From Haloferax marinum (GTDB lineage Archaea; Halobacteriota; Halobacteria; Halobacteriales; Haloferacaceae), in assembly GCF_009674625.1 (NCBI RefSeq), contig NZ_WKJQ01000001.1:2108001-2172000 (forward strand): 64,000 nucleotides of DNA, given 5' to 3'. Position numbers and translations under genes: made by a program. Numbering within the stretch: position 1 is the stretch's first letter; each line of letters starts with the position of its first letter. Under the pieces are notes generated by a model. It saw only the letters and a list, made by a program, of their open reading frames with translations, did no database searches and was not told the origin of the DNA. Positions 1 through 64,000 of the stretch are shown here, piece after piece.

Positions 1-743
1 ACCAACCGTTGCACAACGCGACGGAGTCGACCGCACCGCTCATCGTCACGAACTTCGACGGCAAGCGCATCACGTCGTCGACCGACCTCCAACTCGCACT
101 CGACGAGACCGACCCCGGACAGACCGTCCCGGTCGAAGTGTACAAAGACGGGGAGTTCCGCACCGTCTCGGTGACGCTCGGTGAGAACCCACAGGACGGA
201 AACGGCTTCCTCGGCGTCAACATCTTCGACGGAACGAGTGGACTACTCTTGACGGACTTCGGGACGCGTGAGTACCCCGCTGGGACGTACCTCTCGCTCC
301 TCGGCGGTGACGGCGGCGACGGAACTGGTGGCGTCGCCAACGCCTTCGGCGGGTCACCCCTCCAACTCGTCTACGTCTCGCTGCTGTTACCGCTCGCGTC
401 TGTCGTCCTCGGCATTCCCAACTTCCCCGGATTCACTGGCGAGGTCATCAACTTCTACCAGGTGGGTGGCCCCTTCGGATTCCTCGGCGGCGGTGTCTTC
501 ATCTTCGCCAACCTGCTGTTCTGGACGGCGTGGATAAACCTCCAACTGGGACTGTTCAACTGCATCCCTGGCTACCCACTCGACGGGGGTCGAATCCTTC
601 GGACCGGCACAGAAGCCATCGTCTCGCGACTCCCAGTGGACGACCGACACACCGTCGTCCGAACGATTACGACGTCCATCGGATTGACCATGCTGGCGTC
701 GCTCGTACTCATGATATTCGGTCCGACGCTCCTCGGCGGATAA
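1..743 (+). CDS. Site-2 protease-like M50 metalloprotease, C-terminal part (5' truncated)
   Basis: The reading frame is open to the left edge, so only the C-terminal ~246 residues are present and the HExxH zinc motif would lie outside the window. The first ~60 visible residues look like a PDZ domain. They are followed by hydrophobic segments and by FNCIPGYPLDGGRIL, the conserved NxxPxxxLDGG element that supplies the third zinc ligand in S2P-type intramembrane proteases. A last transmembrane segment ends the protein. Members cut membrane-anchored substrates within the bilayer; the substrate here cannot be inferred. A TTG near the edge is in frame but sits inside the PDZ fold and is not a credible start. 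It reads toward hemQ and ends about 100 bases before it. Confidence 0.85.
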   Translation, partial: QPLHNATESTAPLIVTNFDGKRITSSTDLQLALDETDPGQTVPVEVYKDGEFRTVSVTLGENPQDGNGFLGVNIFDGTSGLLLTDFGTREYPAGTYLSLLGGDGGDGTGGVANAFGGSPLQLVYVSLLLPLASVVLGIPNFPGFTGEVINFYQVGGPFGFLGGGVFIFANLLFWTAWINLQLGLFNCIPGYPLDGGRILRTGTEAIVSRLPVDDRHTVVRTITTSIGLTMLASLVLMIFGPTLLGG

Positions 744-840
744 GGCCGGCAATTCGGCAGAGTGGGGGGCCGAAAACGGCTGTTCGTACCCACTGGAACG
801 ACTCGCAACTTCAATACCGGATGAATCCTAAGGCCCCTGT

Positions 841-2334
841 ATGGTAGAGGCCCCACAGACCGACGAGGGCTGGTTCGCGCTGCACGACTTCCGAACCATC
901 GATTGGGACGCGTGGCGGAACGCACCCGAACACGAACGGAAGCGAGCAATCGACGAAGGCGTCGCCTATCTCGACGCGCACGAAGCGGTCGAAGACGACG
1001 AAGAAGGTACTTCGGCAGTCTTCTCCGTCCTCGGCCACAAGGCCGACTTCGTCGTCGTCCACTTCAGACCGACGCTCGACTCCCTCTCTCGCGCCGAACG
1101 GAAATTCGAACAGACCGCGTTCGCCGCGTACACGGAGCAACCAACCTCCTACGTCTCCGTCACCGAAGTGTCGGGGTACGTCTCCGACGACTACTTCGAG
1201 GGCAACGAAGAGGACGTCGACACCGGACTCCTCCGGTACATCGAGGGCAAACTCAAACCCGACATTCCGGACGACACCTACATGTCCTTCTATCCGATGT
1301 CGAAACGCCGCGGCGAAGAACACAACTGGTACGACCTGTCGTTCGACGAGCGCCGCGAACTCATGTCCACCCACGGCGACACGGGCCGCAAGTACGCCGG
1401 CAAAATCAAGCAGGTCATCGCTTCGTCGGTCGGATTCGACGACTGGGAGTGGGGTGTCACCCTCTTCGGCGACGACCCGACGGACATCAAGGACATCGTC
1501 TACGAGATGCGGTTCGACGAAGTGTCGAGTCTCTACGGCGAGTTCGACCAGTTCTACGTCGGCCGTCGGTTCCCGCCGTCTGACCTCGGTGCGTTCCTCG
1601 CGGGCGACGCCGTCCCGACCAGCGAGTTCGGCGACGAATCACACCACCACGCCCACGCGCATGGAGAGGGTGGACACCACGGCGACGGAAGCCACCACGG
1701 TGAAGGCGAACATCACGGCCACGGTGACGACGACTCTGACGACGACTCTGACGAGGACATCCGCGACGAACTCGAAGACCTGAACATCTACGGGGGCAAG
1801 CCGCACGGCGAAGACGTCTACGCCACGGTGCTGTACTCCGAGGCCGACCCAGACGAACTGTTCGACGAAGTCGAAGGGCTTCGCGAGAACTTCGACCACT
1901 ACCCGACGCACGTCAAGACGGCCGTCTACGAGGCCAGCGACCGCGACCGGACTGCTGTCGTCTCCATCTGGGAGAAGCCCTCGTCGGCCGAGACGGCCGC
2001 TGGATTCCTCTCGGAACTCCCCGACATCGTCGAGCGCGCCGGTGAAGAGTCCGGATTCGGCACGATGGGGATGTTCTACACCGTCAAACCCGACTCCCGA
2101 GAAGACTTCGTCGAGAAGTTCGGCGTCGTCGGTGGCCTCCTCGGCGACATGGACGGGCACTTCGATACGGACCTGATGGTCAACGTCGAAGACGAGAACG
2201 ACATGTTCATCGCCAGTCAGTGGCGCTCGCAGGAAGACGCCATGGGCTTCTTCCGCTCGGACGCCTTCCGCGACACGGTCCAGTGGGGCCGTGACGTGCT
2301 TGCGGACCGACCGCGACACGTGTTCTTGGCGTAA
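841..2334 (+). CDS. hemQ: HemQ (chlorite dismutase family) fused to an ABM-like domain (PitA type)
   Basis: 497 residues. Residues ~10-265 are a chlorite dismutase/HemQ domain, recognisable from YPMSKRRGEEHNWYDL and from KYAGKIKQVI followed by GFDDWEWGVTLF; the His in MSTHG is the likely proximal haem ligand. A linker at about 268-300 is very rich in His, Gly and acidic residues. The rest (~310-497) is a ferredoxin-like antibiotic-biosynthesis-monooxygenase domain. This architecture is that of haloarchaeal PitA proteins. HemQ enzymes decarboxylate coproheme III to haem b; that activity here is inferred from the family. The His-rich linker may bind metal. The ATG at 841 lies directly at the start of the conserved domain. 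The gene is monocistronic and meets a convergent membrane-protein gene. Confidence 0.9.
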   Translation: MVEAPQTDEGWFALHDFRTIDWDAWRNAPEHERKRAIDEGVAYLDAHEAVEDDEEGTSAVFSVLGHKADFVVVHFRPTLDSLSRAERKFEQTAFAAYTEQPTSYVSVTEVSGYVSDDYFEGNEEDVDTGLLRYIEGKLKPDIPDDTYMSFYPMSKRRGEEHNWYDLSFDERRELMSTHGDTGRKYAGKIKQVIASSVGFDDWEWGVTLFGDDPTDIKDIVYEMRFDEVSSLYGEFDQFYVGRRFPPSDLGAFLAGDAVPTSEFGDESHHHAHAHGEGGHHGDGSHHGEGEHHGHGDDDSDDDSDEDIRDELEDLNIYGGKPHGEDVYATVLYSEADPDELFDEVEGLRENFDHYPTHVKTAVYEASDRDRTAVVSIWEKPSSAETAAGFLSELPDIVERAGEESGFGTMGMFYTVKPDSREDFVEKFGVVGGLLGDMDGHFDTDLMVNVEDENDMFIASQWRSQEDAMGFFRSDAFRDTVQWGRDVLADRPRHVFLA

Positions 2335-2370
2335 GGCTGTTTAGCGCCGGAAAAGGGTTTTTTTGCAGTC

Positions 2371-2619
2371 TTACGCGAGAGCGGCGCGGACCTCTCTCAG
2401 TTTCGGGTGGAACTTGTCCGTTCCGAGGAGGTACGCAAAGTAGAGTACTGCCGCACCCATGACGACTGCCCACGCACCGAATCCGAGGTCACCGTGCTGG
2501 ACGGTCAGCAGTGCGAATCGCTCGATGTAGGCGCCGGCGAGTGAGAGGACAGCGCTTCCGAGACCGAAGACGAGCAGTTCGAGGAGGTCGGGTAGGAGTT
2601 CGACGAATGACGGTCGCAT
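2371..2619 (-). CDS. Small two-helix membrane protein
   Basis: 82 residues with two predicted hydrophobic helices (about 10-38 and 48-68), a short charged tail, and no motif I recognise. It lies just downstream of the SHOCT-like gene on the same strand (gap ~44 bases) and may be co-transcribed with it. The composition (few Lys, acidic and hydrophobic) is normal for a haloarchaeal membrane protein. Function unknown. Confidence 0.7.
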   Translation of the reverse strand: MRPSFVELLPDLLELLVFGLGSAVLSLAGAYIERFALLTVQHGDLGFGAWAVVMGAAVLYFAYLLGTDKFHPKLREVRAALA

Positions 2620-2663
2620 TACCTGCCCCCACTTCGTCGGTCGCTGTGTCTCTTTTGGTCTGG

Positions 2664-3080
2664 TTACGCTTCCGCGCGTTCCCGCTCGGTTTCCCGCCGC
2701 GAGGCATATCCGCGGGCCGAGTCGAGCGTTTCTGTCTCGAGCAGTCGTTCGACCTGGTCCTCGAACGCTTCATCGGTTAGCTGGCCGCGGGCGTACCGTT
2801 CACGGAGTTCGTAGAGCGCACGTTCTGGGTCTGTGTCGTCTTCGAGAGGTTGTGAGTTTGGTCGGCCACGAGCGGCCGAGAGAAAATCCATCGTGTACGA
2901 GTAGACGACGGCGATGAGACTCCCGATACCGAAGAACCAGATAAACGCCGTCAGGAATGACCCGCCGTTGAGCAGTGCAAACCCCCCGAGGATGACTCCG
3001 AGTGCGAGTCCAAACTGAAGCGGGTGCTCGTGGGCGAAGCCACCCACCCCACGCTCGCGGAGGATATCGAGCGAAGACAT
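2664..3080 (-). CDS. Membrane protein with C-terminal SHOCT domain
   Basis: 138 residues. Two adjacent transmembrane helices lie at about 21-62. A charged linker leads to a C-terminal SHOCT motif around residues 88-115 (ALYELRERYARGQLTDEAFE). SHOCT domains are short helical modules common at the ends of prokaryotic membrane proteins and are thought to mediate oligomerisation. The tail is highly charged. The ATG at 3080 follows a short AT-rich stretch. Nothing links it to a specific pathway. Confidence 0.8.
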   Translation of the reverse strand: MSSLDILRERGVGGFAHEHPLQFGLALGVILGGFALLNGGSFLTAFIWFFGIGSLIAVVYSYTMDFLSAARGRPNSQPLEDDTDPERALYELRERYARGQLTDEAFEDQVERLLETETLDSARGYASRRETERERAEA

Positions 3081-3131
3081 GACAGATTATTCACAACCTG
3101 CCGAAAAAAGCGTTCGGGGAACGCTTTCGGG

Positions 3132-3299
3132 TCAGCGCCCGCGACGGACGTAGTCCGCGACACCGAAGACGCCGGTCAGCAGGGTCGTGACTATCCAGCG
3201 ACCCGCGTCGTCACCGCGTTTTCTCGCGTCGAGTCGGACCAGCCACGCGAGGGCGACGTGTGCGACTGCCGTGAGGCCGAGGAACGTCCCGAGTCGCAC
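3132..3299 (-). CDS. Small membrane protein coupled to the aldo/keto reductase gene
   Basis: A 55-residue frame with GTG start begins 2 bases after the stop codon of the aldo/keto reductase gene on the same strand. The translation starts VRLGTFLGLTAVAHVALAWL and has two hydrophobic helices, one near the N terminus and one around residues 34-48, separated by a basic loop (LDARKRGDDAGRW). It ends with an Arg-rich tail. The tight spacing and the membrane-protein pattern argue that it is a real gene translated by coupling. It is too short to assign to a family and its function is unknown. Confidence 0.6.
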   Translation of the reverse strand: MRLGTFLGLTAVAHVALAWLVRLDARKRGDDAGRWIVTTLLTGVFGVADYVRRGR

Positions 3300-3301
3300 G
3301 G

Positions 3302-4375
3302 TTAGGCTTCGTTGCGTGCGCCTTCGGCGACGCGCTTGTCGAGGCCGGCGTCACGGATGTCGTCGCCGCCGACGGACGAACGGAGTGCGTCCATCCCGTC
3401 GAAGCGGTCGATACCGAAGTTGTCGGCGTAGAGGTCGGCGACGCGCTGCATCTCGTCGTCCGAGAGTTTCGGCACGTCGGACGCGGCGGCCCACTCGGTG
3501 ATGTCGTCTTTCGTGCGGAAGGTGGGCGTGACCGCTGCCGTGGCGTCGAAGCCGAGGAGCCACGCGATAGCGGCCTGTGCCATGCTTCGCTCTCCGTCGC
3601 GTTCGAGGAAGCGGAGCGTCTCTAATTTCTCCCAGCCAGTCTCGTACCACTCGTCGGGGCGGAAGCCACGGTGGTCACCGCTGCCGAGTTCGGTTTCGGG
3701 ACGGACCTGCTCGTTCAGGAGGCCCGAGGAGTGCGGGACGCGAGCGATGAGGCTCGTTTCCGACCCAGTCTCCTCGATGGTGTCGAGGAAGTGGTTGCCG
3801 ACTTCCTGTTCGAACATGTTCCAGACGATTTGGAGCGCGTCGAACTCCTCTGTGATGGCCATATCGCCTTCGGCGAGCCAGCCGATGGAGGGACCGAGTG
3901 CCCAGCCAGTCGACTTGATGAGGCCTTCTTCTTTCAGTTCGTCCAGTGTTTCGAGGACGTCGGGCGTGACCTCCTCGACGTTCGCGTTGTGGAGTTGCAG
4001 CAGGTCGACGTACTCCATGTCGAGTCGTTCGAGACTCTTCTCGGTCGCCTCGCGGACCCACTCGCCAGTGATTACTTTGGGGAGTTCGCCGTGGCCGGCC
4101 TGCGGGTTGTTGTAGAAGTCGTAGCCAATCTTGGTCGCGACGGTGACCTCGTCACGGTCGTCTGCGAGGGCCTCACCGACGACCTCTTCGGAGTGGCCAA
4201 GACCGTACACGTCTCCCGTGTCGAAGAACGTGATTCCCTGGTCGATGGCGTGGTGAATCATCTCGATGGAGTCTTCGTCAGAGCGGTCACCCCACCAGTC
4301 GGTCCCGACGACCCAGGCACCGAAGCCAACCTCGCTGACTTCGATACCGGAGGTCCCGAGTTCGCGGTAGTGCAT
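3302..4375 (-). CDS. Aldo/keto reductase
   Basis: 357 residues covering the whole NAD(P)H-dependent aldo/keto reductase TIM barrel. The catalytic tetrad is visible: Asp and Tyr in FDTGDVYGLGHSEE, Lys in VTVATKIGYD, and His in LLQLHN. The length fits the bacterial/archaeal AKR11/12-like group often annotated as general stress or sugar/aldehyde reductases. The substrate cannot be deduced. It is divergent from the GH32 gene and followed within 2 bases by a small membrane-protein gene. The ATG at 4375 starts the canonical MHYRELGTSGIEVS sequence. Confidence 0.92.
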   Translation of the reverse strand: MHYRELGTSGIEVSEVGFGAWVVGTDWWGDRSDEDSIEMIHHAIDQGITFFDTGDVYGLGHSEEVVGEALADDRDEVTVATKIGYDFYNNPQAGHGELPKVITGEWVREATEKSLERLDMEYVDLLQLHNANVEEVTPDVLETLDELKEEGLIKSTGWALGPSIGWLAEGDMAITEEFDALQIVWNMFEQEVGNHFLDTIEETGSETSLIARVPHSSGLLNEQVRPETELGSGDHRGFRPDEWYETGWEKLETLRFLERDGERSMAQAAIAWLLGFDATAAVTPTFRTKDDITEWAAASDVPKLSDDEMQRVADLYADNFGIDRFDGMDALRSSVGGDDIRDAGLDKRVAEGARNEA

Positions 4376-4377
4376 AG

Positions 4378-6714
<2,337 letters not shown>

Positions 6715-6735
6715 CGAGTTCGGAAGACGTGGCGG

Positions 6736-8064
6736 TTAGTAGCCGCCGTCGTCGCCGTCGCGGGCCGCCCCGTCCCACCACGATTCTGGGAGTGCCTCAC
6801 GCCGAAGCGGGAGGTGTCCGTGGTCGAGCGTTCCGACGATGTCTGTCTCGGTGCCGTCGACTCCGATTCGGACCGTCGGGGCGAGCGTGCCACCGAACCG
6901 TCGCATCTGTTCTTCGGGTGGCAGCAGCGACACGTCGTCGAGGCTCGGTCGGTTGTAGTCGAAGTAGTTGAAGAAGGACGTGACGAGGAGTTCGTCGCCG
7001 TGGTCGTAGACGAGCCACGAGTACGATTGGAAGGGTGCGTTCTCCGGGTTGGTGAGGACCAGTCCGTGGCCGTTCAGCGGTTCGTAGTCGCCGCGTAAGT
7101 CGTCGGCGACGAAGCCATAGAGTGCGTCGTAGCCTTCGAGTCCGGGAGCGAAGGTGTGGACGTGACTCGAGATGAAGAGATAGTAGGTGCCGTCGCGGAC
7201 GACGAGATGTGGGCGTTCGAGTTCTTGATTGACGCAGACTGCGTCCAACAGCGGTGGTCGGAGTTCGAACTCGGTCGGGTCTCCTGTCGGTGAGTGGGCG
7301 ATGCCGATACTGCCGTTGAACTCCTCCCAGACTGGGTCGTCGCACGCGCCGGTTCCCTCGGGGACGGGCGTGTTCGCCTCGAAGAGGAGGTACGTCTCGC
7401 CGGACTGTGGGTCCTCGTAGAACCACGGGTCGCGGAACGTGTATATCATCCCGCGGGATTGGTCTTCGCGTTCGTACCAGTCGCCGTCGGGTGTGAGGAT
7501 GACGCGGTGGTCCCACGGGCCATCGATACGGAGTTCCGAGTCGTCGGTGTGGACGGTGCCACCCGTCGCGAGTGCGATACGCTGTGTGTAGGTTAGTTCG
7601 TCGGCGCCGTCTTCGCCGGCCGCAGTGTAGTAGAAGTAGACTTCGCCGTCGTCGCCGTCGGGGTCGTACATGGCCGACCCGGCCCACTGTCGTTGACCGA
7701 GTGTCCCGTCGTCGAAGATTCGGCCACCGGTCGTCCAGTTCTCGCCGTCTGTCGAGTAGAAATACCGAATGGTCGCTACGTCGTGGCGCTTCCCCGGAAG
7801 GAGGTCAGACGGCGACGTGAGCGCGAAGATGACGCGACGGCCGTCGATTTCCGCGATAGAGCCGTCTCGATTGCGGAGCAACCACGTGTCCCAGATGTGG
7901 AGGTCTTCGTCGAGGCGTTCGTCCGGTGGGTAGATGATTGGCGCGACGTTGGAGTCGTCGCGGTGGAGTCCCTCGGCGTGCGCCCGCGTCCACGCCGGAG
8001 TCTCTCGTGTGAATCCTTCACTCATAGGTTGACGAACTTTCTCGGGTGGGATATGTTTCACCAT
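6736..8064 (-). CDS. GH68 levansucrase/inulosucrase family protein
   Basis: 442 residues from ATG 8064. The GH68 five-bladed propeller is recognised from the Asp nucleophile in DLHIWDTWLLR, the transition-state stabiliser in FRDPWFYED, and the Glu acid/base in NQELERPHLV. Family members transfer fructose from sucrose to make levan or inulin, or release it by hydrolysis. No signal peptide is visible, which is unusual for levansucrases and favours an intracellular sucrose-cleaving role, unless export uses another route. A second ATG at 8025 (MSEGFTRETPAW) is also possible. The gene converges on the GH32 gene with a 21-base gap. Confidence 0.88.
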   Translation of the reverse strand: MVKHIPPEKVRQPMSEGFTRETPAWTRAHAEGLHRDDSNVAPIIYPPDERLDEDLHIWDTWLLRNRDGSIAEIDGRRVIFALTSPSDLLPGKRHDVATIRYFYSTDGENWTTGGRIFDDGTLGQRQWAGSAMYDPDGDDGEVYFYYTAAGEDGADELTYTQRIALATGGTVHTDDSELRIDGPWDHRVILTPDGDWYEREDQSRGMIYTFRDPWFYEDPQSGETYLLFEANTPVPEGTGACDDPVWEEFNGSIGIAHSPTGDPTEFELRPPLLDAVCVNQELERPHLVVRDGTYYLFISSHVHTFAPGLEGYDALYGFVADDLRGDYEPLNGHGLVLTNPENAPFQSYSWLVYDHGDELLVTSFFNYFDYNRPSLDDVSLLPPEEQMRRFGGTLAPTVRIGVDGTETDIVGTLDHGHLPLRREALPESWWDGAARDGDDGGY

Positions 8065-8199
8065 TTCTCGACGACGACTACTACTGAGATAGTGGTTCGT
8101 TTCTACCGCGCCAAATCCAGCGAATAGTACCGTTTCGTCGGCTATCGCGGCCGATGCACAACCGAACCCATTTGAACGTCGACGGCGAACGAGGTGGTA

Positions 8200-9117
8200 A
8201 TGACGAAGGTCCACGTTTCGCTTCCGGACGACGCTGAGGAGGGCCTCCAGGCCTTCATCGACGACGTAGACGAACGTCTCTCTTCTGACGAAGAGACGTG
8301 CCGGGTCGTCCAAGAGACACTCGTCGACCTCTTCGGTGACCGGGAAGCGTGGGAGCGTTGGCAGCGTGGAGAATCCGTCTCACCGGCCACACGAGTCAGA
8401 CTGCAGGGATACGACCCGTGTAACGCCACCCTCGAAGCCGAATATTACGCCGAGAAAGACGACGAGAAGTTCAAGAAGTCGAAGTATCTCCAGTGGCTCT
8501 GGCGACAGTTCGACGCGACACCGATGGCAGACAACGTCGATTTCGCACTCCGGTTCCGACAGATGCTCGCGAACCACCTCTTCGAAGACGCGGGTGACAA
8601 CCTCCGAATCTTCAAGGGTGTCACGTTCTCGTACGGCCACAACATCACGGTCGGTGACAACACCGTCATCCACGACGACGTCCACCTCGACGACCGGGGA
8701 AAGCTCACCATCGGTGACCGCGTCTCTATCTCCGACGACGTACACATCTACAGTCACGCTCACGACGTCGTCGACCAGACCGAAGTTCGCAACTACCACA
8801 CGACCATCGGTGACGACGCTCGCATCACCTACGCGGCGATGGTGAACGCCGGAAACCACGTCGGGAAGAACGCTATCGTCGGTGCGCGTGCAATCGTCCA
8901 GGGAGACGTTCCCGCCCACCACATCGCCGTCGGCGCACCAGCCAAGAGCGTGAAGGTAAAGCCCGGTTTCGAAGACGTGGCCGAACCACTCGACGCCGGT
9001 GACGAACGACTGGCCGACGACCGAGAGATACCCTACGACCTGCCGGACAACATCGACGTGTTCGACGAGTTTGGCCGTGACGTTGGCGGCCCCGTACAGC
9101 CTCACCGAACCGAATAG
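8200..9117 (+). CDS. Hexapeptide-repeat (left-handed beta-helix) acyltransferase
   Basis: 305 residues. The first ~110 residues are an alpha-helical N-terminal region. Residues ~130-260 are a left-handed beta-helix of the maltose/galactoside/virginiamycin O-acetyltransferase type (repeated [IV]GDxxxI steps: ITVGDNTVIHDDVHL, LTIGDRVSISDDV). The catalytic His is probably in HIYSHAHDV. Members acetylate sugars or surface glycans using acetyl-CoA. A GTG lies 6 bases upstream of the chosen ATG. The gene diverges from GH68, so a shared promoter region with the fructan locus is possible, but a functional link is only inferred. Confidence 0.85.
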   Translation: MTKVHVSLPDDAEEGLQAFIDDVDERLSSDEETCRVVQETLVDLFGDREAWERWQRGESVSPATRVRLQGYDPCNATLEAEYYAEKDDEKFKKSKYLQWLWRQFDATPMADNVDFALRFRQMLANHLFEDAGDNLRIFKGVTFSYGHNITVGDNTVIHDDVHLDDRGKLTIGDRVSISDDVHIYSHAHDVVDQTEVRNYHTTIGDDARITYAAMVNAGNHVGKNAIVGARAIVQGDVPAHHIAVGAPAKSVKVKPGFEDVAEPLDAGDERLADDREIPYDLPDNIDVFDEFGRDVGGPVQPHRTE

Positions 9118-9262
9118 GCCGCCGTCGTCGGTCGTCCTCACCGACTCGTGTTTTGTCCTTTCGACGCCACTTGTCCATTCGATCTACTTCTGACCCACGA
9201 CGCTCCGGAATCGGGTGCCACGGGTGACGAGGGTGACGGTCGTGACACCTGACCGAAGAACC

Positions 9263-9268
9263 GATATA
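9263..9268 (+). promoter_or_regulatory. TATA box of the zinc-ribbon membrane protein
   Basis: The sequence GATATA lies 26-31 bases upstream of the ATG at 9294. That is the distance expected for a haloarchaeal leaderless transcript and supports 9294 over the GTG at 9291. Confidence 0.45.
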
Positions 9269-9293
9269 GCATGCTAACGTAAGTCAAGGTGTG

Positions 9294-9590
9294 ATGGACG
9301 TCTGGGGTTGGATCGTCGTTTACGCCCTCGGATTGACCCTGCTCCAGCTACTGGTCTATCGGTATCTCGTAAACGGCGGCGAACCGACGATCGGTGACGG
9401 CTCGGGTCGAGACTCCGACCGGATGGACCGGTACGTCCACCCCGAAATCGCGTCCTCGTTCGACGAACGGGCCCGGTCGCGTGTTCGAGTAACTCCGACG
9501 GGTGAGCGAATCTGTCCGGACTGTGGGGCCGAAAACGAGGCAGACACGACGTTCGACCTCTGTTGGAACTGCACGCGACGGCTTCACTGA
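9294..9590 (+). CDS. Membrane-anchored zinc-ribbon protein
   Basis: 98 residues. One N-terminal transmembrane helix (about 3-24) is followed by a polar linker and a C-terminal zinc ribbon with two CxxC knuckles, CPDCGAENEAD and CWNCTRRL. Such small anchored zinc ribbons are common in haloarchaea and mostly uncharacterised. The ATG at 9294 is preferred over GTG 9291 because a TATA-like element lies at the right distance for a leaderless mRNA. The cytoplasmic or external location of the ribbon is not certain. Confidence 0.8.
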   Translation: MDVWGWIVVYALGLTLLQLLVYRYLVNGGEPTIGDGSGRDSDRMDRYVHPEIASSFDERARSRVRVTPTGERICPDCGAENEADTTFDLCWNCTRRLH

Positions 9591-9637
9591 CATGTGGCCG
9601 TACCCATTTTACGCCCCCCTCCCAATCGTCGAGTAGT

Positions 9638-9817
9638 ATGGCCGAAACCACTGATTTCCACGACGAACTCGACGCGCTCGCACGCGAACTCGAGGAGGCG
9701 ATTTTCGAGTTCGACGCGGCGCTCGAGCGTCACGCGAGGGTTCGACAAGGTGCCCAGAGTCCCTCGCTCAACCCTCATTCGGTCGAATTCGACGACGTAC
9801 AGGAACTGTTCTTTTGA
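9638..9817 (+). CDS. Small acidic helical protein
   Basis: 59 residues. The first ~40 residues predict a single amphipathic helix or short coiled coil (DFHDELDALARELEEAIFEF), and the tail is polar. It has no Cys and no membrane segment. Typical codon use and GC match its neighbours. It is the last gene before the repeat-rich tRNA-Gly region. Function unknown. Confidence 0.6.
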   Translation: MAETTDFHDELDALARELEEAIFEFDAALERHARVRQGAQSPSLNPHSVEFDDVQELFF

Positions 9818-9853
9818 CACTGAGACAGGCGAGAGTCTACTCTCTGTGAGAAG

Positions 9854-9867
9854 ATGCGCCGACCGGG
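9854..9867 (-). repeat. Short copy of the tRNA-Gly 3' end (copy 1)
   Basis: Fourteen bases are identical to the 3' end of tRNA-Gly(CCC) plus flanking base (the acceptor strand and start of the T arm). The copy lies 313 bases downstream of the intact gene in its transcription direction. It is immediately followed by a 7-bp hairpin at 9869-9893 (GTTCACT/AGTGAAC). Confidence 0.6.
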
Positions 9868-10150
9868 TGTTCACTGAGCGATGCGAAGTGAACGTCGACG
9901 AGACCCCGACCCGTCAGAACTGAGCAAACTGGAGGTTTGCGAAGGTCGGTCGGCAAGCGACCGAAGGGAGTACCGCGAGTGAAACGAGTGGTACGTCGGT
10001 GAGGCTCTGCCTCACCGGAAGTGCGCCGACCGGGAATTGAACTGACGTCCGAGAACCTGCACTCCGTGCAGAACCTCGGTCACGTTCTATTCCCTCTGGG
10101 TCGCATGCACCCTCGACAGAAACGAGCAACACGCAGAGCGGTTGCTCGTT
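9868..10150. repeat. Hairpin-rich region between tRNA 3' fragments
   Basis: No gene is seen here. Several perfect inverted repeats punctuate the region: 9869-9893 (7-bp stem), 9997-10017 (9-bp stem CGGTGAGGC, 3-base loop), 10057-10071 (6-bp stem CTGCAC) and 10121-10150 (10-bp stem AACGAGCAAC, 10-base loop). They alternate with the partial tRNA-Gly 3' copies. The region behaves like accumulated palindromic insertions downstream of a tRNA gene. Confidence 0.6.
10022..10042 (-). repeat. Copy of the tRNA-Gly 3' end (copy 2)
   Basis: Twenty-one bases are identical to 10168-10188, i.e. the discriminator, the 3' acceptor strand and much of the T arm of tRNA-Gly. Beyond this point no D-arm or anticodon arm follows, so it is a fragment, not a second tRNA. 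Duplicated tRNA 3' ends are the usual footprint of att sites or of an insertion followed by gene restoration. Confidence 0.75.
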
Positions 10151-10167
10151 CGTTGTCTCAGTAGAAA

Positions 10168-10238
10168 TGCGCCGACCGGGAATTGAACCCGGGCTTCGAG
10201 CTTGGGAAGCTCGTGTCCTACCACTGGACCATCGGCGC
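10168..10238 (-). tRNA. tRNA-Gly(CCC)
   Basis: Read on the minus strand the gene has a 7-bp acceptor stem (GCGCCGA with TCGGCGC), a D arm with GGTCCAGTGGTAGGAC, the anticodon arm CGAGC-TTCCCAA-GCTCG with anticodon CCC, and the T arm CCGGGTTCAATTCCCGG. There is no intron and no encoded CCA. It decodes GGG. Partial copies of its 3' end lie downstream and partial copies of its 5' end lie upstream, which is unusual. Confidence 0.97.
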
Positions 10239-10380
10239 TCGTTGCACTCGCTTCGTGCATCACACCGCTTCGCGCTGTGATACATCGGCGCTCATTACAT
10301 TCGCCCCGTGTGTTGCCTCACTGCGTTCGCCAACACATCGGCGCTCGTTGCGCTCTCTTCGAAGCAAAAATTCGTAGACA
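10231..10380 (-). repeat. Three 53-bp tandem units carrying the tRNA-Gly 5' end
   Basis: The ten bases ATCGGCGCTC, the complement of the first bases of tRNA-Gly with its upstream flank, occur at 10231 (the real gene), 10284 and 10337. The spacing is exactly 53 bases each time. Each spacer holds hairpins: 10243-10259 (TGCAC/GTGCA), 10259-10281 (ATCACA/TGTGAT) and 10309-10337 (TGTGTTG/CAACACA), with GCTTCG- or GCGTTCG-like loops. The array lies where the tRNA promoter should be. Confidence 0.7.
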
Positions 10381-10496
10381 GCGGGGGCACTTGAACGTAG
10401 CGCTTCAGTAGACTGGGCTCCATCGAAACTGGACGCCCGTCCACTCTCTTTCGGTAACGAGTGACTATTTGCCGTCTCAGTTCTAATCGGAGTTCA

Positions 10497-11327
10497 ATGA
10501 CTGACATCGACGTTCTCTCGGATGGTGCGCCACTCGACCTTCGACTCTCGGACGACGAACTCGAAGCCCACCGCGAACACATCACGTCGTTCATCCGCGA
10601 CACTGTCGACGCGGCAGGCGCCGACGGCGCGGTACTGGGTCTTTCGGGTGGTATCGACTCGACACTCACTGCGTTCCTCGCTGTGGAAGCCCTCGGTGAA
10701 GACGGGCTCCACGGACTCGTCATGCCGAGTGTGGCGAACGCCGAAGATATGATGAGCGACGCAGAGGGCGTCGCCGAGATGCTCGGTATCGAGTACGACG
10801 TCGTCGAGATACAGCCCATCGCGGAGAAATTCTTCGACACGTTCCCCGAGGCGGCGAACAACCGCATGGCCGCCGGCAACGTCTACGTCCGCACCCGTGG
10901 CGTCCTCAACTACTTCGTCGCGAACCACGAGAACCGTATCGTCCTCGGCACCGGAAACCGAGCGGAGGCGATGACGGGCTACTTCACGAAGTACGGCGAC
11001 CAGGCGGTCGACTGCAACCCTATCGGGAACCTCTACAAGCAACAGGTCCGCCAACTGGCCGCCCACGTCGGCGTCCCCGAAGACCTCGTGTTGCAGACGC
11101 CCTCGGCCGAGATGTGGAGCGGCCAGACCGACGAGAGCGAACTCGGACTCACCTACGACGTCCTCGACGCGATTCTCGCCCTCCACGTCGACGGCCCGCT
11201 CTCGATGTCCGCCACCGTTCGCCACCTCGGCGTGAGCGAACAACAGGTCGACCGCGTCGTCGAACTCGTCAAACGGAGCGCACACAAGCGCTCGATGCCG
11301 CCCGCTCCGACCGAATTAGACCTGTAG
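10497..11327 (+). CDS. nadE: NH3-dependent NAD+ synthetase
   Basis: 276 residues, a full-length ammonia-dependent NadE without the glutaminase domain. The ATP-pyrophosphatase P-loop SGGIDST is at about 54-60. The NaAD-binding segment GTGNRAEAMTGYFTKYGD and LQTPSAEMW are conserved. The enzyme amidates nicotinic acid adenine dinucleotide in the last step of NAD synthesis. ATG 10497 is chosen over the GTG-type start 12 codons upstream because MTDIDV starts the conserved region. The gene abuts the convergent enoyl-CoA hydratase gene with no spacer at all. Confidence 0.95.
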   Translation: MTDIDVLSDGAPLDLRLSDDELEAHREHITSFIRDTVDAAGADGAVLGLSGGIDSTLTAFLAVEALGEDGLHGLVMPSVANAEDMMSDAEGVAEMLGIEYDVVEIQPIAEKFFDTFPEAANNRMAAGNVYVRTRGVLNYFVANHENRIVLGTGNRAEAMTGYFTKYGDQAVDCNPIGNLYKQQVRQLAAHVGVPEDLVLQTPSAEMWSGQTDESELGLTYDVLDAILALHVDGPLSMSATVRHLGVSEQQVDRVVELVKRSAHKRSMPPAPTELDL

Positions 11328-12023
11328 TTACTCTTCTCTCGACGACGCGATGTCGTCGACGTTTGCGTCGTGGAGTGCGGCGAACCCCTCCGCTTCCGCT
11401 CGAAGGCGTTCGTCGTCACCACGCCGGTCCCGCAGGCGTTCTTTGATGATTCGGAGCGACTGGTGGTCGTTTTCGGCCATCGCGGCCGCGACGTCGTAGG
11501 GGTCGTCGACGATTCGTGAGACGAGACCCATCTGGAGTGCTTCGTCGGCGTCGACCACTCGGCCGGAGAGCGAGAACTCCAGTGCGTGTCCCTCCCCGAC
11601 GATGCGTGGTAATCGGACGGTTCCACCCCACGCACCGAAGAGTCCGATTCTGACACCCGGTTCGCCAAGCGTCGCTCTGGGGGTCGCGACCCGCACGTCG
11701 CAGGCGAGTGCGAGTTCGACGCCGCCGCCACGGGCCGCCCCGTCGATACCGGCGACGACGACTGCGGGTGAGTTTTCGATGGTGTCTGCGACGCGTTGGC
11801 CCTGCCGGGCGAACTCCTCGGGGTCCGAGAGCGCAGCGACGCTGTCGAGGTCGGCACCGGCACAGAAGGCCGGACCGCTCCCGCGGAGGAGGACGACCGG
11901 TGCGTCGGCGTCGTCGATTGCGGTCTCTAAGGCGTCGAGGTCTCCCGGTCTGAGTGCGTTTCGTCGTTCTGGTCGTTCGAGCGTTACGACCAAGAGGTCA
12001 CCCTCGTCTGTCGTCCGTATCAT
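11328..12023 (-). CDS. Enoyl-CoA hydratase/isomerase family protein
   Basis: 231 residues with a crotonase fold. The oxyanion-hole segments CAGADL and GAARGGGVELALACD are present, the latter with the first catalytic Glu. In the second motif, LGEPGVRIGLFGAWGG, the position of the usual second catalytic Glu (GQPE) is Gly. That suggests an isomerase, hydrolase or otherwise altered activity rather than a standard hydratase. The protein is slightly shorter than the ~255-residue family norm. Its stop codon touches that of nadE. Confidence 0.85.
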   Translation of the reverse strand: MIRTTDEGDLLVVTLERPERRNALRPGDLDALETAIDDADAPVVLLRGSGPAFCAGADLDSVAALSDPEEFARQGQRVADTIENSPAVVVAGIDGAARGGGVELALACDVRVATPRATLGEPGVRIGLFGAWGGTVRLPRIVGEGHALEFSLSGRVVDADEALQMGLVSRIVDDPYDVAAAMAENDHQSLRIIKERLRDRRGDDERLRAEAEGFAALHDANVDDIASSREE

Positions 12024-12083
12024 ATCCCCGTTGTGCCGTGGTTTTCCAAAGGTCTTTGGCCTCCCAACCGTAAGTCTCGGCCG

Positions 12084-12761
12084 ATGGACGACGCCGTGCG
12101 AGCCCGTGAGGCTGCGCGTGAGGCCCTGTCGGATATCGAACCCGATGCCCTACGCGTGGCGCTGGACGAACGCCTCGACGCCGCCTCCTTGACACCAGCG
12201 GTGCTCACGTTCGTGAGCGCGCGGGCTGTCGAACCCAACGTCGACCTAAACGGCATGGCGACGCGTGCCGCTGGAGTGCAACTCATCTACGAAGGGCTTC
12301 GACTCACTCGATTGCTTGCTCACGACGAACCGTGGACACACCTCGAATCCTCCGAGGAAGACACCGAGGCCGACCTGGATATCCTCGCCGCAGACGTGCT
12401 CGTCTCGCGCGGTTTCTATCTCCTCGCCCGGACCGAAGCGGCGGACCACGCCGTCGAGACGGTCCGCGCATTCGGTCGCGACCAGACGCGACTCCGGTCT
12501 GCTCCGGAAGACGACCGTGCTGTCCTCGACAGGAACCTCGAAGTGAACATCTGTACGCTGGTAGTCGTCGCTGGGACGACTGCCGTGGGGTCGCCACCAC
12601 CTGCCGCACTCGTCGAGTACGCGGCGGGACTGGCGAAGACGCAAGATGGGTGCTTGCCACCTGCCGCAGAGACGGTGTCCGAAGCGACCGTCGAGCGTAT
12701 CGCGGCACTGTATCAGGGTGGCGCTGGCGACGACCCAGTCACCTCGACGGCGGACCGATAA
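12084..12761 (+). CDS. Conserved haloarchaeal helical protein
   Basis: 225 residues, mostly alpha-helical and acidic, no signal peptide or membrane helix. It resembles haloarchaeal DUF7114-type proteins as I recall them, and the helical layout (VQLIYEGLRLTRLL, ADVLVSRGFYLLART) is reminiscent of polyprenyl-synthase-like folds. The DDxxD metal motifs of those enzymes are not obvious. It is divergent from the enoyl-CoA hydratase gene (60-base gap). Start ATG 12084 follows GTAAGTCTCGGCCG, with the upstream in-frame region unlike protein. Function unknown. Confidence 0.75.
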   Translation: MDDAVRAREAAREALSDIEPDALRVALDERLDAASLTPAVLTFVSARAVEPNVDLNGMATRAAGVQLIYEGLRLTRLLAHDEPWTHLESSEEDTEADLDILAADVLVSRGFYLLARTEAADHAVETVRAFGRDQTRLRSAPEDDRAVLDRNLEVNICTLVVVAGTTAVGSPPPAALVEYAAGLAKTQDGCLPPAAETVSEATVERIAALYQGGAGDDPVTSTADR

Positions 12762-12839
12762 TCGACATACGCTACCACGGTTCTGCCTCGCTCCGAATCG
12801 AAACCCCTAAAGAGTAACCCGGACAACGAATGATTGCCT

Positions 12840-12911
12840 GCCTGGGTAGCTTAGCGGTAAAGCGCGTCCTTGGTAAGGACGAGAGCCCGGGTTCAAATCC
12901 CGGCCTAGGCT
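12840..12911 (+). tRNA. tRNA-Thr(GGT)
   Basis: The gene has a 7-bp acceptor stem GCCTGGG/CCTAGGC with one G-U pair and a D arm TAGCTTAGCGGTAA. The anticodon arm is CGTCC-TTGGTAA-GGACG with anticodon GGT, and the T arm is CCGGGTTCAAATCCCGG. The discriminator base is T, as usual for archaeal tRNA-Thr. There is no intron and no encoded CCA. A T-run (CTTTTCC) directly after the gene can serve as terminator. Confidence 0.97.
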
Positions 12912-13232
12912 TTTCCACAAATCAACGTTCTGAGCGGTGTGTCTCTGCGAACCGAGACGACGTCTGACTAACGGTGAACCCAGACTGAACGACCGAGCGT
13001 TCAGACTCCAGACCACCTACGCCAACTTAGAGTTCATCGCACACGAGACGGCGACGACCGACGAGGTCGTCCCACGACTCGAACGGAAAGAGCCAGCCCC
13101 AGAGACGACTCACTGAACCGCGTCAGCCCCTCCCCGTTTCATCGCGGCCGAACCCCCGAGCGGGGGTGAGGATGGTGTGTGAGGGACTCACTCGCCGAAA
13201 CGAATTACCTGTTGGATGACTAACTACAAAGC
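12912..13232. other. Intergenic stretch with an open but start-less frame
   Basis: No convincing gene is present. One plus-strand frame stays open from the end of tRNA-Thr to a TGA at 13114-13116 (about 67 codons) and contains a protein-like stretch (TTYANLEFIAHETATTDEVV). It lacks an ATG, GTG or TTG start, so it may be a gene remnant or chance. Further right lies CCCCCGAGCGGGGG (13154-13167), a short GC hairpin, then the AT-rich promoter region of the lipoprotein gene. Confidence 0.4.
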
Positions 13233-13796
13233 ATGAATTTCAGTCGTAGAGACTGGTTACGTGTGGTAGGGTCGGTCAGCCTTGCGGTCGGTGTCGCAGG
13301 CTGTTCGTCGAGTTCTGGTGGGGCCGACGGCGGGAATCAAGAGGCTAACACGGCCTCTGATTCGACACCGAAATCCACGACTTCAACCCCAACTCCAACC
13401 GAAACGGAAACCCAGACTGAGACTGCGTCCGCGGATTTCGGTGACTCAGAAGAGACAGAGACACCAACGGAGAAGGGGAAAAATCCCGCCGCAACCGACG
13501 AAAAAGGCACCGTCGCAACAGACAAACAGGCGGACGGGCTCACGTTTGTGGACCACTATCACTACACGATGAATGGCCTGCAGGGTGTCGCTGGGGTGGT
13601 CGAAAACGAGAGCGACACGGAGTTCGAAACCGTGACTGTCCACGCGACGGTCGAACCGGGGGACGCCGGTCCGTACTCGAGAGACCTGAAGTGGTCGCTC
13701 CCTGCCGGCGAAACCCAGCGGTTCCAGTTCAAATTCGGCGACGACGCTCCCGAAACCGTCGAGTCGTACACGATCTGGGCGACAGGGAAGAAGTAG
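13233..13796 (+). CDS. Twin-arginine lipoprotein with C-terminal beta-sandwich domain
   Basis: 187 residues. The N terminus has the twin-arginine motif SRRDWLR, a hydrophobic core and the lipobox VAGC, so the mature protein is a Tat-exported lipoprotein. A long Thr/Pro/Glu-rich linker (~30-95), probably glycosylated, leads to a ~90-residue C-terminal domain with the pattern of FxLYD-type sandwich domains (LQGVAGVVENESDTEFETVTVHA). Function unknown. It is flanked by tRNA-Thr and a convergent alcohol dehydrogenase gene. Confidence 0.82.
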   Translation: MNFSRRDWLRVVGSVSLAVGVAGCSSSSGGADGGNQEANTASDSTPKSTTSTPTPTETETQTETASADFGDSEETETPTEKGKNPAATDEKGTVATDKQADGLTFVDHYHYTMNGLQGVAGVVENESDTEFETVTVHATVEPGDAGPYSRDLKWSLPAGETQRFQFKFGDDAPETVESYTIWATGKK

Positions 13797-14047
13797 CCGA
13801 AGGCAGAGCGATCGACGGCGAGCGGTGGGGTCTCCTCTTGTCTCGACTCACTCCGAAGAATCGCGTATCGAGCGCTGCCGTCGTCCTTCGGGGCCCTCGG
13901 ACAGCTCCGCGTGTTCTGGTCTCCGTCCTGTCTCTGGTGACTGGTCAGTGCCACCTGCGAAGTCTTCTTCGAGACTCGGACGGGGAGGGTCACGTCGGGT
14001 GTTCGGGCCGAACTGGCAGAAAAAAGCGCGAGGTGTCTATCCTTACG
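13797..14047. other. Intergenic region, no feature recognised
   Basis: About 250 bases lie between the lipoprotein gene and the convergent alcohol dehydrogenase gene. Open frames on both strands are not protein-like. A run of six A residues follows CTGGCAG near 14022-14027. No repeat or RNA fold stands out. Confidence 0.4.
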
Positions 14048-15088
14048 TCACGGTGTGATAACCGCTCGTCCCTCGATTTCTCCGTGTTCGAGGCGTTCTG
14101 CGACGGTGTTCACCTCGTCGAGGCCGAACCGCGTGGTACGGAGTTCGACGTCACCGCGTTCGACTAGTGCCACGAGTTCTTGGAGCTCTGTATAGCGACC
14201 GACGAGCGTCCCGCGGAAGGCGAACTCGCCGTTGACGAGCGCTTGTGACGGTTCGTGGACGTGGCCTCCGTAGCCGATGATGTGGTGGTCACCACCCGCG
14301 GCGACGATGTCGGGTGCGTATCCAGTCGTCTGGTCGGCACCGACGAAGTCGAGAACTTGCGCTGCACCGGTGCCGTCGGTGAGTGCGTCGACTTCCGCCA
14401 CGACGTCGTCTCGTGTCGGATTTATCGTGTGGGTCGCCCCGAGTTGTGTGGCCAAGTCCAGTGCCTCGTCTTTGATGTCGACGGCGACGATGTCGGGCGC
14501 GCTCATCGCGTCTACGCACTGCAAGCCGATGTGGCCGAGTCCGCCGATGCCGATGACGACGGCAGTGTCGCCCGGATTGAGTTCGTGAACCGCCTTCTTG
14601 GCGGCGTGATAGGCGGTGATTCCGGCGTCGGCGTGCGGGGCGATGTCTGTCGGGTCGACGCCGTCCGGAAGTGGGATGACGGCGCGTTCGTTCGTGAGCA
14701 GGTACTCTGCGAACCCGCCGTCCGTGGTGAGACCGTTGAACTTGTTGTTCTCACAGTACATGTCTTCGCCCTGTCGGCACGGGCGGCAGATTCCACACGT
14801 CTGGACGGGGTGGCAGATGACTGGGTCACCCTCCTCCACCAACCGAACTTCGTCGCCCGTCTCGACGACCGTCCCCGCGTTCTCGTGACCGAGCGTCATC
14901 GGAAGCGGTTGGTCGACGTACTCTGCCCACATCCCCTCGATGATGTGGTTGTCTGTTTGGCACCACCCTGCACCTTCGACTTCGACGACGACGCCGTTCG
15001 ACGCCGTGACCGTCGGCCGGTCTACCTCGTCGATCTGCAGGGCTTCGCTCATCTCGTCGGTATATGCGTGTAGCCGTGCGGCTTCCAT
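14048..15088 (-). CDS. Zinc-dependent alcohol dehydrogenase (MDR family)
   Basis: 346 residues from ATG 15088. Catalytic-zinc ligands are Cys in GAGWCQTDNH and His-Glu in LGHENAG. The structural-zinc lobe CGICRPCRQGEDMYC has all four Cys. The NAD(P) Rossmann motif is GIGGLGHIG. The enzyme oxidises an alcohol or reduces an aldehyde in the cytoplasm; the substrate is unknown. An upstream ATG (15115) would add nine residues not found in the family. The 5' side faces the tandem-repeat array in front of the divergent MFS gene. Confidence 0.92.
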   Translation of the reverse strand: MEAARLHAYTDEMSEALQIDEVDRPTVTASNGVVVEVEGAGWCQTDNHIIEGMWAEYVDQPLPMTLGHENAGTVVETGDEVRLVEEGDPVICHPVQTCGICRPCRQGEDMYCENNKFNGLTTDGGFAEYLLTNERAVIPLPDGVDPTDIAPHADAGITAYHAAKKAVHELNPGDTAVVIGIGGLGHIGLQCVDAMSAPDIVAVDIKDEALDLATQLGATHTINPTRDDVVAEVDALTDGTGAAQVLDFVGADQTTGYAPDIVAAGGDHHIIGYGGHVHEPSQALVNGEFAFRGTLVGRYTELQELVALVERGDVELRTTRFGLDEVNTVAERLEHGEIEGRAVITP

Positions 15089-15404
15089 GGCAACAGGTAT
15101 CAAATTATTGTTCATTCACAATAAGTCTCCTCGCTAGCGCGGGTTGGGACGAAAAACAGGTCGCAGGTAGCCGTCGTTTCAGCCGGTGTGACCGTCATCT
15201 CAGCCGAGTTCGGCCGTCGTCTCGGCCGGTGCGGCCGTCGTTTCGACCGAATTCAGCAGTCGTCCCAGCCGAGTTGGTGGAGTCGAGCGACGCGCTTCTC
15301 CGTCGCCGGATGTGGCGCGAACCGGCGTCCAGAGGTCGCTGTTGTGGCCGAATAATTTCGCCGCCCACGACAGACATTTACACACAGGGTCTGTCACGAA
15401 TCGT
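15089..15404. other. Divergent intergenic region between adh and MFS genes
   Basis: This ~316-base stretch holds an AT-rich segment next to the alcohol dehydrogenase start (ATTATTGTTCATTC, likely its promoter), then the 21-22 bp tandem array listed separately. The likely promoter of the MFS gene follows, with CATTTACACA about 30 bases before ATG 15405. Confidence 0.5.
15170..15277. repeat. Five imperfect 21/22-bp tandem repeats
   Basis: Units begin at 15170, 15191, 15213, 15234 and 15256 with lengths 21, 22, 21, 22 and 22. The consensus core is GCCGTCGTYTCRGCCGR. The alternating lengths break any reading frame, so the array is not coding. The period is close to two turns of B-DNA, which would place every unit on the same face of the helix. 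Confidence 0.75.
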
Positions 15405-16730
15405 ATGGCACGGGTCTCTCTTCGGGCACACCCAACGCGCTGGCGATGGGTGCTATGGGCGCTTCTCGCGACCGGATTCCTCCTCGTCAGCTTTCATCGT
15501 GTGACGACTGCAGTCCTCGCAGACGACCTCTCACGGACGTTCGACACGACCGGCGCAGAACTCGGGATGCTCCACGCGTCGTTCTTCTACATCTACGCTG
15601 GCTTGCAGTTGCCGTCGGGCATCCTCGTAGACCGTGTCGGGTCGCGTCGCGTCGCTGCTGCGGGCCTCGCCGTGATGTCACTCGGCGTGTTCGGCTTCGC
15701 ACTGGCCCCGACCTACGCGATCGCGTTCGTCTCACGGGCGGTGTTGGGCCTCGGCGGGAGCGTCCTCTACACGGCGACGCTCCGGTTCCTCGCCAACTGG
15801 TACCGGCCGGACGAGTTCGCCACGATGACTGGGTGGACGATCGCTGCGGCAGGGATGGGCGGCGTGTTGGCGACCACACCGTTGGCTATCGCCATCGACA
15901 GCGCGGAGTGGCAGTCGGTTCTCGTCGCCATCGGTCTCGGTGGGGTCGGTCTCGCAGTGATGACGTTCTTCGTGGTTCGTGACCGCCCGAGCGACGCCGG
16001 ATTCGAACCGTTGGACGGCGTCCATCCGTCGACGACGAGAATCGAGTTTTCGACCGTCGTCACGAACACCAAACGAGTCCTCCGAGAAGGCGAGACGTGG
16101 TTGATGGGGACGATGCTGTTCGTCGTCTTGGGGACGAACTTCACCGTCCTCGGTCTGTGGGGCGTCCCGTACATCGCGGACCTCTACGACGTCTCCGTTC
16201 GGACGGCGTCGACGTTCGTCTTCGTCGGCAACGTCGGATTCCTCTTGGGGTCGCCAATCATGGGGACGCTCTCGGACCGACTGGGCCACCGAACCGAAAT
16301 CATCCTCGGGTCGTGTGTCGTCTTCACGCTCGCGTACAGTCTCATCTTCCTGTTCGTGACACCGCCGTTGCTCGTCGCCGGCGGGTTGCTCTTCGTCGCC
16401 CTGTTCGTCATGGGTGGCGTCCTCATCGCCTTCACCGTCGCAAAAGAGCGTCACGCCGCGACGGCGAGTGCGACTGCGACCGGTGCGATAAACAGCATGG
16501 GCTACTTCGGTGCGGCCATCTTCCCTGCAGTGATGGGGTACGCACTCGACACCTACTGGACCGGTGAAATCGTCGCCGGTGCCCGCGTCTACACACCAGC
16601 AGGCTACCGCGTCGCGTTCGGTATCGCAACCGCTGCAGGCGTGGTCGCTGTCGTGTGTGCGTACCTCCTCCACCGGCGGGAGTCACGCGCCGAGGCGGCA
16701 CCAACCGGACACGCCGAACCGAGCGACTGA
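15405..16730 (+). CDS. MFS transporter
   Basis: 441 residues with about twelve transmembrane helices. The signature between helices 2 and 3, GILVDRVGSRRVA, and its counterpart in the second half, GTLSDRLGHRTE, mark the major facilitator superfamily. A cytoplasmic loop separates the halves at ~200-225. The closest-looking group is the OFA/nitrate-nitrite or hexuronate-like sugar-acid branch, but the substrate cannot be decided. ATG 15405 is the only start next to the first helix; the longer frame from 15312 reads through promoter sequence. Confidence 0.9.
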   Translation: MARVSLRAHPTRWRWVLWALLATGFLLVSFHRVTTAVLADDLSRTFDTTGAELGMLHASFFYIYAGLQLPSGILVDRVGSRRVAAAGLAVMSLGVFGFALAPTYAIAFVSRAVLGLGGSVLYTATLRFLANWYRPDEFATMTGWTIAAAGMGGVLATTPLAIAIDSAEWQSVLVAIGLGGVGLAVMTFFVVRDRPSDAGFEPLDGVHPSTTRIEFSTVVTNTKRVLREGETWLMGTMLFVVLGTNFTVLGLWGVPYIADLYDVSVRTASTFVFVGNVGFLLGSPIMGTLSDRLGHRTEIILGSCVVFTLAYSLIFLFVTPPLLVAGGLLFVALFVMGGVLIAFTVAKERHAATASATATGAINSMGYFGAAIFPAVMGYALDTYWTGEIVAGARVYTPAGYRVAFGIATAAGVVAVVCAYLLHRRESRAEAAPTGHAEPSD

Positions 16731-16768
16731 AAACGTAGTGTCTCGCCTGACCGAGGTCCGCCGTCTCT

Positions 16769-19700
16769 CTACGCGTCGTCCTCGCTTTTCTGACGGTAGG
16801 CCAGTTTCGCAACCGTCTGTTCGAGCACCGTCTCGCGGATGTCCAGAACCGAGAGCACTGTTCTCGCTTCCGCGTTCGTCAACCCATAGCAGTCGAACAC
16901 TGCCGCGTCGAGTTCCATCTGCGCCGTCGCTGTCGCGTCGTCTATCTTCACGATATCCGCTGGGTCTGTGTCTCGCTCTCGCGCGCGTCGTGAGTCGTCC
17001 CAGTCGTCACCGGCCCCGAACGAATCTCTCACCTCACGTATCGTGTGTACAGCGAACTCGACGGGCGACTCCTCACCGACTGGAACTGCTGTCTTCTCCA
17101 GCACGTGCCCGAGGTGCTCGACTTTGGCTCTCGACTCCAAGAGTGACTGCACCGACAGATAGACCACCTGGAGCAGTTCGCGGTTCCGAAACTCCGCCCT
17201 GAGAAGTTCGTGTTCGACACTCCCTTCGAGGCCGTAGACGACCATCGCCGGGTCGGCAGTCGAACCGACGACTTCGAACGCGGAATACTCCCGTTCGAGA
17301 ACAGCCGTATCGCTCTCTGGAGCGACCGAACAGGAGACGATAGGTGTCTCGGATTCGCTCTCAGAGTGGGGTGTCTCACCGTCTTCCGAAAGAATCTGTG
17401 TGAGACTTCGCGTTTCGGTCGTTCCGCGCTCCCTGTGTCGGTCCCAGAGGCGCCGAAACTGCAGTCGCTCGGCCGCGAGGCGCTCTAACTTCCGGACGAG
17501 CGGTGTGAGCTCTGTGGTCCCCTCGATAGGAAGCCCTCGGAGTTGTGTCAACGACACTCTCGGGAACAGGTCCTGACTCATCTTCTCGCCCGTGACGAGC
17601 GACGCCAGATAGAGCAGGCGACTGTTCAACAGTCCGAGCAGGTGTTCGTAGTCGTAGGTGTCGTCGGTCAAGACGACCGAAATGACGGACTTGGGAAACA
17701 GCAGCGTGTCCGTAGAGCGTGTGGCTATCAGCCCGATTTCGGCCTCCGACGGAACCTCTCGCACGAGGAGTTTCTCTCCGTCGAGAAATCGCCGTGGTGG
17801 GATTCTGAAGAACGCAGCGCTGGTGTCGACGTACCGGTCTTTCGACCGGTCGAGATGGTATCTCGTGAGTGCGTCTGCCCGAGTGTCTGTGACGTAGTCG
17901 TCGCCGACGTTCGTCTCCGAGTGAAACACTTCGTTCTGGATTTGTGCGTCGCTGTGGAGGGTTCTGTGATAGAGTTGGTAGCCGACGGTCAGGTCGGCTA
18001 TCTCGCGCAACTTCACCGCCTCCGCATCCATCTTGGAAACGACCGATTTCTCTGACGTTCCGACGTACGGGTTGACGTGATACGCTGGCGGGGCGATGTC
18101 CGTCACCTGGATGGTCCGAACCTCTCGGAAGGTTCCGGTTGGCTCGATATCTCCGACGCGAATCTGTGTGTTCTCGATATCCGCCGAGTGCCCGTCTGTC
18201 TGTGGGGTGTTCTTGTCCACGACGACTGCGATACTGTTCTGGCCGACGCCGGCAAACGCCGAATCGGGCACGAACGCAATCTTCTCTAGCCGAGCGTTAC
18301 ACAACAGGAGGCGGCGTAACTGTCGTGCACCGGGAATCGAGAGCCACGTATTCGGCGTGACCATCCCGAGTCGCCCCGTGGTCGTGGAGAACGACCGTTC
18401 GAGGAAGTACCGATAGAGGTCTGGTTGCCCCGACTGATGCTCGTAGGTCTGCTGGAGGAACTGTTTGGTGTGTGATTTTCCTTCGATGACCCACGGCGGG
18501 TTCCCCACGACACAGTCGAACCCGCCACCGTCTCCGAGGACGTGCCAGAACTGCAGCGGCCAGTAAAACGGTGTGGTCTCGTCGAGAACGTCCGAAGGTA
18601 ACTCCATGGCTTCGAGATACGCCTCGAACGTCGCGTCGAGGTCCTGCCGTATTTGCGACCGCCGTGCTGCCGCTCGTTCGAGCGAGCGTGTGTCGTCTGG
18701 GGCTTCGAGGAACTGTTCTCGTGCTCGAGAAACCGCCTCGAGTTCGTCTCCATGCCGTTCGCGCAGTCGCGTTCTCACCTGCTCGTCTGGAAGCCCAACG
18801 AGTGCGTCCCCACACCCGAGATTCGCGTCCAGCGCAGTGACCACACAGGGTTCGTCCACCGATACGCCGCGGGAGGCGACGCGTTGGTCGTGTTCGACGG
18901 CTTCGAGCCAGACGTTGAGCGTTGCGATGGCGAGGGCGTGCTGGTCGAGGTCGATGCCGTGAATGTGCCGCGTGACGATTCTGGCGACCAACGGCCGCGT
19001 TCGAAGGTGGGAAGTCCCGTGGTCGTCTTCGGTGTAGCCGAGCGTCTTCTGGAGCGATTCGAGGCGTTCGTCTCTCTCGTCGCCGTTCGAATCTCCTCGC
19101 GACGTCTCACCCGAGGACTGACGTCGAGACTGCCGTTCGCGGGCGAGGAAATCGAACACTCGGTCGTATTCTTCTCGGATAGTTGCGTACGCCGCGACGA
19201 GAAACGACCCTGTGCCACAGGCGGGGTCGAGTATGCTGAAGTCGGTGAACGCTGCGACTGCAGTCTCGGCGTCGTCCCACGAGTCGGCTTCGACTGCGTC
19301 TTCTATCCGGGTCGATAGCCGCCGTAGCTGTGTTGCGACGGTGTCGTCCACGAGGGACTGCGAGACGTACTCTGGAGTGTAGTAGACGCCGTGTCCTTCA
19401 CGTCCTTCGACGAGATACCGTTCGTAGATTCGCCCGAAGACGTCCGCGTCGATGTCCGTGAAGTCGTACTCTGTGATTCCTGGCCTCGCGTCGCTCGCCG
19501 CTGTTTCGACACCCAGAACCCGCTCGAATCTCTGATAGAGTCTGTTCGAGTTCGACGCCGAGAGGTCGATGTCGGAGGTCGCGTCTCGAGTAACGAGTCC
19601 CACGCAGGGATTCGAGTCCAACCAGTCGTCTACGTCTGCGAAGAACGCCTCGAGTACTGCTCGCTCTCCTTCGTGACCGTGCGTTCGTTCGCGTCGCTCC

Positions 19701-19966
19701 CACGTCTCTCGAAGCCACCCGGCGTCGGTGATGCCGTAGTCACCGAGCGTTTGGATGTAGACGAACGTGTTGACGAGTCCGGCGGCTTTCTCTGGTCGGT
19801 CACTCTCGCTCTCGTTCTCGCTCCCACTTCCACTCCCACTCTCCCTCTCGCTCCCACTTCCACTCTCCCTCTCACTCCCGTCGGCGAACTCGACGAAGTC
19901 TAATTCCGCCACCCACCGCTCGAGATGCTCGAAAACATCCGTGTCCACCGTCAGTCTCCCACGCAT
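16769..19966 (-). CDS. Eco57I-type N6-adenine DNA methyltransferase / type IIG-like protein
   Basis: 1065 residues. The SAM-binding motif I is DPACGTGSFLVAAY (~265-280) and the catalytic motif IV is NPPWVIEG (~500), typical of gamma-class N6-adenine methyltransferases of the Eco57I/BREX PglX-like group. GVYYTPEYVSQSLVD precedes motif I as usual. The region after ~620 is probably target recognition. No nuclease PD-(D/E)XK is visible at the short N terminus, so it may be methylation-only or need a partner; none is adjacent. Residues ~30-58 are a Ser/Glu/Gly repeat insert. No start codon exists upstream before the in-frame stop, so the N terminus may have been shortened. Role: host DNA modification or defence (inferred). 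Confidence 0.85.
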   Translation of the reverse strand: MRGRLTVDTDVFEHLERWVAELDFVEFADGSERESGSGSERESGSGSGSENESESDRPEKAAGLVNTFVYIQTLGDYGITDAGWLRETWERRERTHGHEGERAVLEAFFADVDDWLDSNPCVGLVTRDATSDIDLSASNSNRLYQRFERVLGVETAASDARPGITEYDFTDIDADVFGRIYERYLVEGREGHGVYYTPEYVSQSLVDDTVATQLRRLSTRIEDAVEADSWDDAETAVAAFTDFSILDPACGTGSFLVAAYATIREEYDRVFDFLARERQSRRQSSGETSRGDSNGDERDERLESLQKTLGYTEDDHGTSHLRTRPLVARIVTRHIHGIDLDQHALAIATLNVWLEAVEHDQRVASRGVSVDEPCVVTALDANLGCGDALVGLPDEQVRTRLRERHGDELEAVSRAREQFLEAPDDTRSLERAAARRSQIRQDLDATFEAYLEAMELPSDVLDETTPFYWPLQFWHVLGDGGGFDCVVGNPPWVIEGKSHTKQFLQQTYEHQSGQPDLYRYFLERSFSTTTGRLGMVTPNTWLSIPGARQLRRLLLCNARLEKIAFVPDSAFAGVGQNSIAVVVDKNTPQTDGHSADIENTQIRVGDIEPTGTFREVRTIQVTDIAPPAYHVNPYVGTSEKSVVSKMDAEAVKLREIADLTVGYQLYHRTLHSDAQIQNEVFHSETNVGDDYVTDTRADALTRYHLDRSKDRYVDTSAAFFRIPPRRFLDGEKLLVREVPSEAEIGLIATRSTDTLLFPKSVISVVLTDDTYDYEHLLGLLNSRLLYLASLVTGEKMSQDLFPRVSLTQLRGLPIEGTTELTPLVRKLERLAAERLQFRRLWDRHRERGTTETRSLTQILSEDGETPHSESESETPIVSCSVAPESDTAVLEREYSAFEVVGSTADPAMVVYGLEGSVEHELLRAEFRNRELLQVVYLSVQSLLESRAKVEHLGHVLEKTAVPVGEESPVEFAVHTIREVRDSFGAGDDWDDSRRARERDTDPADIVKIDDATATAQMELDAAVFDCYGLTNAEARTVLSVLDIRETVLEQTVAKLAYRQKSEDDA
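19800..19880 (-). repeat. In-frame C/T-rich repeat inside the methyltransferase gene
   Basis: A 19-base unit starting CTCGCTCCCACTT occurs at 19817-19835 and again at 19847-19865, a 30-base (in-frame) period, inside a longer C/T-rich tract. It encodes the Ser-Glu-Arg/Gly-Ser repeats near the N terminus. Slippage here would change length by multiples of three. Confidence 0.65.
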
Positions 19967-20121
19967 CGGCCACTCGGTACGCCGCCGACAGCACGCGCTG
20001 GAACGGCTATCGACCGCTCGAACCGAGGGTCGTGGGAGTTAGGTGAAGAAATCACGATTCACACCTCTGACCCACGAGTGATTAATTGTGTGGTCACTCA
20101 CGGTGTGCGAGGGGCCATCCC
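19967..20121. other. Intergenic region upstream of the methyltransferase gene
   Basis: About 155 bases include a moderately AT-rich stretch (GAGTGATTAATTGTGTGG near 20077-20094), a plausible promoter for the minus-strand R-M gene. No other feature is seen. Confidence 0.4.
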
Positions 20122-20736
20122 TCAGTCCGGGTCGTACTGCGCCAACACGAACGGATGGTCGCTCCCGAGTTCGTCGTCGACGACGAACTGCTCGACCACC
20201 TCGAAGCCCACTCGATTCAACGTCTCGAACGTCTCTTCGATACTCGGGAAGCTCCACTGCATCTCGACGTCGGTACCGAGCCAGTCGGGGTTCGACCCCT
20301 CCCACGCGTCGTCGCCGACCGTCGCGAGGAGGTAGTTCCCAGGCCGGAGCACCCGCGCGAACTCCGAAATCACCTGTTCGTGTTCGTCGGTCGGGATGTG
20401 GATGAGTGAGTAGAACGCACAGATGGCGTCGAACGAGTCGTCCTCGAAGGGAAGTGCGGTCATATCTCCTTGGACGAATCTCGCGCCCGAGACGTTCGTT
20501 CGGGCGAGTCGTAACTGCGACCGAGAGAAGTCGAGTCCGACGGTGTCGAAGTCTACCGTCAACGTGTTCGTCACCGGGACGCCCTGGCCACACCCTGCGT
20601 CGAGGACGCTGTCTCCGGGTTCGAGGCGGTCGGTGAGCTCGGAGAGCACCCACTCCGGGTCGTCGTTTCGCCGGTCGAGATACTCTTCGGCGAGAGTATC
20701 GTACCCATCTCGGACCGTGCGTCGCTGTTCTGTCAT
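20122..20736 (-). CDS. Class I SAM-dependent methyltransferase
   Basis: 204 residues. Motif I is VLDAGCGQGVP (~44-54), the acidic post-I residue is in TVGLDFSR, and motif IV-like FDAICAFYSLIHIP follows. This is the Methyltransf_11/25 type that acts on small molecules. It lies 155 bases upstream of the Eco57I-like gene on the same strand, but its sequence is not of the DNA-methyltransferase kind, so a joint role is not implied. Substrate unknown. Confidence 0.88.
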   Translation of the reverse strand: MTEQRRTVRDGYDTLAEEYLDRRNDDPEWVLSELTDRLEPGDSVLDAGCGQGVPVTNTLTVDFDTVGLDFSRSQLRLARTNVSGARFVQGDMTALPFEDDSFDAICAFYSLIHIPTDEHEQVISEFARVLRPGNYLLATVGDDAWEGSNPDWLGTDVEMQWSFPSIEETFETLNRVGFEVVEQFVVDDELGSDHPFVLAQYDPD

Positions 20737-20859
20737 CGTGAAATTAGGTCCTACGTTCAGACGTGGTTGCGGTGGATAAATGTCTTCTCCCGAATCGAGT
20801 CACTCGCCGACAGTGGTCTTTTCACTCGTCGATGGGTGAAAACCGGAGACGTTGCTCGT

Positions 20860-21471
20860 CTACCGGAGGTCCCGAACGAAGCGTTCGGGCACGTGGTCGA
20901 CGAGGTGGTCGGGAATCGCCGCGACGAGGCGCTCGGCGATGGCGACCATCGGTTTGCGCAGGAGCACGTAGACGCCGGAGACGGCGACTGCGCCGATGAC
21001 GATGGTCTCGGTGATGCCGTCGAAGACGAGGACCGGCGGCACGGCGAACACGAGGGCCAGTGCGAGGTCCTCGGGGGACCCGTCGTACCGAACCCAGCGC
21101 TTCGGCGCGATCCAGCGGTCGTTCCAGTGGTCGTAGACGGCGCGGTCGGAGGTTCCAAGCCACGGCTTGAGTTCGAGGCCGCCGCCGAACATGTCGGACA
21201 CAGAGTGCAGTGCCGCTGCTGCGAGGAACAGCGCCACGGCGAGTGTCGCCGTCGTCGGGTTCAGTGCGGCGATTGCAACTGCCGGCACAGCGAGTGCGCT
21301 GAAGTACACCGGGAAGTGAAGCGTCTTCCTGTGTCCGGCGTAGAGGTCGAAGTCGGGAAACAGGCCGCCGAGTGCGGCCGCGAGGACCGGAAGCATACCG
21401 GCCTCGGGGACCAACGCCCACACGACAGTGCCGAGAACGACACCTGCGAGGGCGTGAGTGGTGGCCATCAT
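20860..21471 (-). CDS. DUF457 (LexA-binding hydrolase-like) membrane protein
   Basis: 203 residues from ATG 21471, with four to five transmembrane helices. The N-terminal MMATTHALAGVV and the following FPDFDLYAGHRKTLHFP match the DUF457/YdjM family of membrane-bound metal-dependent hydrolases. Conserved His and Asp (TTHAL, PDFD, HRKTLHFP, LHSVSDMF) are the likely metal ligands. The role in haloarchaea is unknown. The gene is divergent from trkA. Confidence 0.85.
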   Translation of the reverse strand: MMATTHALAGVVLGTVVWALVPEAGMLPVLAAALGGLFPDFDLYAGHRKTLHFPVYFSALAVPAVAIAALNPTTATLAVALFLAAAALHSVSDMFGGGLELKPWLGTSDRAVYDHWNDRWIAPKRWVRYDGSPEDLALALVFAVPPVLVFDGITETIVIGAVAVSGVYVLLRKPMVAIAERLVAAIPDHLVDHVPERFVRDLR

Positions 21472-21693
21472 CGAAGGTGCGTATGTAATCTGAAGGAAAA
21501 ACGGTGTCGGTAGTCGTGCTAGCACGCCTCATTGTGGGGTTTCGCCGCGCCGTGCCCTGTTTTGGCCCCTCTTCGTGAAACCTGTCGGACTACTCGGACT
21601 ACTCGGACTCCCGAACACCGTCGAATCACTCTCTAACCGTGTGTCGTGGTGACGGGGGCTATCTTTTAGCCGACGGGTGTGTATTGATGCACC

Positions 21694-22347
21694 ATGGAAT
21701 TCGTTATCGTGGGGTACGGTCGCGTCGGGTCACGAACTGCTCGGGTCCTCCGCGAGGAGGGTCACGACGTGACCGTCGTCGACAACGACGAAAAGAAGGT
21801 CGACCGTGCTCTCGACGAGGGGTTCGAAGCGATTTACGGCGACGGTGGCACCGAGAGCGTCTTGAAATCGGCAGGTATCGAAGCTGCAGACGCCGTCGGT
21901 GGCCTCACCGGCGACCCGAACATCAACTTCGCCGCGTGCATGCTCGGCAAGGAGTTCGGTTGTCGCTCTGTCATGCGAATTAGCGAAGACTACCGGCAGG
22001 AGATTTACGAACGCTACGCCGACGACGTCGACGAAATCGTCTACCCAGAGCGTCTCGGTGCTGCCGGTGCGAAGACGGCACTGCTCGGGGGCGACTTCAA
22101 CGCGCTCGGTGACCTGACCGACCAACTTCGACTCACCACGGTGTCTATCCCCGAAGACGCACCGATTATCGGTGACCACGTCGCGAGCATCGACCTGGGC
22201 GCCGATGGGCGGGTCTACGCCCACGGCCGAGCACGAGAACCGATGACGATTCCGCTTCCGGGAACCGTCGTCGAACCCGGTGACCAACTCGCACTGCTCA
22301 CCGACCGGGACGCGCTGGACCGCGTCCGCACGAAGTTACTGGGCTAG
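21694..22347 (+). CDS. trkA: TrkA-type K+ channel/transporter regulatory subunit
   Basis: 217 residues: an N-terminal Rossmann TrkA-N (RCK) domain starting FVIVGYGRVGSRTA with the acidic nucleotide-binding residue in VVDND (~30), and a C-terminal TrkA-C domain (~135-215). Such proteins bind NAD(H) or ATP/c-di-AMP and gate TrkH-type potassium transporters. No TrkH gene is adjacent. High-salt cytoplasm makes K+ control central in haloarchaea. The start is fixed by the glycine-rich strand at residue 2. Confidence 0.92.
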   Translation: MEFVIVGYGRVGSRTARVLREEGHDVTVVDNDEKKVDRALDEGFEAIYGDGGTESVLKSAGIEAADAVGGLTGDPNINFAACMLGKEFGCRSVMRISEDYRQEIYERYADDVDEIVYPERLGAAGAKTALLGGDFNALGDLTDQLRLTTVSIPEDAPIIGDHVASIDLGADGRVYAHGRAREPMTIPLPGTVVEPGDQLALLTDRDALDRVRTKLLG

Positions 22348-22458
22348 GTGGGACTGGGTGTGGGTTAGGTACGACTGGGCGAAGCAGGCTGTGACCGGGT
22401 TACGCAGACGTTTTTTGACAGCACGAGAGTCGAACGCACCGCTCGCGAGCGAAGTACC

Positions 22459-22577
22459 AAAAGCGGCGCCCTGGTGGTGACGCCGCACGCCGTGCCGGGG
22501 GAGCCAGAACGGCTATGGTGGTGTGCCGGGCGCGCGGGTGGGAGGATGGGAACTGAGGCCGAGTGTGCGCGCCCAGA
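22459..22577 (-). ncRNA. Candidate structured small RNA
   Basis: On the minus strand a TATA box (TTTATAG, 22604-22598) lies ~25 bases before a predicted start near 22577. The ~119-base block then has three nested or successive stems: 22528-22535 with 22567-22574 (8 bp, GGGCGCGC), 22489-22493 with 22509-22513 (5 bp), and 22463-22468 with 22481-22486 (6 bp). It ends in GGCGCCGCTTTT, a stem followed by a T-run. It does not resemble SRP RNA, RNase P RNA or 5S rRNA. The call rests on promoter, stems and terminator only. Confidence 0.3.
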
Positions 22578-22597
22578 CGACGGATATGTACCACGAA

Positions 22598-22604
22598 CTA
22601 TAAA
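22598..22604 (-). promoter_or_regulatory. TATA box of the candidate RNA
   Basis: TTTATAG on the minus strand matches the haloarchaeal TATA consensus. It faces the stem-loop block and lies between it and the end of the ABC transporter operon. Confidence 0.4.
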
Positions 22605-22748
22605 CCTGCGTCAGACGGCAGTCACACACGCATAACATCTCCGCCCGTCGTCCGGGTCGAACTCGAGTCTCTCGGATTCTCTGTGCTTCTGCTCGCCTCT
22701 ATTTCCCGCACTTCGGTTCGTCTCTCTTTCCAACACTTCCACTCGTCT

Positions 22749-23576
22749 CTAGTAGACGAGTTTCCCTTCGATGAACCGACGGACACGGTCGTCACTCGGC
22801 GTTTCGAACACGCGGTCTGTCGGTCCCGACTCGATACACGTGCTGTCGAGGAGTACCGCCGTCCGGTCGGAGACGCGTTGTGCTTGCTGCATGTCGTGGG
22901 TGGCCAACGCGACGGCGATACCGCGGTCTCTCGCCTCGCGCATCGCAGACTCGATGGCGGCGGTGTTTCGGGGGTCGAGATTCGACGTCGGTTCGTCCAG
23001 AAGCAACACGTCCGGGTCGGGGGCGAGCGCCCTGGCGATGGCGACTCGTTGTGCCTCACCGGCCGACAGCGACCGAGCGTCGCGGTCGATTTTGTCGCTC
23101 ATCCCCACCGTCTCCAACGCACGCTCGACCGTCGGAGACGGCTCTGTCTGCCCAAACGCGTCTTCGACGGCGTCTCGGAGTCGCGTCCGCCACGACTGTC
23201 TGACACGGAGTCCGTACGCCACGTTGTCTGCGACGGTCGTCGAGAACAGACTCCGTGTCTGGAATCCCATCCCGATGCGGCGTCGCACGGCGAGTCGCTG
23301 TTCGTCGGGCATCGCCCACACGTCTTCGCCGCCGACTTCGACCGTACCGCTGTCTGGCTGTTCGAACAGCGCGAGGAGGCGAAAGAGCGTCGTCTTGCCC
23401 GTTCCCGACGGGCCGACGACGGCCAGAATCTCACCGGGTTCGACCGTGATAGAGATGTCTTCGAGGATGGCCCCGTCACCGAACCCGTGGGTGAGTCCGC
23501 GCGCGGTGAGGCGAGTTTCGACGCTCGCCGATTCGCCGACCGATTCGTGTCCGACCACGCGGTTGCTGTCGGTCAT
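22749..23576 (-). CDS. tupC: Tungstate ABC transporter ATP-binding protein
   Basis: 275 residues. Walker A is GPSGTGKTT (~54-62), the ABC signature LSAGEAQRVAIARAL, Walker B VLLLDEPTSNLD, and the H-loop ATHDM. The first ~20 residues are a haloarchaeal N-terminal extension. It energises the permease encoded just upstream; the two genes overlap by ATGA (4 bases), which implies translational coupling. The tungstate assignment comes from the cognate TupA-type binding protein. Confidence 0.9.
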   Translation of the reverse strand: MTDSNRVVGHESVGESASVETRLTARGLTHGFGDGAILEDISITVEPGEILAVVGPSGTGKTTLFRLLALFEQPDSGTVEVGGEDVWAMPDEQRLAVRRRIGMGFQTRSLFSTTVADNVAYGLRVRQSWRTRLRDAVEDAFGQTEPSPTVERALETVGMSDKIDRDARSLSAGEAQRVAIARALAPDPDVLLLDEPTSNLDPRNTAAIESAMREARDRGIAVALATHDMQQAQRVSDRTAVLLDSTCIESGPTDRVFETPSDDRVRRFIEGKLVY

Positions 23577-24265
23577 TGGCGCTCACCTCCGGGCGTTCGG
23601 TCGCGGAACCGCGCCCCGAGAGCGTTCACAGACAGGACGAGGGCGAGGAGGATGACACCGAGGGCGATACCCGTCTCGATGTTTCCCTTCCGCGCTTCGA
23701 CGGTTATCGCCGTCGTGAGCGTTCGCGTGAACGACGTACTGTCGGAGAAGACGATGTTGCCGCCGACGATGAGCACCGACCCGACTTCGCTGATGGCGCG
23801 GCCGTAGGCGGCCAACAGCGCCGTCACGATGCCGTAGCGCGCCTCACGGATGACGAGTAGCCCCACGTCGGCGGGTGTCGCTCCCGTGGCGAATGCGGCG
23901 TCTCTGAGGTCTTGTGGGACCGACTGAATCGCCGACAGCGAGACGCTCACGAGGACGGGGAGCGCGAGAACCGTCTGCGAGAGAATCATCGCTTCGGGCG
24001 TAAACAGGAGTTCGAACTCACCGAACGGTCCGGACCGCGAGAGCAACAAGAGAACCACGAGCCCGACGACGACGCTCGGAAAGCCCATCCCCGTCGAGAT
24101 GACGGAGGTGACGATAGACTTGCCCCGGAAGTCACGGAATCCGACGGCGAGTGCAGTGGGCAGGCCGATTGCGGCGCTGAACAAGACTGCCAACGTACTC
24201 ACGTAGAGTGAGACGAACGTGATGCTGACGAGGTAGGTCAGATTCAGGTCACCGAGGCCTAACAC
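23573..24265 (-). CDS. tupB: Tungstate ABC transporter permease
   Basis: 230 residues, five to six transmembrane helices. The EAA loop reads LRDAAFATGATPADVGLLVIREARYGI, the coupling segment that contacts the ATPase. The sequence fits the TupB/WtpB-like single-permease type (a homodimer is expected). It lies 24 bases after the binding-protein gene and overlaps the ATPase gene by 4 bases. Confidence 0.9.
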   Translation of the reverse strand: MLGLGDLNLTYLVSITFVSLYVSTLAVLFSAAIGLPTALAVGFRDFRGKSIVTSVISTGMGFPSVVVGLVVLLLLSRSGPFGEFELLFTPEAMILSQTVLALPVLVSVSLSAIQSVPQDLRDAAFATGATPADVGLLVIREARYGIVTALLAAYGRAISEVGSVLIVGGNIVFSDSTSFTRTLTTAITVEARKGNIETGIALGVILLALVLSVNALGARFRDRTPGGERQ

Positions 24266-24289
24266 GAACGGAGGTGGGAGCGGACCGGA

Positions 24290-25303
24290 CTAAAAGTCCT
24301 CGGGGACGTTCTCGGAGACCCACTGCTCGAACTGCGGGTCTGAAACGGACGCTGACGTGTTTCCACCGTCGTAGTCTTCGGGGACGTACTGGTCGAACTG
24401 TGGCGACTCAGACAGTGCGTTCGGGAAGAACAACTGCGACCCGTTCGCGGTGTAGTCGCTGATAATCTCTTGGCCCTCTGGACTCGTCAGGAACCCTGCG
24501 TACGCCATCGCCAGCGGGTAGTTCACGTCCGGATACTTCGCTGGGTTGACCGGGATGACACCGTATGGGTTCTTCAGGATTGTCGGGCCGTCCTTGAGCG
24601 GTCCTTGCACGTGAATCTCCAGGTCGACGTTGTCTTTGGTCGCGAGATACGTCCCGCGGTCCGAGAGCGTGTACGCGCCAGACTGGTCGGCCTGCACGAG
24701 TGTATCGCCCATCCCTTTGCCGATTTCGCGGTACCACTTTCCAGCGGGTGAGACGCCTGCGGCATCCCAGATGAGCAGTTCTTTCTTGTTCGTCCCGGAG
24801 TCGTCACCGCGGGAGACGAACGTCGATTCGGCGTCGGAGATGGCCGCAAAGGCGTCGGTCGCGCTGGACATGCCGTTGATTCCAGCGGGGTCGTCCGCCG
24901 GGCCGACGACGACGAAGTCGTTGAACATCACGTCGCGGCGGTTGACGCCGTACCCCTCTTCGAGGAACTCGTCTTCGGCTCCACGGGCGTGGACGAGGAT
25001 GACGTCGGCGTCGCCGTTTCTGGCTGTCTCTATCGCCGCGCCGGTCCCCTGTGGGATGGTCTTCACGCGGGCGTCGAACTTCTCTTCGAACACGGGATTG
25101 ATGGCGTCGAGGAGGCCCGTATCGTAGGTACTCGTGGTCGTCGCGAGTGTCAACTCTTGGGTCGCACCGCCCGAGGTGCCACCGGACGCGGTTGTCTCGC
25201 CCTCGCCTGCCTGTGGGGGGCTCGAATCGCCTGTGCATCCACTTAGTCCAAGGATTGCTCCGACTCCGGCCGCCTGCAAGAAGCGTCGTCGCTGAATCGC
25301 CAT
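24290..25303 (-). CDS. tupA: Tungstate-binding lipoprotein TupA
   Basis: 337 residues. The N terminus has the Tat motif RRRFLQ and the lipobox LSGC, then a Gly/Ser/Thr linker. The PBP-like fold begins with [18 protein letters not shown], where TTTST contacts the oxyanion in TupA proteins. DADVILVHA and [14 protein letters not shown] are also typical. TupA binds tungstate with much higher affinity than molybdate. The ATG at 25303 starts the signal peptide. A perfect inverted repeat sits 46-63 bases upstream. Confidence 0.92.
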
Positions 25304-25348
25304 GCTACTGTGCTTTGCCGAACGGTAGTTAACTGTTTCCCACCTTAC

Positions 25349-25366
25349 GTAATCTATTTTGATTAC
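25349..25366. promoter_or_regulatory. Inverted repeat upstream of tupA (candidate operator)
   Basis: GTAATC and GATTAC form a perfect 6-bp inverted repeat with a 6-base AT-rich spacer, 46-63 bases before the tupA ATG and ~104 bases before the divergent mini-ORF. It does not match the bacterial ModE consensus. The position, just upstream of where the core promoter should be, fits a metal- or oxyanion-responsive regulator. Confidence 0.5.
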
Positions 25367-25469
25367 ACAATCCGGATTTGTCGTTATTTTGAGTGTGGTT
25401 GTGGTTGCGCCACGTCGAACAGAGACCGGGTGCGCCGGATTCTTTTCGGACGGTCGCGTCGTCTCTGGT

Positions 25470-25568
25470 ATGACTTGGGAGTCGCTGTTCGCCCGCGCCG
25501 CCGAGTACGAGACGACAGACGCCGACGTCGCCGACGCACTTCGCACCCGCCGAGGCGACGATGACTGA
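25470..25568 (+). CDS. 32-residue protein translationally coupled to the PIN-like gene
   Basis: [20 protein letters not shown] starts a 32-residue acidic helical protein. Its stop overlaps the next gene's start by 8 bases (ATGACTGA, 25561-25568). The close coupling of a tiny acidic protein with a PIN-like protein recalls an antitoxin-toxin arrangement, but the protein is too short for a DNA-binding domain and no family is recognised. Confidence 0.65.
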
Positions 25569-26037
25569 GACCGACCCCAAACCGACGCGAGTCGTCGCCG
25601 ACGCGGACGTTCTCGCCGCGGACCTCCTCGTCGGCGGTGCGTCCCGTGACGCACTCGACCACCTTCGTCGACACTCGTGGACGACGCTCGTCGCCAGCGA
25701 GGCACTCCTCGACGACGCAGAGGCAATCGTCTCGACGCTCGCAGACGAGACGCTCGCCGCCGACTGGCGCGAGAAAGTCGAGACGTGGGTCGAACTCGTC
25801 GAACACCCCGAAGGCGACCAACCCGCACTCGCGTCGGCGTACCGCGGTGGTGCGATGCACCTGCTCACGTTCGACGACCGACTCACCTCTGCGAAGGCGG
25901 GTGCTGCCCTCGGTGGGCGCTTCCCAATCAGTATCCGGCATCCCAAGGCGTTCGCGACGCTCTTCTCGCCCGAGAGTCTCTACGCGGAAGTTGCGGACGA
26001 CGAGTACCCCGGCCCCGACCGTGACCCACGGGCGTGA
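25561..26037 (+). CDS. PIN-like protein (haloarchaeal DUF7384 type)
   Basis: 158 residues. The N-terminal strand and acidic residues [16 protein letters not shown] and the later [14 protein letters not shown] follow the PIN-nuclease layout (D near the first strand, D-D-x-L in the fourth). The Asp set is incomplete compared with active VapC, so RNase activity is uncertain. The last ~12 residues (from DEYPGP) are encoded by a segment that is repeated 1.3 kb downstream, where the frame would end EYPDPDP instead. The gene end was therefore probably rebuilt when the following cassette arrived. Confidence 0.8.
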
Positions 26038-26043
26038 ACGCCT
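26001..26043. repeat. Left direct repeat flanking the HhH cassette (PIN gene 3' end)
   Basis: About 43 bases beginning CGAGTACCCCGG match 27299-27341 with one substitution (GGCCCC versus GACCCC) and small indels. It spans the last codons and stop of the PIN-like gene. Confidence 0.75.
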
Positions 26044-26090
26044 GCTACGTCACTCGTTCGAGATGCCCACTACCGAGGTGTTGCGGCAGG

Positions 26091-26140
26091 AGTAGCGTAG
26101 AGTAGTGTAGAGTAGTGTAGAGTAGTGTAGAGTAGCGTAG
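26091..26140. repeat. Five tandem copies of a 10-bp unit
   Basis: The unit AGTAGYGTAG is repeated five times without spacer. The first and last copies have C and the three inner ones T at the variable position. It lies inside the cassette, between the left direct repeat and the HhH gene, ~60 bases before the ATG. Confidence 0.85.
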
Positions 26141-26197
26141 TAGCGGCAACGTTGCACGTTCTAACAGATATATTAACAGTCATATCTACCTGAAGGT

Positions 26198-27286
26198 ATG
26201 CGACAACCGACCAGACTTATCCGTGATTCTGCAGAACGACACAAACTGAAGGTCTCTCTTCCTGGTGGGCGATACCAACTCTCGCTCGACGACCGTGCAG
26301 TAATCGTGTTGACCGACGAGCTTGGGCTTTCAGTCCGAGACGAGGTTCCGACGCCGTTCGTTCCGTTTTTCATCGCGATGGGCGATGCCTGGTTCCCACG
26401 TCAACGTGATGTAGATTCAGTGATTCGTGACCTCCCATCGGAGGGGTCGCTCACTGCTGCTGACCGAGACGTGCTGGTCTCGTACGTGACTGACTCACTG
26501 ATCGCTGAACGGCGCGAGAAATGGGTACTCGCAGCTATCGAAAACTCTCCAATCGCAGACCAAATCGATTCGACGGACCTCCGGATTAACAAACTCCCTG
26601 AACCTCCCAAGGCGTTACGAACGTCTAAAAAGAACATCGTGGAGGACTCTGTCGAACATACCGAACGTCAGAGACCGACGAAACGAGACGAAGTCGCAGA
26701 AGTAGAACCGCGAACTGAAAGCGACACAACCGACCAGCAAAAGCCAGAATCTTCTGCTGCACCGAAAGAAGAGGCACGAGAAGCGTTACAGGAGATTCCT
26801 GGTATCGGCCCACACCGTGCCAAACAACTGGCCGAAGGTGGGGTTCACTCGCTTGCCGCGCTTGCTGACGCTCGACCGGTCGACCTTGCTGGGATAGACG
26901 GTATCACCGAGGACATTGCGACGGTTGCAGTGGAGGGCGCTCGAGAAGTGTTGGGACACACCGTCCCTGCCAGTGACCGACTGACGAACCAAACGGGAGT
27001 CTCGGACGACGTTTTCAGCCCTGCACTGTCGTCGTTGGCCGCTTCCGGTGTCCCAGCGTCAGAAGCAACCCCTACACTTCGTGTCTTGTACGGTCCGACT
27101 GTAGCCGACATCGATGCTGTCTCGGGGCAACAAGCGTACTTCCTCTGGGAAGCGGGATATCAGACACCGCACGACGTACTGGAAGCCTCCCCGAGCGAGT
27201 TAACCGACGTTTACCAAGTGGGCTCGACAACAGCAGCAGAGATACAAGAATCAGCACGCTCGCTATTGGAGAGACGACGCGACTGA
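26198..27286 (+). CDS. Helix-hairpin-helix protein in a lower-GC cassette
   Basis: 362 residues. The N-terminal ~130 residues are a globular domain I do not recognise (LKVSLPGGRYQLSLDDRAV). A charged linker (~140-195) rich in Glu, Thr and Gln follows. Residues ~200-250 form a tandem helix-hairpin-helix module (LQEIPGIGPHRAKQLAEGGV, then LAGIDGITEDIA). The C-terminal ~75 residues hold a second HhH/DUF4332-like unit (VYQVGSTTAAEI). HhH modules bind DNA non-specifically. Sampled lines are about 47-60% GC against ~68% next to it, and codons differ from the neighbours, which suggests transfer. A TATA-like ATATATTAAC lies ~30 bases before the ATG. Confidence 0.8.
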   Translation: MRQPTRLIRDSAERHKLKVSLPGGRYQLSLDDRAVIVLTDELGLSVRDEVPTPFVPFFIAMGDAWFPRQRDVDSVIRDLPSEGSLTAADRDVLVSYVTDSLIAERREKWVLAAIENSPIADQIDSTDLRINKLPEPPKALRTSKKNIVEDSVEHTERQRPTKRDEVAEVEPRTESDTTDQQKPESSAAPKEEAREALQEIPGIGPHRAKQLAEGGVHSLAALADARPVDLAGIDGITEDIATVAVEGAREVLGHTVPASDRLTNQTGVSDDVFSPALSSLAASGVPASEATPTLRVLYGPTVADIDAVSGQQAYFLWEAGYQTPHDVLEASPSELTDVYQVGSTTAAEIQESARSLLERRRD

Positions 27287-27298
27287 AGTGGTCTGAAG

Positions 27299-27341
27299 CG
27301 AGTACCCCGACCCCGACCCGTGACCCACGGGCGTGACGCCC
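27299..27341. repeat. Right direct repeat flanking the HhH cassette
   Basis: This imperfect copy of 26001-26043 keeps GTGACCCACGGGCGTGA exactly. In the PIN gene frame it would encode EYPDPDP and a stop. It marks the right border of the cassette. Confidence 0.75.
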
Positions 27342-27348
27342 CGAGAAC

Positions 27349-27525
27349 CTACTCGGTCAGCACCAACTGCGTCACCGCGTAAATCGCGATAACCGTCACC
27401 AGTCCGAATCCGACTGCGACGCCGACACCCTCTGCGGCCCCCTGAAAGAACACCGCGATGGCGGCGAAGACGGCGATTCCGTAGCCACCTGCCGCACCGA
27501 CGGCGAGAGCCCTCGTTCGGTTCAT
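27349..27525 (-). CDS. Small two-helix membrane protein
   Basis: 58 residues with two hydrophobic helices (about 7-29 and 34-55) and very short loops. The ATG at 27525 starts MNRTRALAVGAAGGYG; upstream in-frame sequence is antisense to the ACT-domain gene region and not protein-like. It is convergent with the HhH cassette. Function unknown. Confidence 0.7.
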   Translation of the reverse strand: MNRTRALAVGAAGGYGIAVFAAIAVFFQGAAEGVGVAVGFGLVTVIAIYAVTQLVLTE

Positions 27526-27611
27526 ACGTTCTATAGGTGCCGAAGGGGTGTGGTCTCGGTCCCTCGAAATGACGGTCGTTGATGCACACTGTCGGTCGCA
27601 GAGGGACTGGG

Positions 27612-28001
27612 TCACTCTCGTTGCGCGACGCGGCACCCCAGTTCTTCGAGTTTCGCTGTCGCCGCGGGCACGTCTCGTTCTTTCACCAGCACGTGGTCGG
27701 TCGAATACGCAGACAGGGCGAATATCGAGATGTCCTCCTCGGCGAGTGCGGTTGCGACCGCGGCCAGAAAGCCGAAGAGTTCGAACGGGAGGACCATCTC
27801 GAAGGTGAGGCGTTTCCACCCGTCTTCGGACTCGACGACGTTCGCGTCGTCGACGGTGCCCGCTTCGGCAACCACCGTCGTCTCGTTCTCGTCTCGTATC
27901 GTCGCGAACGCGGACGACTCGGGGTGTTCGGTCTTGTAGACGGTGTACGTCTCCTCGGAGACGGTGACTGTGCCGCCGTCGAGGAACTCCGTGGGGTCCA
28001 T
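27612..28001 (-). CDS. ACT-domain protein
   Basis: 129 residues. Residues ~55-129 match the double-ACT (CASTOR-like/DUF2241-type) pattern: MVLPFELFGFLAAVATALAE, then ISIFALSAYSTDHVLVKE, ending in LEELG. ACT domains bind small ligands such as amino acids. ATG 28001 is chosen because residues upstream are not conserved-looking. Ligand unknown. It is a single gene with its promoter in the 28002-28100 region. Confidence 0.85.
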   Translation of the reverse strand: MDPTEFLDGGTVTVSEETYTVYKTEHPESSAFATIRDENETTVVAEAGTVDDANVVESEDGWKRLTFEMVLPFELFGFLAAVATALAEEDISIFALSAYSTDHVLVKERDVPAATAKLEELGCRVAQRE

Positions 28002-28292
28002 ACGGAGTTCTCGCTGGGGGTTGTGAAAAAGACGTGTTCGGCGTCCCACTGAGCCAAATCTGGGCTCTGTTCGAATACAACTAATCTAGCACGTTACAAC
28101 GGGCATGCTGAATACAGCGCGCAAGTCGGTCAATTCTGATGACAATCCAGATTCGTTGTCTATCTTAATCATCATGAATATTAGTTAACTTATTTCTCCG
28201 CGTTTTGTACCACACCCACGAGTATCGAACGGCACTCGGTTACCCCGGTGGTGGGGTCGTGTGAATTCGTTCACTTCGTGGGGGAGACAACG
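28002..28292. promoter_or_regulatory. Divergent regulatory region upstream of the sulfatase gene
   Basis: It contains an AT-rich block (TTAATCATCATGAATATTAG, 28164-28183) that likely holds the sulfatase promoter. The mRNA leader carries a hairpin GTGAA-TTCG-TTCAC (28261-28274) with a stable UUCG-type loop, then a G-rich GGGGGAG (28280-28286) 6 bases before the ATG. A motif TGCTGAATACAGC at 28108-28120 has a near copy at 58261. Confidence 0.45.
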
Positions 28293-30611
28293 ATGTCTGG
28301 ACAAGAGTTTCACGGCCGTATCGGCCGAACGTACGACGAATCAGAGCCCTGGTGGCCCGAACAGACCCGTGCACCCGACGACGCACCGAACGTCCTCATG
28401 GTCGTCCTCGACGACGTCGGTTTCGGGCAACTGGGCTGCTACGGTGGCCTCGTCGACACCCCGAACATCGACCGACTCGCCGAGAACGGTCTGCGCTATA
28501 ACAACTTCCACACGACAGCGCTCTGCTCGCCAACGCGCTCGTGTCTGCTGACGGGGCGGAACCACCATTCGAACGCGATGGCCGCCATCGCCGAGAGCTC
28601 TACGGGGTTCCCAGGGTACAACGGGCACATTCCCCACGAGAACGGGTTCCTCTCCGAGATGCTCGTCGAGGAGGGATACAGCACCTACGCCATCGGTAAG
28701 TGGCACCTCGGCCCAGCAGAGGCCACTAGCGCTGCCGGCCCATACGACCGGTGGCCGCTTGGGAGAGGATTCGAACGGTTCTACGGCTTCCTCGGTGGCG
28801 ACACCGACCAGTACACCCCGACGCTCGTCTACGACAACCACCAGGTCGAACCGCCGGCAACGCCCGAAGAGGGGTATCATTTCACCGAGGATATCGCCCA
28901 GCGGACAATCGAGTTCATCGGTGATGCCAAACAGGTCGACCCCGACAAGCCGTTCTTCACGTACTTCTGTCCCGGCGCGTGTCACGCCCCACACCAGGTT
29001 CCGAAGGAGTGGGCCGACAAGTACGCCGGCGAGTTCGACATGGGCTGGGACGAGGCCCGCGAACAGATTCTGAAGCGCCAGAAAGAGTTGGGCATCGTTC
29101 CGGAGAACACCGACCTCTCGCCGCAGAACCCGGACATCGTGCCCTGGGACTCGCTGTCGGCCGAAGAACAACGCCTCTACGCGCGGATGATGGAGGTGTA
29201 CGCGGGGTTCCTCGAACACACCGACGCACAGATAGGCAAGGTCCTCGACTACCTCGAGGAACTCGGCGAACTCGACAACACGCTCGTGATGCTCGTCTCG
29301 GACAACGGCGCGAGCGCCGAGGGTGGCCCCACTGGGTCGGTCAACGAGAACCACTTCTTCAACAACGTCCCCGAGTCTCTCGAAGAGAACCTCGAAGCCA
29401 TGGACGGCCTGGGCGGCCCCGAGTACTTCAACCACTACCCGTGGGGCTGGGCGTGGGCTGGTGACACGCCGTTCCGCCGCTGGAAACGCGAATCGTACCG
29501 GGGTGGTGCGAGCGACCCACTCGTGGTCTCGTGGCCCGAGGGCATCGAGGCGAGAGGAGAAATCCGCGAGCAGTTCGTCCACGCCATCGACCTCGTGCCG
29601 ACCGTCCTAGAGACCCTCGGCTTCGAGGCCCCCGACGAGGTGAAGGGCGTCGCACAATCGCCAATTGAGGGGACGAGTTTCGCCTACACGTTCGAGGAGC
29701 CGGACGCTCCCGAGCAGCACGTCACCCAGTACTTCGAGATGATCGGGACCCGCGCCATCTACCACGACGGCTGGCGGGCGGTCCACCCCTGGCCGTTCGG
29801 TGTGCCGATTACCGCCGAGGACCTCTCGGCGACCACGCTGGAGGACTCCGGCTGGGAACTGTACCACATCGCAGAGGACTTCTCGGAAGCTCACGACGTG
29901 GCGAGTGAGCACCCTGAGAAGGTCCTCGAACTCGCCCAACTCTGGTGGACCGAGGCCGGCAAGTACGACGTGCTGCCGCTCGACAGTCGGGGCGTCGAGC
30001 GATTGGCGGAACCGAGGCCGCAACCGGGCAAACCCCGCAACACGTACGTCTACTACCCGGGAACCCAGCACGTCCCGGAGAACGCGGCCGTCCGGGTACT
30101 AAACCGCGACCACAGCATCACCGCCGACGTGACGGTACCGGCCGGTGGGACCGAGGGCGTCCTGCTCGCCCAGGGGAGTCGGGACGGTGGGTACACCCTG
30201 TTCGTCGAGAACAACCGCCTCCACTACGTACACAACTACATCGGCGTCGAGGAATACCACGTGGTCGCCGACGAACCGCTCCCGGAGGGGGACATCTCGG
30301 TCCGGATGGAGTTCGAGACGACCGGTGACCCCGACATCCCGAACGGCGAGGGTGCACCGGGGACCGTCCGCCTCTACTACGGCGACGAGCAGGTCGGTGA
30401 GGGTGAACTCCCGAAGACTGTCCCGATCATGATCGGTATCATCGCCGGCCTGAGCTGTGGCAAGGATGCCGTCAATGCTGTCAGTGACGTCTACCGAGAC
30501 CGGAAACCCTTCGCGTTCACCGGCGACATCGCACGGGTGACCGTCGACGTCAGCGGCGAACCGTTCGTCCACGAGGAGGCCGAACTGGACCGCATCATGG
30601 CGCGTGAGTAA
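28293..30611 (+). CDS. Type I (formylglycine) arylsulfatase
   Basis: 772 residues. The active-site motif CSPTRS (Cys ~78) is the substrate of formylglycine-generating enzyme. Metal ligands are in VVLDDVGFGQ and SDNGAS, and GKWHLGP carries the conserved Lys-His pair. The long form with ~200 extra C-terminal residues resembles mycobacterial/proteobacterial AtsA/AtsD-type enzymes. No signal peptide is present, so it acts in the cytoplasm. No formylglycine-generating enzyme gene is seen in the window. The gene is probably acquired. A BASS-family transporter gene follows in the same direction and may import the substrate. ATG 28293 follows a G-rich box. Confidence 0.92.
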   Translation: MSGQEFHGRIGRTYDESEPWWPEQTRAPDDAPNVLMVVLDDVGFGQLGCYGGLVDTPNIDRLAENGLRYNNFHTTALCSPTRSCLLTGRNHHSNAMAAIAESSTGFPGYNGHIPHENGFLSEMLVEEGYSTYAIGKWHLGPAEATSAAGPYDRWPLGRGFERFYGFLGGDTDQYTPTLVYDNHQVEPPATPEEGYHFTEDIAQRTIEFIGDAKQVDPDKPFFTYFCPGACHAPHQVPKEWADKYAGEFDMGWDEAREQILKRQKELGIVPENTDLSPQNPDIVPWDSLSAEEQRLYARMMEVYAGFLEHTDAQIGKVLDYLEELGELDNTLVMLVSDNGASAEGGPTGSVNENHFFNNVPESLEENLEAMDGLGGPEYFNHYPWGWAWAGDTPFRRWKRESYRGGASDPLVVSWPEGIEARGEIREQFVHAIDLVPTVLETLGFEAPDEVKGVAQSPIEGTSFAYTFEEPDAPEQHVTQYFEMIGTRAIYHDGWRAVHPWPFGVPITAEDLSATTLEDSGWELYHIAEDFSEAHDVASEHPEKVLELAQLWWTEAGKYDVLPLDSRGVERLAEPRPQPGKPRNTYVYYPGTQHVPENAAVRVLNRDHSITADVTVPAGGTEGVLLAQGSRDGGYTLFVENNRLHYVHNYIGVEEYHVVADEPLPEGDISVRMEFETTGDPDIPNGEGAPGTVRLYYGDEQVGEGELPKTVPIMIGIIAGLSCGKDAVNAVSDVYRDRKPFAFTGDIARVTVDVSGEPFVHEEAELDRIMARE

Positions 30612-30828
30612 GCAGAAGGACCGCTACCGATGGCTGTCTCTCTCGAATCGCTCACTGCGTTGTCGGTGCGGGTCTTCGTCGTGACCCGCTCGTCGGTTCG
30701 CTGGTGATACTCGTCGTCCACGACCGAGCTGGACTGGACACGAAAGGAGCGAGGAGACAGCCACAGCGTCCGCCGACGAAACGGTCGTGAAATGGGGTCG
30801 GACTGAACGATAGATCGGAACGAAGCAC

Positions 30829-31767
30829 ATGATTGCAGAACAGGTACGCGTCGGGTTGGAACCCCTCATCAGCCTCCTGCTCACCGTTCAGGGCATCGCG
30901 GCGACTGTCGGTCTCATCGCGTTGATGGCCCAGTTCGGCATCCAGCTGACAGTGGGGGACCTTCGACAGACGACACGGGAGTACAACCTCATCAGCCGGT
31001 GGCTCGTCGCGAACCTCCTCTTTCTGCCACTCGTCGCTGCCCTGTTCGGCGTCGTGTTCCAGCTCCCCCGACCGCTCCTCCTCACGCTCGTGCTGGTCGC
31101 CGTCGCCCCGGGCGCACCGTTCATCCCCCCGCTTGTCGCGATGGCCGGACAGGACTCGCACGAAGCGGTCCGACTGACCGCAGCGCTGACCGTCGTCGCC
31201 GTCGCTACTGTGCCGCTGTTCGTCGCTGCGTTGCTGTTCATCCTCGACGTCGAGACAGAGTTCTCACCGTGGCGACTCCTCTTTCCCCTAACAATCGTGC
31301 TCGTTGCACCCCTGGTCGCGGGAATCGCCGTTCGAACGTGGCGTCCGGAACTCGCCGAGCGTCTTGCTCGGCCAATAACCATGCTCGCCAATCTCTCGCT
31401 GTTGCTCGCGCTCGGTATCATCGCTCTCCTCGGCCTCCCGCAGGTCATCGGGATATTCGCGGTCCTCTTCGGGACCGGGGCGATACTCCTCCTGTCGCTG
31501 TTTGTGCTCGTATCTATCGGCATCGGGTGGTTATTTGGAGGGCCAACTGCCCAGAGTCGCCGGATTCTCGCGCTCGGAACGGCCGGCCGAAACGTCAACA
31601 TCGCCCTGTTCGTCGCGACCGGAGCGTTCCCAGAGTCGGGCGTGAACGGTGGTATCATCGCCTTCACAGTGCTCATGTTTGTCCTCTCGATACTCGTCGC
31701 TCGCTACTGGCGACGGAAGCCGCTTGATGGCGAGTCGAGCACAGCAGTGCCTGGGCTGAACAGTTGA
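30829..31767 (+). CDS. Bile acid:Na+ symporter (BASS) family transporter
   Basis: 312 residues with about ten transmembrane helices. The pattern resembles the BASS/arsenite (ACR3-related) fold, with a conserved crossover segment VAVAPGAPFIPPLVAMAGQDS in the first half and GTAGRNVNIALFVA in the second. It lacks the ACR3 Cys. Substrates in the superfamily are organic anions such as bile salts, pantoate or pyruvate. The position after the sulfatase gene (217-base gap, same strand) suggests transport of a sulfated or desulfated organic anion; this is inference. Confidence 0.8.
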   Translation: MIAEQVRVGLEPLISLLLTVQGIAATVGLIALMAQFGIQLTVGDLRQTTREYNLISRWLVANLLFLPLVAALFGVVFQLPRPLLLTLVLVAVAPGAPFIPPLVAMAGQDSHEAVRLTAALTVVAVATVPLFVAALLFILDVETEFSPWRLLFPLTIVLVAPLVAGIAVRTWRPELAERLARPITMLANLSLLLALGIIALLGLPQVIGIFAVLFGTGAILLLSLFVLVSIGIGWLFGGPTAQSRRILALGTAGRNVNIALFVATGAFPESGVNGGIIAFTVLMFVLSILVARYWRRKPLDGESSTAVPGLNS

Positions 31768-32106
31768 ACTCACGAAGCCACGTGCTGCATACACCCTCTG
31801 TCTGTGTCACACCACACCTGTCACTTTCCGGGGACATCAACAACACTACTGTTTCCATCTTTCACCTCGCTTCGCTCGGTGAACTCCCGTCAGACGCTTC
31901 GCGCCCGACGACGTATACCTCGCTCACTCCGTTCGCTCGCTATACTTCTGGAAATCGTAGATTTCCAACATTTGCTTCGCTACCGTTCAGCAAACTCCCG
32001 AAAATCAGAGATTTTCGACGGACGCTTCGCTAGCGCTCAGCGTACCACCGTCGGACGTTTCACGCCCGACGAGGCATACCTCGCTCACTCCGTTCGCTCG
32101 CTATAC
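31768..32106. repeat. Mosaic of hairpins and direct repeats
   Basis: No gene lies here apart from the end of the XTP pyrophosphatase gene. A 57-base segment (31889-31945) recurs at 32050-32106, with the last 31 bases identical. Hairpins are 31861-31883 (TTCACC/GGTGAA), 31913-31945 (GTATA/TATAC), 31950-31966 (GGAAATC/GATTTCC), 31971-31994 (TTTGC/GCAAA), 32000-32016 (GAAAATC/GATTTTC) and 32050-32070 (GTCGG/CCGAC). Loops often contain CGCTTCGC. The style matches the elements around tRNA-Gly. Confidence 0.75.
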
Positions 32107-32723
32107 CACGTCGCAAACTTCGCCAACGCCCGCCCGCGGTGTGAGATACCGTTTTTCTCCGTCGCCGTCATCTCGGCGAACGTCTTCCCGTCGTGTTCGA
32201 AGATGGGGTCGTAGCCGAATCCGCCCTCGCCACGCGGCGGGACGATTCGACCGTTGACGACGCCCTCGAACAGTTTCACGGGGAGGGCTTCGGTCTCTTC
32301 TGCGCTCTGTTCTGCGCCTCGGGCGGCGGCGACGGTTCGGTCGTCTTTGTCGACGGGGTCCGGACTCGCTTCGAACGGGTCGCCGTCGCAGTACGCGAGC
32401 ACACACCGGAAGGAGGCGCGGCGAGGGTCGTCGAGTTCGGCGGCCGCGAGTCGGTACACCGTCTCGACGCCGAGGGTGTCTTCGGCGTACGAGGAGTACG
32501 GGCCGGGGAAGCCGTCGAATCCGTCGATGAAGAGACCGGCGTCGTCGACGAGCACGGGTTCGCCGGCGTAGCGGTAGGCCTCACGCGCGCCGTGGGCGGC
32601 GATGGGGCCGAGTTCCGCGGCTTGAATCTCGGTGTAGTCGAAGTCGAGTTGGGTGACGTCGTCGTCGAGATAGTCGAGGGCCTCGCGGACCTTGCCCTCG
32701 TTCGTCGTGACGTATCTGAGCAT
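32085..32723 (-). CDS. XTP/dITP diphosphatase (RdgB/HAM1 family)
   Basis: 212 residues. Motifs are YVTTNEGKVREA at the N terminus, DDAGLFIDGFDGFPGPYSSY (~60-79), RGEGGFGYDPIF and SHRGRALAKF near the C terminus. The enzyme hydrolyses non-canonical purine NTPs to keep them out of DNA and RNA. A ~20-residue insert around 125-145 is polar. The last codons (WYSERTE and stop) are encoded by the palindromic repeat, so the repeat forms the gene's 3' end. It is the last gene of the minus-strand housekeeping run. Confidence 0.92.
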   Translation of the reverse strand: MLRYVTTNEGKVREALDYLDDDVTQLDFDYTEIQAAELGPIAAHGAREAYRYAGEPVLVDDAGLFIDGFDGFPGPYSSYAEDTLGVETVYRLAAAELDDPRRASFRCVLAYCDGDPFEASPDPVDKDDRTVAAARGAEQSAEETEALPVKLFEGVVNGRIVPPRGEGGFGYDPIFEHDGKTFAEMTATEKNGISHRGRALAKFATWYSERTE

Positions 32724-32774
32724 ACCCGCCCATCTGCGGGCGGGCGTCGAAAAGTCGTCGGTGTGTCGGTCGCT

Positions 32775-33053
32775 TCAGTCGACGATGACTTCGACTGGAC
32801 CTTCGTCTGCTTCGTCTTCCATCTCTTTTTCCTCACGCTTCTGGCGCTCGTTCCAGAGGAGTCCACCGGCGACGAGGAGGACGACCCACGAGCGCCAGCT
32901 GGCGAGGTTCAGCGTGTAGCCGATACCGAACGGCTTCTCGACGAGCATGCCTTTGCCGGGTTGCCAGTACGACGAGAGGAGGCGGCCTGCGCTCGGGCGT
33001 TCGAAGTTGTAGGGGATGCCGAAGAGCGTTCCACTTTGTGGTTTGTCTGCCAT
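32775..33053 (-). CDS. DUF5808-like small membrane protein
   Basis: 92 residues. A conserved N-terminal part (SGTLFGIPYNFERPSAGRLL, ~7-26) carries the DUF5808 pattern, followed by one transmembrane helix (~50-67) and a Lys/Glu-rich tail (QKREEKEMEDEADEG). It lies 65 bases after kae1-bud32 on the same strand. Function unknown. Confidence 0.8.
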   Translation of the reverse strand: MADKPQSGTLFGIPYNFERPSAGRLLSSYWQPGKGMLVEKPFGIGYTLNLASWRSWVVLLVAGGLLWNERQKREEKEMEDEADEGPVEVIVD

Positions 33054-33118
33054 ACGTGATTGGTACGCCCGCTGACGATAAATCGTTTTGGCCTGCCGAC
33101 CAGTCGCATCTGCCCTGA

Positions 33119-34777
33119 CTATCGATATCGACCACGGGATTCGACTTCGCGGAGTCGGGCGATGACGTCCGCAGACCCGACAGATTCGTAGCCTGCTTCC
33201 AGTGCGTCGAGCAGTGGGGCGGCGTCGGCCGCGGTTCCTTCGACGCTCTGGGCGAAGACGTGGAGGTCCATCGCCTGGTCTTCGACGTGGCCGGTGTGGA
33301 AACCGAGACCGAAGTCGATGATGTGGACCTGCGTCGCACCATCCGGGCCGGTTCCGACGCGGACGTTTCGCGTCGTCGGGTCGCCGTGGACGATGCCCGC
33401 GTCGTGGAGTCGCGCGAGATACTCGCCAACGACGCGGACTGCCTCGGGTTCGAGTCGCTCTGCGAGGTCCGCGTCGCCGACTTTCTGGAAGGTGATGACG
33501 CCCTCGACGGGGTCGATATCGTGGATGATGGGCGTCCGAACGCCGGCGCGGCGAGCGTCGCTCGTCAACCGCGCTTCGGCTTTCGTCCGCTCTCGTCGCA
33601 GTCTGTCGTCGAGCTTCGGGTGTCGGTACGTCTTCGGGACGCGACGTTTCACCACGTCGTCTGTCCCGATGTCGACCGTCGCTTCGGCCCCGCGAATCGC
33701 GCCGTCGTCGGTGTAGGCACGAGCGACCGACTCGTCGGTGCCGCGCCACGTCACGTCGACCTGGTCGGGGCGGAAGTTCGGGTCCACGCTGGATTCTTCG
33801 ACTGCGAGCGTGTCGCCTGCGGCGAACATCCGTGCGCCACAGAGCGCAATCATCCCCGCGTTGTCGCCGAGGAAGCGCGGTTCGGGTGCGTGGAACTTCG
33901 CGCCGCGCTGGTCGCACATCTCGGCGAGCATCTCGCGGAGGCGAGCGTTGTTTCCGACGCCACCGCCGAGGACGAGTTCGTCCGTCCCCGTCAGTGACAG
34001 CGCGCGCTCTGCGACTTCCGTGAGCATGCCGAAGATTGTCTCTTGCAACCCGGCGGAGATGTCTTCGACGGCCGTTCCAGCGTCTGCCTCGTCTTTCGCG
34101 GCGCTCATGATGCCGGAAAACGAGAAGTCCATCCCTTTGACGACGTACGGCAACTCGACGTAGTCGCCGTCTTTCGCCGCCGCTTCGACCTTCGGGCCAC
34201 CGGGGTGTTTCCACCCGACGTGGCGGGTGAACTTGTCGATAGAGTTGCCGACGCCGGTGTCCATCGTCTCACCGAGGACGCGGTACCGACCGTTGTGGTA
34301 GCCGAGCAGGTGGGCGTTCGCGCCCGAGGCGTTCAGACAGACCGGCGACTCGAACCCGGACTGGTAGCGCCCGATTTCGAGGTGGGCGACCATGTGGTTG
34401 ACGCCGACGAGCGGCACGTCCAGCGTCTGAGCGACAGCACGTGCTGCAGTGCCGACGATGCGGAGACATGGGCCGAGCCCCGGTCCGCGAGAGAACGCCA
34501 CAGCGTCGACGACAGGGCCGTCTCCGTCGTGTCTCTCGGCGGCGTGGGCGAGGGCAGTTTCGACCACTTCGGGGATGGCACTCCCCATGTGTTCGGCCGC
34601 CTCACGCGGGTGAATGCCGCCGCTGTCGGGTTGGTACGGGTTCGATTCGATGAAGACGTGGTCTGCGGCGGGGTCGGGTGTGCGGTCTGTCGCGGACGTG
34701 AGCGCGTCGGGGTCGTCAGTTTCGAAAACCGCTGCGCTCGCGGCCCATGCAGTACCTTCGATTCCAAGAATGCGCAT
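33119..34777 (-). CDS. kae1: Kae1-Bud32 fusion (KEOPS tRNA t6A synthesis)
   Basis: 552 residues. Residues ~1-325 are Kae1 with the metal-binding VNHMVAHLE (HxxxH) and GGGVGNNARLREML. Residues ~345-552 are the Bud32 atypical kinase, with HGDPTTRNVRV as catalytic loop and IIDFGLGF as the DFG element. Kae1 transfers threonylcarbamoyl to A37 of ANN-decoding tRNAs; Bud32 is its regulatory ATPase. The fusion is common in Euryarchaeota. It lies 36 bases after rps24e. Many haloarchaea have rps27ae between these two genes; here there is no room for it. Confidence 0.97.
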   Translation of the reverse strand: MRILGIEGTAWAASAAVFETDDPDALTSATDRTPDPAADHVFIESNPYQPDSGGIHPREAAEHMGSAIPEVVETALAHAAERHDGDGPVVDAVAFSRGPGLGPCLRIVGTAARAVAQTLDVPLVGVNHMVAHLEIGRYQSGFESPVCLNASGANAHLLGYHNGRYRVLGETMDTGVGNSIDKFTRHVGWKHPGGPKVEAAAKDGDYVELPYVVKGMDFSFSGIMSAAKDEADAGTAVEDISAGLQETIFGMLTEVAERALSLTGTDELVLGGGVGNNARLREMLAEMCDQRGAKFHAPEPRFLGDNAGMIALCGARMFAAGDTLAVEESSVDPNFRPDQVDVTWRGTDESVARAYTDDGAIRGAEATVDIGTDDVVKRRVPKTYRHPKLDDRLRRERTKAEARLTSDARRAGVRTPIIHDIDPVEGVITFQKVGDADLAERLEPEAVRVVGEYLARLHDAGIVHGDPTTRNVRVGTGPDGATQVHIIDFGLGFHTGHVEDQAMDLHVFAQSVEGTAADAAPLLDALEAGYESVGSADVIARLREVESRGRYR

Positions 34778-34813
34778 CGAGAGTCGGTTGAAAACGGCGA
34801 TTCGAAACCGAAC

Positions 34814-35125
34814 TTAGGCCTCTTCGGCTTCGGCTTCGGTGTCGGCGTCGGTAATCTTGTTGCGTTCGAGCATGTGTTCCTGTTCGACGTCGCGGGCGAA
34901 CTCGGGGCTCTCGTAGACCTTGGCGTAGCCAGCGGTCTTGCGCATGCCGAACTTCGTGTCGAGTTCGTGGACGACGACTTCGTCAGAGTCCTTGTTCAGT
35001 TTGGCCGCGAGAGAGTCTCGAACCGAGAGACGGGAGGGCGTCGCTTCCTCGTGGACGATCTCGAAGCGAACGTCCGAGCGGTGCAACATGGGGTTCTCCT
35101 CCTCGGAGATGATTTCGATTTCCAT
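34814..35125 (-). CDS. rps24e: 30S ribosomal protein S24e
   Basis: 103 residues, with the family core SVRDSLAAKLNKDSDEVVVH and FGMRKTAGYAKVYES and an acidic C-terminal tail. S24e is an archaeal/eukaryotic small-subunit protein. The start at 35125 gives the usual MEIEIISEEENPML. It sits between the dephospho-CoA kinase gene (67-base gap) and kae1-bud32. Confidence 0.97.
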   Translation of the reverse strand: MEIEIISEEENPMLHRSDVRFEIVHEEATPSRLSVRDSLAAKLNKDSDEVVVHELDTKFGMRKTAGYAKVYESPEFARDVEQEHMLERNKITDADTEAEAEEA

Positions 35126-35192
35126 GGTTAGTTACCCGTAATTGCCCGCGAAGCAAGTAAAAGGATTTCGAAGGGAGAGGAGAGTCCGCCAG

Positions 35193-35732
35193 TCAGACTT
35201 CGATTGGAGCAAGAACCGCCTCGGTATCGCCGTCGAACTGCGAGAGGAGGTCCCGCATCTCGGTTTTGGCCGCTTCGTCGACTCGGATTCGGACCATTCC
35301 TTCGTCTGGTTGGCCGTAGACGACCGTCGAACCGAGTGGCGCGGCGAGAACTGCAGGGAGGGTCGCGAGGTCTTCTTCGCCCTCGACGAGGATGGTCGTC
35401 GGTTCGGCGGCGGCGAGGGCGTCGCCGAGTGCTGCGACGAGCGCGCGCGAAATCGTGCCCTGGTCGTTGGTGACTTCGACGAGTCGGCCGGTTTCGACTG
35501 CGCGGCGAATCTCGTCGCTCACGGCTTCTCGCTTCGTCTTCCCGTCGATGACTGCGACGTCCGGTGGTCGGCCTGCTCGACGGAGGTGGAAGGTGACGAC
35601 GTCGCCGACGGCGACGAGTGGGGCCTCGGACTCCTCGCTCGACGCGTCTGCGAGGAGCGCCTCGGTCTCGGTGTAGACTGGGCCGAACGGCTCTTTGAAC
35701 GCTGCGCGGAGCGCCGTCGGCAGGGTGAGCAT
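35193..35732 (-). CDS. GTP-dependent dephospho-CoA kinase
   Basis: 179 residues of the former DUF359 family, now known as the archaeal GTP-dependent dephospho-CoA kinase. Conserved segments are GPVYTETEALL, VGDVVTFHL, VIDGKTKRE, and LVEGEEDLATLP, which holds key acidic residues. The enzyme phosphorylates dephospho-CoA in the last step of CoA synthesis. The ATG at 35732 lies 2 bases after the spt4 stop, so translation is coupled. Confidence 0.93.
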   Translation of the reverse strand: MLTLPTALRAAFKEPFGPVYTETEALLADASSEESEAPLVAVGDVVTFHLRRAGRPPDVAVIDGKTKREAVSDEIRRAVETGRLVEVTNDQGTISRALVAALGDALAAAEPTTILVEGEEDLATLPAVLAAPLGSTVVYGQPDEGMVRIRVDEAAKTEMRDLLSQFDGDTEAVLAPIEV

Positions 35733-35734
35733 TC

Positions 35735-35932
35735 TCAGCGGACCTTGAGCGCGTAGCCGCCGGGTTCGGTGACCTTCATCTCGGTGGCGATTTCGCTCTG
35801 TTCTGGGTGGGTGATGACGACGTAGCCTGCCCAGTCTTCGGTGAGACTGCTCGACCCGCAGTTCTCACACGTCTGTTTGTCGGGTTCGTTGACGAAGTGG
35901 CACTCGCGGCAGGCGAGACGCTTTTTCGCCAT
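35735..35932 (-). CDS. spt4: Transcription elongation factor Spt4 (RpoE'')
   Basis: 65 residues with a zinc ribbon: CRECHF and CENCGS supply the two CxxC pairs. The C-terminal half (WAGYVVITHPEQSEIA) forms the Spt5-NGN contact surface. Spt4-Spt5 clamps DNA to RNA polymerase and aids processivity. Its ATG overlaps the rpo7 stop by one base (TGATG). Confidence 0.96.
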   Translation of the reverse strand: MAKKRLACRECHFVNEPDKQTCENCGSSSLTEDWAGYVVITHPEQSEIATEMKVTEPGGYALKVR

Positions 35933-36504
35933 CAGTTACCCTCCGCCGAAGCCTCGCTCTGCTGGCGCTTCTTTTCGAGCCAGCCGTGCTTCCCGAGCCC
36001 CGGCTGTTTCGCGGTCAGGCCGATCTTCGAGTCGCGCGGGTTGCGCTCGTCGATACTCTTGGTGACGATGCGTGCGCGCACCTCGTCGTCGACCCCCAGC
36101 GTCTCGTTGGACTCGGTCGAAGCGAGCTGTTGGTTCTCGCCGTCGTAGGCGAGGTACTCGTCGGAAATCTGCGAAACGTGGAGCAAGCCGTCCACCGGCC
36201 CGATGCCGACGAAGGCACCGAACTCGACGACTTCGACCACGATACCGTCGACGACTTCCTGCATGTCTGGGTCGTAGGTAATCGCGTCGAACTCGGCTTC
36301 GTAGTAGACGCCGGGTCGGTTGGGCAGTACGGTGCCCTCGCCCACGTCGTGGACGTTCACGACGCTCACGACGCTCCCAACGTCTTCGTCCATCCGTCCT
36401 TCCAGTTTGTCCTGCAACAGTCGCTTGACCCGCTCGGGCGTCACATCGCCCAAGTGGCGTGGCGGGACTTCGACTGTGTCTTTGAGTCGTACCCGTTTGT
36501 ACAT
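35932..36504 (-). CDS. rpo7: RNA polymerase subunit Rpo7 (RpoE')
   Basis: 190 residues from ATG 36504. The N-terminal tip domain (~1-80) contains PPRHLGDVTPERVKRLL, and the S1/OB domain follows (~82-165) with EFGAFVGIGPVDGLLHVSQI. A charged C-terminal tail ends the protein. With Rpo4 it forms the stalk of archaeal RNA polymerase. It lies 7 bases after the PIN gene and overlaps spt4 by one base. Confidence 0.97.
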   Translation of the reverse strand: MYKRVRLKDTVEVPPRHLGDVTPERVKRLLQDKLEGRMDEDVGSVVSVVNVHDVGEGTVLPNRPGVYYEAEFDAITYDPDMQEVVDGIVVEVVEFGAFVGIGPVDGLLHVSQISDEYLAYDGENQQLASTESNETLGVDDEVRARIVTKSIDERNPRDSKIGLTAKQPGLGKHGWLEKKRQQSEASAEGN

Positions 36505-36511
36505 AGTTTCG

Positions 36512-36901
36512 TTAAGGTTCCGTGACCGCCAGTGTGGCGTGCCCCCGGATGCCGATGACGGGAATCCCGCATTCGAGCACCCTGTCACGGAGGGGCTTGT
36601 CGTTCGTGACGACGTAGTCGGCCTCGCCCGATTCGGCGAGTTCGACGACAGCGTCGTCGGCGTACGATTCCTCGGTTTCGACCGCACGGCACCGGGTCGC
36701 TAGGTCCGCACCCACGCTCGCGGCGACGGCCTCGGTCCCGCCGCCCGTCGAGAGCTTCTCCAGCTCGTCGAGGACGGCCGTGGGGACCACGAGGTCCACG
36801 TCGGCCGCGAGTAACCGGTCGAGTTCGTCGAACACGCGAACGTCGAGTTCGACCGGCATCATGAGTGCGTTCGTGTCCATAACGACTACGGTGGCGGTCA
36901 C
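36512..36901 (-). CDS. PIN-domain RNase (aIF2 gamma operon type)
   Basis: 129 residues with GTG start one base after the aIF2 gamma stop; the first strand is VTATVVVMDTNALMM, so a start at the internal ATG would remove part of the fold. Conserved acidic residues are in MDTNAL, VLDELEKL, the YADDAVVELA stretch and VTNDKPLRD. This is the Fcf1/VapC9-like PIN group that sits in archaeal aIF2 gamma operons and is thought to act in rRNA processing. That role is inferred. Confidence 0.92.
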   Translation of the reverse strand: MTATVVVMDTNALMMPVELDVRVFDELDRLLAADVDLVVPTAVLDELEKLSTGGGTEAVAASVGADLATRCRAVETEESYADDAVVELAESGEADYVVTNDKPLRDRVLECGIPVIGIRGHATLAVTEP

Positions 36902-36902
36902 G

Positions 36903-38135
36903 TCACTTGAGCGTCCCGATACCGATGAGGCGCCAGCGCGCACCGACACGGCGGTTGATCGCTATCTTCGCACCTTCGGCCGCACAGACTGGGCGCTTGA
37001 GTTTCACTTCGGCCTCGCCGCTGCGGGCACTCGTCACGGCACCGACAGTGGTCGCGGTGCCGACGGTGAGCATCAGCGGTTCGCCAGTCGAAATCTCGTC
37101 GACGCTGTCGTCTTCGCTGCCGACGACACGGTCGAGCAGGTCGACGTCCATCGTGAACTCCTCGCGCGTCGGCGGGAGGGTTCCGGGCTTGCCGGCAACC
37201 TGCCCCGCGAGCGCGTCACCTTTCGTGACACTCGGGTCGAGGCCGGTTCCGACGCCACAGAGGCCGCCGGGGCGGACTTCGTCCACCATGTTACCGCCCG
37301 CTTGCAGCGACCGAATCTCGGTCGTGATGGAGCGCCACTCGGTCTGGCCTTCTTCGTCGACTTCGCGGCCGGGACGGAGTTCGAGTTCGTCGCCATCTTC
37401 GAGTTTGCCGGCGACGACGCTGCCGCCGATGACACCGCCGTTGAGGCCTTCCCAGGTCGTTCCTGGGCGGTTGATGTCGAAACTGCGAGCGACGAACATC
37501 CGACTGTCTTCGCTCTCGTCGCGCTCGGGCGTCGGGATGTTCTCCTCGATAGCCTCGATGAGGAGGTCGAGGTTGACCTCCTGCTGGGCGCTGATGGGGA
37601 CGATGGGCGCGTCTTCTGCGACCGTCCCTTTCACGAACTCCTGAATCTGCTCGTAGTTATCGATTGCCCGCTCGCGGTCGACGAGGTCGACCTTGTTCTG
37701 GGCGATGACGATGTTCTCGATACCGATGATATCGAGCGCCATCAGATGTTCGGCCGTCTGCGCCTGGGGGACGTCTTCGGTGGCGCTGACGAGAAGCACC
37801 GCACCGTCCATGATGGCCGCGCCAGAGAGCATCGTCGCCATGAGCGTCTCGTGGCCGGGCGCGTCGACGAACGAGACGGTTCGCAGGACGTCCGTCTCTT
37901 CGCCGTCTTCGGTCTCTTCTTCGACTGTGTAGCACTCCGGTGCATCGACACCGGGAATCTTACGGAACGTCGCGTCGGCGTATCCGAGTCGGATGGAGAT
38001 ACCGCGCTTCATCTCCTCCGAGTGTTGGTCCGTCCACGACCCAGACAACGCTTGGACGAGCGTCGTCTTTCCGTGGTCGACGTGACCGACGAGTCCGATG
38101 TTCACCTCCGGTTGTTGTGGGTTTTTCGTCACCAT
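36903..38135 (-). CDS. eif2g: Translation initiation factor aIF2 subunit gamma
   Basis: 410 residues. G1 is GHVDHGKTT (~17-25), G3 VDAPGHE, and G4 AQNKVD; two further beta-barrel domains follow. The protein carries initiator tRNA to the ribosome as part of the aIF2 trimer. ATG 38135 is only 3 bases after AGGAGG, while the next codon, GTG 38132, would have a 6-base spacer, so either may be used. It heads a run of tightly spaced minus-strand genes: PIN, rpo7, spt4 and the dephospho-CoA kinase. Confidence 0.97.
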
Positions 38136-38138
38136 TGA

Positions 38139-38186
38139 CCTCCTGAGAGTAATCTTGGGTAGACTTGGCCCCGAACGACTGATAAA
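38139..38186 (-). promoter_or_regulatory. Promoter and Shine-Dalgarno of the aIF2 gamma operon
   Basis: On the minus strand TTTATC (38186-38181) is a TATA box 46-51 bases before the ATG, which puts the start of transcription near 38157. AGGAGG at 38144-38139 is a strong Shine-Dalgarno sequence. A leadered, SD-bearing transcript is uncommon in haloarchaea, where many mRNAs are leaderless. Confidence 0.55.
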
Positions 38187-38327
38187 GGTGCTGTTCTCGG
38201 AGCACCGGCGCTGTGGCTACGTCGGGCGGTCACACACGGCGTGGACCGGTTTCGCGGCCGATTCGACGCGGTTCGCCCCTCGACGACACCGTCGTCCGTC
38301 GCTTCGTCAGGTGCTGAGACGGCGGCC

Positions 38328-39137
38328 TCACTCGACTGCCGTGACGAGCGACCGGAGCTCTTCGCGGTAGGCGTCTGGCGTGAGACCGAGGTCGATGTCC
38401 ACCGAGACGTCGATGGCCTCGGTCGGCGACTTCGTCACGCCCAAATCGAGGTTCTCACCGGGGTGTGCTCCTCCTGCGACGAGAATCGACCCCTCGTGTT
38501 CCCAGACGGCGAGCAGGCCGCTCACACCGAGTTTCTTCCCTTCGATTTCGAGTCGTTTCTCGTCGGTCAGTGGGAACGTGATTCCCTCGAAGGGGAACGC
38601 GGCGCTGTAGTTCGTCACCCGCGCTGTCTCGCCCGTCTCGACCGTCAGCGACCCCGACGACGTCTGTTCGATATCGACGAGCCCGGCGGATTCTAACTGC
38701 GCTTCGTACTGCGACCGCGCCTGCGACTCGACCTGTTCGACCACCGGGTCGAGCACGACGTCGGGAATCTGCGCGAGACTCGGGTCGAGCGTCACGCGCG
38801 TCGCGAAGAACATCGAAAACTGCCCTTCGGCCTGCCCGAGCGTCTTCTTCTTCAACTCGGTCGCCAACTCGACGTCCTCGAAGACGAGCGTCCGAAACGC
38901 CGCCGAGACGCTCACCGGGCCGAACGATTCTTCGAACGCCGGGTCACGCGTCTGTTCGTCTACTTTCTCCCATCCGCCCGCCTCGAGTCTCGACTCGGGG
39001 ACCTTCGGTGGGCCGCGCGCGGCGCTCGCAGTACTCCCAGAACTGCACCCCGCGAGGCCCGCCAGTCCAGCGCTCGCGGCCGCACCGAGATACGTTCGTC
39101 TTCCTATCCGACGGTCAGAGTCGTCCTGCCCGGACAT
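38328..39137 (-). CDS. Tat lipoprotein of the DUF6517 type
   Basis: 269 residues. Twin-arginine GRRTYLG, a hydrophobic core and the lipobox LAGC mark a Tat-exported lipoprotein. The ~230-residue mature domain is a mixed alpha/beta fold I associate with haloarchaeal DUF6517 proteins, for example GGWEKVDEQTRD and VSVSAAFRTLVFEDVELA. No catalytic motif is visible. It is divergent from nothing on its 5' side (same-strand neighbour 73 bases upstream). Function unknown. Confidence 0.8.
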   Translation of the reverse strand: MSGQDDSDRRIGRRTYLGAAASAGLAGLAGCSSGSTASAARGPPKVPESRLEAGGWEKVDEQTRDPAFEESFGPVSVSAAFRTLVFEDVELATELKKKTLGQAEGQFSMFFATRVTLDPSLAQIPDVVLDPVVEQVESQARSQYEAQLESAGLVDIEQTSSGSLTVETGETARVTNYSAAFPFEGITFPLTDEKRLEIEGKKLGVSGLLAVWEHEGSILVAGGAHPGENLDLGVTKSPTEAIDVSVDIDLGLTPDAYREELRSLVTAVE

Positions 39138-39210
39138 TGCTCGGAGTTCCCTCGTCTTCGTTCAAATAGGTACGGGACGGTGACAGTCTGTAATTCTGTT
39201 GCGACGGACC

Positions 39211-39912
39211 CTACTCGTCCCGCTCTTTCGTGCGAAACCGCATCGTTTGCCCGTACAGAAGCAGGCCGATACCCGCGAGCGCGGTCAGTCCACGCAGATA
39301 TTCGTCGAGGCGTCTGTTGGGTCCGTTGTACGCTCTTCCCCCCTGTCGGTAGAACCGTCCCTCGTACTCCACGAGTTCGTTGGTCTCCTGCCAGTACTCC
39401 CACCCGGCGATAGGGTCGCTCGTGCGGACGGTTCCTGACTCGAACAGTCGCTGGAACTCCGGTGGGAACGTCTCGGCGTTCACTGCCGCAATATCCATCG
39501 CGGTTCGGTTCGAGATGGGTTCGAGTCGCAACTCCACAGAGTCGTTGCCGAGTGACTCGTGGTGGAGTCTGTAGAACGCGTCGTCTCTCGGGTAGTACGC
39601 GACTTGGTACAGACAGAACGCCGGCCTCTCGGCGCACTTCGCTCGCTCGGAGTCGACGACCTTGGGGCCGTCCGCACGCAACTGCGAGACGTTCTGGCAC
39701 GCCGGGTCGTCGTCGACACAGGTCAGTACGTCGTCGGAGTAGGCGGCGTGCTGGGCCCAGTTCGAGTCGGGAGACACTTCGACCACGCCGTATCGATACG
39801 TCGGGACGATGGCACCCATGGGTGCGAAGACGGCGGTGAACACCAGCAGCACACCGAGGCCAATGACTAGCAGACTGCGGCGATGGAGGGAGAACGAAGC
39901 GGGAAATCGCAT
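39211..39912 (-). CDS. Membrane-anchored extracellular protein
   Basis: 233 residues with an N-terminal transmembrane helix (~14-35), a ~160-residue external domain and a C-terminal helix (~208-224) ending in a basic tail. Four Cys in the external part (TCVDDDPACQN, AKCAERPAFCLYQ) could form two disulfides. There are N-glycosylation sequons (NVS, NDS, NRT). No family recognised. Confidence 0.75.
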   Translation of the reverse strand: MRFPASFSLHRRSLLVIGLGVLLVFTAVFAPMGAIVPTYRYGVVEVSPDSNWAQHAAYSDDVLTCVDDDPACQNVSQLRADGPKVVDSERAKCAERPAFCLYQVAYYPRDDAFYRLHHESLGNDSVELRLEPISNRTAMDIAAVNAETFPPEFQRLFESGTVRTSDPIAGWEYWQETNELVEYEGRFYRQGGRAYNGPNRRLDEYLRGLTALAGIGLLLYGQTMRFRTKERDE

Positions 39913-40023
39913 CGACAGTCGCTATGGTGACCACTGTATAAAGTTCAATGGCTGACAGTTCTACGCTCGCTGGTCTGCCGCCCGAGAGCGAGGCTTTTCA
40001 CCCTCCATTACCGATGTCATCTC

Positions 40024-41007
40024 GTGCCCGCACCGGTGTCGTCGCCGTCGGAGTTCGCCTTCGAACTGGCACTCTGTGCCCACCTCGAAGAGGCGACAGA
40101 CTGGCTTCCCGCCCGCCAACTCGGTGCCTCTGTCGCGTCGCCTGGGAGTCGAATCATCGACGTCTGTGCCGTCGCCCCCGGTTCCGAGTTCGACGAGCGA
40201 ACCCGAATCACGCCCCGCGACATCCCCGCGACAGCAATCGAGAGCGACGTCGGCGTCGGCCGCGCCGTCTTCTGGCGCGACGCCTTCGACTGTCACCCTG
40301 CCCGCGCCCGCCGCGCGACTGACCGTGCCGTCGACGTCGGCTTCTTCGAGTCGGAGCGCCGCCGTGGCCGGGAGTACGTCCGCCGGGCGACCCGGTATCC
40401 CGACGCGTGGTTCTCCCGTCTCGTCGGTATCGAGAACAAACCGGACCTCGGCGACCCCGGTGACCTCCTGCGACAACTCCGCCTCGACGTGAGTCTCTCA
40501 CTGTTCGACGAAGTCGTCCTCGCCACCGAGAGTTACGTCACCGGTGCACATCTCAATCGCATCCCCGAGCAAGTCGGTGTCTGGCGATTCGACCCCGAGA
40601 CGGGCGACAGAGAAGTCGTCCGCGAGGCAACCTCACTCGCCGCCGACGCGACGGGTGTCGAACCCGTCGAATACGAGTCGCTCCACACCGACGTCGCCTT
40701 CGTCACGCCGGCCGAGAAACGAACTGCTCGCCTGCAACTCGCAGAGCGCGCCTACGGCAAGGGTTGGCGACGCTACGACCTGCCGGGGTGTGCACACGCG
40801 AGCGTCGATGCCGATGGCCGACCCGTCTGTTCACACTTCGAACGCGTGGTCGACCCCGGTTCCGAGTGCGGTCCCGATTGCGCTGCGTTCGACCCCGCAG
40901 ACCCACCCGAACTCGCCCGTGGACGCCTCCGAGACGCTCGCACCGACTGGGTCGCGGACCCGAGTGGCGTCGCTCGAAGACAGTCGGGATTAGACCGATT
41001 CTCGTAG
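40024..41007 (+). CDS. DUF5787-type protein with probable PD-(D/E)XK nuclease core
   Basis: 327 residues, GTG start at 40024. An Asp in SRIIDVCAVAPG, followed by GIENKPDLGDPGDLLRQLRL with an E-x-K pair, then a strand DEVVLATES, is the order found in PD-(D/E)XK (restriction-endonuclease-fold) proteins. The C-terminal part has a Cys/His cluster (CAHASVDADGRPVCSHF, ECGPDCAAF) that may bind zinc. It is a conserved haloarchaeal family as far as I recall, with no known function. A nuclease role is my inference. Confidence 0.78.
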   Translation: MPAPVSSPSEFAFELALCAHLEEATDWLPARQLGASVASPGSRIIDVCAVAPGSEFDERTRITPRDIPATAIESDVGVGRAVFWRDAFDCHPARARRATDRAVDVGFFESERRRGREYVRRATRYPDAWFSRLVGIENKPDLGDPGDLLRQLRLDVSLSLFDEVVLATESYVTGAHLNRIPEQVGVWRFDPETGDREVVREATSLAADATGVEPVEYESLHTDVAFVTPAEKRTARLQLAERAYGKGWRRYDLPGCAHASVDADGRPVCSHFERVVDPGSECGPDCAAFDPADPPELARGRLRDARTDWVADPSGVARRQSGLDRFS

Positions 41008-41018
41008 GTCGCTGGCGA

Positions 41019-41231
41019 TTACTCTGTCTCGGCGCGTTGTTCCATGTAATCCCAGTAGGTGACGAGAAGCGCACCGAAGAGCGCGACGAGAGCGACGAAG
41101 AGGACGAGGCTGACGACATCTATCTGTCCCGTCTGGACGTAGGTCACGACGAGAGTTAGAACTCCGATGCCGATACCTGCGCCCAACAGCGTCCTGAAGG
41201 CGCTGTCTTCGACGACCGTTCGAAGGCTCAC
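41019..41231 (-). CDS. Two-helix membrane protein
   Basis: 70 residues. Two transmembrane helices span about 12-31 and 40-60, followed by a short acidic tail. The GTG at 41231 is chosen because GGAGG lies 6 bases upstream and the stop of a 16-codon leader ORF overlaps it. A longer frame starts at GTG 41294, but its first 21 residues are Arg-rich and unlike a membrane-protein N terminus. Function unknown. Confidence 0.65.
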   Translation of the reverse strand: MSLRTVVEDSAFRTLLGAGIGIGVLTLVVTYVQTGQIDVVSLVLFVALVALFGALLVTYWDYMEQRAETE

Positions 41232-41278
41232 GACTCTCCTCCCGATGACTCCGCGAGCATCCAGAGCGAGATGTCCAT
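41228..41278 (-). CDS. 16-codon leader mini-ORF
   Basis: ATG at 41278 opens MDISLWMLAESSGGES. The stop TGA overlaps the GTG start of the membrane-protein gene (GTGA). The downstream Shine-Dalgarno GGAGG lies inside this mini-ORF. That layout fits translational coupling, though chance cannot be excluded for so short a frame. Confidence 0.3.
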   Translation of the reverse strand: MDISLWMLAESSGGES

Positions 41279-41338
41279 AGCCGCGTCTCCTCACGCAGAG
41301 CGCAAAAAAGTATTGTCGCCCCCGACCGTCACGAAGCG

Positions 41339-42163
41339 CTATAGGTCGTACACTTCGCCATCGACCGCCAGCGGTTCTTCGAACGCCTCCTCGGGCGGGT
41401 AGTAGTGGGCGACGTGGACGAGACGGGTCACGTCGGCGTTCAGGTCTTCGCCGAGTGAAATCGCTCCCTCGCGGGTCATGTGCTTCGTGCCGAACGTCCG
41501 CGGAACCCCGTTTTCGTCGTGGTCGTGACCACCGGCAGGGTGGTACTCACACAGCGACGAGGGGACGAGTGCCTCCGCGAGGAGGATGTCTGGGTCGGCC
41601 AGGACCTCTCGCGACTCCTCGGGAATCGCGAAGGTCGAGTCACCCGAAATCGAGAGTTTCGCCCCCGTCTCAGGGTCTTCGATGGCGACGCCGTAGCACA
41701 GAAGCGGCGGGTGGACGACGGGGACGAACGTCACGTCGAATCCGCAGGTGCGGAACGGTTCGAGCGGCGTCTGGTCGTGGACTTCGATTCGGTCCAGATA
41801 GTCGAACTTCGAGCGAATCGTGCCGGCGACGCTCTCGTCTTTCATCGGGTCGACTTCGTTCGTCGCGTGGACGTCGAGGTGGTCGAGCAGGCGGTAGACG
41901 TTCCCCAACCCGTCGAGATGGTCGAAGTGAATGTGGGTGACGACGGCCGCGTCGGGAAGCGGCGTCTCCTGTGTGAGAAACTGGTGACGGAAGTCGGGAC
42001 TGAAGTCCACGAGGAGCGACTCACCGGTTCGCTCGTTCTCGACGTGGACCGAAAAGCGCGTTCGCTCGATACCCCGCTCACGGGCCTCGTTGCAGGTGTC
42101 ACAGTCGCACCCGACGGTCGGCGTGCCGGTCGTATCGCCGGTCCCGAGCAAGGTCACACGCAT
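41339..42163 (-). CDS. PhnP-like metallo-beta-lactamase-fold hydrolase
   Basis: 274 residues. The metal motif is THIHFDHLDG (HxHxDH), with further ligands in SGDSTF and a C-terminal His (VHVAHYYP). The start LLGTGDTTGTPTVGCDCDTC carries a CxCxxC site as in PhnP/LipB-like phosphodiesterases, which act on cyclic phosphates. A His/Asp-rich insertion AGGHDHDENG lies before the C terminus. Exact substrate unknown. It is 149 bases downstream of the AAA ATPase gene on the same strand. Confidence 0.88.
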   Translation of the reverse strand: MRVTLLGTGDTTGTPTVGCDCDTCNEARERGIERTRFSVHVENERTGESLLVDFSPDFRHQFLTQETPLPDAAVVTHIHFDHLDGLGNVYRLLDHLDVHATNEVDPMKDESVAGTIRSKFDYLDRIEVHDQTPLEPFRTCGFDVTFVPVVHPPLLCYGVAIEDPETGAKLSISGDSTFAIPEESREVLADPDILLAEALVPSSLCEYHPAGGHDHDENGVPRTFGTKHMTREGAISLGEDLNADVTRLVHVAHYYPPEEAFEEPLAVDGEVYDL

Positions 42164-42312
42164 TATCTGAGAGATGAGAGATGGCGGGGCTTAAGGGTGG
42201 GTGGACCGCGATGGCGAGTTACGCGTTTTGTATAACCCAGTCGTCGGAGAGTGCAGCGGCTGGACGTGGACTACAGACTGCAAACTGCCCCGTCAGAAAA
42301 CCGAGTGCGAGG

Positions 42313-43725
<1,413 letters not shown>

Positions 43726-43907
43726 CCGCGAAGAATTGCCCGGCAAGACGCATAAGAGCGTCGGACTGCTCGTCAGGGCGTGTCGAGCGTTACCAGAGAG
43801 CGTTGGGTTCCTGTCGAGATGCCGTATCTCCTCACTGCGTGCCCCGAGAAGAGAAAAAATCGGCGTCAGCTCGTACTGGCAGGGTGTGATTTCGGGCGAA
43901 TCCGGGT
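43726..43907. other. Intergenic region, no feature recognised
   Basis: About 180 bases separate the AAA ATPase start from the end of the zinc-finger gene. An A6 run (GAGAAAAAATCGG, 43852-43864) could form a U-less terminator on the opposite strand (T6 on the minus strand) for the zinc-finger mRNA. No other signal is seen. Confidence 0.35.
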
Positions 43908-44117
43908 CTATAACCCTTCGTCAGTGGCTCGGATTTCGTCCTCGAAGTTCCACCCGAGGTCTCTGTGTGTCTCGTCCTTTGAACCAGAGATATGGCCTTG
44001 AACACTTCGCACCGAGTCAGCCTTGTACTCGGAGCAGATGGGACACGAGTATCTCCCGACGTTCGCATTCACGTCCACGATGACTCCCTCGATTTTAGGG
44101 GGCTCGTCTGAACACAT
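43908..44117 (-). CDS. Small C2H2-type zinc-finger protein
   Basis: 69 residues. YSCPICSEYKADSVRSVQGH gives CxxC and then a His, and HRDLGW adds a second His, forming a C2H2-like finger with a longer than usual arm. Such mini zinc-finger proteins are abundant in haloarchaea and some affect biofilm or swarming; most are unstudied. The coding sequence is less GC-rich than the neighbours. Directly upstream lie four 26-bp iterons with CTAGA/TCTAG palindromes, which suggests regulated or self-regulated expression. Confidence 0.75.
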   Translation of the reverse strand: MCSDEPPKIEGVIVDVNANVGRYSCPICSEYKADSVRSVQGHISGSKDETHRDLGWNFEDEIRATDEGL

Positions 44118-44163
44118 ACACGATTACGGTGAGGTGGAGAGAACAAAAACCCCGTCACCGTTT

Positions 44164-44267
44164 CCTAGACGCTCTCTAGGCACTGATTTCCTAGATGGGT
44201 TCTAGACACTGTTTTCCTAGGTTGTCTCTAGATAGTATTTCCCTAGACGCTCTCTACACCTCGTTTT
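44164..44267. promoter_or_regulatory. Four 26-bp iterons, each with a CTAGA-N5-TCTAG palindrome
   Basis: Units start exactly at 44164, 44190, 44216 and 44242. Each begins CCTAG and carries a palindrome of CTAGA/TCTAG half sites separated by 5 bases: CGCTC, TGGGT, TTGTC (here CTAGG) and CGCTC (here TCTAC). Seven CTAG tetramers occur in ~90 bases, although CTAG is strongly avoided in haloarchaeal genomes. The array ends 47 bases from the zinc-finger gene start and lies 163 bases from the NasA-like start. It looks like a cooperative operator. Confidence 0.8.
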
Positions 44268-44401
44268 TCCATCTCTCTCGAATCGTATACTCTAAAAACC
44301 GAGCCTGCACACGAGGCAGCAGCGACTGCATGCCCCGATTACTGGGTTGTTCGAATCGTCTCTCCCCCAGTTCGGCCGTTACTCCCCGGTATTTTTACGA
44401 C

Positions 44402-44418
44402 TGACTCCCTCAGAGTCA
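44402..44418. promoter_or_regulatory. Inverted repeat overlapping the nasA-like transcription start
   Basis: TGACTC and GAGTCA form a perfect 6-bp inverted repeat with 5-base spacer. It lies between the TATA-like element and the GTG at 44430, where a repressor could block initiation. Confidence 0.5.
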
Positions 44419-44429
44419 CCGAAGAAGAG

Positions 44430-46496
44430 GTGTCGATACAGGTGAGAAAGCGAGTCTCGACGACGTGTATGCGGTGTGCGGTCGGGTGCGGCCTCGTCCA
44501 ACTCCCCCACGACCACAGTCGTGGACTCGAAACAGTCCAGGGGGACCCCTCGAACCCCGTGACCCGCGGGGCCGCATGTCGGCGTGGCCTCCAGGAGACC
44601 GCCCATCCGCGTGGCGAGCGACTCACGAAACCACTCGTCAGAGACGATGGCGAACTCGTCGAGGCGTCGTGGGACGAAGCGGTGTCTGCTGTGAGCGATG
44701 CCATCCGAACCGCGATGGCGACGGACCCAGACGACGTGGCAGTACTGGGGAGCGGCCAGCAGACGAACGAAGCGGCCTACCTCCTCGGGAAATTCGCTCG
44801 CGCTGGCATCGGCACGCGACAGTACGACGCGAACACGACGCTCTGCATGGCGAGTGCGGTGTCGGCCTACTATCGAGCGTTCGGCAGCGACGCACCACCG
44901 CCGACCTACGACGACATCCCCGAGGCAGAAACGCACGTCGTCTGGGGGGCGAACCCTGCTGTCGCCCACCCCGTCTTGTTCCAGTGGATTCGCGAGTCTG
45001 CCGCCGACGGCCAACTGGTTGTCGTCGACCCCGTGGAGACGAAGACGGCCGAGTTCGCAGACCACCACGTCTCTGTCGCACCCGGCGGTGACCTCGAACT
45101 CGCACGCGCCGTCCTCGCGCACCTCGTCGACACCGACCGAATCGACGAGTCGTTCGTCGCGACCAACACGACCGGATTCGAGGACGTCGTCGATTCGCTC
45201 CCGTCGGTTGTCGACGCCGCAGACGCCGCCGGTGTCTCTCTCGAAGCGGTCGAGATGCTCGCCGCTGCGCTCGACGACCCGACACTCGTCTACTGGGGCA
45301 TGGGCGTCAACCAGAGCGTCCGCGGCACTGCCACGGCGGGTGCACTCGTGAACCTCTGTCTCGCGTCGGGGAATCTCGGACCGGGGTCGGGGCCGTTCTC
45401 ACTCACCGGACAGGCAAACTCGATGGGAACGCGCGTCTGTTCGTCGAAGGGCACGTGGCCGGGTCACCGACCGTTCGACCACCCCGGACATCGACGGGCG
45501 GTGGCAGACGCGTGGAACGTCCCCGTCTCTCACCTCCCGGACGACTCTGGTCCCGGCCCAGTCGGCCTCCTCGACTCGTCTCCCTCGGTCGTCTGGACGG
45601 TGGCGACGAACCCGGTCGCAGGGATGCCGAACGCCGACCGTGTTCGTGAACGTCTGGATGACGCCTTCCTCGTCGTGCAGGACGCGTTCCGCTCGGACAC
45701 CGTCGAACTCGCGGACGTCGTCCTTCCCGCGGCGACGTGGGGGGAGACGGAGGGGACGACGATGAACATGGAACGCACGGTCTCTCGTGTTCGTGCGGCC
45801 ACGGACCCACCGTCGGACGCCCGACGAGACGTGGATATCATCGCCAGCGTCGCCGCACGAGTCGCACCCCGTCTGCTTCCGGACTCACCCGTCGCCCCGT
45901 CGGCCGTGTTCGACGAGTTCGTCGCGCTCACCGCGGGAACCGCCGCGGACTGTTCCGGACTCTCGTACGCCCGTCTCGAAGACGAACACGCTGTTCGGTG
46001 GCCTGCACCGGACTCCGACATCTCCGCAGGCTACCGATATCACGACGCCGAGACCGACACGTGGTCGTTCCCGACACCATCCGGGGCGGCCCGATTCAGT
46101 ACACTCGACGGTGACCAACTCCCCGAACCGACCGACGACGACTATCCGTTGACACTCACGACGGCCCGCGAGACCGACGAGTACAACACCGGTGTTCGCT
46201 CCCGAGACAGCGACTCTGCTGGCGACCTGGTCGCTCGCGTCGACCCCGAGACGTTCGAAACCTACCGCGACGCCGTCGAAGCAGGTTCCGAGGATGGACA
46301 GACGATACTCGACTCTCGCCGCTCTTCTGTCTCGGTTCGACTCGTCGTCGACGACGCTGTCCCGACGGGTCTCGTCTGGCTTCCGATTCACCACCCGGAC
46401 ACGAACACGGTGACCACCCCCGCAGTCGACCCAGAATCGAACGAACCGAACTTCAAGCAGTGTGCGGTTCGGTTCCGTCGCCCCGAGCGGTCGTAA
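44430..46496 (+). CDS. nasA: NasA-type molybdopterin oxidoreductase (assimilatory nitrate reductase)
   Basis: 688 residues. The N-terminal [4Fe-4S] motif is CMRCAVGCGL plus a Cys ~30 residues later (GAACRRG). The segment TTLCMASAVSAYYRAFGSDAPP with DAPPPTYDDI matches the cofactor Cys region of NasA-type nitrate reductases better than formate dehydrogenases. A molydopterin dinucleotide-binding domain ends the protein. The enzyme would reduce nitrate to nitrite for assimilation. No nitrite reductase or nitrate transporter gene is nearby, so a different substrate remains possible. No ATG is available: GTG 44430 is the only start upstream of the Fe-S motif apart from GTG 44442. Confidence 0.75.
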   Translation: MSIQVRKRVSTTCMRCAVGCGLVQLPHDHSRGLETVQGDPSNPVTRGAACRRGLQETAHPRGERLTKPLVRDDGELVEASWDEAVSAVSDAIRTAMATDPDDVAVLGSGQQTNEAAYLLGKFARAGIGTRQYDANTTLCMASAVSAYYRAFGSDAPPPTYDDIPEAETHVVWGANPAVAHPVLFQWIRESAADGQLVVVDPVETKTAEFADHHVSVAPGGDLELARAVLAHLVDTDRIDESFVATNTTGFEDVVDSLPSVVDAADAAGVSLEAVEMLAAALDDPTLVYWGMGVNQSVRGTATAGALVNLCLASGNLGPGSGPFSLTGQANSMGTRVCSSKGTWPGHRPFDHPGHRRAVADAWNVPVSHLPDDSGPGPVGLLDSSPSVVWTVATNPVAGMPNADRVRERLDDAFLVVQDAFRSDTVELADVVLPAATWGETEGTTMNMERTVSRVRAATDPPSDARRDVDIIASVAARVAPRLLPDSPVAPSAVFDEFVALTAGTAADCSGLSYARLEDEHAVRWPAPDSDISAGYRYHDAETDTWSFPTPSGAARFSTLDGDQLPEPTDDDYPLTLTTARETDEYNTGVRSRDSDSAGDLVARVDPETFETYRDAVEAGSEDGQTILDSRRSSVSVRLVVDDAVPTGLVWLPIHHPDTNTVTTPAVDPESNEPNFKQCAVRFRRPERS

Positions 46497-46583
46497 CTCG
46501 TCGCTCACTTCCGCTGAAAAAACTCTTCACGACGAGTTGTTGGTTCTAAACTATTTATGGTGTTCGAACTCTGATGTTGTGCC

Positions 46584-47717
46584 ATGTCAGAGCCAGTCAT
46601 TGCTGCTGCGTACCGGACCCCCTTCGGAAAGGCAGGCGGCGTCTTCGAAGACGTTCGAAGTGAGGACCTCTCTATCGCTCTCGTCGACCACATCCTCGCC
46701 GAACACGACGTCGAAGCGGACGACGTAGAGGACCTGATGTGGGGCGTCGCCCAGCAACGAACCGAACAGGACAACAACGTCGCGCGCGTCATCGCGCTCC
46801 TCTCTAACCTTGGCGAGGGCGTGCCCGCGACGTCCATCAACCGCTGGTGTGCGTCTTCCATGCAGGCGATTATCTCCGCGTCGGACGCCATCGCCGCCGG
46901 CAACCGCGAGTGTATCATCGCCGGTGGTGTCGAGAGCATGTCGCGCATCCCGATGGACGGCGACTCCTACCAGTACCTCCATCCCGAACTCAGCGAGCAG
47001 TACAACATCTTCCAACTCCAGATGGGGATGACCGCCGAGAAAGTCGCAGAGGAGTACGACGTCTCCCGCGAGGCACAGGACGAGTTCGCGGTCCGTAGTC
47101 ACCGCCGTGCCGCCGACGCGACCGACTCCGGCCGCTTCGACGACGAAATCGTCCCCATCGAGACCGAAGACGGCGTCGTCACCGAAGACGAGGGTATCCG
47201 CCGAGACACCTCGGTGGAAGCGCTCTCCGGCCTCTCGCCCGCGTTCTCCGGCGATGGCTCGGTCACCGCAGGCAACTCCTCGCAGATTACCGACGGCGCG
47301 GCCGCCGTCCTCGTCACCTCCCGTGAGTTCGCCGACGAACACGGCCTCGACGTCCTCGCGTCCGTCGGCACGAACAGCGTCGCCGGCGTCGACCCGACCG
47401 TCATGGGTATCGGCCCGGTTCCGGCCACCCGCGACCTCCTCGAACGCGCCGGCAGCGACATCGAGGACTACGGCCTCGTGGAAATCAACGAAGCGTTCGC
47501 CAGTCAGTGTGAGTACTCCCGACGTGAACTCGGCATCGACGAGGACAAACTCAACGTCAACGGCGGCGCAATCGCCCTCGGTCACCCCCTCGGTGCTTCC
47601 GGTGCCCGCCTGCCCGTGACGCTCATCCACGAGATGGTCAAGCGCGACGTGGACCGTGGCCTCGCCTCGCTCTGTGTCGGATTCGGACAGGGGGCGGCAA
47701 TCGAGTTCAGTCGGTAA
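46584..47717 (+). CDS. Thiolase (acetyl-CoA C-acyltransferase)
   Basis: 377 residues. The nucleophilic Cys is in INRWCASSMQA (~90), the His in GGAIALGHPLGASGAR and the second Cys in CVGFGQGAA. The enzyme catalyses thiolytic cleavage or Claisen condensation of acyl-CoAs in beta-oxidation or PHA/mevalonate supply. ATG 46584 gives the canonical start MSEPVIAAAYRTPFGK. An AT-rich TTGTTGGTTCTAAACTATTTATGG upstream contains the TATA box (positions ~46543-46557). The rest of a beta-oxidation set is not adjacent, but the acyl-CoA synthetase gene lies 5-8 kb downstream. Confidence 0.95.
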   Translation: MSEPVIAAAYRTPFGKAGGVFEDVRSEDLSIALVDHILAEHDVEADDVEDLMWGVAQQRTEQDNNVARVIALLSNLGEGVPATSINRWCASSMQAIISASDAIAAGNRECIIAGGVESMSRIPMDGDSYQYLHPELSEQYNIFQLQMGMTAEKVAEEYDVSREAQDEFAVRSHRRAADATDSGRFDDEIVPIETEDGVVTEDEGIRRDTSVEALSGLSPAFSGDGSVTAGNSSQITDGAAAVLVTSREFADEHGLDVLASVGTNSVAGVDPTVMGIGPVPATRDLLERAGSDIEDYGLVEINEAFASQCEYSRRELGIDEDKLNVNGGAIALGHPLGASGARLPVTLIHEMVKRDVDRGLASLCVGFGQGAAIEFSR

Positions 47718-47746
47718 ACGAGGCTCTGCGGCCCCGCTACTTTCGT

Positions 47747-47785
47747 TTTCTACGACTGCTGAACTTCGTTTCTACGACTGCTGAA
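47747..47785. repeat. 17-base direct repeat at the lipoprotein gene end
   Basis: The same 17 bases, TTTCTACGACTGCTGAA, occur at 47747-47763 and 47769-47785. The second copy includes the stop codon (47772-47774) and last codons of the lipoprotein gene. It looks like a small local tandem duplication. Confidence 0.7.
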
Positions 47786-48425
47786 GCACGACGTGCCGGG
47801 CGTATATCGGCACGTCCAGTCGCGTCTCTCGGTCGCCAAACACGTACGTCGCAGTCACTGTCTTCGGTGTCGCCGCGACGAGTGCTTCGAACTCGACGCC
47901 CGTCTCGTGGACGAGGTTCCCGTCTCGGTCGTAGGCTTCGACCGACTCGACGACTGCCGCCGACTCTTCACCTTCCACCCGGCTCGAAACGCCACCGCTA
48001 ATCGAACGCGACTCTGCAACGTCCAGTTCCGACCGGACGTGGTCGGCGGCGGCGCGTGCGGCCGCGAAGACACACCGTCTCTCGGCCCACTCGTCGAACG
48101 AAATCGTGTCGTAGACCGCTTCACGCTTGGGTTTCTCACCTGCCTCGACTTCCTCGTGGTTCGTGTGTCGCCACGCGGCGACGTACTGTATGGTGTCGTT
48201 TTCGGGGACGTACGTGATGTGGTCGCGGTCTTCGACCTCTCGTGCGGTGACGTCGGCGTCGCTCTGGCCGCGAACTGGTCCCTTGCCTTCCGGGAGGGAC
48301 GGGGTGTCGTCCGAATCGCCGCTGGAGTCGGCAGCCTGGGCCGAGGTCGAACCGTCAGCCAAACACCCGCCGAGGACGGCAGGCAGTGCTGTCCCTGCGG
48401 CGGCGAGAACGTTGCGCCGATTCAC
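47772..48425 (-). CDS. Predicted lipoprotein
   Basis: 217 residues. NRRNVLAAAG begins a Tat-like signal peptide with the lipobox LGGC (~21). A short acidic linker follows. The mature part (~55-217) contains one hydrophilic domain and an N-glycosylation sequon (ENDT), without catalytic motif. It is convergent with the thiolase gene and downstream of nothing on its strand within 40 bases. Function unknown. Confidence 0.75.
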   Translation of the reverse strand: MNRRNVLAAAGTALPAVLGGCLADGSTSAQAADSSGDSDDTPSLPEGKGPVRGQSDADVTAREVEDRDHITYVPENDTIQYVAAWRHTNHEEVEAGEKPKREAVYDTISFDEWAERRCVFAAARAAADHVRSELDVAESRSISGGVSSRVEGEESAAVVESVEAYDRDGNLVHETGVEFEALVAATPKTVTATYVFGDRETRLDVPIYARHVVLQQS

Positions 48426-48466
48426 GACCGAGAATTGTCACTTAGGCCGATAGCTGTTCTGGGTGT

Positions 48467-50161
48467 TTAGTCGTCCGCCGGTGCTTTCCCGCCCGTGCCA
48501 TCGACTGCCGACTCGGGCACCACTCCATCGTTGTCCCATCCACGAATCTCGTAGTACTGCGAGAGCGCGTGCGGGAATCCGGGGAGGTCGAAGGGGAGCG
48601 TGTCGTCACTCCGGTCGAACCCACGCTGGTTGTTGAAGTGGCGTTCGAGGGTGACGATGCGCTCGCCGACTTCTTGGAGGTGGTCGTAGTCGGTGTCGAA
48701 CAGGTGACCCAGCATCTCTTCGTCGATGAAGTCGCGCGAGAACTTACAGACGACGCCGCTGTCGAGGACGGCGTTGTGGTTCTCTTTTTCGACGAGGCGC
48801 TGTGGTTTGCCCTCGAACCCTTCCGGTTTCATCGCCTTCGACTTGTGTACGTAGGGGTACTCGATGGCGTAGAACGAGGAGTACATGTGGTCGGCCCCGC
48901 GGTTCGACGTGGCGAACGAGAGGCCCTGTCCGTGGAGGTGGCGGCCGTCGTGGGCCGGGAACTCCATCCCTTTGACCGTCCAGTCGTGGACGCCGAGTTC
49001 GTCGTGGACGCGGTGTGTTCCTTCTGCGAGGAGGTCACCGATTCCTTCGCGGTAGCCGATTTGTTCGACCAGTTCGTGGATGAGGTTCACGTTGCCGAAC
49101 TCGTCTTCGGCCATCAGGTAGGCGGCGATGGTGTCGCCGGCAGAGATGGTGTCGATGCCGAGGCGGTCACAGAGTTCGTTCGACTTCATCACGGCGACGA
49201 CGTCGTCGACGTCACAGTTCGACCCGAAGGCCATCGTCGTCTCGTACTCTGGCCCCTCTGTCTCGACGCCCGACTCTTCGTCGCGGGTCGGCAGTTTGCA
49301 CGCGAAGGCACACTGTGAGCAGGTTCCTTTCTTGTACTTCTTCGACTCGACGGCGTCGCCGTTGATTCCCTCGATACCGTCGAACTGCCGTTCGGAGAAG
49401 TATCGCGTCGGGAGCGCTTCGACGGAGTTCGCGTAGTCAGCGCCGGCGTTCGTCCCCTGTCGCTTCATCGTGTGGTCCGAGGTGGCCGCCTCGCGGTGGA
49501 CGTCCATCGTCTCACTCGGGAAGTCGATTTTTACGTCGGGGGCCGCGTCGCCCGCGAAGGTGACGACTTTGAGGTTCTTCGCACCCATGACTGCGCCGAG
49601 TCCACCACGCCCGAAGGCCCGTGATTCGGTCGTCATCACCGACGCGAATCGGACGAGGTTCTCTCCGCCAGGTCCGATACAGATGGTCTGTTCGGCGTCG
49701 ACGCCCCACTCTGATTCGGCGTACTCGGTGACTTCTGGAACTTCCGCCTGGTCGAGTTCGGGGACTGCCTCGAACTCGACGCCGTCGGGACGGACGTGAA
49801 CTGCGAGTAGTTCGTCCGAAGCGCCGGTGAACTCGATGGCGCTGTACCCTGTTCCGACGAGATGTCGCGAGAGGAACCCGCCGGCGTTCGACGAGATGAT
49901 GCCGTTGGTCAGGGGTGACACGCCGGTCATGTTCACCCGGCCAGTGAAACTCATCCGGGACTGTTGCATCGGTCCCGCAGCGAGGACGAGTCGGTTCTCC
50001 GACCCGAGTGGGTCGGCGTCGAACGGGACGCGGTCGTGGACGAGTTTCGTCCCGACGCCGCGCCCGCCGATGTACGATTCGAGGACGTCGTCGATGTCGC
50101 TCGTGTCGGCCGTCTGTGCCCCGAGGTCGACCGAACACAGCGGACCCTCCGTGTGTCGCAT
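48467..50161 (-). CDS. aor: Tungsten aldehyde:ferredoxin oxidoreductase family enzyme
   Basis: 564 residues from ATG 50161. The N-terminal tungstopterin-binding domain is recognised by YIGGRGVGTKLVHD, NRLVLAAGPM and GGLGAVMGAKNLK. The [4Fe-4S] ligands are CSQCAFACK and a Cys ~170 residues later (VVCKFSRD). AOR enzymes oxidise aldehydes to acids and pass electrons to ferredoxin. The specific substrate is unknown. A longer frame (50224) adds residues not conserved in the family. A tungstate transporter is encoded 23 kb away in this window. Confidence 0.92.
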   Translation of the reverse strand: MRHTEGPLCSVDLGAQTADTSDIDDVLESYIGGRGVGTKLVHDRVPFDADPLGSENRLVLAAGPMQQSRMSFTGRVNMTGVSPLTNGIISSNAGGFLSRHLVGTGYSAIEFTGASDELLAVHVRPDGVEFEAVPELDQAEVPEVTEYAESEWGVDAEQTICIGPGGENLVRFASVMTTESRAFGRGGLGAVMGAKNLKVVTFAGDAAPDVKIDFPSETMDVHREAATSDHTMKRQGTNAGADYANSVEALPTRYFSERQFDGIEGINGDAVESKKYKKGTCSQCAFACKLPTRDEESGVETEGPEYETTMAFGSNCDVDDVVAVMKSNELCDRLGIDTISAGDTIAAYLMAEDEFGNVNLIHELVEQIGYREGIGDLLAEGTHRVHDELGVHDWTVKGMEFPAHDGRHLHGQGLSFATSNRGADHMYSSFYAIEYPYVHKSKAMKPEGFEGKPQRLVEKENHNAVLDSGVVCKFSRDFIDEEMLGHLFDTDYDHLQEVGERIVTLERHFNNQRGFDRSDDTLPFDLPGFPHALSQYYEIRGWDNDGVVPESAVDGTGGKAPADD

Positions 50162-50326
50162 GGTGGCCCTTTGACGACCAAGTGAATAATCGTTGGTGTC
50201 GAATTCCTCACGCTTCGCAGACATATCTCGTACGCTTCACATCACCTGCATCGTGTGGGTAATTATAATGAACGTCTATGTGGCATTCGTCACGTTCATA
50301 CTGGAGAGGTGAAGACTAGTCTGACG

Positions 50327-50497
50327 ATGAATCTCTCGACGACTGTACTGACGGGGGTGGTGACGGTGTTGGCGGCCGCCGGTGCCGTCTCGGTGGGATT
50401 CGTGCCGAGGCCGGACCTCGGTGCCCCTGTCTGGTACGCACTCGTCGCGTTCACGGTGGGATATTGGGCCGTCTTCGTGCGCTGGGCCCGAAGCTAA
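50327..50497 (+). CDS. Small two-helix membrane protein
   Basis: 56 residues: two transmembrane helices (about 6-27 and 33-52) with a short loop containing PRPDLGAPVW. It ends 32 bases before the convergent antiporter gene's stop. ATG 50327 fits; the extra upstream frame is polar and unlikely. Function unknown. Confidence 0.65.
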   Translation: MNLSTTVLTGVVTVLAAAGAVSVGFVPRPDLGAPVWYALVAFTVGYWAVFVRWARS

Positions 50498-50529
50498 CGG
50501 CCGAAGAAAACACCCTCGAAGACGCGGCG

Positions 50530-52437
50530 TTACTCGGGGTGGACGAACTTCTCTGCGGTCCGGACGTCCTCCCGCTTCCCGATGATAGTGATACGGTCGC
50601 CTTCCTGGAGTGTGAAGTCGGCTTCCGGCACGTTCGTCTCGCCTTTTCGAGAGACGAGTGCGATGAGACAACCGCTTGGGAGTTCTGGACCGACTTCGCG
50701 GATGGTTCGGCCGACGAGTTTCTCGGCGGTGACTTCGACTTCTTGGACGTCACCAGAGCGGCCGATTTCGCCCATCCAGTTGGACATCGAGGGCCGCTCG
50801 ATGTAGTTGTCCAGCGCCTGTGCGGTCGCGATGGTGGACGCGATGGTTCGGACACCCAGTTCTTCGAACGCCTCTACGTTGTCTGGGTTGTTCGCCCGTG
50901 CGAGGACCCTCTCTGGGTCGAACTTCGAGTTGGCGAGTTGTGACACCAGCAGGTTCACGTCGTCGTCACCGGTGGCGGCGACGACGACCTTCGCGTTGTC
51001 AGCGCCGGCCGACCGGAGCACGTCCGTATCGGCGCCATCGCCGTGATGGACGGTGAACCCTTGGTTGCGGGCGGTTTGGACTACTTCTTGGTCCTGTTCG
51101 ATGAGGACCACGTTCTCTCCACGGTCTGCGAGGCGTTCGGCGAGCGCGCGGCCCACCTTTCCGCCTCCGATAACGAGTACACGCATTGGAATGACGTCGA
51201 GGTATTCTGCTATTTGACGAGCGAGGCCTGCTTCGAAGAGGACTGTCGTGAGGATGACGAGGAAGACGGTTCCGACCAGAATCGAGGCGCTCTCGTTGAG
51301 GACGGCGGCCTGTTGGGTCATCCCTTCGGCGGCGAGTCGCGTTGCCTCTTCCCGGAACGCGATGGCGAACAACGTCGCAACCGACGCGGGGATGATCCCG
51401 CGTGGGCCGACGAAGCTCATGAAGAACTTCTCGCCTCTGGTAAAGCGGTCACCCGCCGTCGAGACGAAGACGAGAAGCGGGCGAATGACGAGGGCGACGG
51501 CCAGGACGACGGCGATGCCGCCCAATCCGAGCGAGAGGAGACTCTCGAACTCCAGTAACGCCGCGAGGGCGATGAAGACGAACGAGAGGACGAGCAGCGT
51601 GATGTCGCCTTTGAACGCCGAAATCTCCTCTTCGTACGGGACGTCCGCGTTCCCGAGGAGGATACCCGCAGTTGCGACGGCGGCGATGCCTGCCTCGGTG
51701 GCGACGAAGTCCGCCGCTGCGTACGAGACGAGCGCCCCTGCGAGGACGAGCAACCGGGCGTTCTGCGGAGCGTTTCCGGGTGAGAGGTCCACGTACTGGA
51801 GCGCGTAGTACAGTGTCCCGGCGACGATTGCCCCGACGACGACGCCGACACCGAGTCGCTCGGCGAACAACGTTACGAGTGCGTTGGGACTGCTGACGCC
51901 TTCGATGATGGCCTCGAAGATGACGACGGCGACGATGGCGGCCGTCACGTCGTTGACGATACCTTCGGTGTCGAGTGCGGTCCCGACGCGGTCACGCACC
52001 GGGACGACTTCGAGGATGGGTGCGATGACCGTCGGTCCGGTCGCGACCAACAGTGCCCCGACGAGGAACGAGACGGCCCACGGCGCACCGAGTGCGTAGT
52101 GGACGACGAGTCCCGTCCCGACGAAGGCGATGACGGCACCAACTGTTACGAGCCTAAACGTCGCTGCCGGAGCCTCTCGGAGCTTGTCGATTCGGAGGTG
52201 GAACGCACCTTCGAAGACGATGATTGCCACCGAGAGCCCGACAATTGCCTGCAGCGCGTTTCCGAACGAGTCGGGTGAGATGATGCCGAGCACCTCGGGG
52301 CCGAGCAAGATGCCCGACGCGATGAGGAACACGACACTTGGGACCCGAAACCGGTCGGAAAGCACCTGCGAGATGACGCCGATGCCGATGATTGCGGCGA
52401 CGAGCGGGATGAGATTCGCTCCTCCTGCTGCGGCCAC
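50530..52437 (-). CDS. Cation:proton antiporter with C-terminal TrkA domains
   Basis: 635 residues. The first ~400 are a CPA1/NhaP-like membrane domain with ~12 helices. Conserved TEGIVNDVTAAIVAVVIFE carries the ND ion-binding pair, and SFVGPRGIIPASVA the conserved PRG. A TrkA-N Rossmann domain (VLVIGGGKVGRALAE, ~418) and a TrkA-C domain follow, which gate transport by nucleotide binding. Such proteins exchange Na+ or K+ for H+ and help pH and ion balance in salt-in organisms. Confidence 0.93.
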   Translation of the reverse strand: MAAAGGANLIPLVAAIIGIGVISQVLSDRFRVPSVVFLIASGILLGPEVLGIISPDSFGNALQAIVGLSVAIIVFEGAFHLRIDKLREAPAATFRLVTVGAVIAFVGTGLVVHYALGAPWAVSFLVGALLVATGPTVIAPILEVVPVRDRVGTALDTEGIVNDVTAAIVAVVIFEAIIEGVSSPNALVTLFAERLGVGVVVGAIVAGTLYYALQYVDLSPGNAPQNARLLVLAGALVSYAAADFVATEAGIAAVATAGILLGNADVPYEEEISAFKGDITLLVLSFVFIALAALLEFESLLSLGLGGIAVVLAVALVIRPLLVFVSTAGDRFTRGEKFFMSFVGPRGIIPASVATLFAIAFREEATRLAAEGMTQQAAVLNESASILVGTVFLVILTTVLFEAGLARQIAEYLDVIPMRVLVIGGGKVGRALAERLADRGENVVLIEQDQEVVQTARNQGFTVHHGDGADTDVLRSAGADNAKVVVAATGDDDVNLLVSQLANSKFDPERVLARANNPDNVEAFEELGVRTIASTIATAQALDNYIERPSMSNWMGEIGRSGDVQEVEVTAEKLVGRTIREVGPELPSGCLIALVSRKGETNVPEADFTLQEGDRITIIGKREDVRTAEKFVHPE

Positions 52438-52566
52438 TTATATCGCCTCCATTGATTCGGTTCATGTGGCGACGGAAGATAAAACCATACATCTCGGGCG
52501 GATTTTCCGCCGGATTGTAGAAACGTTCGTGTAAAACACCGCTGAAAAAGTTTAATCTGTCAGATT

Positions 52567-54567
52567 CTACTGCGTCGCGGCCTGTCCACCGCTTCGTTCT
52601 TCAGTCCGGTGGTCTGACTCGTCGTAGATGAGTTTCACTTCGTCGGCGTAGCGGTCGAGGATGTTGCGGCGTTTCTTCTTCATCGTCGGCGTCATCAGGT
52701 CGTTGTCTTCGGAGAACTCCTCGGGGACGACACGGAACTGCTTGATCTGTTCGTACGTCTCGAAGTTCTCGTTGGCTTCGTCTACTTCCTGTTGGATGCG
52801 TTCGACGACTCGGTCGTCACGACAGATGGCTTTCGGGTCGTCCGGAAGGTCGATTCCTTCGGCGGCGGCCCACTTCTGGATTCCCTCGAAACTCGGGACG
52901 ATGAGCGCGGAGACGAAGCGGTGACCGTCTCCCAGCACCATACACTGCTCGACGACAGACGACGAGGCGTAGGCGTCTTCGATGGGTCCAGGTGCGACGT
53001 TCTTGCCCGTCGAGAGGACGAGAATCTGCTTGGCGCGTTCGCGGAAGGTGACGTAGCCGTCCGGTCGGTGTTCGACGATGTCGCCGGTGCGGAACCAGCG
53101 GTTTCCGTCGTCGTCTTCGACGAAGGCCGCTTCGGTCTCCTCGGGGCGGTTCCAGTATCCGCTCGTGACGTTCGGGCCGCGGACGAGGAGTTCGCCGACC
53201 TCACCGCCCGCGTCGCCGAGTTTGTCACCGACGACGCTCTTGTCGAGTGTTATCTCGACGTCCTGGAGTGGGTAGCCAATCGTGCCGATTTTCGGCTCCT
53301 CGGGCGGGTTGACCGTGATGACGGGTGACGTTTCGGTGAGACCGTACCCTTCGTAGATTGGGAGGCCCATCGCGTGGTAGAGCGCACAGAGTTCCGCCGA
53401 GAGACTGCCGCCACCACTGATGAAGAAGTCGAGGTTGCCACCGATTGCGTCGCGGACCTGCTGGAAGACGAGTCGGTCTGCGATACGGTGTTTCAGTGTG
53501 AGTCCGACGCCCGGCGACTCCGTCGTGTGGTACGTCTGGCCGACGTCGACGGCCCACTCGAAGATGCGCTGCTTGACGGGTGACTCGCTCGCTTGCGTCC
53601 GAATCGCGTCGTAGAGTTTCTCGTACACTCGGGGGACGCTCGTCGCACTCGTCGGTCGAACGAGTTGGAAGTCCTCCCGAAGCGTGTCGGGACTCTCGGC
53701 GTAGGCGACCGAGCCACCTGCCGCGAACACCAGGAAATGCCCCGCCATTCGCTCGAAGACGTGTGCGAGTGGAAGGAACGAGAGTCCGACCGTGTTGGTG
53801 CCGAAGACCGGAAGGTCACCCTTGTCGGGGCGAGGGCCGAAGCGGCGATACGCCTCGTTGACGTTCGACCGGAAGTTCCAGTGCGTGAGTTGGACGCCCT
53901 TCGGTTGGCCCGTCGTCCCGGACGTGTAGATGAGGCTCGCGAGGTCTTCTGGGTCGCGTTCGTCTAGCCACGACTCGTACGCTTCCTCGTCGTAGACTGC
54001 TTCGCCGCGTCGGTACAGTTCACCGAGCGTCAGGATGTCGTCGCGGTCGTCGTAGCCGTCGTACTCGTCGAAGACGGCGATGAACTCCAAGTCGAGGTCG
54101 TCTTCGACCGCGACCACGCGGTCCAACAGTTCTTGGTTTTCGACCACGACGGCGTTCGCATCGGGGTCCGAAAGCAGGTACTCGACCTGACTCTCCGACG
54201 ACGAGGTGTAGACCGTGGTGACGACACAGCCGGCACCGAGGACGGCGAAGTCGGTCTGTGCCCACTCCATGCGCGTGTGCGCGAAGATGCCGACACGGTC
54301 GTCTGCCTCGAGACCGAGGTCACGGAAGCCTGCAGCGAGTTTCCTGACGACGTCCTGCATCGCCTCGTAGGTGAGGTCAGCGTAGTCGTGGTCGGGGGCC
54401 GCTGGGATGACTCCCTCCTCGACGAGCGACCGCTCGTAGATACCGCCTTTGTAGCGTTGTGCAGTTCGCGAGGCGTTGCGCTCCGCGCTCTCTTCGAACA
54501 TCTGAGGAAGAGTCGTCCGTCCGATGGCCGGGTCATCGTACGCCGCCTCTGCGTCCTGCCAATCCAT
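52567..54567 (-). CDS. Long-chain acyl-CoA synthetase (AMP-forming)
   Basis: 666 residues of the ANL superfamily. The P-loop-like motif is YTSGTTGQPKGVQLTH (~210). The adenine-binding segment is EGYGLTETSPV, and WFRTGDIVE with the later catalytic Lys region (LSTGKNVAPGPIE) is conserved. The architecture matches FAA1/FadD15-type bacterial long-chain synthetases. It activates fatty acids with ATP and CoA. The gene lies in the same strand block as the antiporter, with a 129-base gap. Confidence 0.93.
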   Translation of the reverse strand: MDWQDAEAAYDDPAIGRTTLPQMFEESAERNASRTAQRYKGGIYERSLVEEGVIPAAPDHDYADLTYEAMQDVVRKLAAGFRDLGLEADDRVGIFAHTRMEWAQTDFAVLGAGCVVTTVYTSSSESQVEYLLSDPDANAVVVENQELLDRVVAVEDDLDLEFIAVFDEYDGYDDRDDILTLGELYRRGEAVYDEEAYESWLDERDPEDLASLIYTSGTTGQPKGVQLTHWNFRSNVNEAYRRFGPRPDKGDLPVFGTNTVGLSFLPLAHVFERMAGHFLVFAAGGSVAYAESPDTLREDFQLVRPTSATSVPRVYEKLYDAIRTQASESPVKQRIFEWAVDVGQTYHTTESPGVGLTLKHRIADRLVFQQVRDAIGGNLDFFISGGGSLSAELCALYHAMGLPIYEGYGLTETSPVITVNPPEEPKIGTIGYPLQDVEITLDKSVVGDKLGDAGGEVGELLVRGPNVTSGYWNRPEETEAAFVEDDDGNRWFRTGDIVEHRPDGYVTFRERAKQILVLSTGKNVAPGPIEDAYASSSVVEQCMVLGDGHRFVSALIVPSFEGIQKWAAAEGIDLPDDPKAICRDDRVVERIQQEVDEANENFETYEQIKQFRVVPEEFSEDNDLMTPTMKKKRRNILDRYADEVKLIYDESDHRTEERSGGQAATQ

Positions 54568-54687
54568 ATCCTGTTAGTTTTGATTCAACATTTAAAACTA
54601 TGTACGTTCGGTTGGTTGAAAACCCACAGTATCGGATACCAGGGCTGAGACGGCGGTTCTTCCCCACTGTCGGTACTGTCTCCGCAG

Positions 54688-55593
54688 TTATTGGTCGCCG
54701 ACGTAGTCGAGATAGCCGAGGACGCCGCGAGTGTTCAGCCGTTCTTCGTCGTGGGCTTTTCGCACGCCCCACACGTCGACCATCTGCGTGTGTTCGACGA
54801 AGTGTTGGATGACCGCCTCGTCGTCGCCGAGTTCCTCACGCTTCTGACGGATGGCTTCGACCCACTCGACGAGGACGCGTTTGTACTCCTCTGCGAACTC
54901 CTCGGAGTAAGCGTGTGGCCCGAAGTGGCCGAAACAGAGCGTCTCGGGGTCGATGTCTTCGACGGTCCGCACGTCGTCGAGCGCCTTCTCCAGATGGAAC
55001 TGCGCGGGCGGCGAGGTCTGACGAAGCGTCTCGGTCTTCGGTTCCCAGATACCCATCGCGTCGCCGACGAAGAGAACGTCGTCGCCGTCGTCGTGGAACA
55101 TCACCTGGTGGGGCGCGTGTCCGGGTGCGTGATAGACGCTCAGCGTCCGGTCGCCGAGGTCGATTTCGTCGCCGCCGGTGAGCGGTTCGACTCGGTCTTC
55201 GTCGATCGGGAGCGGTTCGTCGTAGAACCGCCACTGGTCTTCGACGGCGGCTTTCGTCCCTTCGACGAGGCGTGTCGGGTCGACGAGGTGGGGCGCCCCG
55301 ATTTCGTGCGTCATCACGGTCGCGTCGGGGTAGCGCTCTGCGAGATAGCCTGCACCGCCGGCGTGGTCGAGGTGGACGTGCGTCGGCAGGATGTACTCGA
55401 TGTCGTCGACGCCGACCTCGTCGAGCAGTCCGAAGACGTGTTCACGGTCGGCGGCGATGCCCGTGTCGACGAGTGCGGGTCGTTCGGCGTCGATGAGGAA
55501 GACCGACCCGTACTGTTCGACTTCGTACATCCCCGTATCCACGTAATAGACGTCCGTGCTGTTCGGCACGGGTTCGACATCGCCAATTGCCAT
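54688..55593 (-). CDS. MBL-fold metallohydrolase
   Basis: 301 residues. The metal-binding motif is PTHVHLDHAGG (~70-80), with further ligands in APGHAPHQ, VGDAM and FGHFGPHAYS. The last is typical of the glyoxalase-II/flavorubredoxin-like hydrolases. The C-terminal ~60 residues are an extra helical domain (EEFAEEYKRVLVEWVEAIRQ). Substrate unknown. ATG 55593 starts MAIGDVEPVPNST; a much longer frame upstream is antisense to serS. Confidence 0.88.
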   Translation of the reverse strand: MAIGDVEPVPNSTDVYYVDTGMYEVEQYGSVFLIDAERPALVDTGIAADREHVFGLLDEVGVDDIEYILPTHVHLDHAGGAGYLAERYPDATVMTHEIGAPHLVDPTRLVEGTKAAVEDQWRFYDEPLPIDEDRVEPLTGGDEIDLGDRTLSVYHAPGHAPHQVMFHDDGDDVLFVGDAMGIWEPKTETLRQTSPPAQFHLEKALDDVRTVEDIDPETLCFGHFGPHAYSEEFAEEYKRVLVEWVEAIRQKREELGDDEAVIQHFVEHTQMVDVWGVRKAHDEERLNTRGVLGYLDYVGDQ

Positions 55594-55705
55594 AGTTGAC
55601 GGCCGTCGTCGGGGAGTAAAAGCATTCGGTCGGTGGTAACGCGTCTCTCGAATACTACCTGGCGATGCGATACGATTTTGCCACAGGCGACGGAACCACG
55701 GACTA

Positions 55706-57091
55706 ATGATCGACAGGCAACTGCTCCGCGACGAACCGGAGCGAGTCCGTGACGCACTCTCGGCCCGTGGCATGGAGGACGTAGACCTCGACCACATCCT
55801 CGACGTGTACGACGAGTGGCGCTCGCTGAAGGCCGAAGGCGACAACCTTCGACACGAACGAAACGAAGTCAGCCAGAAGATTGGCCAGTTGAAACAGGAC
55901 GGCAAAGACGACGAAGCGCAGGCCGCTATCGACCGCTCGGGCGAACTCAAAGAGGAACTGCAGGAGCTCGAAGCGCGGAGCGCCGACCTCGAATCGGAAC
56001 TCGACCAGGCGCTCCTCGAACTCCCGAACATCCCCGACGAGTCGGTCCCGATTGGAACCGACGAATCGGACAACGAGGAAGTGCGTCGCGTCGGATTCGA
56101 CGACCTGCGTGACCTCCCGGACGAGGTGACGCCGCACTACAAACTCGGCGACAACCTCGACATCATCGACGAGGCGCGCGCGGCGAAGACGACGGGGTCG
56201 GGCTTCTACTTCCTCAAGGGCGAGGGCGCGATGCTCGAACACGCGCTCATCCAGTTCATGCTCGACGTCCACCGCGAACAGGAGTACGTGGACCTGTTCC
56301 CACCGATTCCGGTCAAGACCACGTCGATGGAGGGAACCGGCCAACTGCCGAAGTTCGCCGAAGACGCCTACCGAATCGGCGGGTCGGAGACCGAGAACTA
56401 CGAGGAAGACGACCTGTGGCTCTGTCCCACCGCAGAGGTGCCGGTCACGAACATGTACCGCGACGAAATCCTCCTGAAAGACGACCTCCCGCTGAAGCAC
56501 CAGGCGTACACGCCGAACTTCCGCCAGGAGGCAGGCGAACACGGGACCGAGACCCGCGGCATCGTCCGCGTCCACCAGTTCAACAAGGTCGAACTCGTCA
56601 ACTTCGTCGAACCCGACGAGTCGTACGACCGACTCGAAGCCCTCGTCGACGAGGCGGCCGAAGTGCTCGACCGACTCGGACTGCCGTACCGCGTCCTCTC
56701 GCTCTGTACGGGTGACCTCACCTTCGCGTCGGCCAAGACGTACGACCTCGAAGTGTGGGCACCCGGCACTGAATCGGACGACGCGCCCGAAGGAATGGGT
56801 GGCCGATGGCTCGAAGTCTCGTCGGCGTCGAACTTCGAAGACTTCCAGGCCCGCCGTGCAGGACTGCGCTACCGCCCCGAGCGTCACGAATCGGCCGAGT
56901 ACCTCCACACACTCAACGCGTCGGGAACCGCCGTGGGCCGTGTGATGGTCGCGCTCCTCGAATACTACCAGAACGAAGACGGAACCGTGGACGTCCCGGA
57001 ACCCCTCCAGCCATACATGGGTGGCCGCGAGGTCATCGAAGGTCACGAACCAGTCGGTGAGGCGGCCGTCGGCGCTGGCAAGAAAGACTGA
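55706..57091 (+). CDS. serS: Seryl-tRNA synthetase
   Basis: 461 residues. The N-terminal coiled-coil arm (~1-110, with LRHERNEVSQKIGQLKQDGK) binds the long variable arm of tRNA-Ser. The class II core shows motif 2 TETRGIVRVHQFNKVEL and motif 3 in SGTAVGRVMVALLEYY. This is the common bacterial/eukaryal-type SerRS, not the rare methanogen form. ATG 55706 follows an AT-poor leader and gives the usual MIDRQLLRDEPERVRDAL. Confidence 0.97.
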   Translation: MIDRQLLRDEPERVRDALSARGMEDVDLDHILDVYDEWRSLKAEGDNLRHERNEVSQKIGQLKQDGKDDEAQAAIDRSGELKEELQELEARSADLESELDQALLELPNIPDESVPIGTDESDNEEVRRVGFDDLRDLPDEVTPHYKLGDNLDIIDEARAAKTTGSGFYFLKGEGAMLEHALIQFMLDVHREQEYVDLFPPIPVKTTSMEGTGQLPKFAEDAYRIGGSETENYEEDDLWLCPTAEVPVTNMYRDEILLKDDLPLKHQAYTPNFRQEAGEHGTETRGIVRVHQFNKVELVNFVEPDESYDRLEALVDEAAEVLDRLGLPYRVLSLCTGDLTFASAKTYDLEVWAPGTESDDAPEGMGGRWLEVSSASNFEDFQARRAGLRYRPERHESAEYLHTLNASGTAVGRVMVALLEYYQNEDGTVDVPEPLQPYMGGREVIEGHEPVGEAAVGAGKKD

Positions 57092-57133
57092 ACGCTCGGT
57101 CTCTCGTTTCTCACGCCCCCGCTGTTTCTCACG

Positions 57134-57232
57134 TTACGGTCGTCGAACGCGCCGAACTTCGCCCGCGACGATTCTCAACTGACGGAGCGTCCGCAGGAGG
57201 TCGGCCGACTGCTCCGCTCCCGACTCGGCCAT
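57134..57232 (-). CDS. 32-residue basic protein downstream of the NTF2-like gene
   Basis: ATG 57232 lies one base after the stop of the NTF2-like gene. The protein MAESGAEQSADLLRTLRQLR continues to a basic C terminus (RRVRRP). It forms a single amphipathic helix by eye. The tight spacing favours a real, coupled small gene, but nothing else supports function. Confidence 0.4.
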   Translation of the reverse strand: MAESGAEQSADLLRTLRQLRIVAGEVRRVRRP

Positions 57233-57233
57233 C

Positions 57234-57581
57234 TCAGTTCTCCGATTTGACGAACGTCTTCAGCTCCGAAATCTGCCCGTCACGGGTTCGAAAACGGTCC
57301 AGAAAGACGAAGAGTTCGTTCCCAGTGCTGTCTTCGAGGTGGCCGCGGACGACGATTTCGTCGTCGGACTTCGACTGGATGTAGCGGTCGATGACGTGTA
57401 TCGTGTCTTTCTGCGGCCGGTCGTCGCGCATGAACGAGACGAACGCCTCGCGCCCGTCGAGAGTCATATCTCCGCGTCTCTGGACGAAATCCGGGTCGAG
57501 GATGTCCCGAAGCGACTCGTATCCGTGTTCGTCTATCGCCGTGTAGTACTGCCGTGCGAGATACGTGGCGTCGGGATGCAC
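57234..57581 (-). CDS. NTF2-like (SnoaL) protein
   Basis: 115 residues, matching the SnoaL/NTF2-like cone fold (YYTAIDEHGYESLRDILDPD, then FVQRRGDMTLDGREAFVSF). Family members act as isomerases, hydrolases or ligand-binding proteins. No catalytic residues can be assigned. It is convergent with serS and coupled to a 32-residue gene. Confidence 0.85.
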   Translation of the reverse strand: MHPDATYLARQYYTAIDEHGYESLRDILDPDFVQRRGDMTLDGREAFVSFMRDDRPQKDTIHVIDRYIQSKSDDEIVVRGHLEDSTGNELFVFLDRFRTRDGQISELKTFVKSEN

Positions 57582-57700
57582 AGCGGTATATCGTCTTCTA
57601 GCTAGAAGAATCCGACGCCGAATTCGATTTCCGTGTCTCTTCGACCCGCGGGACTGCCTGCCTTCGGGACGCTTTTCTCTCGGACCCGCGTACGCCGGGT

Positions 57701-58198
57701 GTGGACCTGCACGTTCGATACGAGGGTGACGACGACCCGAAGAAGTGCACGGCGAAGAAACTCGAACGGTTCGACATGGCGGCCCTCCACGGGTCGGACC
57801 GGGCGACTCCCTACGGCGTCGTGCTCAACCCGCACGCGGAGACGGCACTCTCGCCTGCCGACAAAGACACCGGCGCGCTCGTCGCGCTCGACTGCTCGTG
57901 GGAGTCCGCCGAGGAGGCGATGTTCTCCCTCCCCGGCGAACACCGCGCGCTCCCGTACCTCGTCGCCGCCAACCCGGTCAACTTCGGGCGACCGATGCAA
58001 CTGACGACTGTCGAAGCCCTCGCGGCGGCGCTCGTCATCTTCGGCGAGAAACCGCAGGCCGAAGCGATTCTCTCGAAGTTCCGTTGGGGGCACACCTTCC
58101 TCGAACTCAACGAAGAACCGCTTCGGCGCTACTCGGAGTGTGAGAACTCGACCGAAGTCGTCGAGATTCAGCGTGAGTATCTCGAACGCGGGGAGTGA
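57701..58198 (+). CDS. tsr3: 16S rRNA aminocarboxypropyltransferase Tsr3
   Basis: 165 residues, GTG start at 57701. Conserved segments are [37 protein letters not shown] and [15 protein letters not shown], characteristic of Tsr3/DUF367. The enzyme transfers the aminocarboxypropyl group from SAM to a small-subunit rRNA base near the decoding centre. No ATG is available; the GTG is directly before the first beta strand. Confidence 0.93.
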
Positions 58199-58398
58199 AG
58201 CAACCGCCTAGTCTACGCTGTTTTGCCCTGTCGAACCTCTCAGATACGACAGGGATGGCGTGTTGAATACAGCAGGTGAACCGAGCCGAGTTGTCTGAGT
58301 GCGAGTTACGAGCGGTTGGTCGAATATATCTACGAAGCTGAATTTAACCCTCAGAGACGTGTAGGAAATTCTATCGCTTTCTGAGACGTATGTCTGTC
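58199..58398. other. Intergenic region upstream of the DUF389 gene
   Basis: It holds an AT-rich promoter-like block (GTCGAATATATCTACGAAGC, 58318-58337). A TGTTGAATACAGC motif at 58261-58273 nearly matches 28108-28120. No coding frame is seen. Confidence 0.4.
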
Positions 58399-59694
58399 AT
58401 GCGAATTGTTCAGGTTTTGATACCGAACGGAACACAAAAAGCAGTACTCGCTGCCCTCGACGCCGAGGAAATCGACTACGCAGTCTGGGAAGAGACGGGG
58501 CGTGGCGACTTCGAGGCAGTGGTCTCGTTTCCCATCCCCGAGAGTGGTGTCGAACCCATACTCGAGAAACTCGAAACGGCCGGTATCCACGAGGACGCAT
58601 ACACTATCGTCATGGCGACCGAGACCGTCATCTCCCGACGACTCCCGAAACTGGAGAAGCGCTACAAGGGGTTACGTATCTCTCGTGAAGAACTCGTCGC
58701 CAGAGCGGAAGACCTCGCTCCGGCACGGTCGACGTACGTCGCCTTCCTCGTGTTGAGTACCATCATCGCCACCGCAGGCCTCCTCTTGGACTCGGCGGCG
58801 ACTATCATCGGTGCGATGGTCGTCGCGCCGTTGATGGGACCGGCGATTACAGCGAGCGTCGGAACCGTCCTCGGGAACAACCGACTCGCTACTCGTGGCG
58901 TGATATTTCAGGTGTTCGGACTGGCGCTGGCTATCGCCGTTGGGGCCGTCATGGGCTGGATTCTGAAGGACACGTTGTTGCTCCCACCAGAGCTCGACAT
59001 CCGGACGATTCCACAGGTCGCCGAACGCACGAGTCCGACGTTCCTCGCATTGGTCCTCGCGCTGGGGTCGGGCATCGCCGGTGCCATCAGTGTCATGCGC
59101 AACGCAGGGTCAGCGCTCGTCGGCGTCGCCATCGCCGTCGCGCTCGTACCGCCCGCCGCCACCGCGGGATTGGGCATCGCGTGGGGGTACGACTACGTCG
59201 CCATCGCTGCCGGCACGCTCGTGTTGGTCAACTTGCTCGCTATCAACCTCTCGGCGCTCATCATCTTCTATCTCGCTGGCTACCGCCCCGTCAACGACCC
59301 CGAGTTCGACCAGCGAACGATTCGTCGGAGCGTTCTCAAGCGCCTCGGCGTCATCGTCGTCGGCATCCTCCTCCTCTCGGTGGTTCTCGGAGGGGTTACC
59401 GTCCTCGAGTACGTGAGCAACGCGGTCGACCGCAACCTCCAGACTGAAGCAGAGGCGATGCTTGGTGAACCGGAGTACGAAGGACTGAACTACGAGGAGA
59501 CGTTGACCGAGTTCGACTACGTCCGGTATATCACCGATGGCGGTTACGAGATGGAGATTCTCGTCGGGGTCGAGGAGGGAACGACGGTTCCACCGGACCT
59601 CGCCCAACGTCTCGACGACCGTCTGACTACAGCGACCCAGTACGAGGAACTCACCGTCCGCGTCGCGTTCCTCGACGAACAGGTCTCCGAGTGA
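58399..59694 (+). CDS. DUF389 (TIGR00341) membrane protein
   Basis: 431 residues from ATG 58399 (an ATG three codons earlier is possible). A ~110-residue cytoplasmic N-terminal ACT-like domain (RIVQVLIPNGTQKAVLAALD) precedes about six transmembrane helices that contain IIGAMVVAPLMGPA and GIAGAISV, typical of DUF389. A second soluble domain (~325-431) ends the protein. The family is widespread and its function is not established. Confidence 0.9.
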   Translation: MRIVQVLIPNGTQKAVLAALDAEEIDYAVWEETGRGDFEAVVSFPIPESGVEPILEKLETAGIHEDAYTIVMATETVISRRLPKLEKRYKGLRISREELVARAEDLAPARSTYVAFLVLSTIIATAGLLLDSAATIIGAMVVAPLMGPAITASVGTVLGNNRLATRGVIFQVFGLALAIAVGAVMGWILKDTLLLPPELDIRTIPQVAERTSPTFLALVLALGSGIAGAISVMRNAGSALVGVAIAVALVPPAATAGLGIAWGYDYVAIAAGTLVLVNLLAINLSALIIFYLAGYRPVNDPEFDQRTIRRSVLKRLGVIVVGILLLSVVLGGVTVLEYVSNAVDRNLQTEAEAMLGEPEYEGLNYEETLTEFDYVRYITDGGYEMEILVGVEEGTTVPPDLAQRLDDRLTTATQYEELTVRVAFLDEQVSE

Positions 59695-59737
59695 GCCGAT
59701 TCGTTACGTGAGTTGTGGACGTCCAAAGTTACGTTCG

Positions 59738-60100
59738 TCACCCTTTCACCCACGCACCGACTGCGCCGGCGAGTGCGCTGTCGATGGCGAAGATGAGCGT
59801 CAGGACGACGCCGAGGACGAACACGCCGAGACCGCCGAAGAGCCCGCCCAGCGGTCCGCCAGCGAGTCCGACGACCCCACCGAGGAGCGCCGCAAAGAGG
59901 CTCACGACGATACCCGAAATCGACCCCGCGACGAGGCCGTTCCACGCACCGTTGCCGAGTGACCCGCCAGCGAGATAGCCGGTGGCGAACCCCCCGATGA
60001 GGCCGGCACCAATCTGCCCGACGATGGGGATAGCGAGTCCACCGGCACCGACGACGAGCATGACGACGAACCCGACGCCGACCGCTTTCCAGTCAGTCAT
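59738..60100 (-). CDS. DUF5518 family membrane protein
   Basis: 120 residues with about four transmembrane helices rich in Gly and Ala. The segment GAGLIGGFATGYLAGGSLGNGAWNG includes the glycine-rich pattern I associate with haloarchaeal DUF5518. ATG 60100 fits; upstream residues are polar and basic. Function unknown. Confidence 0.82.
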   Translation of the reverse strand: MTDWKAVGVGFVVMLVVGAGGLAIPIVGQIGAGLIGGFATGYLAGGSLGNGAWNGLVAGSISGIVVSLFAALLGGVVGLAGGPLGGLFGGLGVFVLGVVLTLIFAIDSALAGAVGAWVKG

Positions 60101-60245
60101 ACACCGAGATACTGCGGCATCGTGTAAGAACCTCGTGGCGAATGTGGGCCGAACCGTGTGGGTACGTTGCACGCCAAATTCACCTCACGAGACGCCGAAA
60201 CCCAAACGAACGCGCTTTTACGGCTTGACCGTGTAGCCGGGTGCA

Positions 60246-61223
60246 ATGATTTTCGAGTCTCTCCCGACCACGCCCCGGTCGGACGAACTCATCGACAAGG
60301 CCTTTTCGCGGGCCGCACGTTCGGGGCGAGCGAAGCAGAACAAGTTGGAGGCTCAGCAGTCGATGCTCCAGACGGCGTCGAACATCCTCTCGGACAACCT
60401 CGAGAACGTCGTCGTCGAGTGGCCCGACTTCGAGACGGTCGACCCCTTCTACTACGAACTCGCCGACGCGATCGTCGACGTCGACGAGGTTCGAAAGAGC
60501 CTCTCGGAGATTATGTGGGCCTCGCGGCAAGTCGACAACATCGCTCGTGAGTACCAGCCGAAACTCCGCAAGACCGACGCCGACCTCGCTCGCAAACACC
60601 GCAAGCAGGCGTTCGCCCGCATGGCCAGCGTCGTCGAAGAAGTCGAAGACGACCTGCTCCGTATCGGTGAGGCCCGCGACGCCCTGAAGGGACTGCCAGA
60701 CATCCGCCCCGACGAACCCGCTATCGTCGTCGCAGGCTACCCCAACGTCGGCAAATCGTCGTTCGTCAACGACGTCACCCGCGCGTCGAACGAGATTGCG
60801 CGCTACCCCTTCACCACGAAGGGCGTCCAAATCGGGCACTTCGACCGCGAGCGCATCCGCTACCAGATTATCGACACGCCGGGGCTCCTCGACCGACCCG
60901 AAGACGAGCGAAACGACATCGAGCGACAGGCCGTCAGCGCCCTCGAACACCTCGCAGACGCCGTCATCTTCGTCGCAGACGCCAGCGGCGAGTGTGGCTA
61001 CCCCATCGAATCGCAACTCGAACTCCGCGACGCGGTGAAAGCGCGATTCGAAGAGCGGAACATCCCGGTCCTCACCGTCTGCAACAAGAGTGACCGCTCG
61101 ACCGACATGGAGGCCGACCTCTACATGAGCGTCGAGACGGGCGAAAACGTCGATGCCGTCCTCGACGCCGCCGCGGACGCCATCGGGTTCTCACCCGACA
61201 TCCCGCCGTCGCGCAACGAGTAA
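60246..61223 (+). CDS. NOG1-type GTPase
   Basis: 325 residues. A ~150-residue helical N domain typical of NOG1 is followed by the G domain: G1 GYPNVGKSSFVN, switch region FTTKGVQIGHF, G3 DTPGLLDR, G4 CNKSD. NOG1 GTPases act in large ribosomal subunit assembly. The gene starts at ATG 60246, 5 bases after GTGTAGCCGG. A 6-bp hairpin lies at its stop codon. Confidence 0.93.
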   Translation: MIFESLPTTPRSDELIDKAFSRAARSGRAKQNKLEAQQSMLQTASNILSDNLENVVVEWPDFETVDPFYYELADAIVDVDEVRKSLSEIMWASRQVDNIAREYQPKLRKTDADLARKHRKQAFARMASVVEEVEDDLLRIGEARDALKGLPDIRPDEPAIVVAGYPNVGKSSFVNDVTRASNEIARYPFTTKGVQIGHFDRERIRYQIIDTPGLLDRPEDERNDIERQAVSALEHLADAVIFVADASGECGYPIESQLELRDAVKARFEERNIPVLTVCNKSDRSTDMEADLYMSVETGENVDAVLDAAADAIGFSPDIPPSRNE

Positions 61224-61237
61224 CCTCGTTTCGAGGT
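61223..61237 (+). terminator. Hairpin at the end of the NOG1-type gene
   Basis: ACCTCG and CGAGGT pair with a TTT loop and begin in the stop codon of the gene. No clear T-run follows, so it may be an mRNA-end stabiliser rather than a terminator. Confidence 0.3.
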
Positions 61238-61345
61238 CTCGTCGTCTCACGGCAATCTACGTCGATAGTTTCAGCAGTGAGAACTGGGTGCGGACCATTA
61301 TTATCTCCCTTCACACAGGTGGACGGTAACTAACTGAGAGACAGT

Positions 61346-63109
61346 ATGAACGAACTGATACGCGTCCTCCATCTCGACGACAAGCCAGCGTTCGCAGAAC
61401 TCACGGCGACGTTTCTCGAACGAGAAGAGAACTGCCTCACCGTCGAAACCGAACACTCTGCGAGTGACGGTCTCGACCGACTGCGCGAGGGAGACATCCA
61501 TTGTGTCGTCTCGGACTACGACATGCCCACTCAGGATGGTATCGAGTTTCTGAGAACCGTTAGACGAGAGTTTCCATCTCTGCCGTTCATTCTCTTTACA
61601 GGCAAAGGCTCTGAGGAAGTCGCGAGCGAGGCAATCACGGAGGGCGTGACAGACTATCTCCAGAAGGGAGCCGGCACAAGCCAGTACGAGATATTGGCTA
61701 ACCGTATCATCAACTCCGTCGAACAACGCCGAGCACGGGACGCCGTCGCTGAGACCGAACAACGACTCCAGTCTCTCACAGAGAACACGAACGACATCCT
61801 TTGGATGTTCACCGGCGATTGGAGCGAGCTGCTGTTCGTCAACTCTCCGTACGAAGAGATTTGGGGCGGGTCTATCGACGACCTTCGAGTGAATCCACTC
61901 TCGTTTATGCAGAACATCCACCCTGACGACAGGGAACTGGTGAGACAGTCTATGGAACAACTCTCCGCTGGAGAACCTGTCGAAGAAGAGTACCGGGTGA
62001 ACGCCGACGAAGACTTTGGACGCTGGGTCTGGATTCAAGCCGAACCAGTCTTCGACGACGATGGTGAGGTGTCTCAAGTTGTTGGCTTTGCTCGGGACGT
62101 CACCGACCGAACTGAGCACAAACACGAACTCCAACGCTACGAATCGATGGTCGAAGCCTCGGGCGACCCAATCTATACACTCGACAGTGAGGGTCGATTT
62201 ACCACTGTGAACACCGCATTCGTCGAGCTGACGGGCTACTCTGCCGAGTCGCTCATCGGCAACCATGCTTCGGAGGTCATGGACGACGCGCACGTCGCGA
62301 GGGGAGAACAACTCATCAAATCGTTGCTGTCGTCTTCGAAAGACAACGGGACGTTCGAACTGACACTCGTCACGGCTACAGGTGAGCGCATTGCGTGCGA
62401 AAACCACCTCGCATTGCTCCCGTTCGTGGGTGACTTCCGAGGCACTGTTGGTGTTCTTCGAGATATCTCAGAGCGCGTCACACAGGCACAACACCTCAGA
62501 GACGAGCGCGACCTCCTCGACGAGTTCGCGAGCGTGGTGAGCCACGATTTGCGGAGCCCATTGGCGGTGGCTTCGGGGAGGCTTGCCTTGGCCCAAGAGG
62601 AGTGCGACAGCGACCACCTCGACACTGTCGAGCGTGCCCACGACCGAATCGAAGGACTCGTTCGAGACCTCCTCACACTTGCTCAAGAGGGTGATGGAAT
62701 CGGCGAGACTGAGCCAGTCGAACTCGCTGAAACCGCGACCCGAAGTTGGGAAACTGTCGCGATGGGCGACGCTACGATAGCCATCGAAACAGAGCAAACG
62801 GTCGAAGCCGATGTGGGCCGACTCCAGCAACTGTTAGAGAACCTCTTCCGAAACGCGATTCAACACGGCAGTGACGATGTCACGGTTACGGTTGGCGACG
62901 TCGAGGGTGGTTTCTACGTGCAAGACGATGGCCCCGGCATTCCGAACGAACTAGGATGCCAGATTTTCGACGCCGGCTACACGACCTCACCTGACGGCTC
63001 TGGACTCGGTCTGAATATCGTTCGAGAAGTGGCCTGCGCACACGGGTGGGAGGTCAGACTTTCGCCGACTTCCGGTGACGGCGCTCGGTTCGAGATTACT
63101 GGCTGTTGA
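61346..63109 (+). CDS. Hybrid sensor histidine kinase (REC-PAS-PAS-HisKA-HATPase)
   Basis: 587 residues. An N-terminal receiver domain (~5-120) has the phospho-acceptor Asp in CVVSDYDMPTQDG and Lys in YLQKGAG. Two PAS domains follow (~140-255, ~265-385). The HisKA phospho-His is in SVVSHDLRSPL (~397). The HATPase has N-box NLFRNAIQHGS, G1 DDGPGIP and G2 GSGLGLNIV. There is no transmembrane segment, so it senses a cytoplasmic signal. No separate response regulator or output gene is adjacent, as is common in haloarchaea. A TTATTATC TATA-like element is ~50 bases upstream. Confidence 0.95.
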   Translation: MNELIRVLHLDDKPAFAELTATFLEREENCLTVETEHSASDGLDRLREGDIHCVVSDYDMPTQDGIEFLRTVRREFPSLPFILFTGKGSEEVASEAITEGVTDYLQKGAGTSQYEILANRIINSVEQRRARDAVAETEQRLQSLTENTNDILWMFTGDWSELLFVNSPYEEIWGGSIDDLRVNPLSFMQNIHPDDRELVRQSMEQLSAGEPVEEEYRVNADEDFGRWVWIQAEPVFDDDGEVSQVVGFARDVTDRTEHKHELQRYESMVEASGDPIYTLDSEGRFTTVNTAFVELTGYSAESLIGNHASEVMDDAHVARGEQLIKSLLSSSKDNGTFELTLVTATGERIACENHLALLPFVGDFRGTVGVLRDISERVTQAQHLRDERDLLDEFASVVSHDLRSPLAVASGRLALAQEECDSDHLDTVERAHDRIEGLVRDLLTLAQEGDGIGETEPVELAETATRSWETVAMGDATIAIETEQTVEADVGRLQQLLENLFRNAIQHGSDDVTVTVGDVEGGFYVQDDGPGIPNELGCQIFDAGYTTSPDGSGLGLNIVREVACAHGWEVRLSPTSGDGARFEITGC

Positions 63110-63133
63110 GTAATCGAGACGGGAGAGTTGAGA

Positions 63134-63871
63134 TTATTCAGCCGTGTAGACCATCTGGACCGTCGCCGAGACGGTCACCGGACCGGGCGTGAGTTCGGTC
63201 GGTGCACCGGCACTGGTTCGAGCGGCGTCTTCAGCGTACGCGACTGGGTAGGGGCCGGGTGAGTACCCACCGCCGACAGTGGCAGTGTGGACACCGGTAA
63301 TCCGCAGGTCGGAGGCGGCGGCGACGGTTTCGGCGTCGGCCTCCGCCGACTCGACGGCGTTGGTCAGGGCCTCACTGCGGAGTTCGGCGCGCTTCTCGTC
63401 GGTGAGCGTGAAGAACACGCCGCGAATCTCGTCAGCACCAGCGCCGACGGACAGGTCGATGACCTCACCGGCACGGTCGGGGGCGACTTCGACGCTGAGA
63501 CTGTGGATTGCGCGGTAGCCCACGAGTTCGCGCTTCTCACCACCGTAGTTGTACTCGGGGTAGATGTGGAACCCGGTACTCTGAATGGCGTCTTCGGAGA
63601 TGCCGGCGTCGGTGAGGGCGTCGCGGACTGCTGCAACGTCGTCGGCGACGACACCGCGGGCCTCGTCAGCGGAGTCTGCCGTGTGGGTCACTGCGACGTT
63701 GACGATGGCGAGGTCTGATTCGGCGGTGACCTCACCGGTGCCAGTCGTCGAGATGGTCGTCGCGTCTGTTCCAGTGTCGCTTCCGGACGTCGTCTGGAGG
63801 GGTGCAGAGAGACAGCCAGCGAGCAACACGAGACTCGCGATGAGTAGCGGTGCGATAAGTCGTCGTTTCAT
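63134..63871 (-). CDS. SIMPL-domain (DUF541) lipoprotein
   Basis: 245 residues from ATG 63871. The signal peptide MKRRLIAPLLIASLVLLAGC ends in a lipobox. The rest is a SIMPL domain (VTAESDLAIVNVAVTHTADS, GISEDAIQSTGFHIYPEY). SIMPL proteins are exported, oligomeric and of poorly known function. Convergent with the kinase gene (24-base gap). Confidence 0.9.
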   Translation of the reverse strand: MKRRLIAPLLIASLVLLAGCLSAPLQTTSGSDTGTDATTISTTGTGEVTAESDLAIVNVAVTHTADSADEARGVVADDVAAVRDALTDAGISEDAIQSTGFHIYPEYNYGGEKRELVGYRAIHSLSVEVAPDRAGEVIDLSVGAGADEIRGVFFTLTDEKRAELRSEALTNAVESAEADAETVAAASDLRITGVHTATVGGGYSPGPYPVAYAEDAARTSAGAPTELTPGPVTVSATVQMVYTAE

Positions 63872-63976
63872 ACCTCTAGGAGGGCAGATGAGATATTCAA
63901 TCCGCGCTAGAGACAAAGAGCGACTGTACCCTTCCAGTCGGGCGATTCGGGGGTAACCCGACAGACTCTGGAGGGG
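63872..63976. other. Short intergenic region
   Basis: About 105 bases of non-coding sequence; the half closer to the SIMPL gene (ATATTCAATCCGCG) is AT-richer and likely holds its promoter. Confidence 0.35.
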
Positions 63977-64000
63977 TTAGTCGACGACGGCGATGTACCG
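63977..64000 (-). CDS. C-terminal end of a gene cut by the window edge
   Basis: On the minus strand the last 24 bases read RYIAVVD and a TAA stop in an open frame. Seven codons are too few to identify the gene, and the call is tentative. Confidence 0.3.
   Translation of the reverse strand, partial: RYIAVVD

Follow-up and report, generated by a model that had tools for sequence, protein, structure and literature searches.

A CTAG array upstream of a mini zinc-finger gene

The window analysed here is a stretch of 64,000 nucleotides from Haloferax marinum. It contains a mini zinc-finger gene (ZnF; 43908..44117, minus strand), recognised by its residue pattern and its relatives, which encodes a protein of 69 aa with the arrangement CX2CX13HX8H and a C-terminal LGWN.E.EI. 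On the other side of an intergenic region lies nasA (44430..46496, plus strand), identified as an assimilatory nitrate reductase gene by NF041323 (1167.9 bits, cut-off 1000). Downstream of ZnF, the ORF listing, profile and alignment place an AAA ATPase gene (42313..43746, minus strand), for which the ATG at 43725 is the more likely start. The ATPase resembles the anti-phage protein IetA (PADLOC E 2.3e-64; NCBIfam IteA 191.5 bits, below the cut-off of 510). PADLOC gave no defence match for the ZnF protein.

The sequence-only reading had described the small protein as a C2H2 zinc finger. That description comes from the residue pattern; the Pfam profile zf-C2H2_2 reached only E 0.065, below the cut-off; it was the only, weak match when Pfam was searched at E up to 1, with no Ros/MucR profile among the results. 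The protein is acidic, with one finger and a long H-X8-H spacing, which is unusual for a DNA reader, and its structure model is weak (mean pLDDT 53.9).

The ZnF-nasA intergenic region holds a CTAG(GA) array (44161..44264, minus strand), delimited by sequence, shuffles and family comparison. It consists of four 26-nt units starting at 44161, 44187, 44213 and 44239, and the exact 26-bp steps proposed from the letters alone were confirmed (the start then given, 44164, is in phase with these units, 3 bases further on). Seven CTAG tetramers (44165, 44176, 44191, 44202, 44217, 44228 and 44243) fall within 82 bp, as the earlier count of seven within ~90 bases had it; 7 CTAG per 90 bp were found in 0/5000 dinucleotide shuffles of 44118-44429 (maximum 5). 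The eighth position reads CTAC, and unit 4 is therefore degenerate. Read in the direction of ZnF, YCTAGGRAA recurs every 26 bp with a CTAGA-type site in between, 11 or 15 bp off, giving each unit a palindrome-like appearance. When the array is compared with itself, identity peaks at lag 26 (0.69) and stays at 0.14-0.44 for the other lags between 5 and 44. In all, 29 CTAG occur in the window, and the 22 outside the array (0.34 per kb) compare with ~68 expected from a Markov estimate. A whole-genome pattern search with CTAGN7CTAG gave three matches in 3.48 Mb, all inside the array.

The gap between the array and the ZnF start codon is 43 bp. Comparison of the family promoters places a TATA-like box, TTTTTGT, at -32 (44143..44149, minus strand) with GACGGGG before it. 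From this position the transcript would be expected to have no leader or almost none. The array is ~190-270 bp away from nasA on its upstream side, whereas it immediately precedes this box. Between 43700 and 44600, an Rfam search at E up to 1 gave no structured RNA.

Comparison with other nasA loci

The array had also been suggested to control the NasA-like gene. The position of the array between the two genes would be compatible with a joint operator that also places nasA under nitrogen control, and in Hfx. mediterranei the nasABC promoter, which is adjoined by a divergent ATP-binding gene, has a palindrome and a consensus site (PMC8143581). We found nasA orthologues in 11 other same-genus genomes (72-80% identity), and in 0/11 was the array present: 10 loci had no CTAG in 5 kb and one (L026) had a single site. 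Flank order was aligned for 4/11 (L024, L025, L026, L029); most of the others have a different gene context upstream of nasA. The sister locus L024 has 189 bp from AAA start to nasA start, compared with 705 bp here, and both edges are similar: the nasA-proximal promoter stretch (GGTATTTTTACGACT...; 44391..44429, plus strand) and the stretch upstream of the AAA ATPase gene are common to this array-less locus. Relative to L024, the ZnF gene and the array make up ~0.5 kb of extra DNA (approximately 43797..44380 by alignment). The edges of this stretch are uncertain; the longest direct repeat between them is 8 bp, and no inverted repeat of at least 7 bp was found between them. In Hfx. mediterranei, mutation of the palindrome left the reporter trend unchanged and the authors point instead to the divergent gene (PMC8143581). 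We rejected control of nasA on the orthologue comparison and these published mutants and consider it very improbable; nasA is a neighbour and probably not a target. The array appears to belong to the ZnF gene, with no visible role in nitrate assimilation.

ZnF relatives share a directional row of CTAGGA sites

Members of the ZnF family were collected by protein similarity, not via the array. We searched 392 genomes of the order and families of 125, 170, 26 and 146 genomes (partly overlapping sets), together with one named-genome scan and plasmid records. Six relatives were found, with 51-66% identity to the 69-aa protein over the aligned part, one of them in the plasmid records. The named-genome scan recovered 2/7 members, so its reach was low and further members may exist. 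The seven members are those of Haloferax marinum, G142, G257, G349, Halohasta salina (G291), Natrinema sp. DC36 (plasmid; G414) and Halobellus rufus (G462), with each species and its paired handle taken as the same genome and counted once; a 270-aa protein of G268 (E 1.7e-6) was left out of the count. At E <= 0.001, relatives were absent from 14/14 other same-genus genomes. A phage record match (E 0.09, 55% covered) was too weak to be counted, and a viral source was rejected, as none of 64 pattern stretches in IMG/VR was a relative.

Across the two alignments, which together include every one of the seven members, the Cys and His residues, CPIC and the GHIS.G stretch are invariant, including both His of the second ligand pair (H42-X8-H51). 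LGWN.E.EI is invariant in the six members of one alignment, and Halobellus has LGKKYEDEI. The seven carriers belong to three families, with the gene on chromosomes and one plasmid and with differing neighbours. The ZnF gene with its array looks like a self-contained transcription unit of patchy occurrence across haloarchaea.

All seven ZnF promoters have 3-7 CTAG within 145 bp upstream of the start, and likewise 3-7 within 200 bp, the nearest at -49 to -63, and a TATA-like box at -30 to -33 with the CTAG row just upstream. Without a prior motif, CTAGGA was the top 6-mer, occurring in 7/7 promoters with 19 copies; 400 shuffle sets gave at most 5/7 promoters and 6 copies. Within the seven 150-bp promoters, all 19 copies run forward (in gene direction) and 0 reverse. 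Among 30 CTAG sites (a count that omits one G349 CTAG at -261), 21 are TCTAGG forward and 2 its reverse complement (binomial 6.6e-5, with sites within one array not independent). Spacing is mostly 11-15 bp, with 26 bp for the strong sites in Haloferax marinum and steps of 20-32 bp in the G349 and Halobellus rows; the promoters of G349 and Halobellus rufus (2/7) do not match the tight-spacing pattern CTAGN{7,11}CTAGN{7,11}CTAG. The Natrinema promoter is weak, with three sites and one CTAGGA in CTAG-rich DNA (Poisson 9e-4).

Overall, the seven promoters are slightly more alike than shuffles (mean identity 0.60 vs 0.53), so common descent explains part of their likeness, and the CTAGGA sites stand out from that part. 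Since CTAGGA occurs in 7/7 promoters, 19 times forward and 0 reverse, the conserved unit is, from this comparison, a TCTAGGA-type repeat with a fixed direction, its copies mostly spaced 11-15 bp, and not a palindrome. The CTAGA-N5-TCTAG-like palindrome that the sequence-only reading saw in each unit is not conserved in the relatives, which do not have the pairing that gives the 26-bp unit this look.

An orphan protein of ~180-190 aa is encoded downstream of ZnF in 3/7 loci (L107:7229-7828, L110:7563-8150, L109:6399-7079). It had no Pfam or PADLOC match (two copies) and no NCBIfam match (one copy). The orphan gene also occurs in 11 plasmid records, and on the DL31 plasmid it adjoins a restriction-type gene and an AAA ATPase gene. 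No CTAG cluster was found upstream of it in the five plasmid loci examined (L175-L179). In one of these, Halobacterium pNRC200 (L177), six CTAG fall within 64 bp (3683-3746) ~1.2 kb downstream of the orphan gene, and the ZnF pattern is absent from the locus. Because the orphan gene follows ZnF in 3/7 loci, the purpose of the module may lie in this shared downstream gene.

CTAG clusters away from the ZnF gene

The array was the richest 110-bp CTAG window in 7/7 ZnF neighbourhoods of 10-64 kb, and the Poisson chance of at least three CTAG in one given window ranged from 6e-7 to 9e-4 per locus, before window choice. As controls we used loci with weaker zinc-finger matches, 26 in number and 25 distinct (L061 and L091 are the same place); a regular expression confirmed the finger pattern in just a part of these. 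In 0/25 did three CTAG fall within 110 bp; L077 came nearest, with its three CTAG spread over 128 bp at a distance of 362-486 bp from the match. The pattern read backwards counts GATC, which makes an unfair null, and was not used as a control.

The stricter three-site pattern CTAGN7CTAGN11CTAG occurred in 12/392 genomes of the order, with several overlapping matches here and one place in each of 11 others, none of which is a known ZnF carrier. CTAGN{7,11}CTAGN{7,11}CTAG was searched in 29 genomes. Five of the 7 carriers had a match at the ZnF promoter, and the carriers together had just three matches elsewhere. Among the 22 non-carriers, 6 genomes contributed 8 separate stretches (an overlapping pair of matches in G236 counted once). 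Several of the non-carrier matches have other contexts, such as CTAGT. Because this looser pattern also matches other places in carriers and non-carriers, CTAG clusters as such are not exclusive to ZnF; the specific feature, judged from these patterns, is the directional CTAGGA row before the gene. Elsewhere in the order, dense CTAG clusters occur with no known ZnF, in the 11 other genomes mentioned above, and reach as many as 11 CTAG per cluster.

Conserved CTAG clusters have been described at haloarchaeal orc1/cdc6 genes (PMC4752239, PMC5867850), and the array could in principle be such a replication-origin cluster or a set of plasmid iterons. In the Natrinema member orc1 lies 4.7 kb away, and the other three-site match of this genome, on contig C3 (L181 near 5306), is 0.7 kb upstream of an Orc1-like ORF. 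Dense CTAG near 1501 in L007, L009, L010, L016 and L017 lies beside repeats which we take to be ORB-like. At the array itself, however, the four genes typed around it are ZnF, NasA, an AAA ATPase and a thiolase, none of them orc1/cdc6; six ORB-like strings, some of them taken from L007-L017, gave one match in the window, at 2400; and the array accompanies the ZnF promoter in 7/7 members. For five other members, whose neighbours were simply listed, an orc1 gene nearby is possible. The origin reading was rejected here for want of an adjacent orc1/cdc6 and with the single ORB-like match at 2400, and we regard it as extremely improbable.

The ORB-flanked clusters of L007-L017 and the C3 cluster fit the published CTAG enrichment at haloarchaeal origins. 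Four further loci (L011, L012, L015 and L018, near 1501) have 8-11 CTAG per 3-kb locus, many closely spaced, with no ORB flanks by eye and no tie to a known ZnF. Rows of TCTAGGA were also found in 35 viral contigs; the ZnF pattern was absent within 1.5 kb of the rows in the four contigs checked (L141, L150, L155, L164), which are those with G+C above 0.55. A 16-bp tandem unit, TCTAGGATCTCTAGTA, was seen in 12/15 IMG/VR contigs inspected, all 12 AT-rich (L144, L148, L149, L151, L153, L159, L160, L161, L167, L170, L171, L173).

A putative autoregulatory operator

An operator array should show repeated, conserved sites ahead of the gene for its presumed regulator, and such sites were found in 7/7 promoters. 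This upholds the proposal that the array is operator-like and linked to the zinc-finger gene: in every member, a CTAG row that includes CTAGGA occupies the same promoter position, and the sequence comparison gives strong grounds for a cis link between array and ZnF gene. Since six relatives have such a row at the same place, the gene most likely controls itself through the row. We consider it probable that the array is the operator of the ZnF gene, read cooperatively by the ZnF protein, which would thereby regulate its own transcription. In this model the directional CTAGGA row directly upstream of the BRE/TATA-like region, seen in every family member found, would be bound cooperatively by the 69-aa protein, one finger per site, and the bound protein would then act on its own promoter. 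The CTAGGA sites adjoin the TATA-like box and do not overlap it. Judged by this placement, the regulation may be of either sign, with upstream activation or a feedback switch a slightly better match than simple occlusion.

The array could also be read by a different host regulator, with the ZnF gene only as its output. Binding by ZnF is, after all, inferred, and the known ligands of zinc fingers include RNA, proteins and lipids (PMC11241148). Few other such arrays are present in the carrier genomes, however, which makes a host regulator with many targets unlikely, and the association of ZnF and array holds over three families and a plasmid. For these two reasons, few other targets and spread across hosts, we favour the ZnF protein as the reader, and a separate host regulator seems rather unlikely.

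CTAG methylation

The CTAG core makes methylation sensitivity of the array possible. By analogy with the GATC sites of agn43 in E. coli, the row might act as a switch in which an orphan CTAG (m4C) methylase modifies the sites and methylation decides whether the reader binds. Such a switch would be compatible with ZnF autoregulation. The candidate methylase of this genome has 48.6% identity over 93% to the enzyme of plasmid pFZ1, which is encoded there beside an MjaI-family restriction endonuclease; pFZ1 is presumably the plasmid encoding M.MthZI. Of 27 methylase loci found, 16 were examined, and the candidate group is present in 6/7 ZnF carriers. M.MthZI of Methanothermobacter is cited in the paper on HVO_0794, the CTAG methylase of H. 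volcanii, as a characterised, plasmid-encoded CTAG methylase (PMC5867850). In one Haloferax, CTAG is over-represented in the 75 bp that precede transcription starts, and a part of the sites stays unmethylated (PMC11001535). On the other hand, Halobellus rufus (G462, 94% complete) has no PF01555 match and yet keeps five sites, an observation that speaks against methylation being strictly required, and a symmetrical methylase site leaves the directional GGA conservation unexplained. By this analogy a methylation-sensitive switch is conceivable but unlikely.

A wider form of the analogy would make the module a mobile, self-contained archaeal epigenetic switch, in which a one-finger protein reads the CTAGGA row of its own promoter and the state is heritable, as for agn43. 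Each CTAGGA overlaps a methylase site, and the gene would flip between a methylated and a bound state. We hold this version to be quite unlikely.

Relation to known systems and significance

The proposed regulator resembles several known systems in part. Ros/MucR C2H2 regulators are likewise small prokaryotic zinc-finger proteins, as the promoter DNA-binding protein proposed here would be, but ZnF has the CX2CX13HX8H arrangement and no match to a Ros/MucR profile, and its sites repeat in the same orientation within an archaeal TATA-type promoter instead of forming an inverted repeat. Brz and other CPxCG-related small proteins are, like ZnF, tiny haloarchaeal zinc fingers with one CPxC pair. 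CPIC is a CPxCG-like pair as defined for that group (CPxCG, CPxCx or CxxCG), but the second pair of the definition (Cys/His 2-3 residues apart, 7-40 residues away) is replaced by H-X8-H (PMC2253796). Brz acts on transcription of the neighbouring bop gene; by word search, CTAG, 'binding site' and autoregulation are absent from the main text of that report (PMC2253796). Stf76 of the Sulfolobus plasmid-virus pSSVx, an archaeal protein of 76 aa, recognises a pair of sites in its own promoter (PMC4027180), but it is a winged helix-turn-helix protein with no zinc finger, and it has two sites and no CTAGGA row. Origin CTAG clusters and orphan-methylase sites likewise bring dense CTAG into haloarchaeal non-coding DNA (PMC4752239, PMC5867850). 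Those origin clusters sit at orc1/cdc6 genes, whereas the array sits at the ZnF promoter, with a directional GGA.

We found no report of a CTAGGA operator or of the ZnF family in a search that lay mostly outside the subscription literature and is thus weak evidence of absence. To our knowledge, few haloarchaeal small zinc-finger proteins have a known DNA target. Haloferax volcanii has 49 predicted small zinc-finger proteins (PMC11241148). Here, one such family is paired with a conserved, rare and easily mutated site, at which binding, cooperativity and regulatory sign could be tested together. Published work has left open whether CTAG methylation regulates genes in Archaea (PMC6471742, PMC11001535). 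Because every site of the array contains the target of the widespread orphan CTAG methylase, its promoter would offer a concrete place to ask this question.
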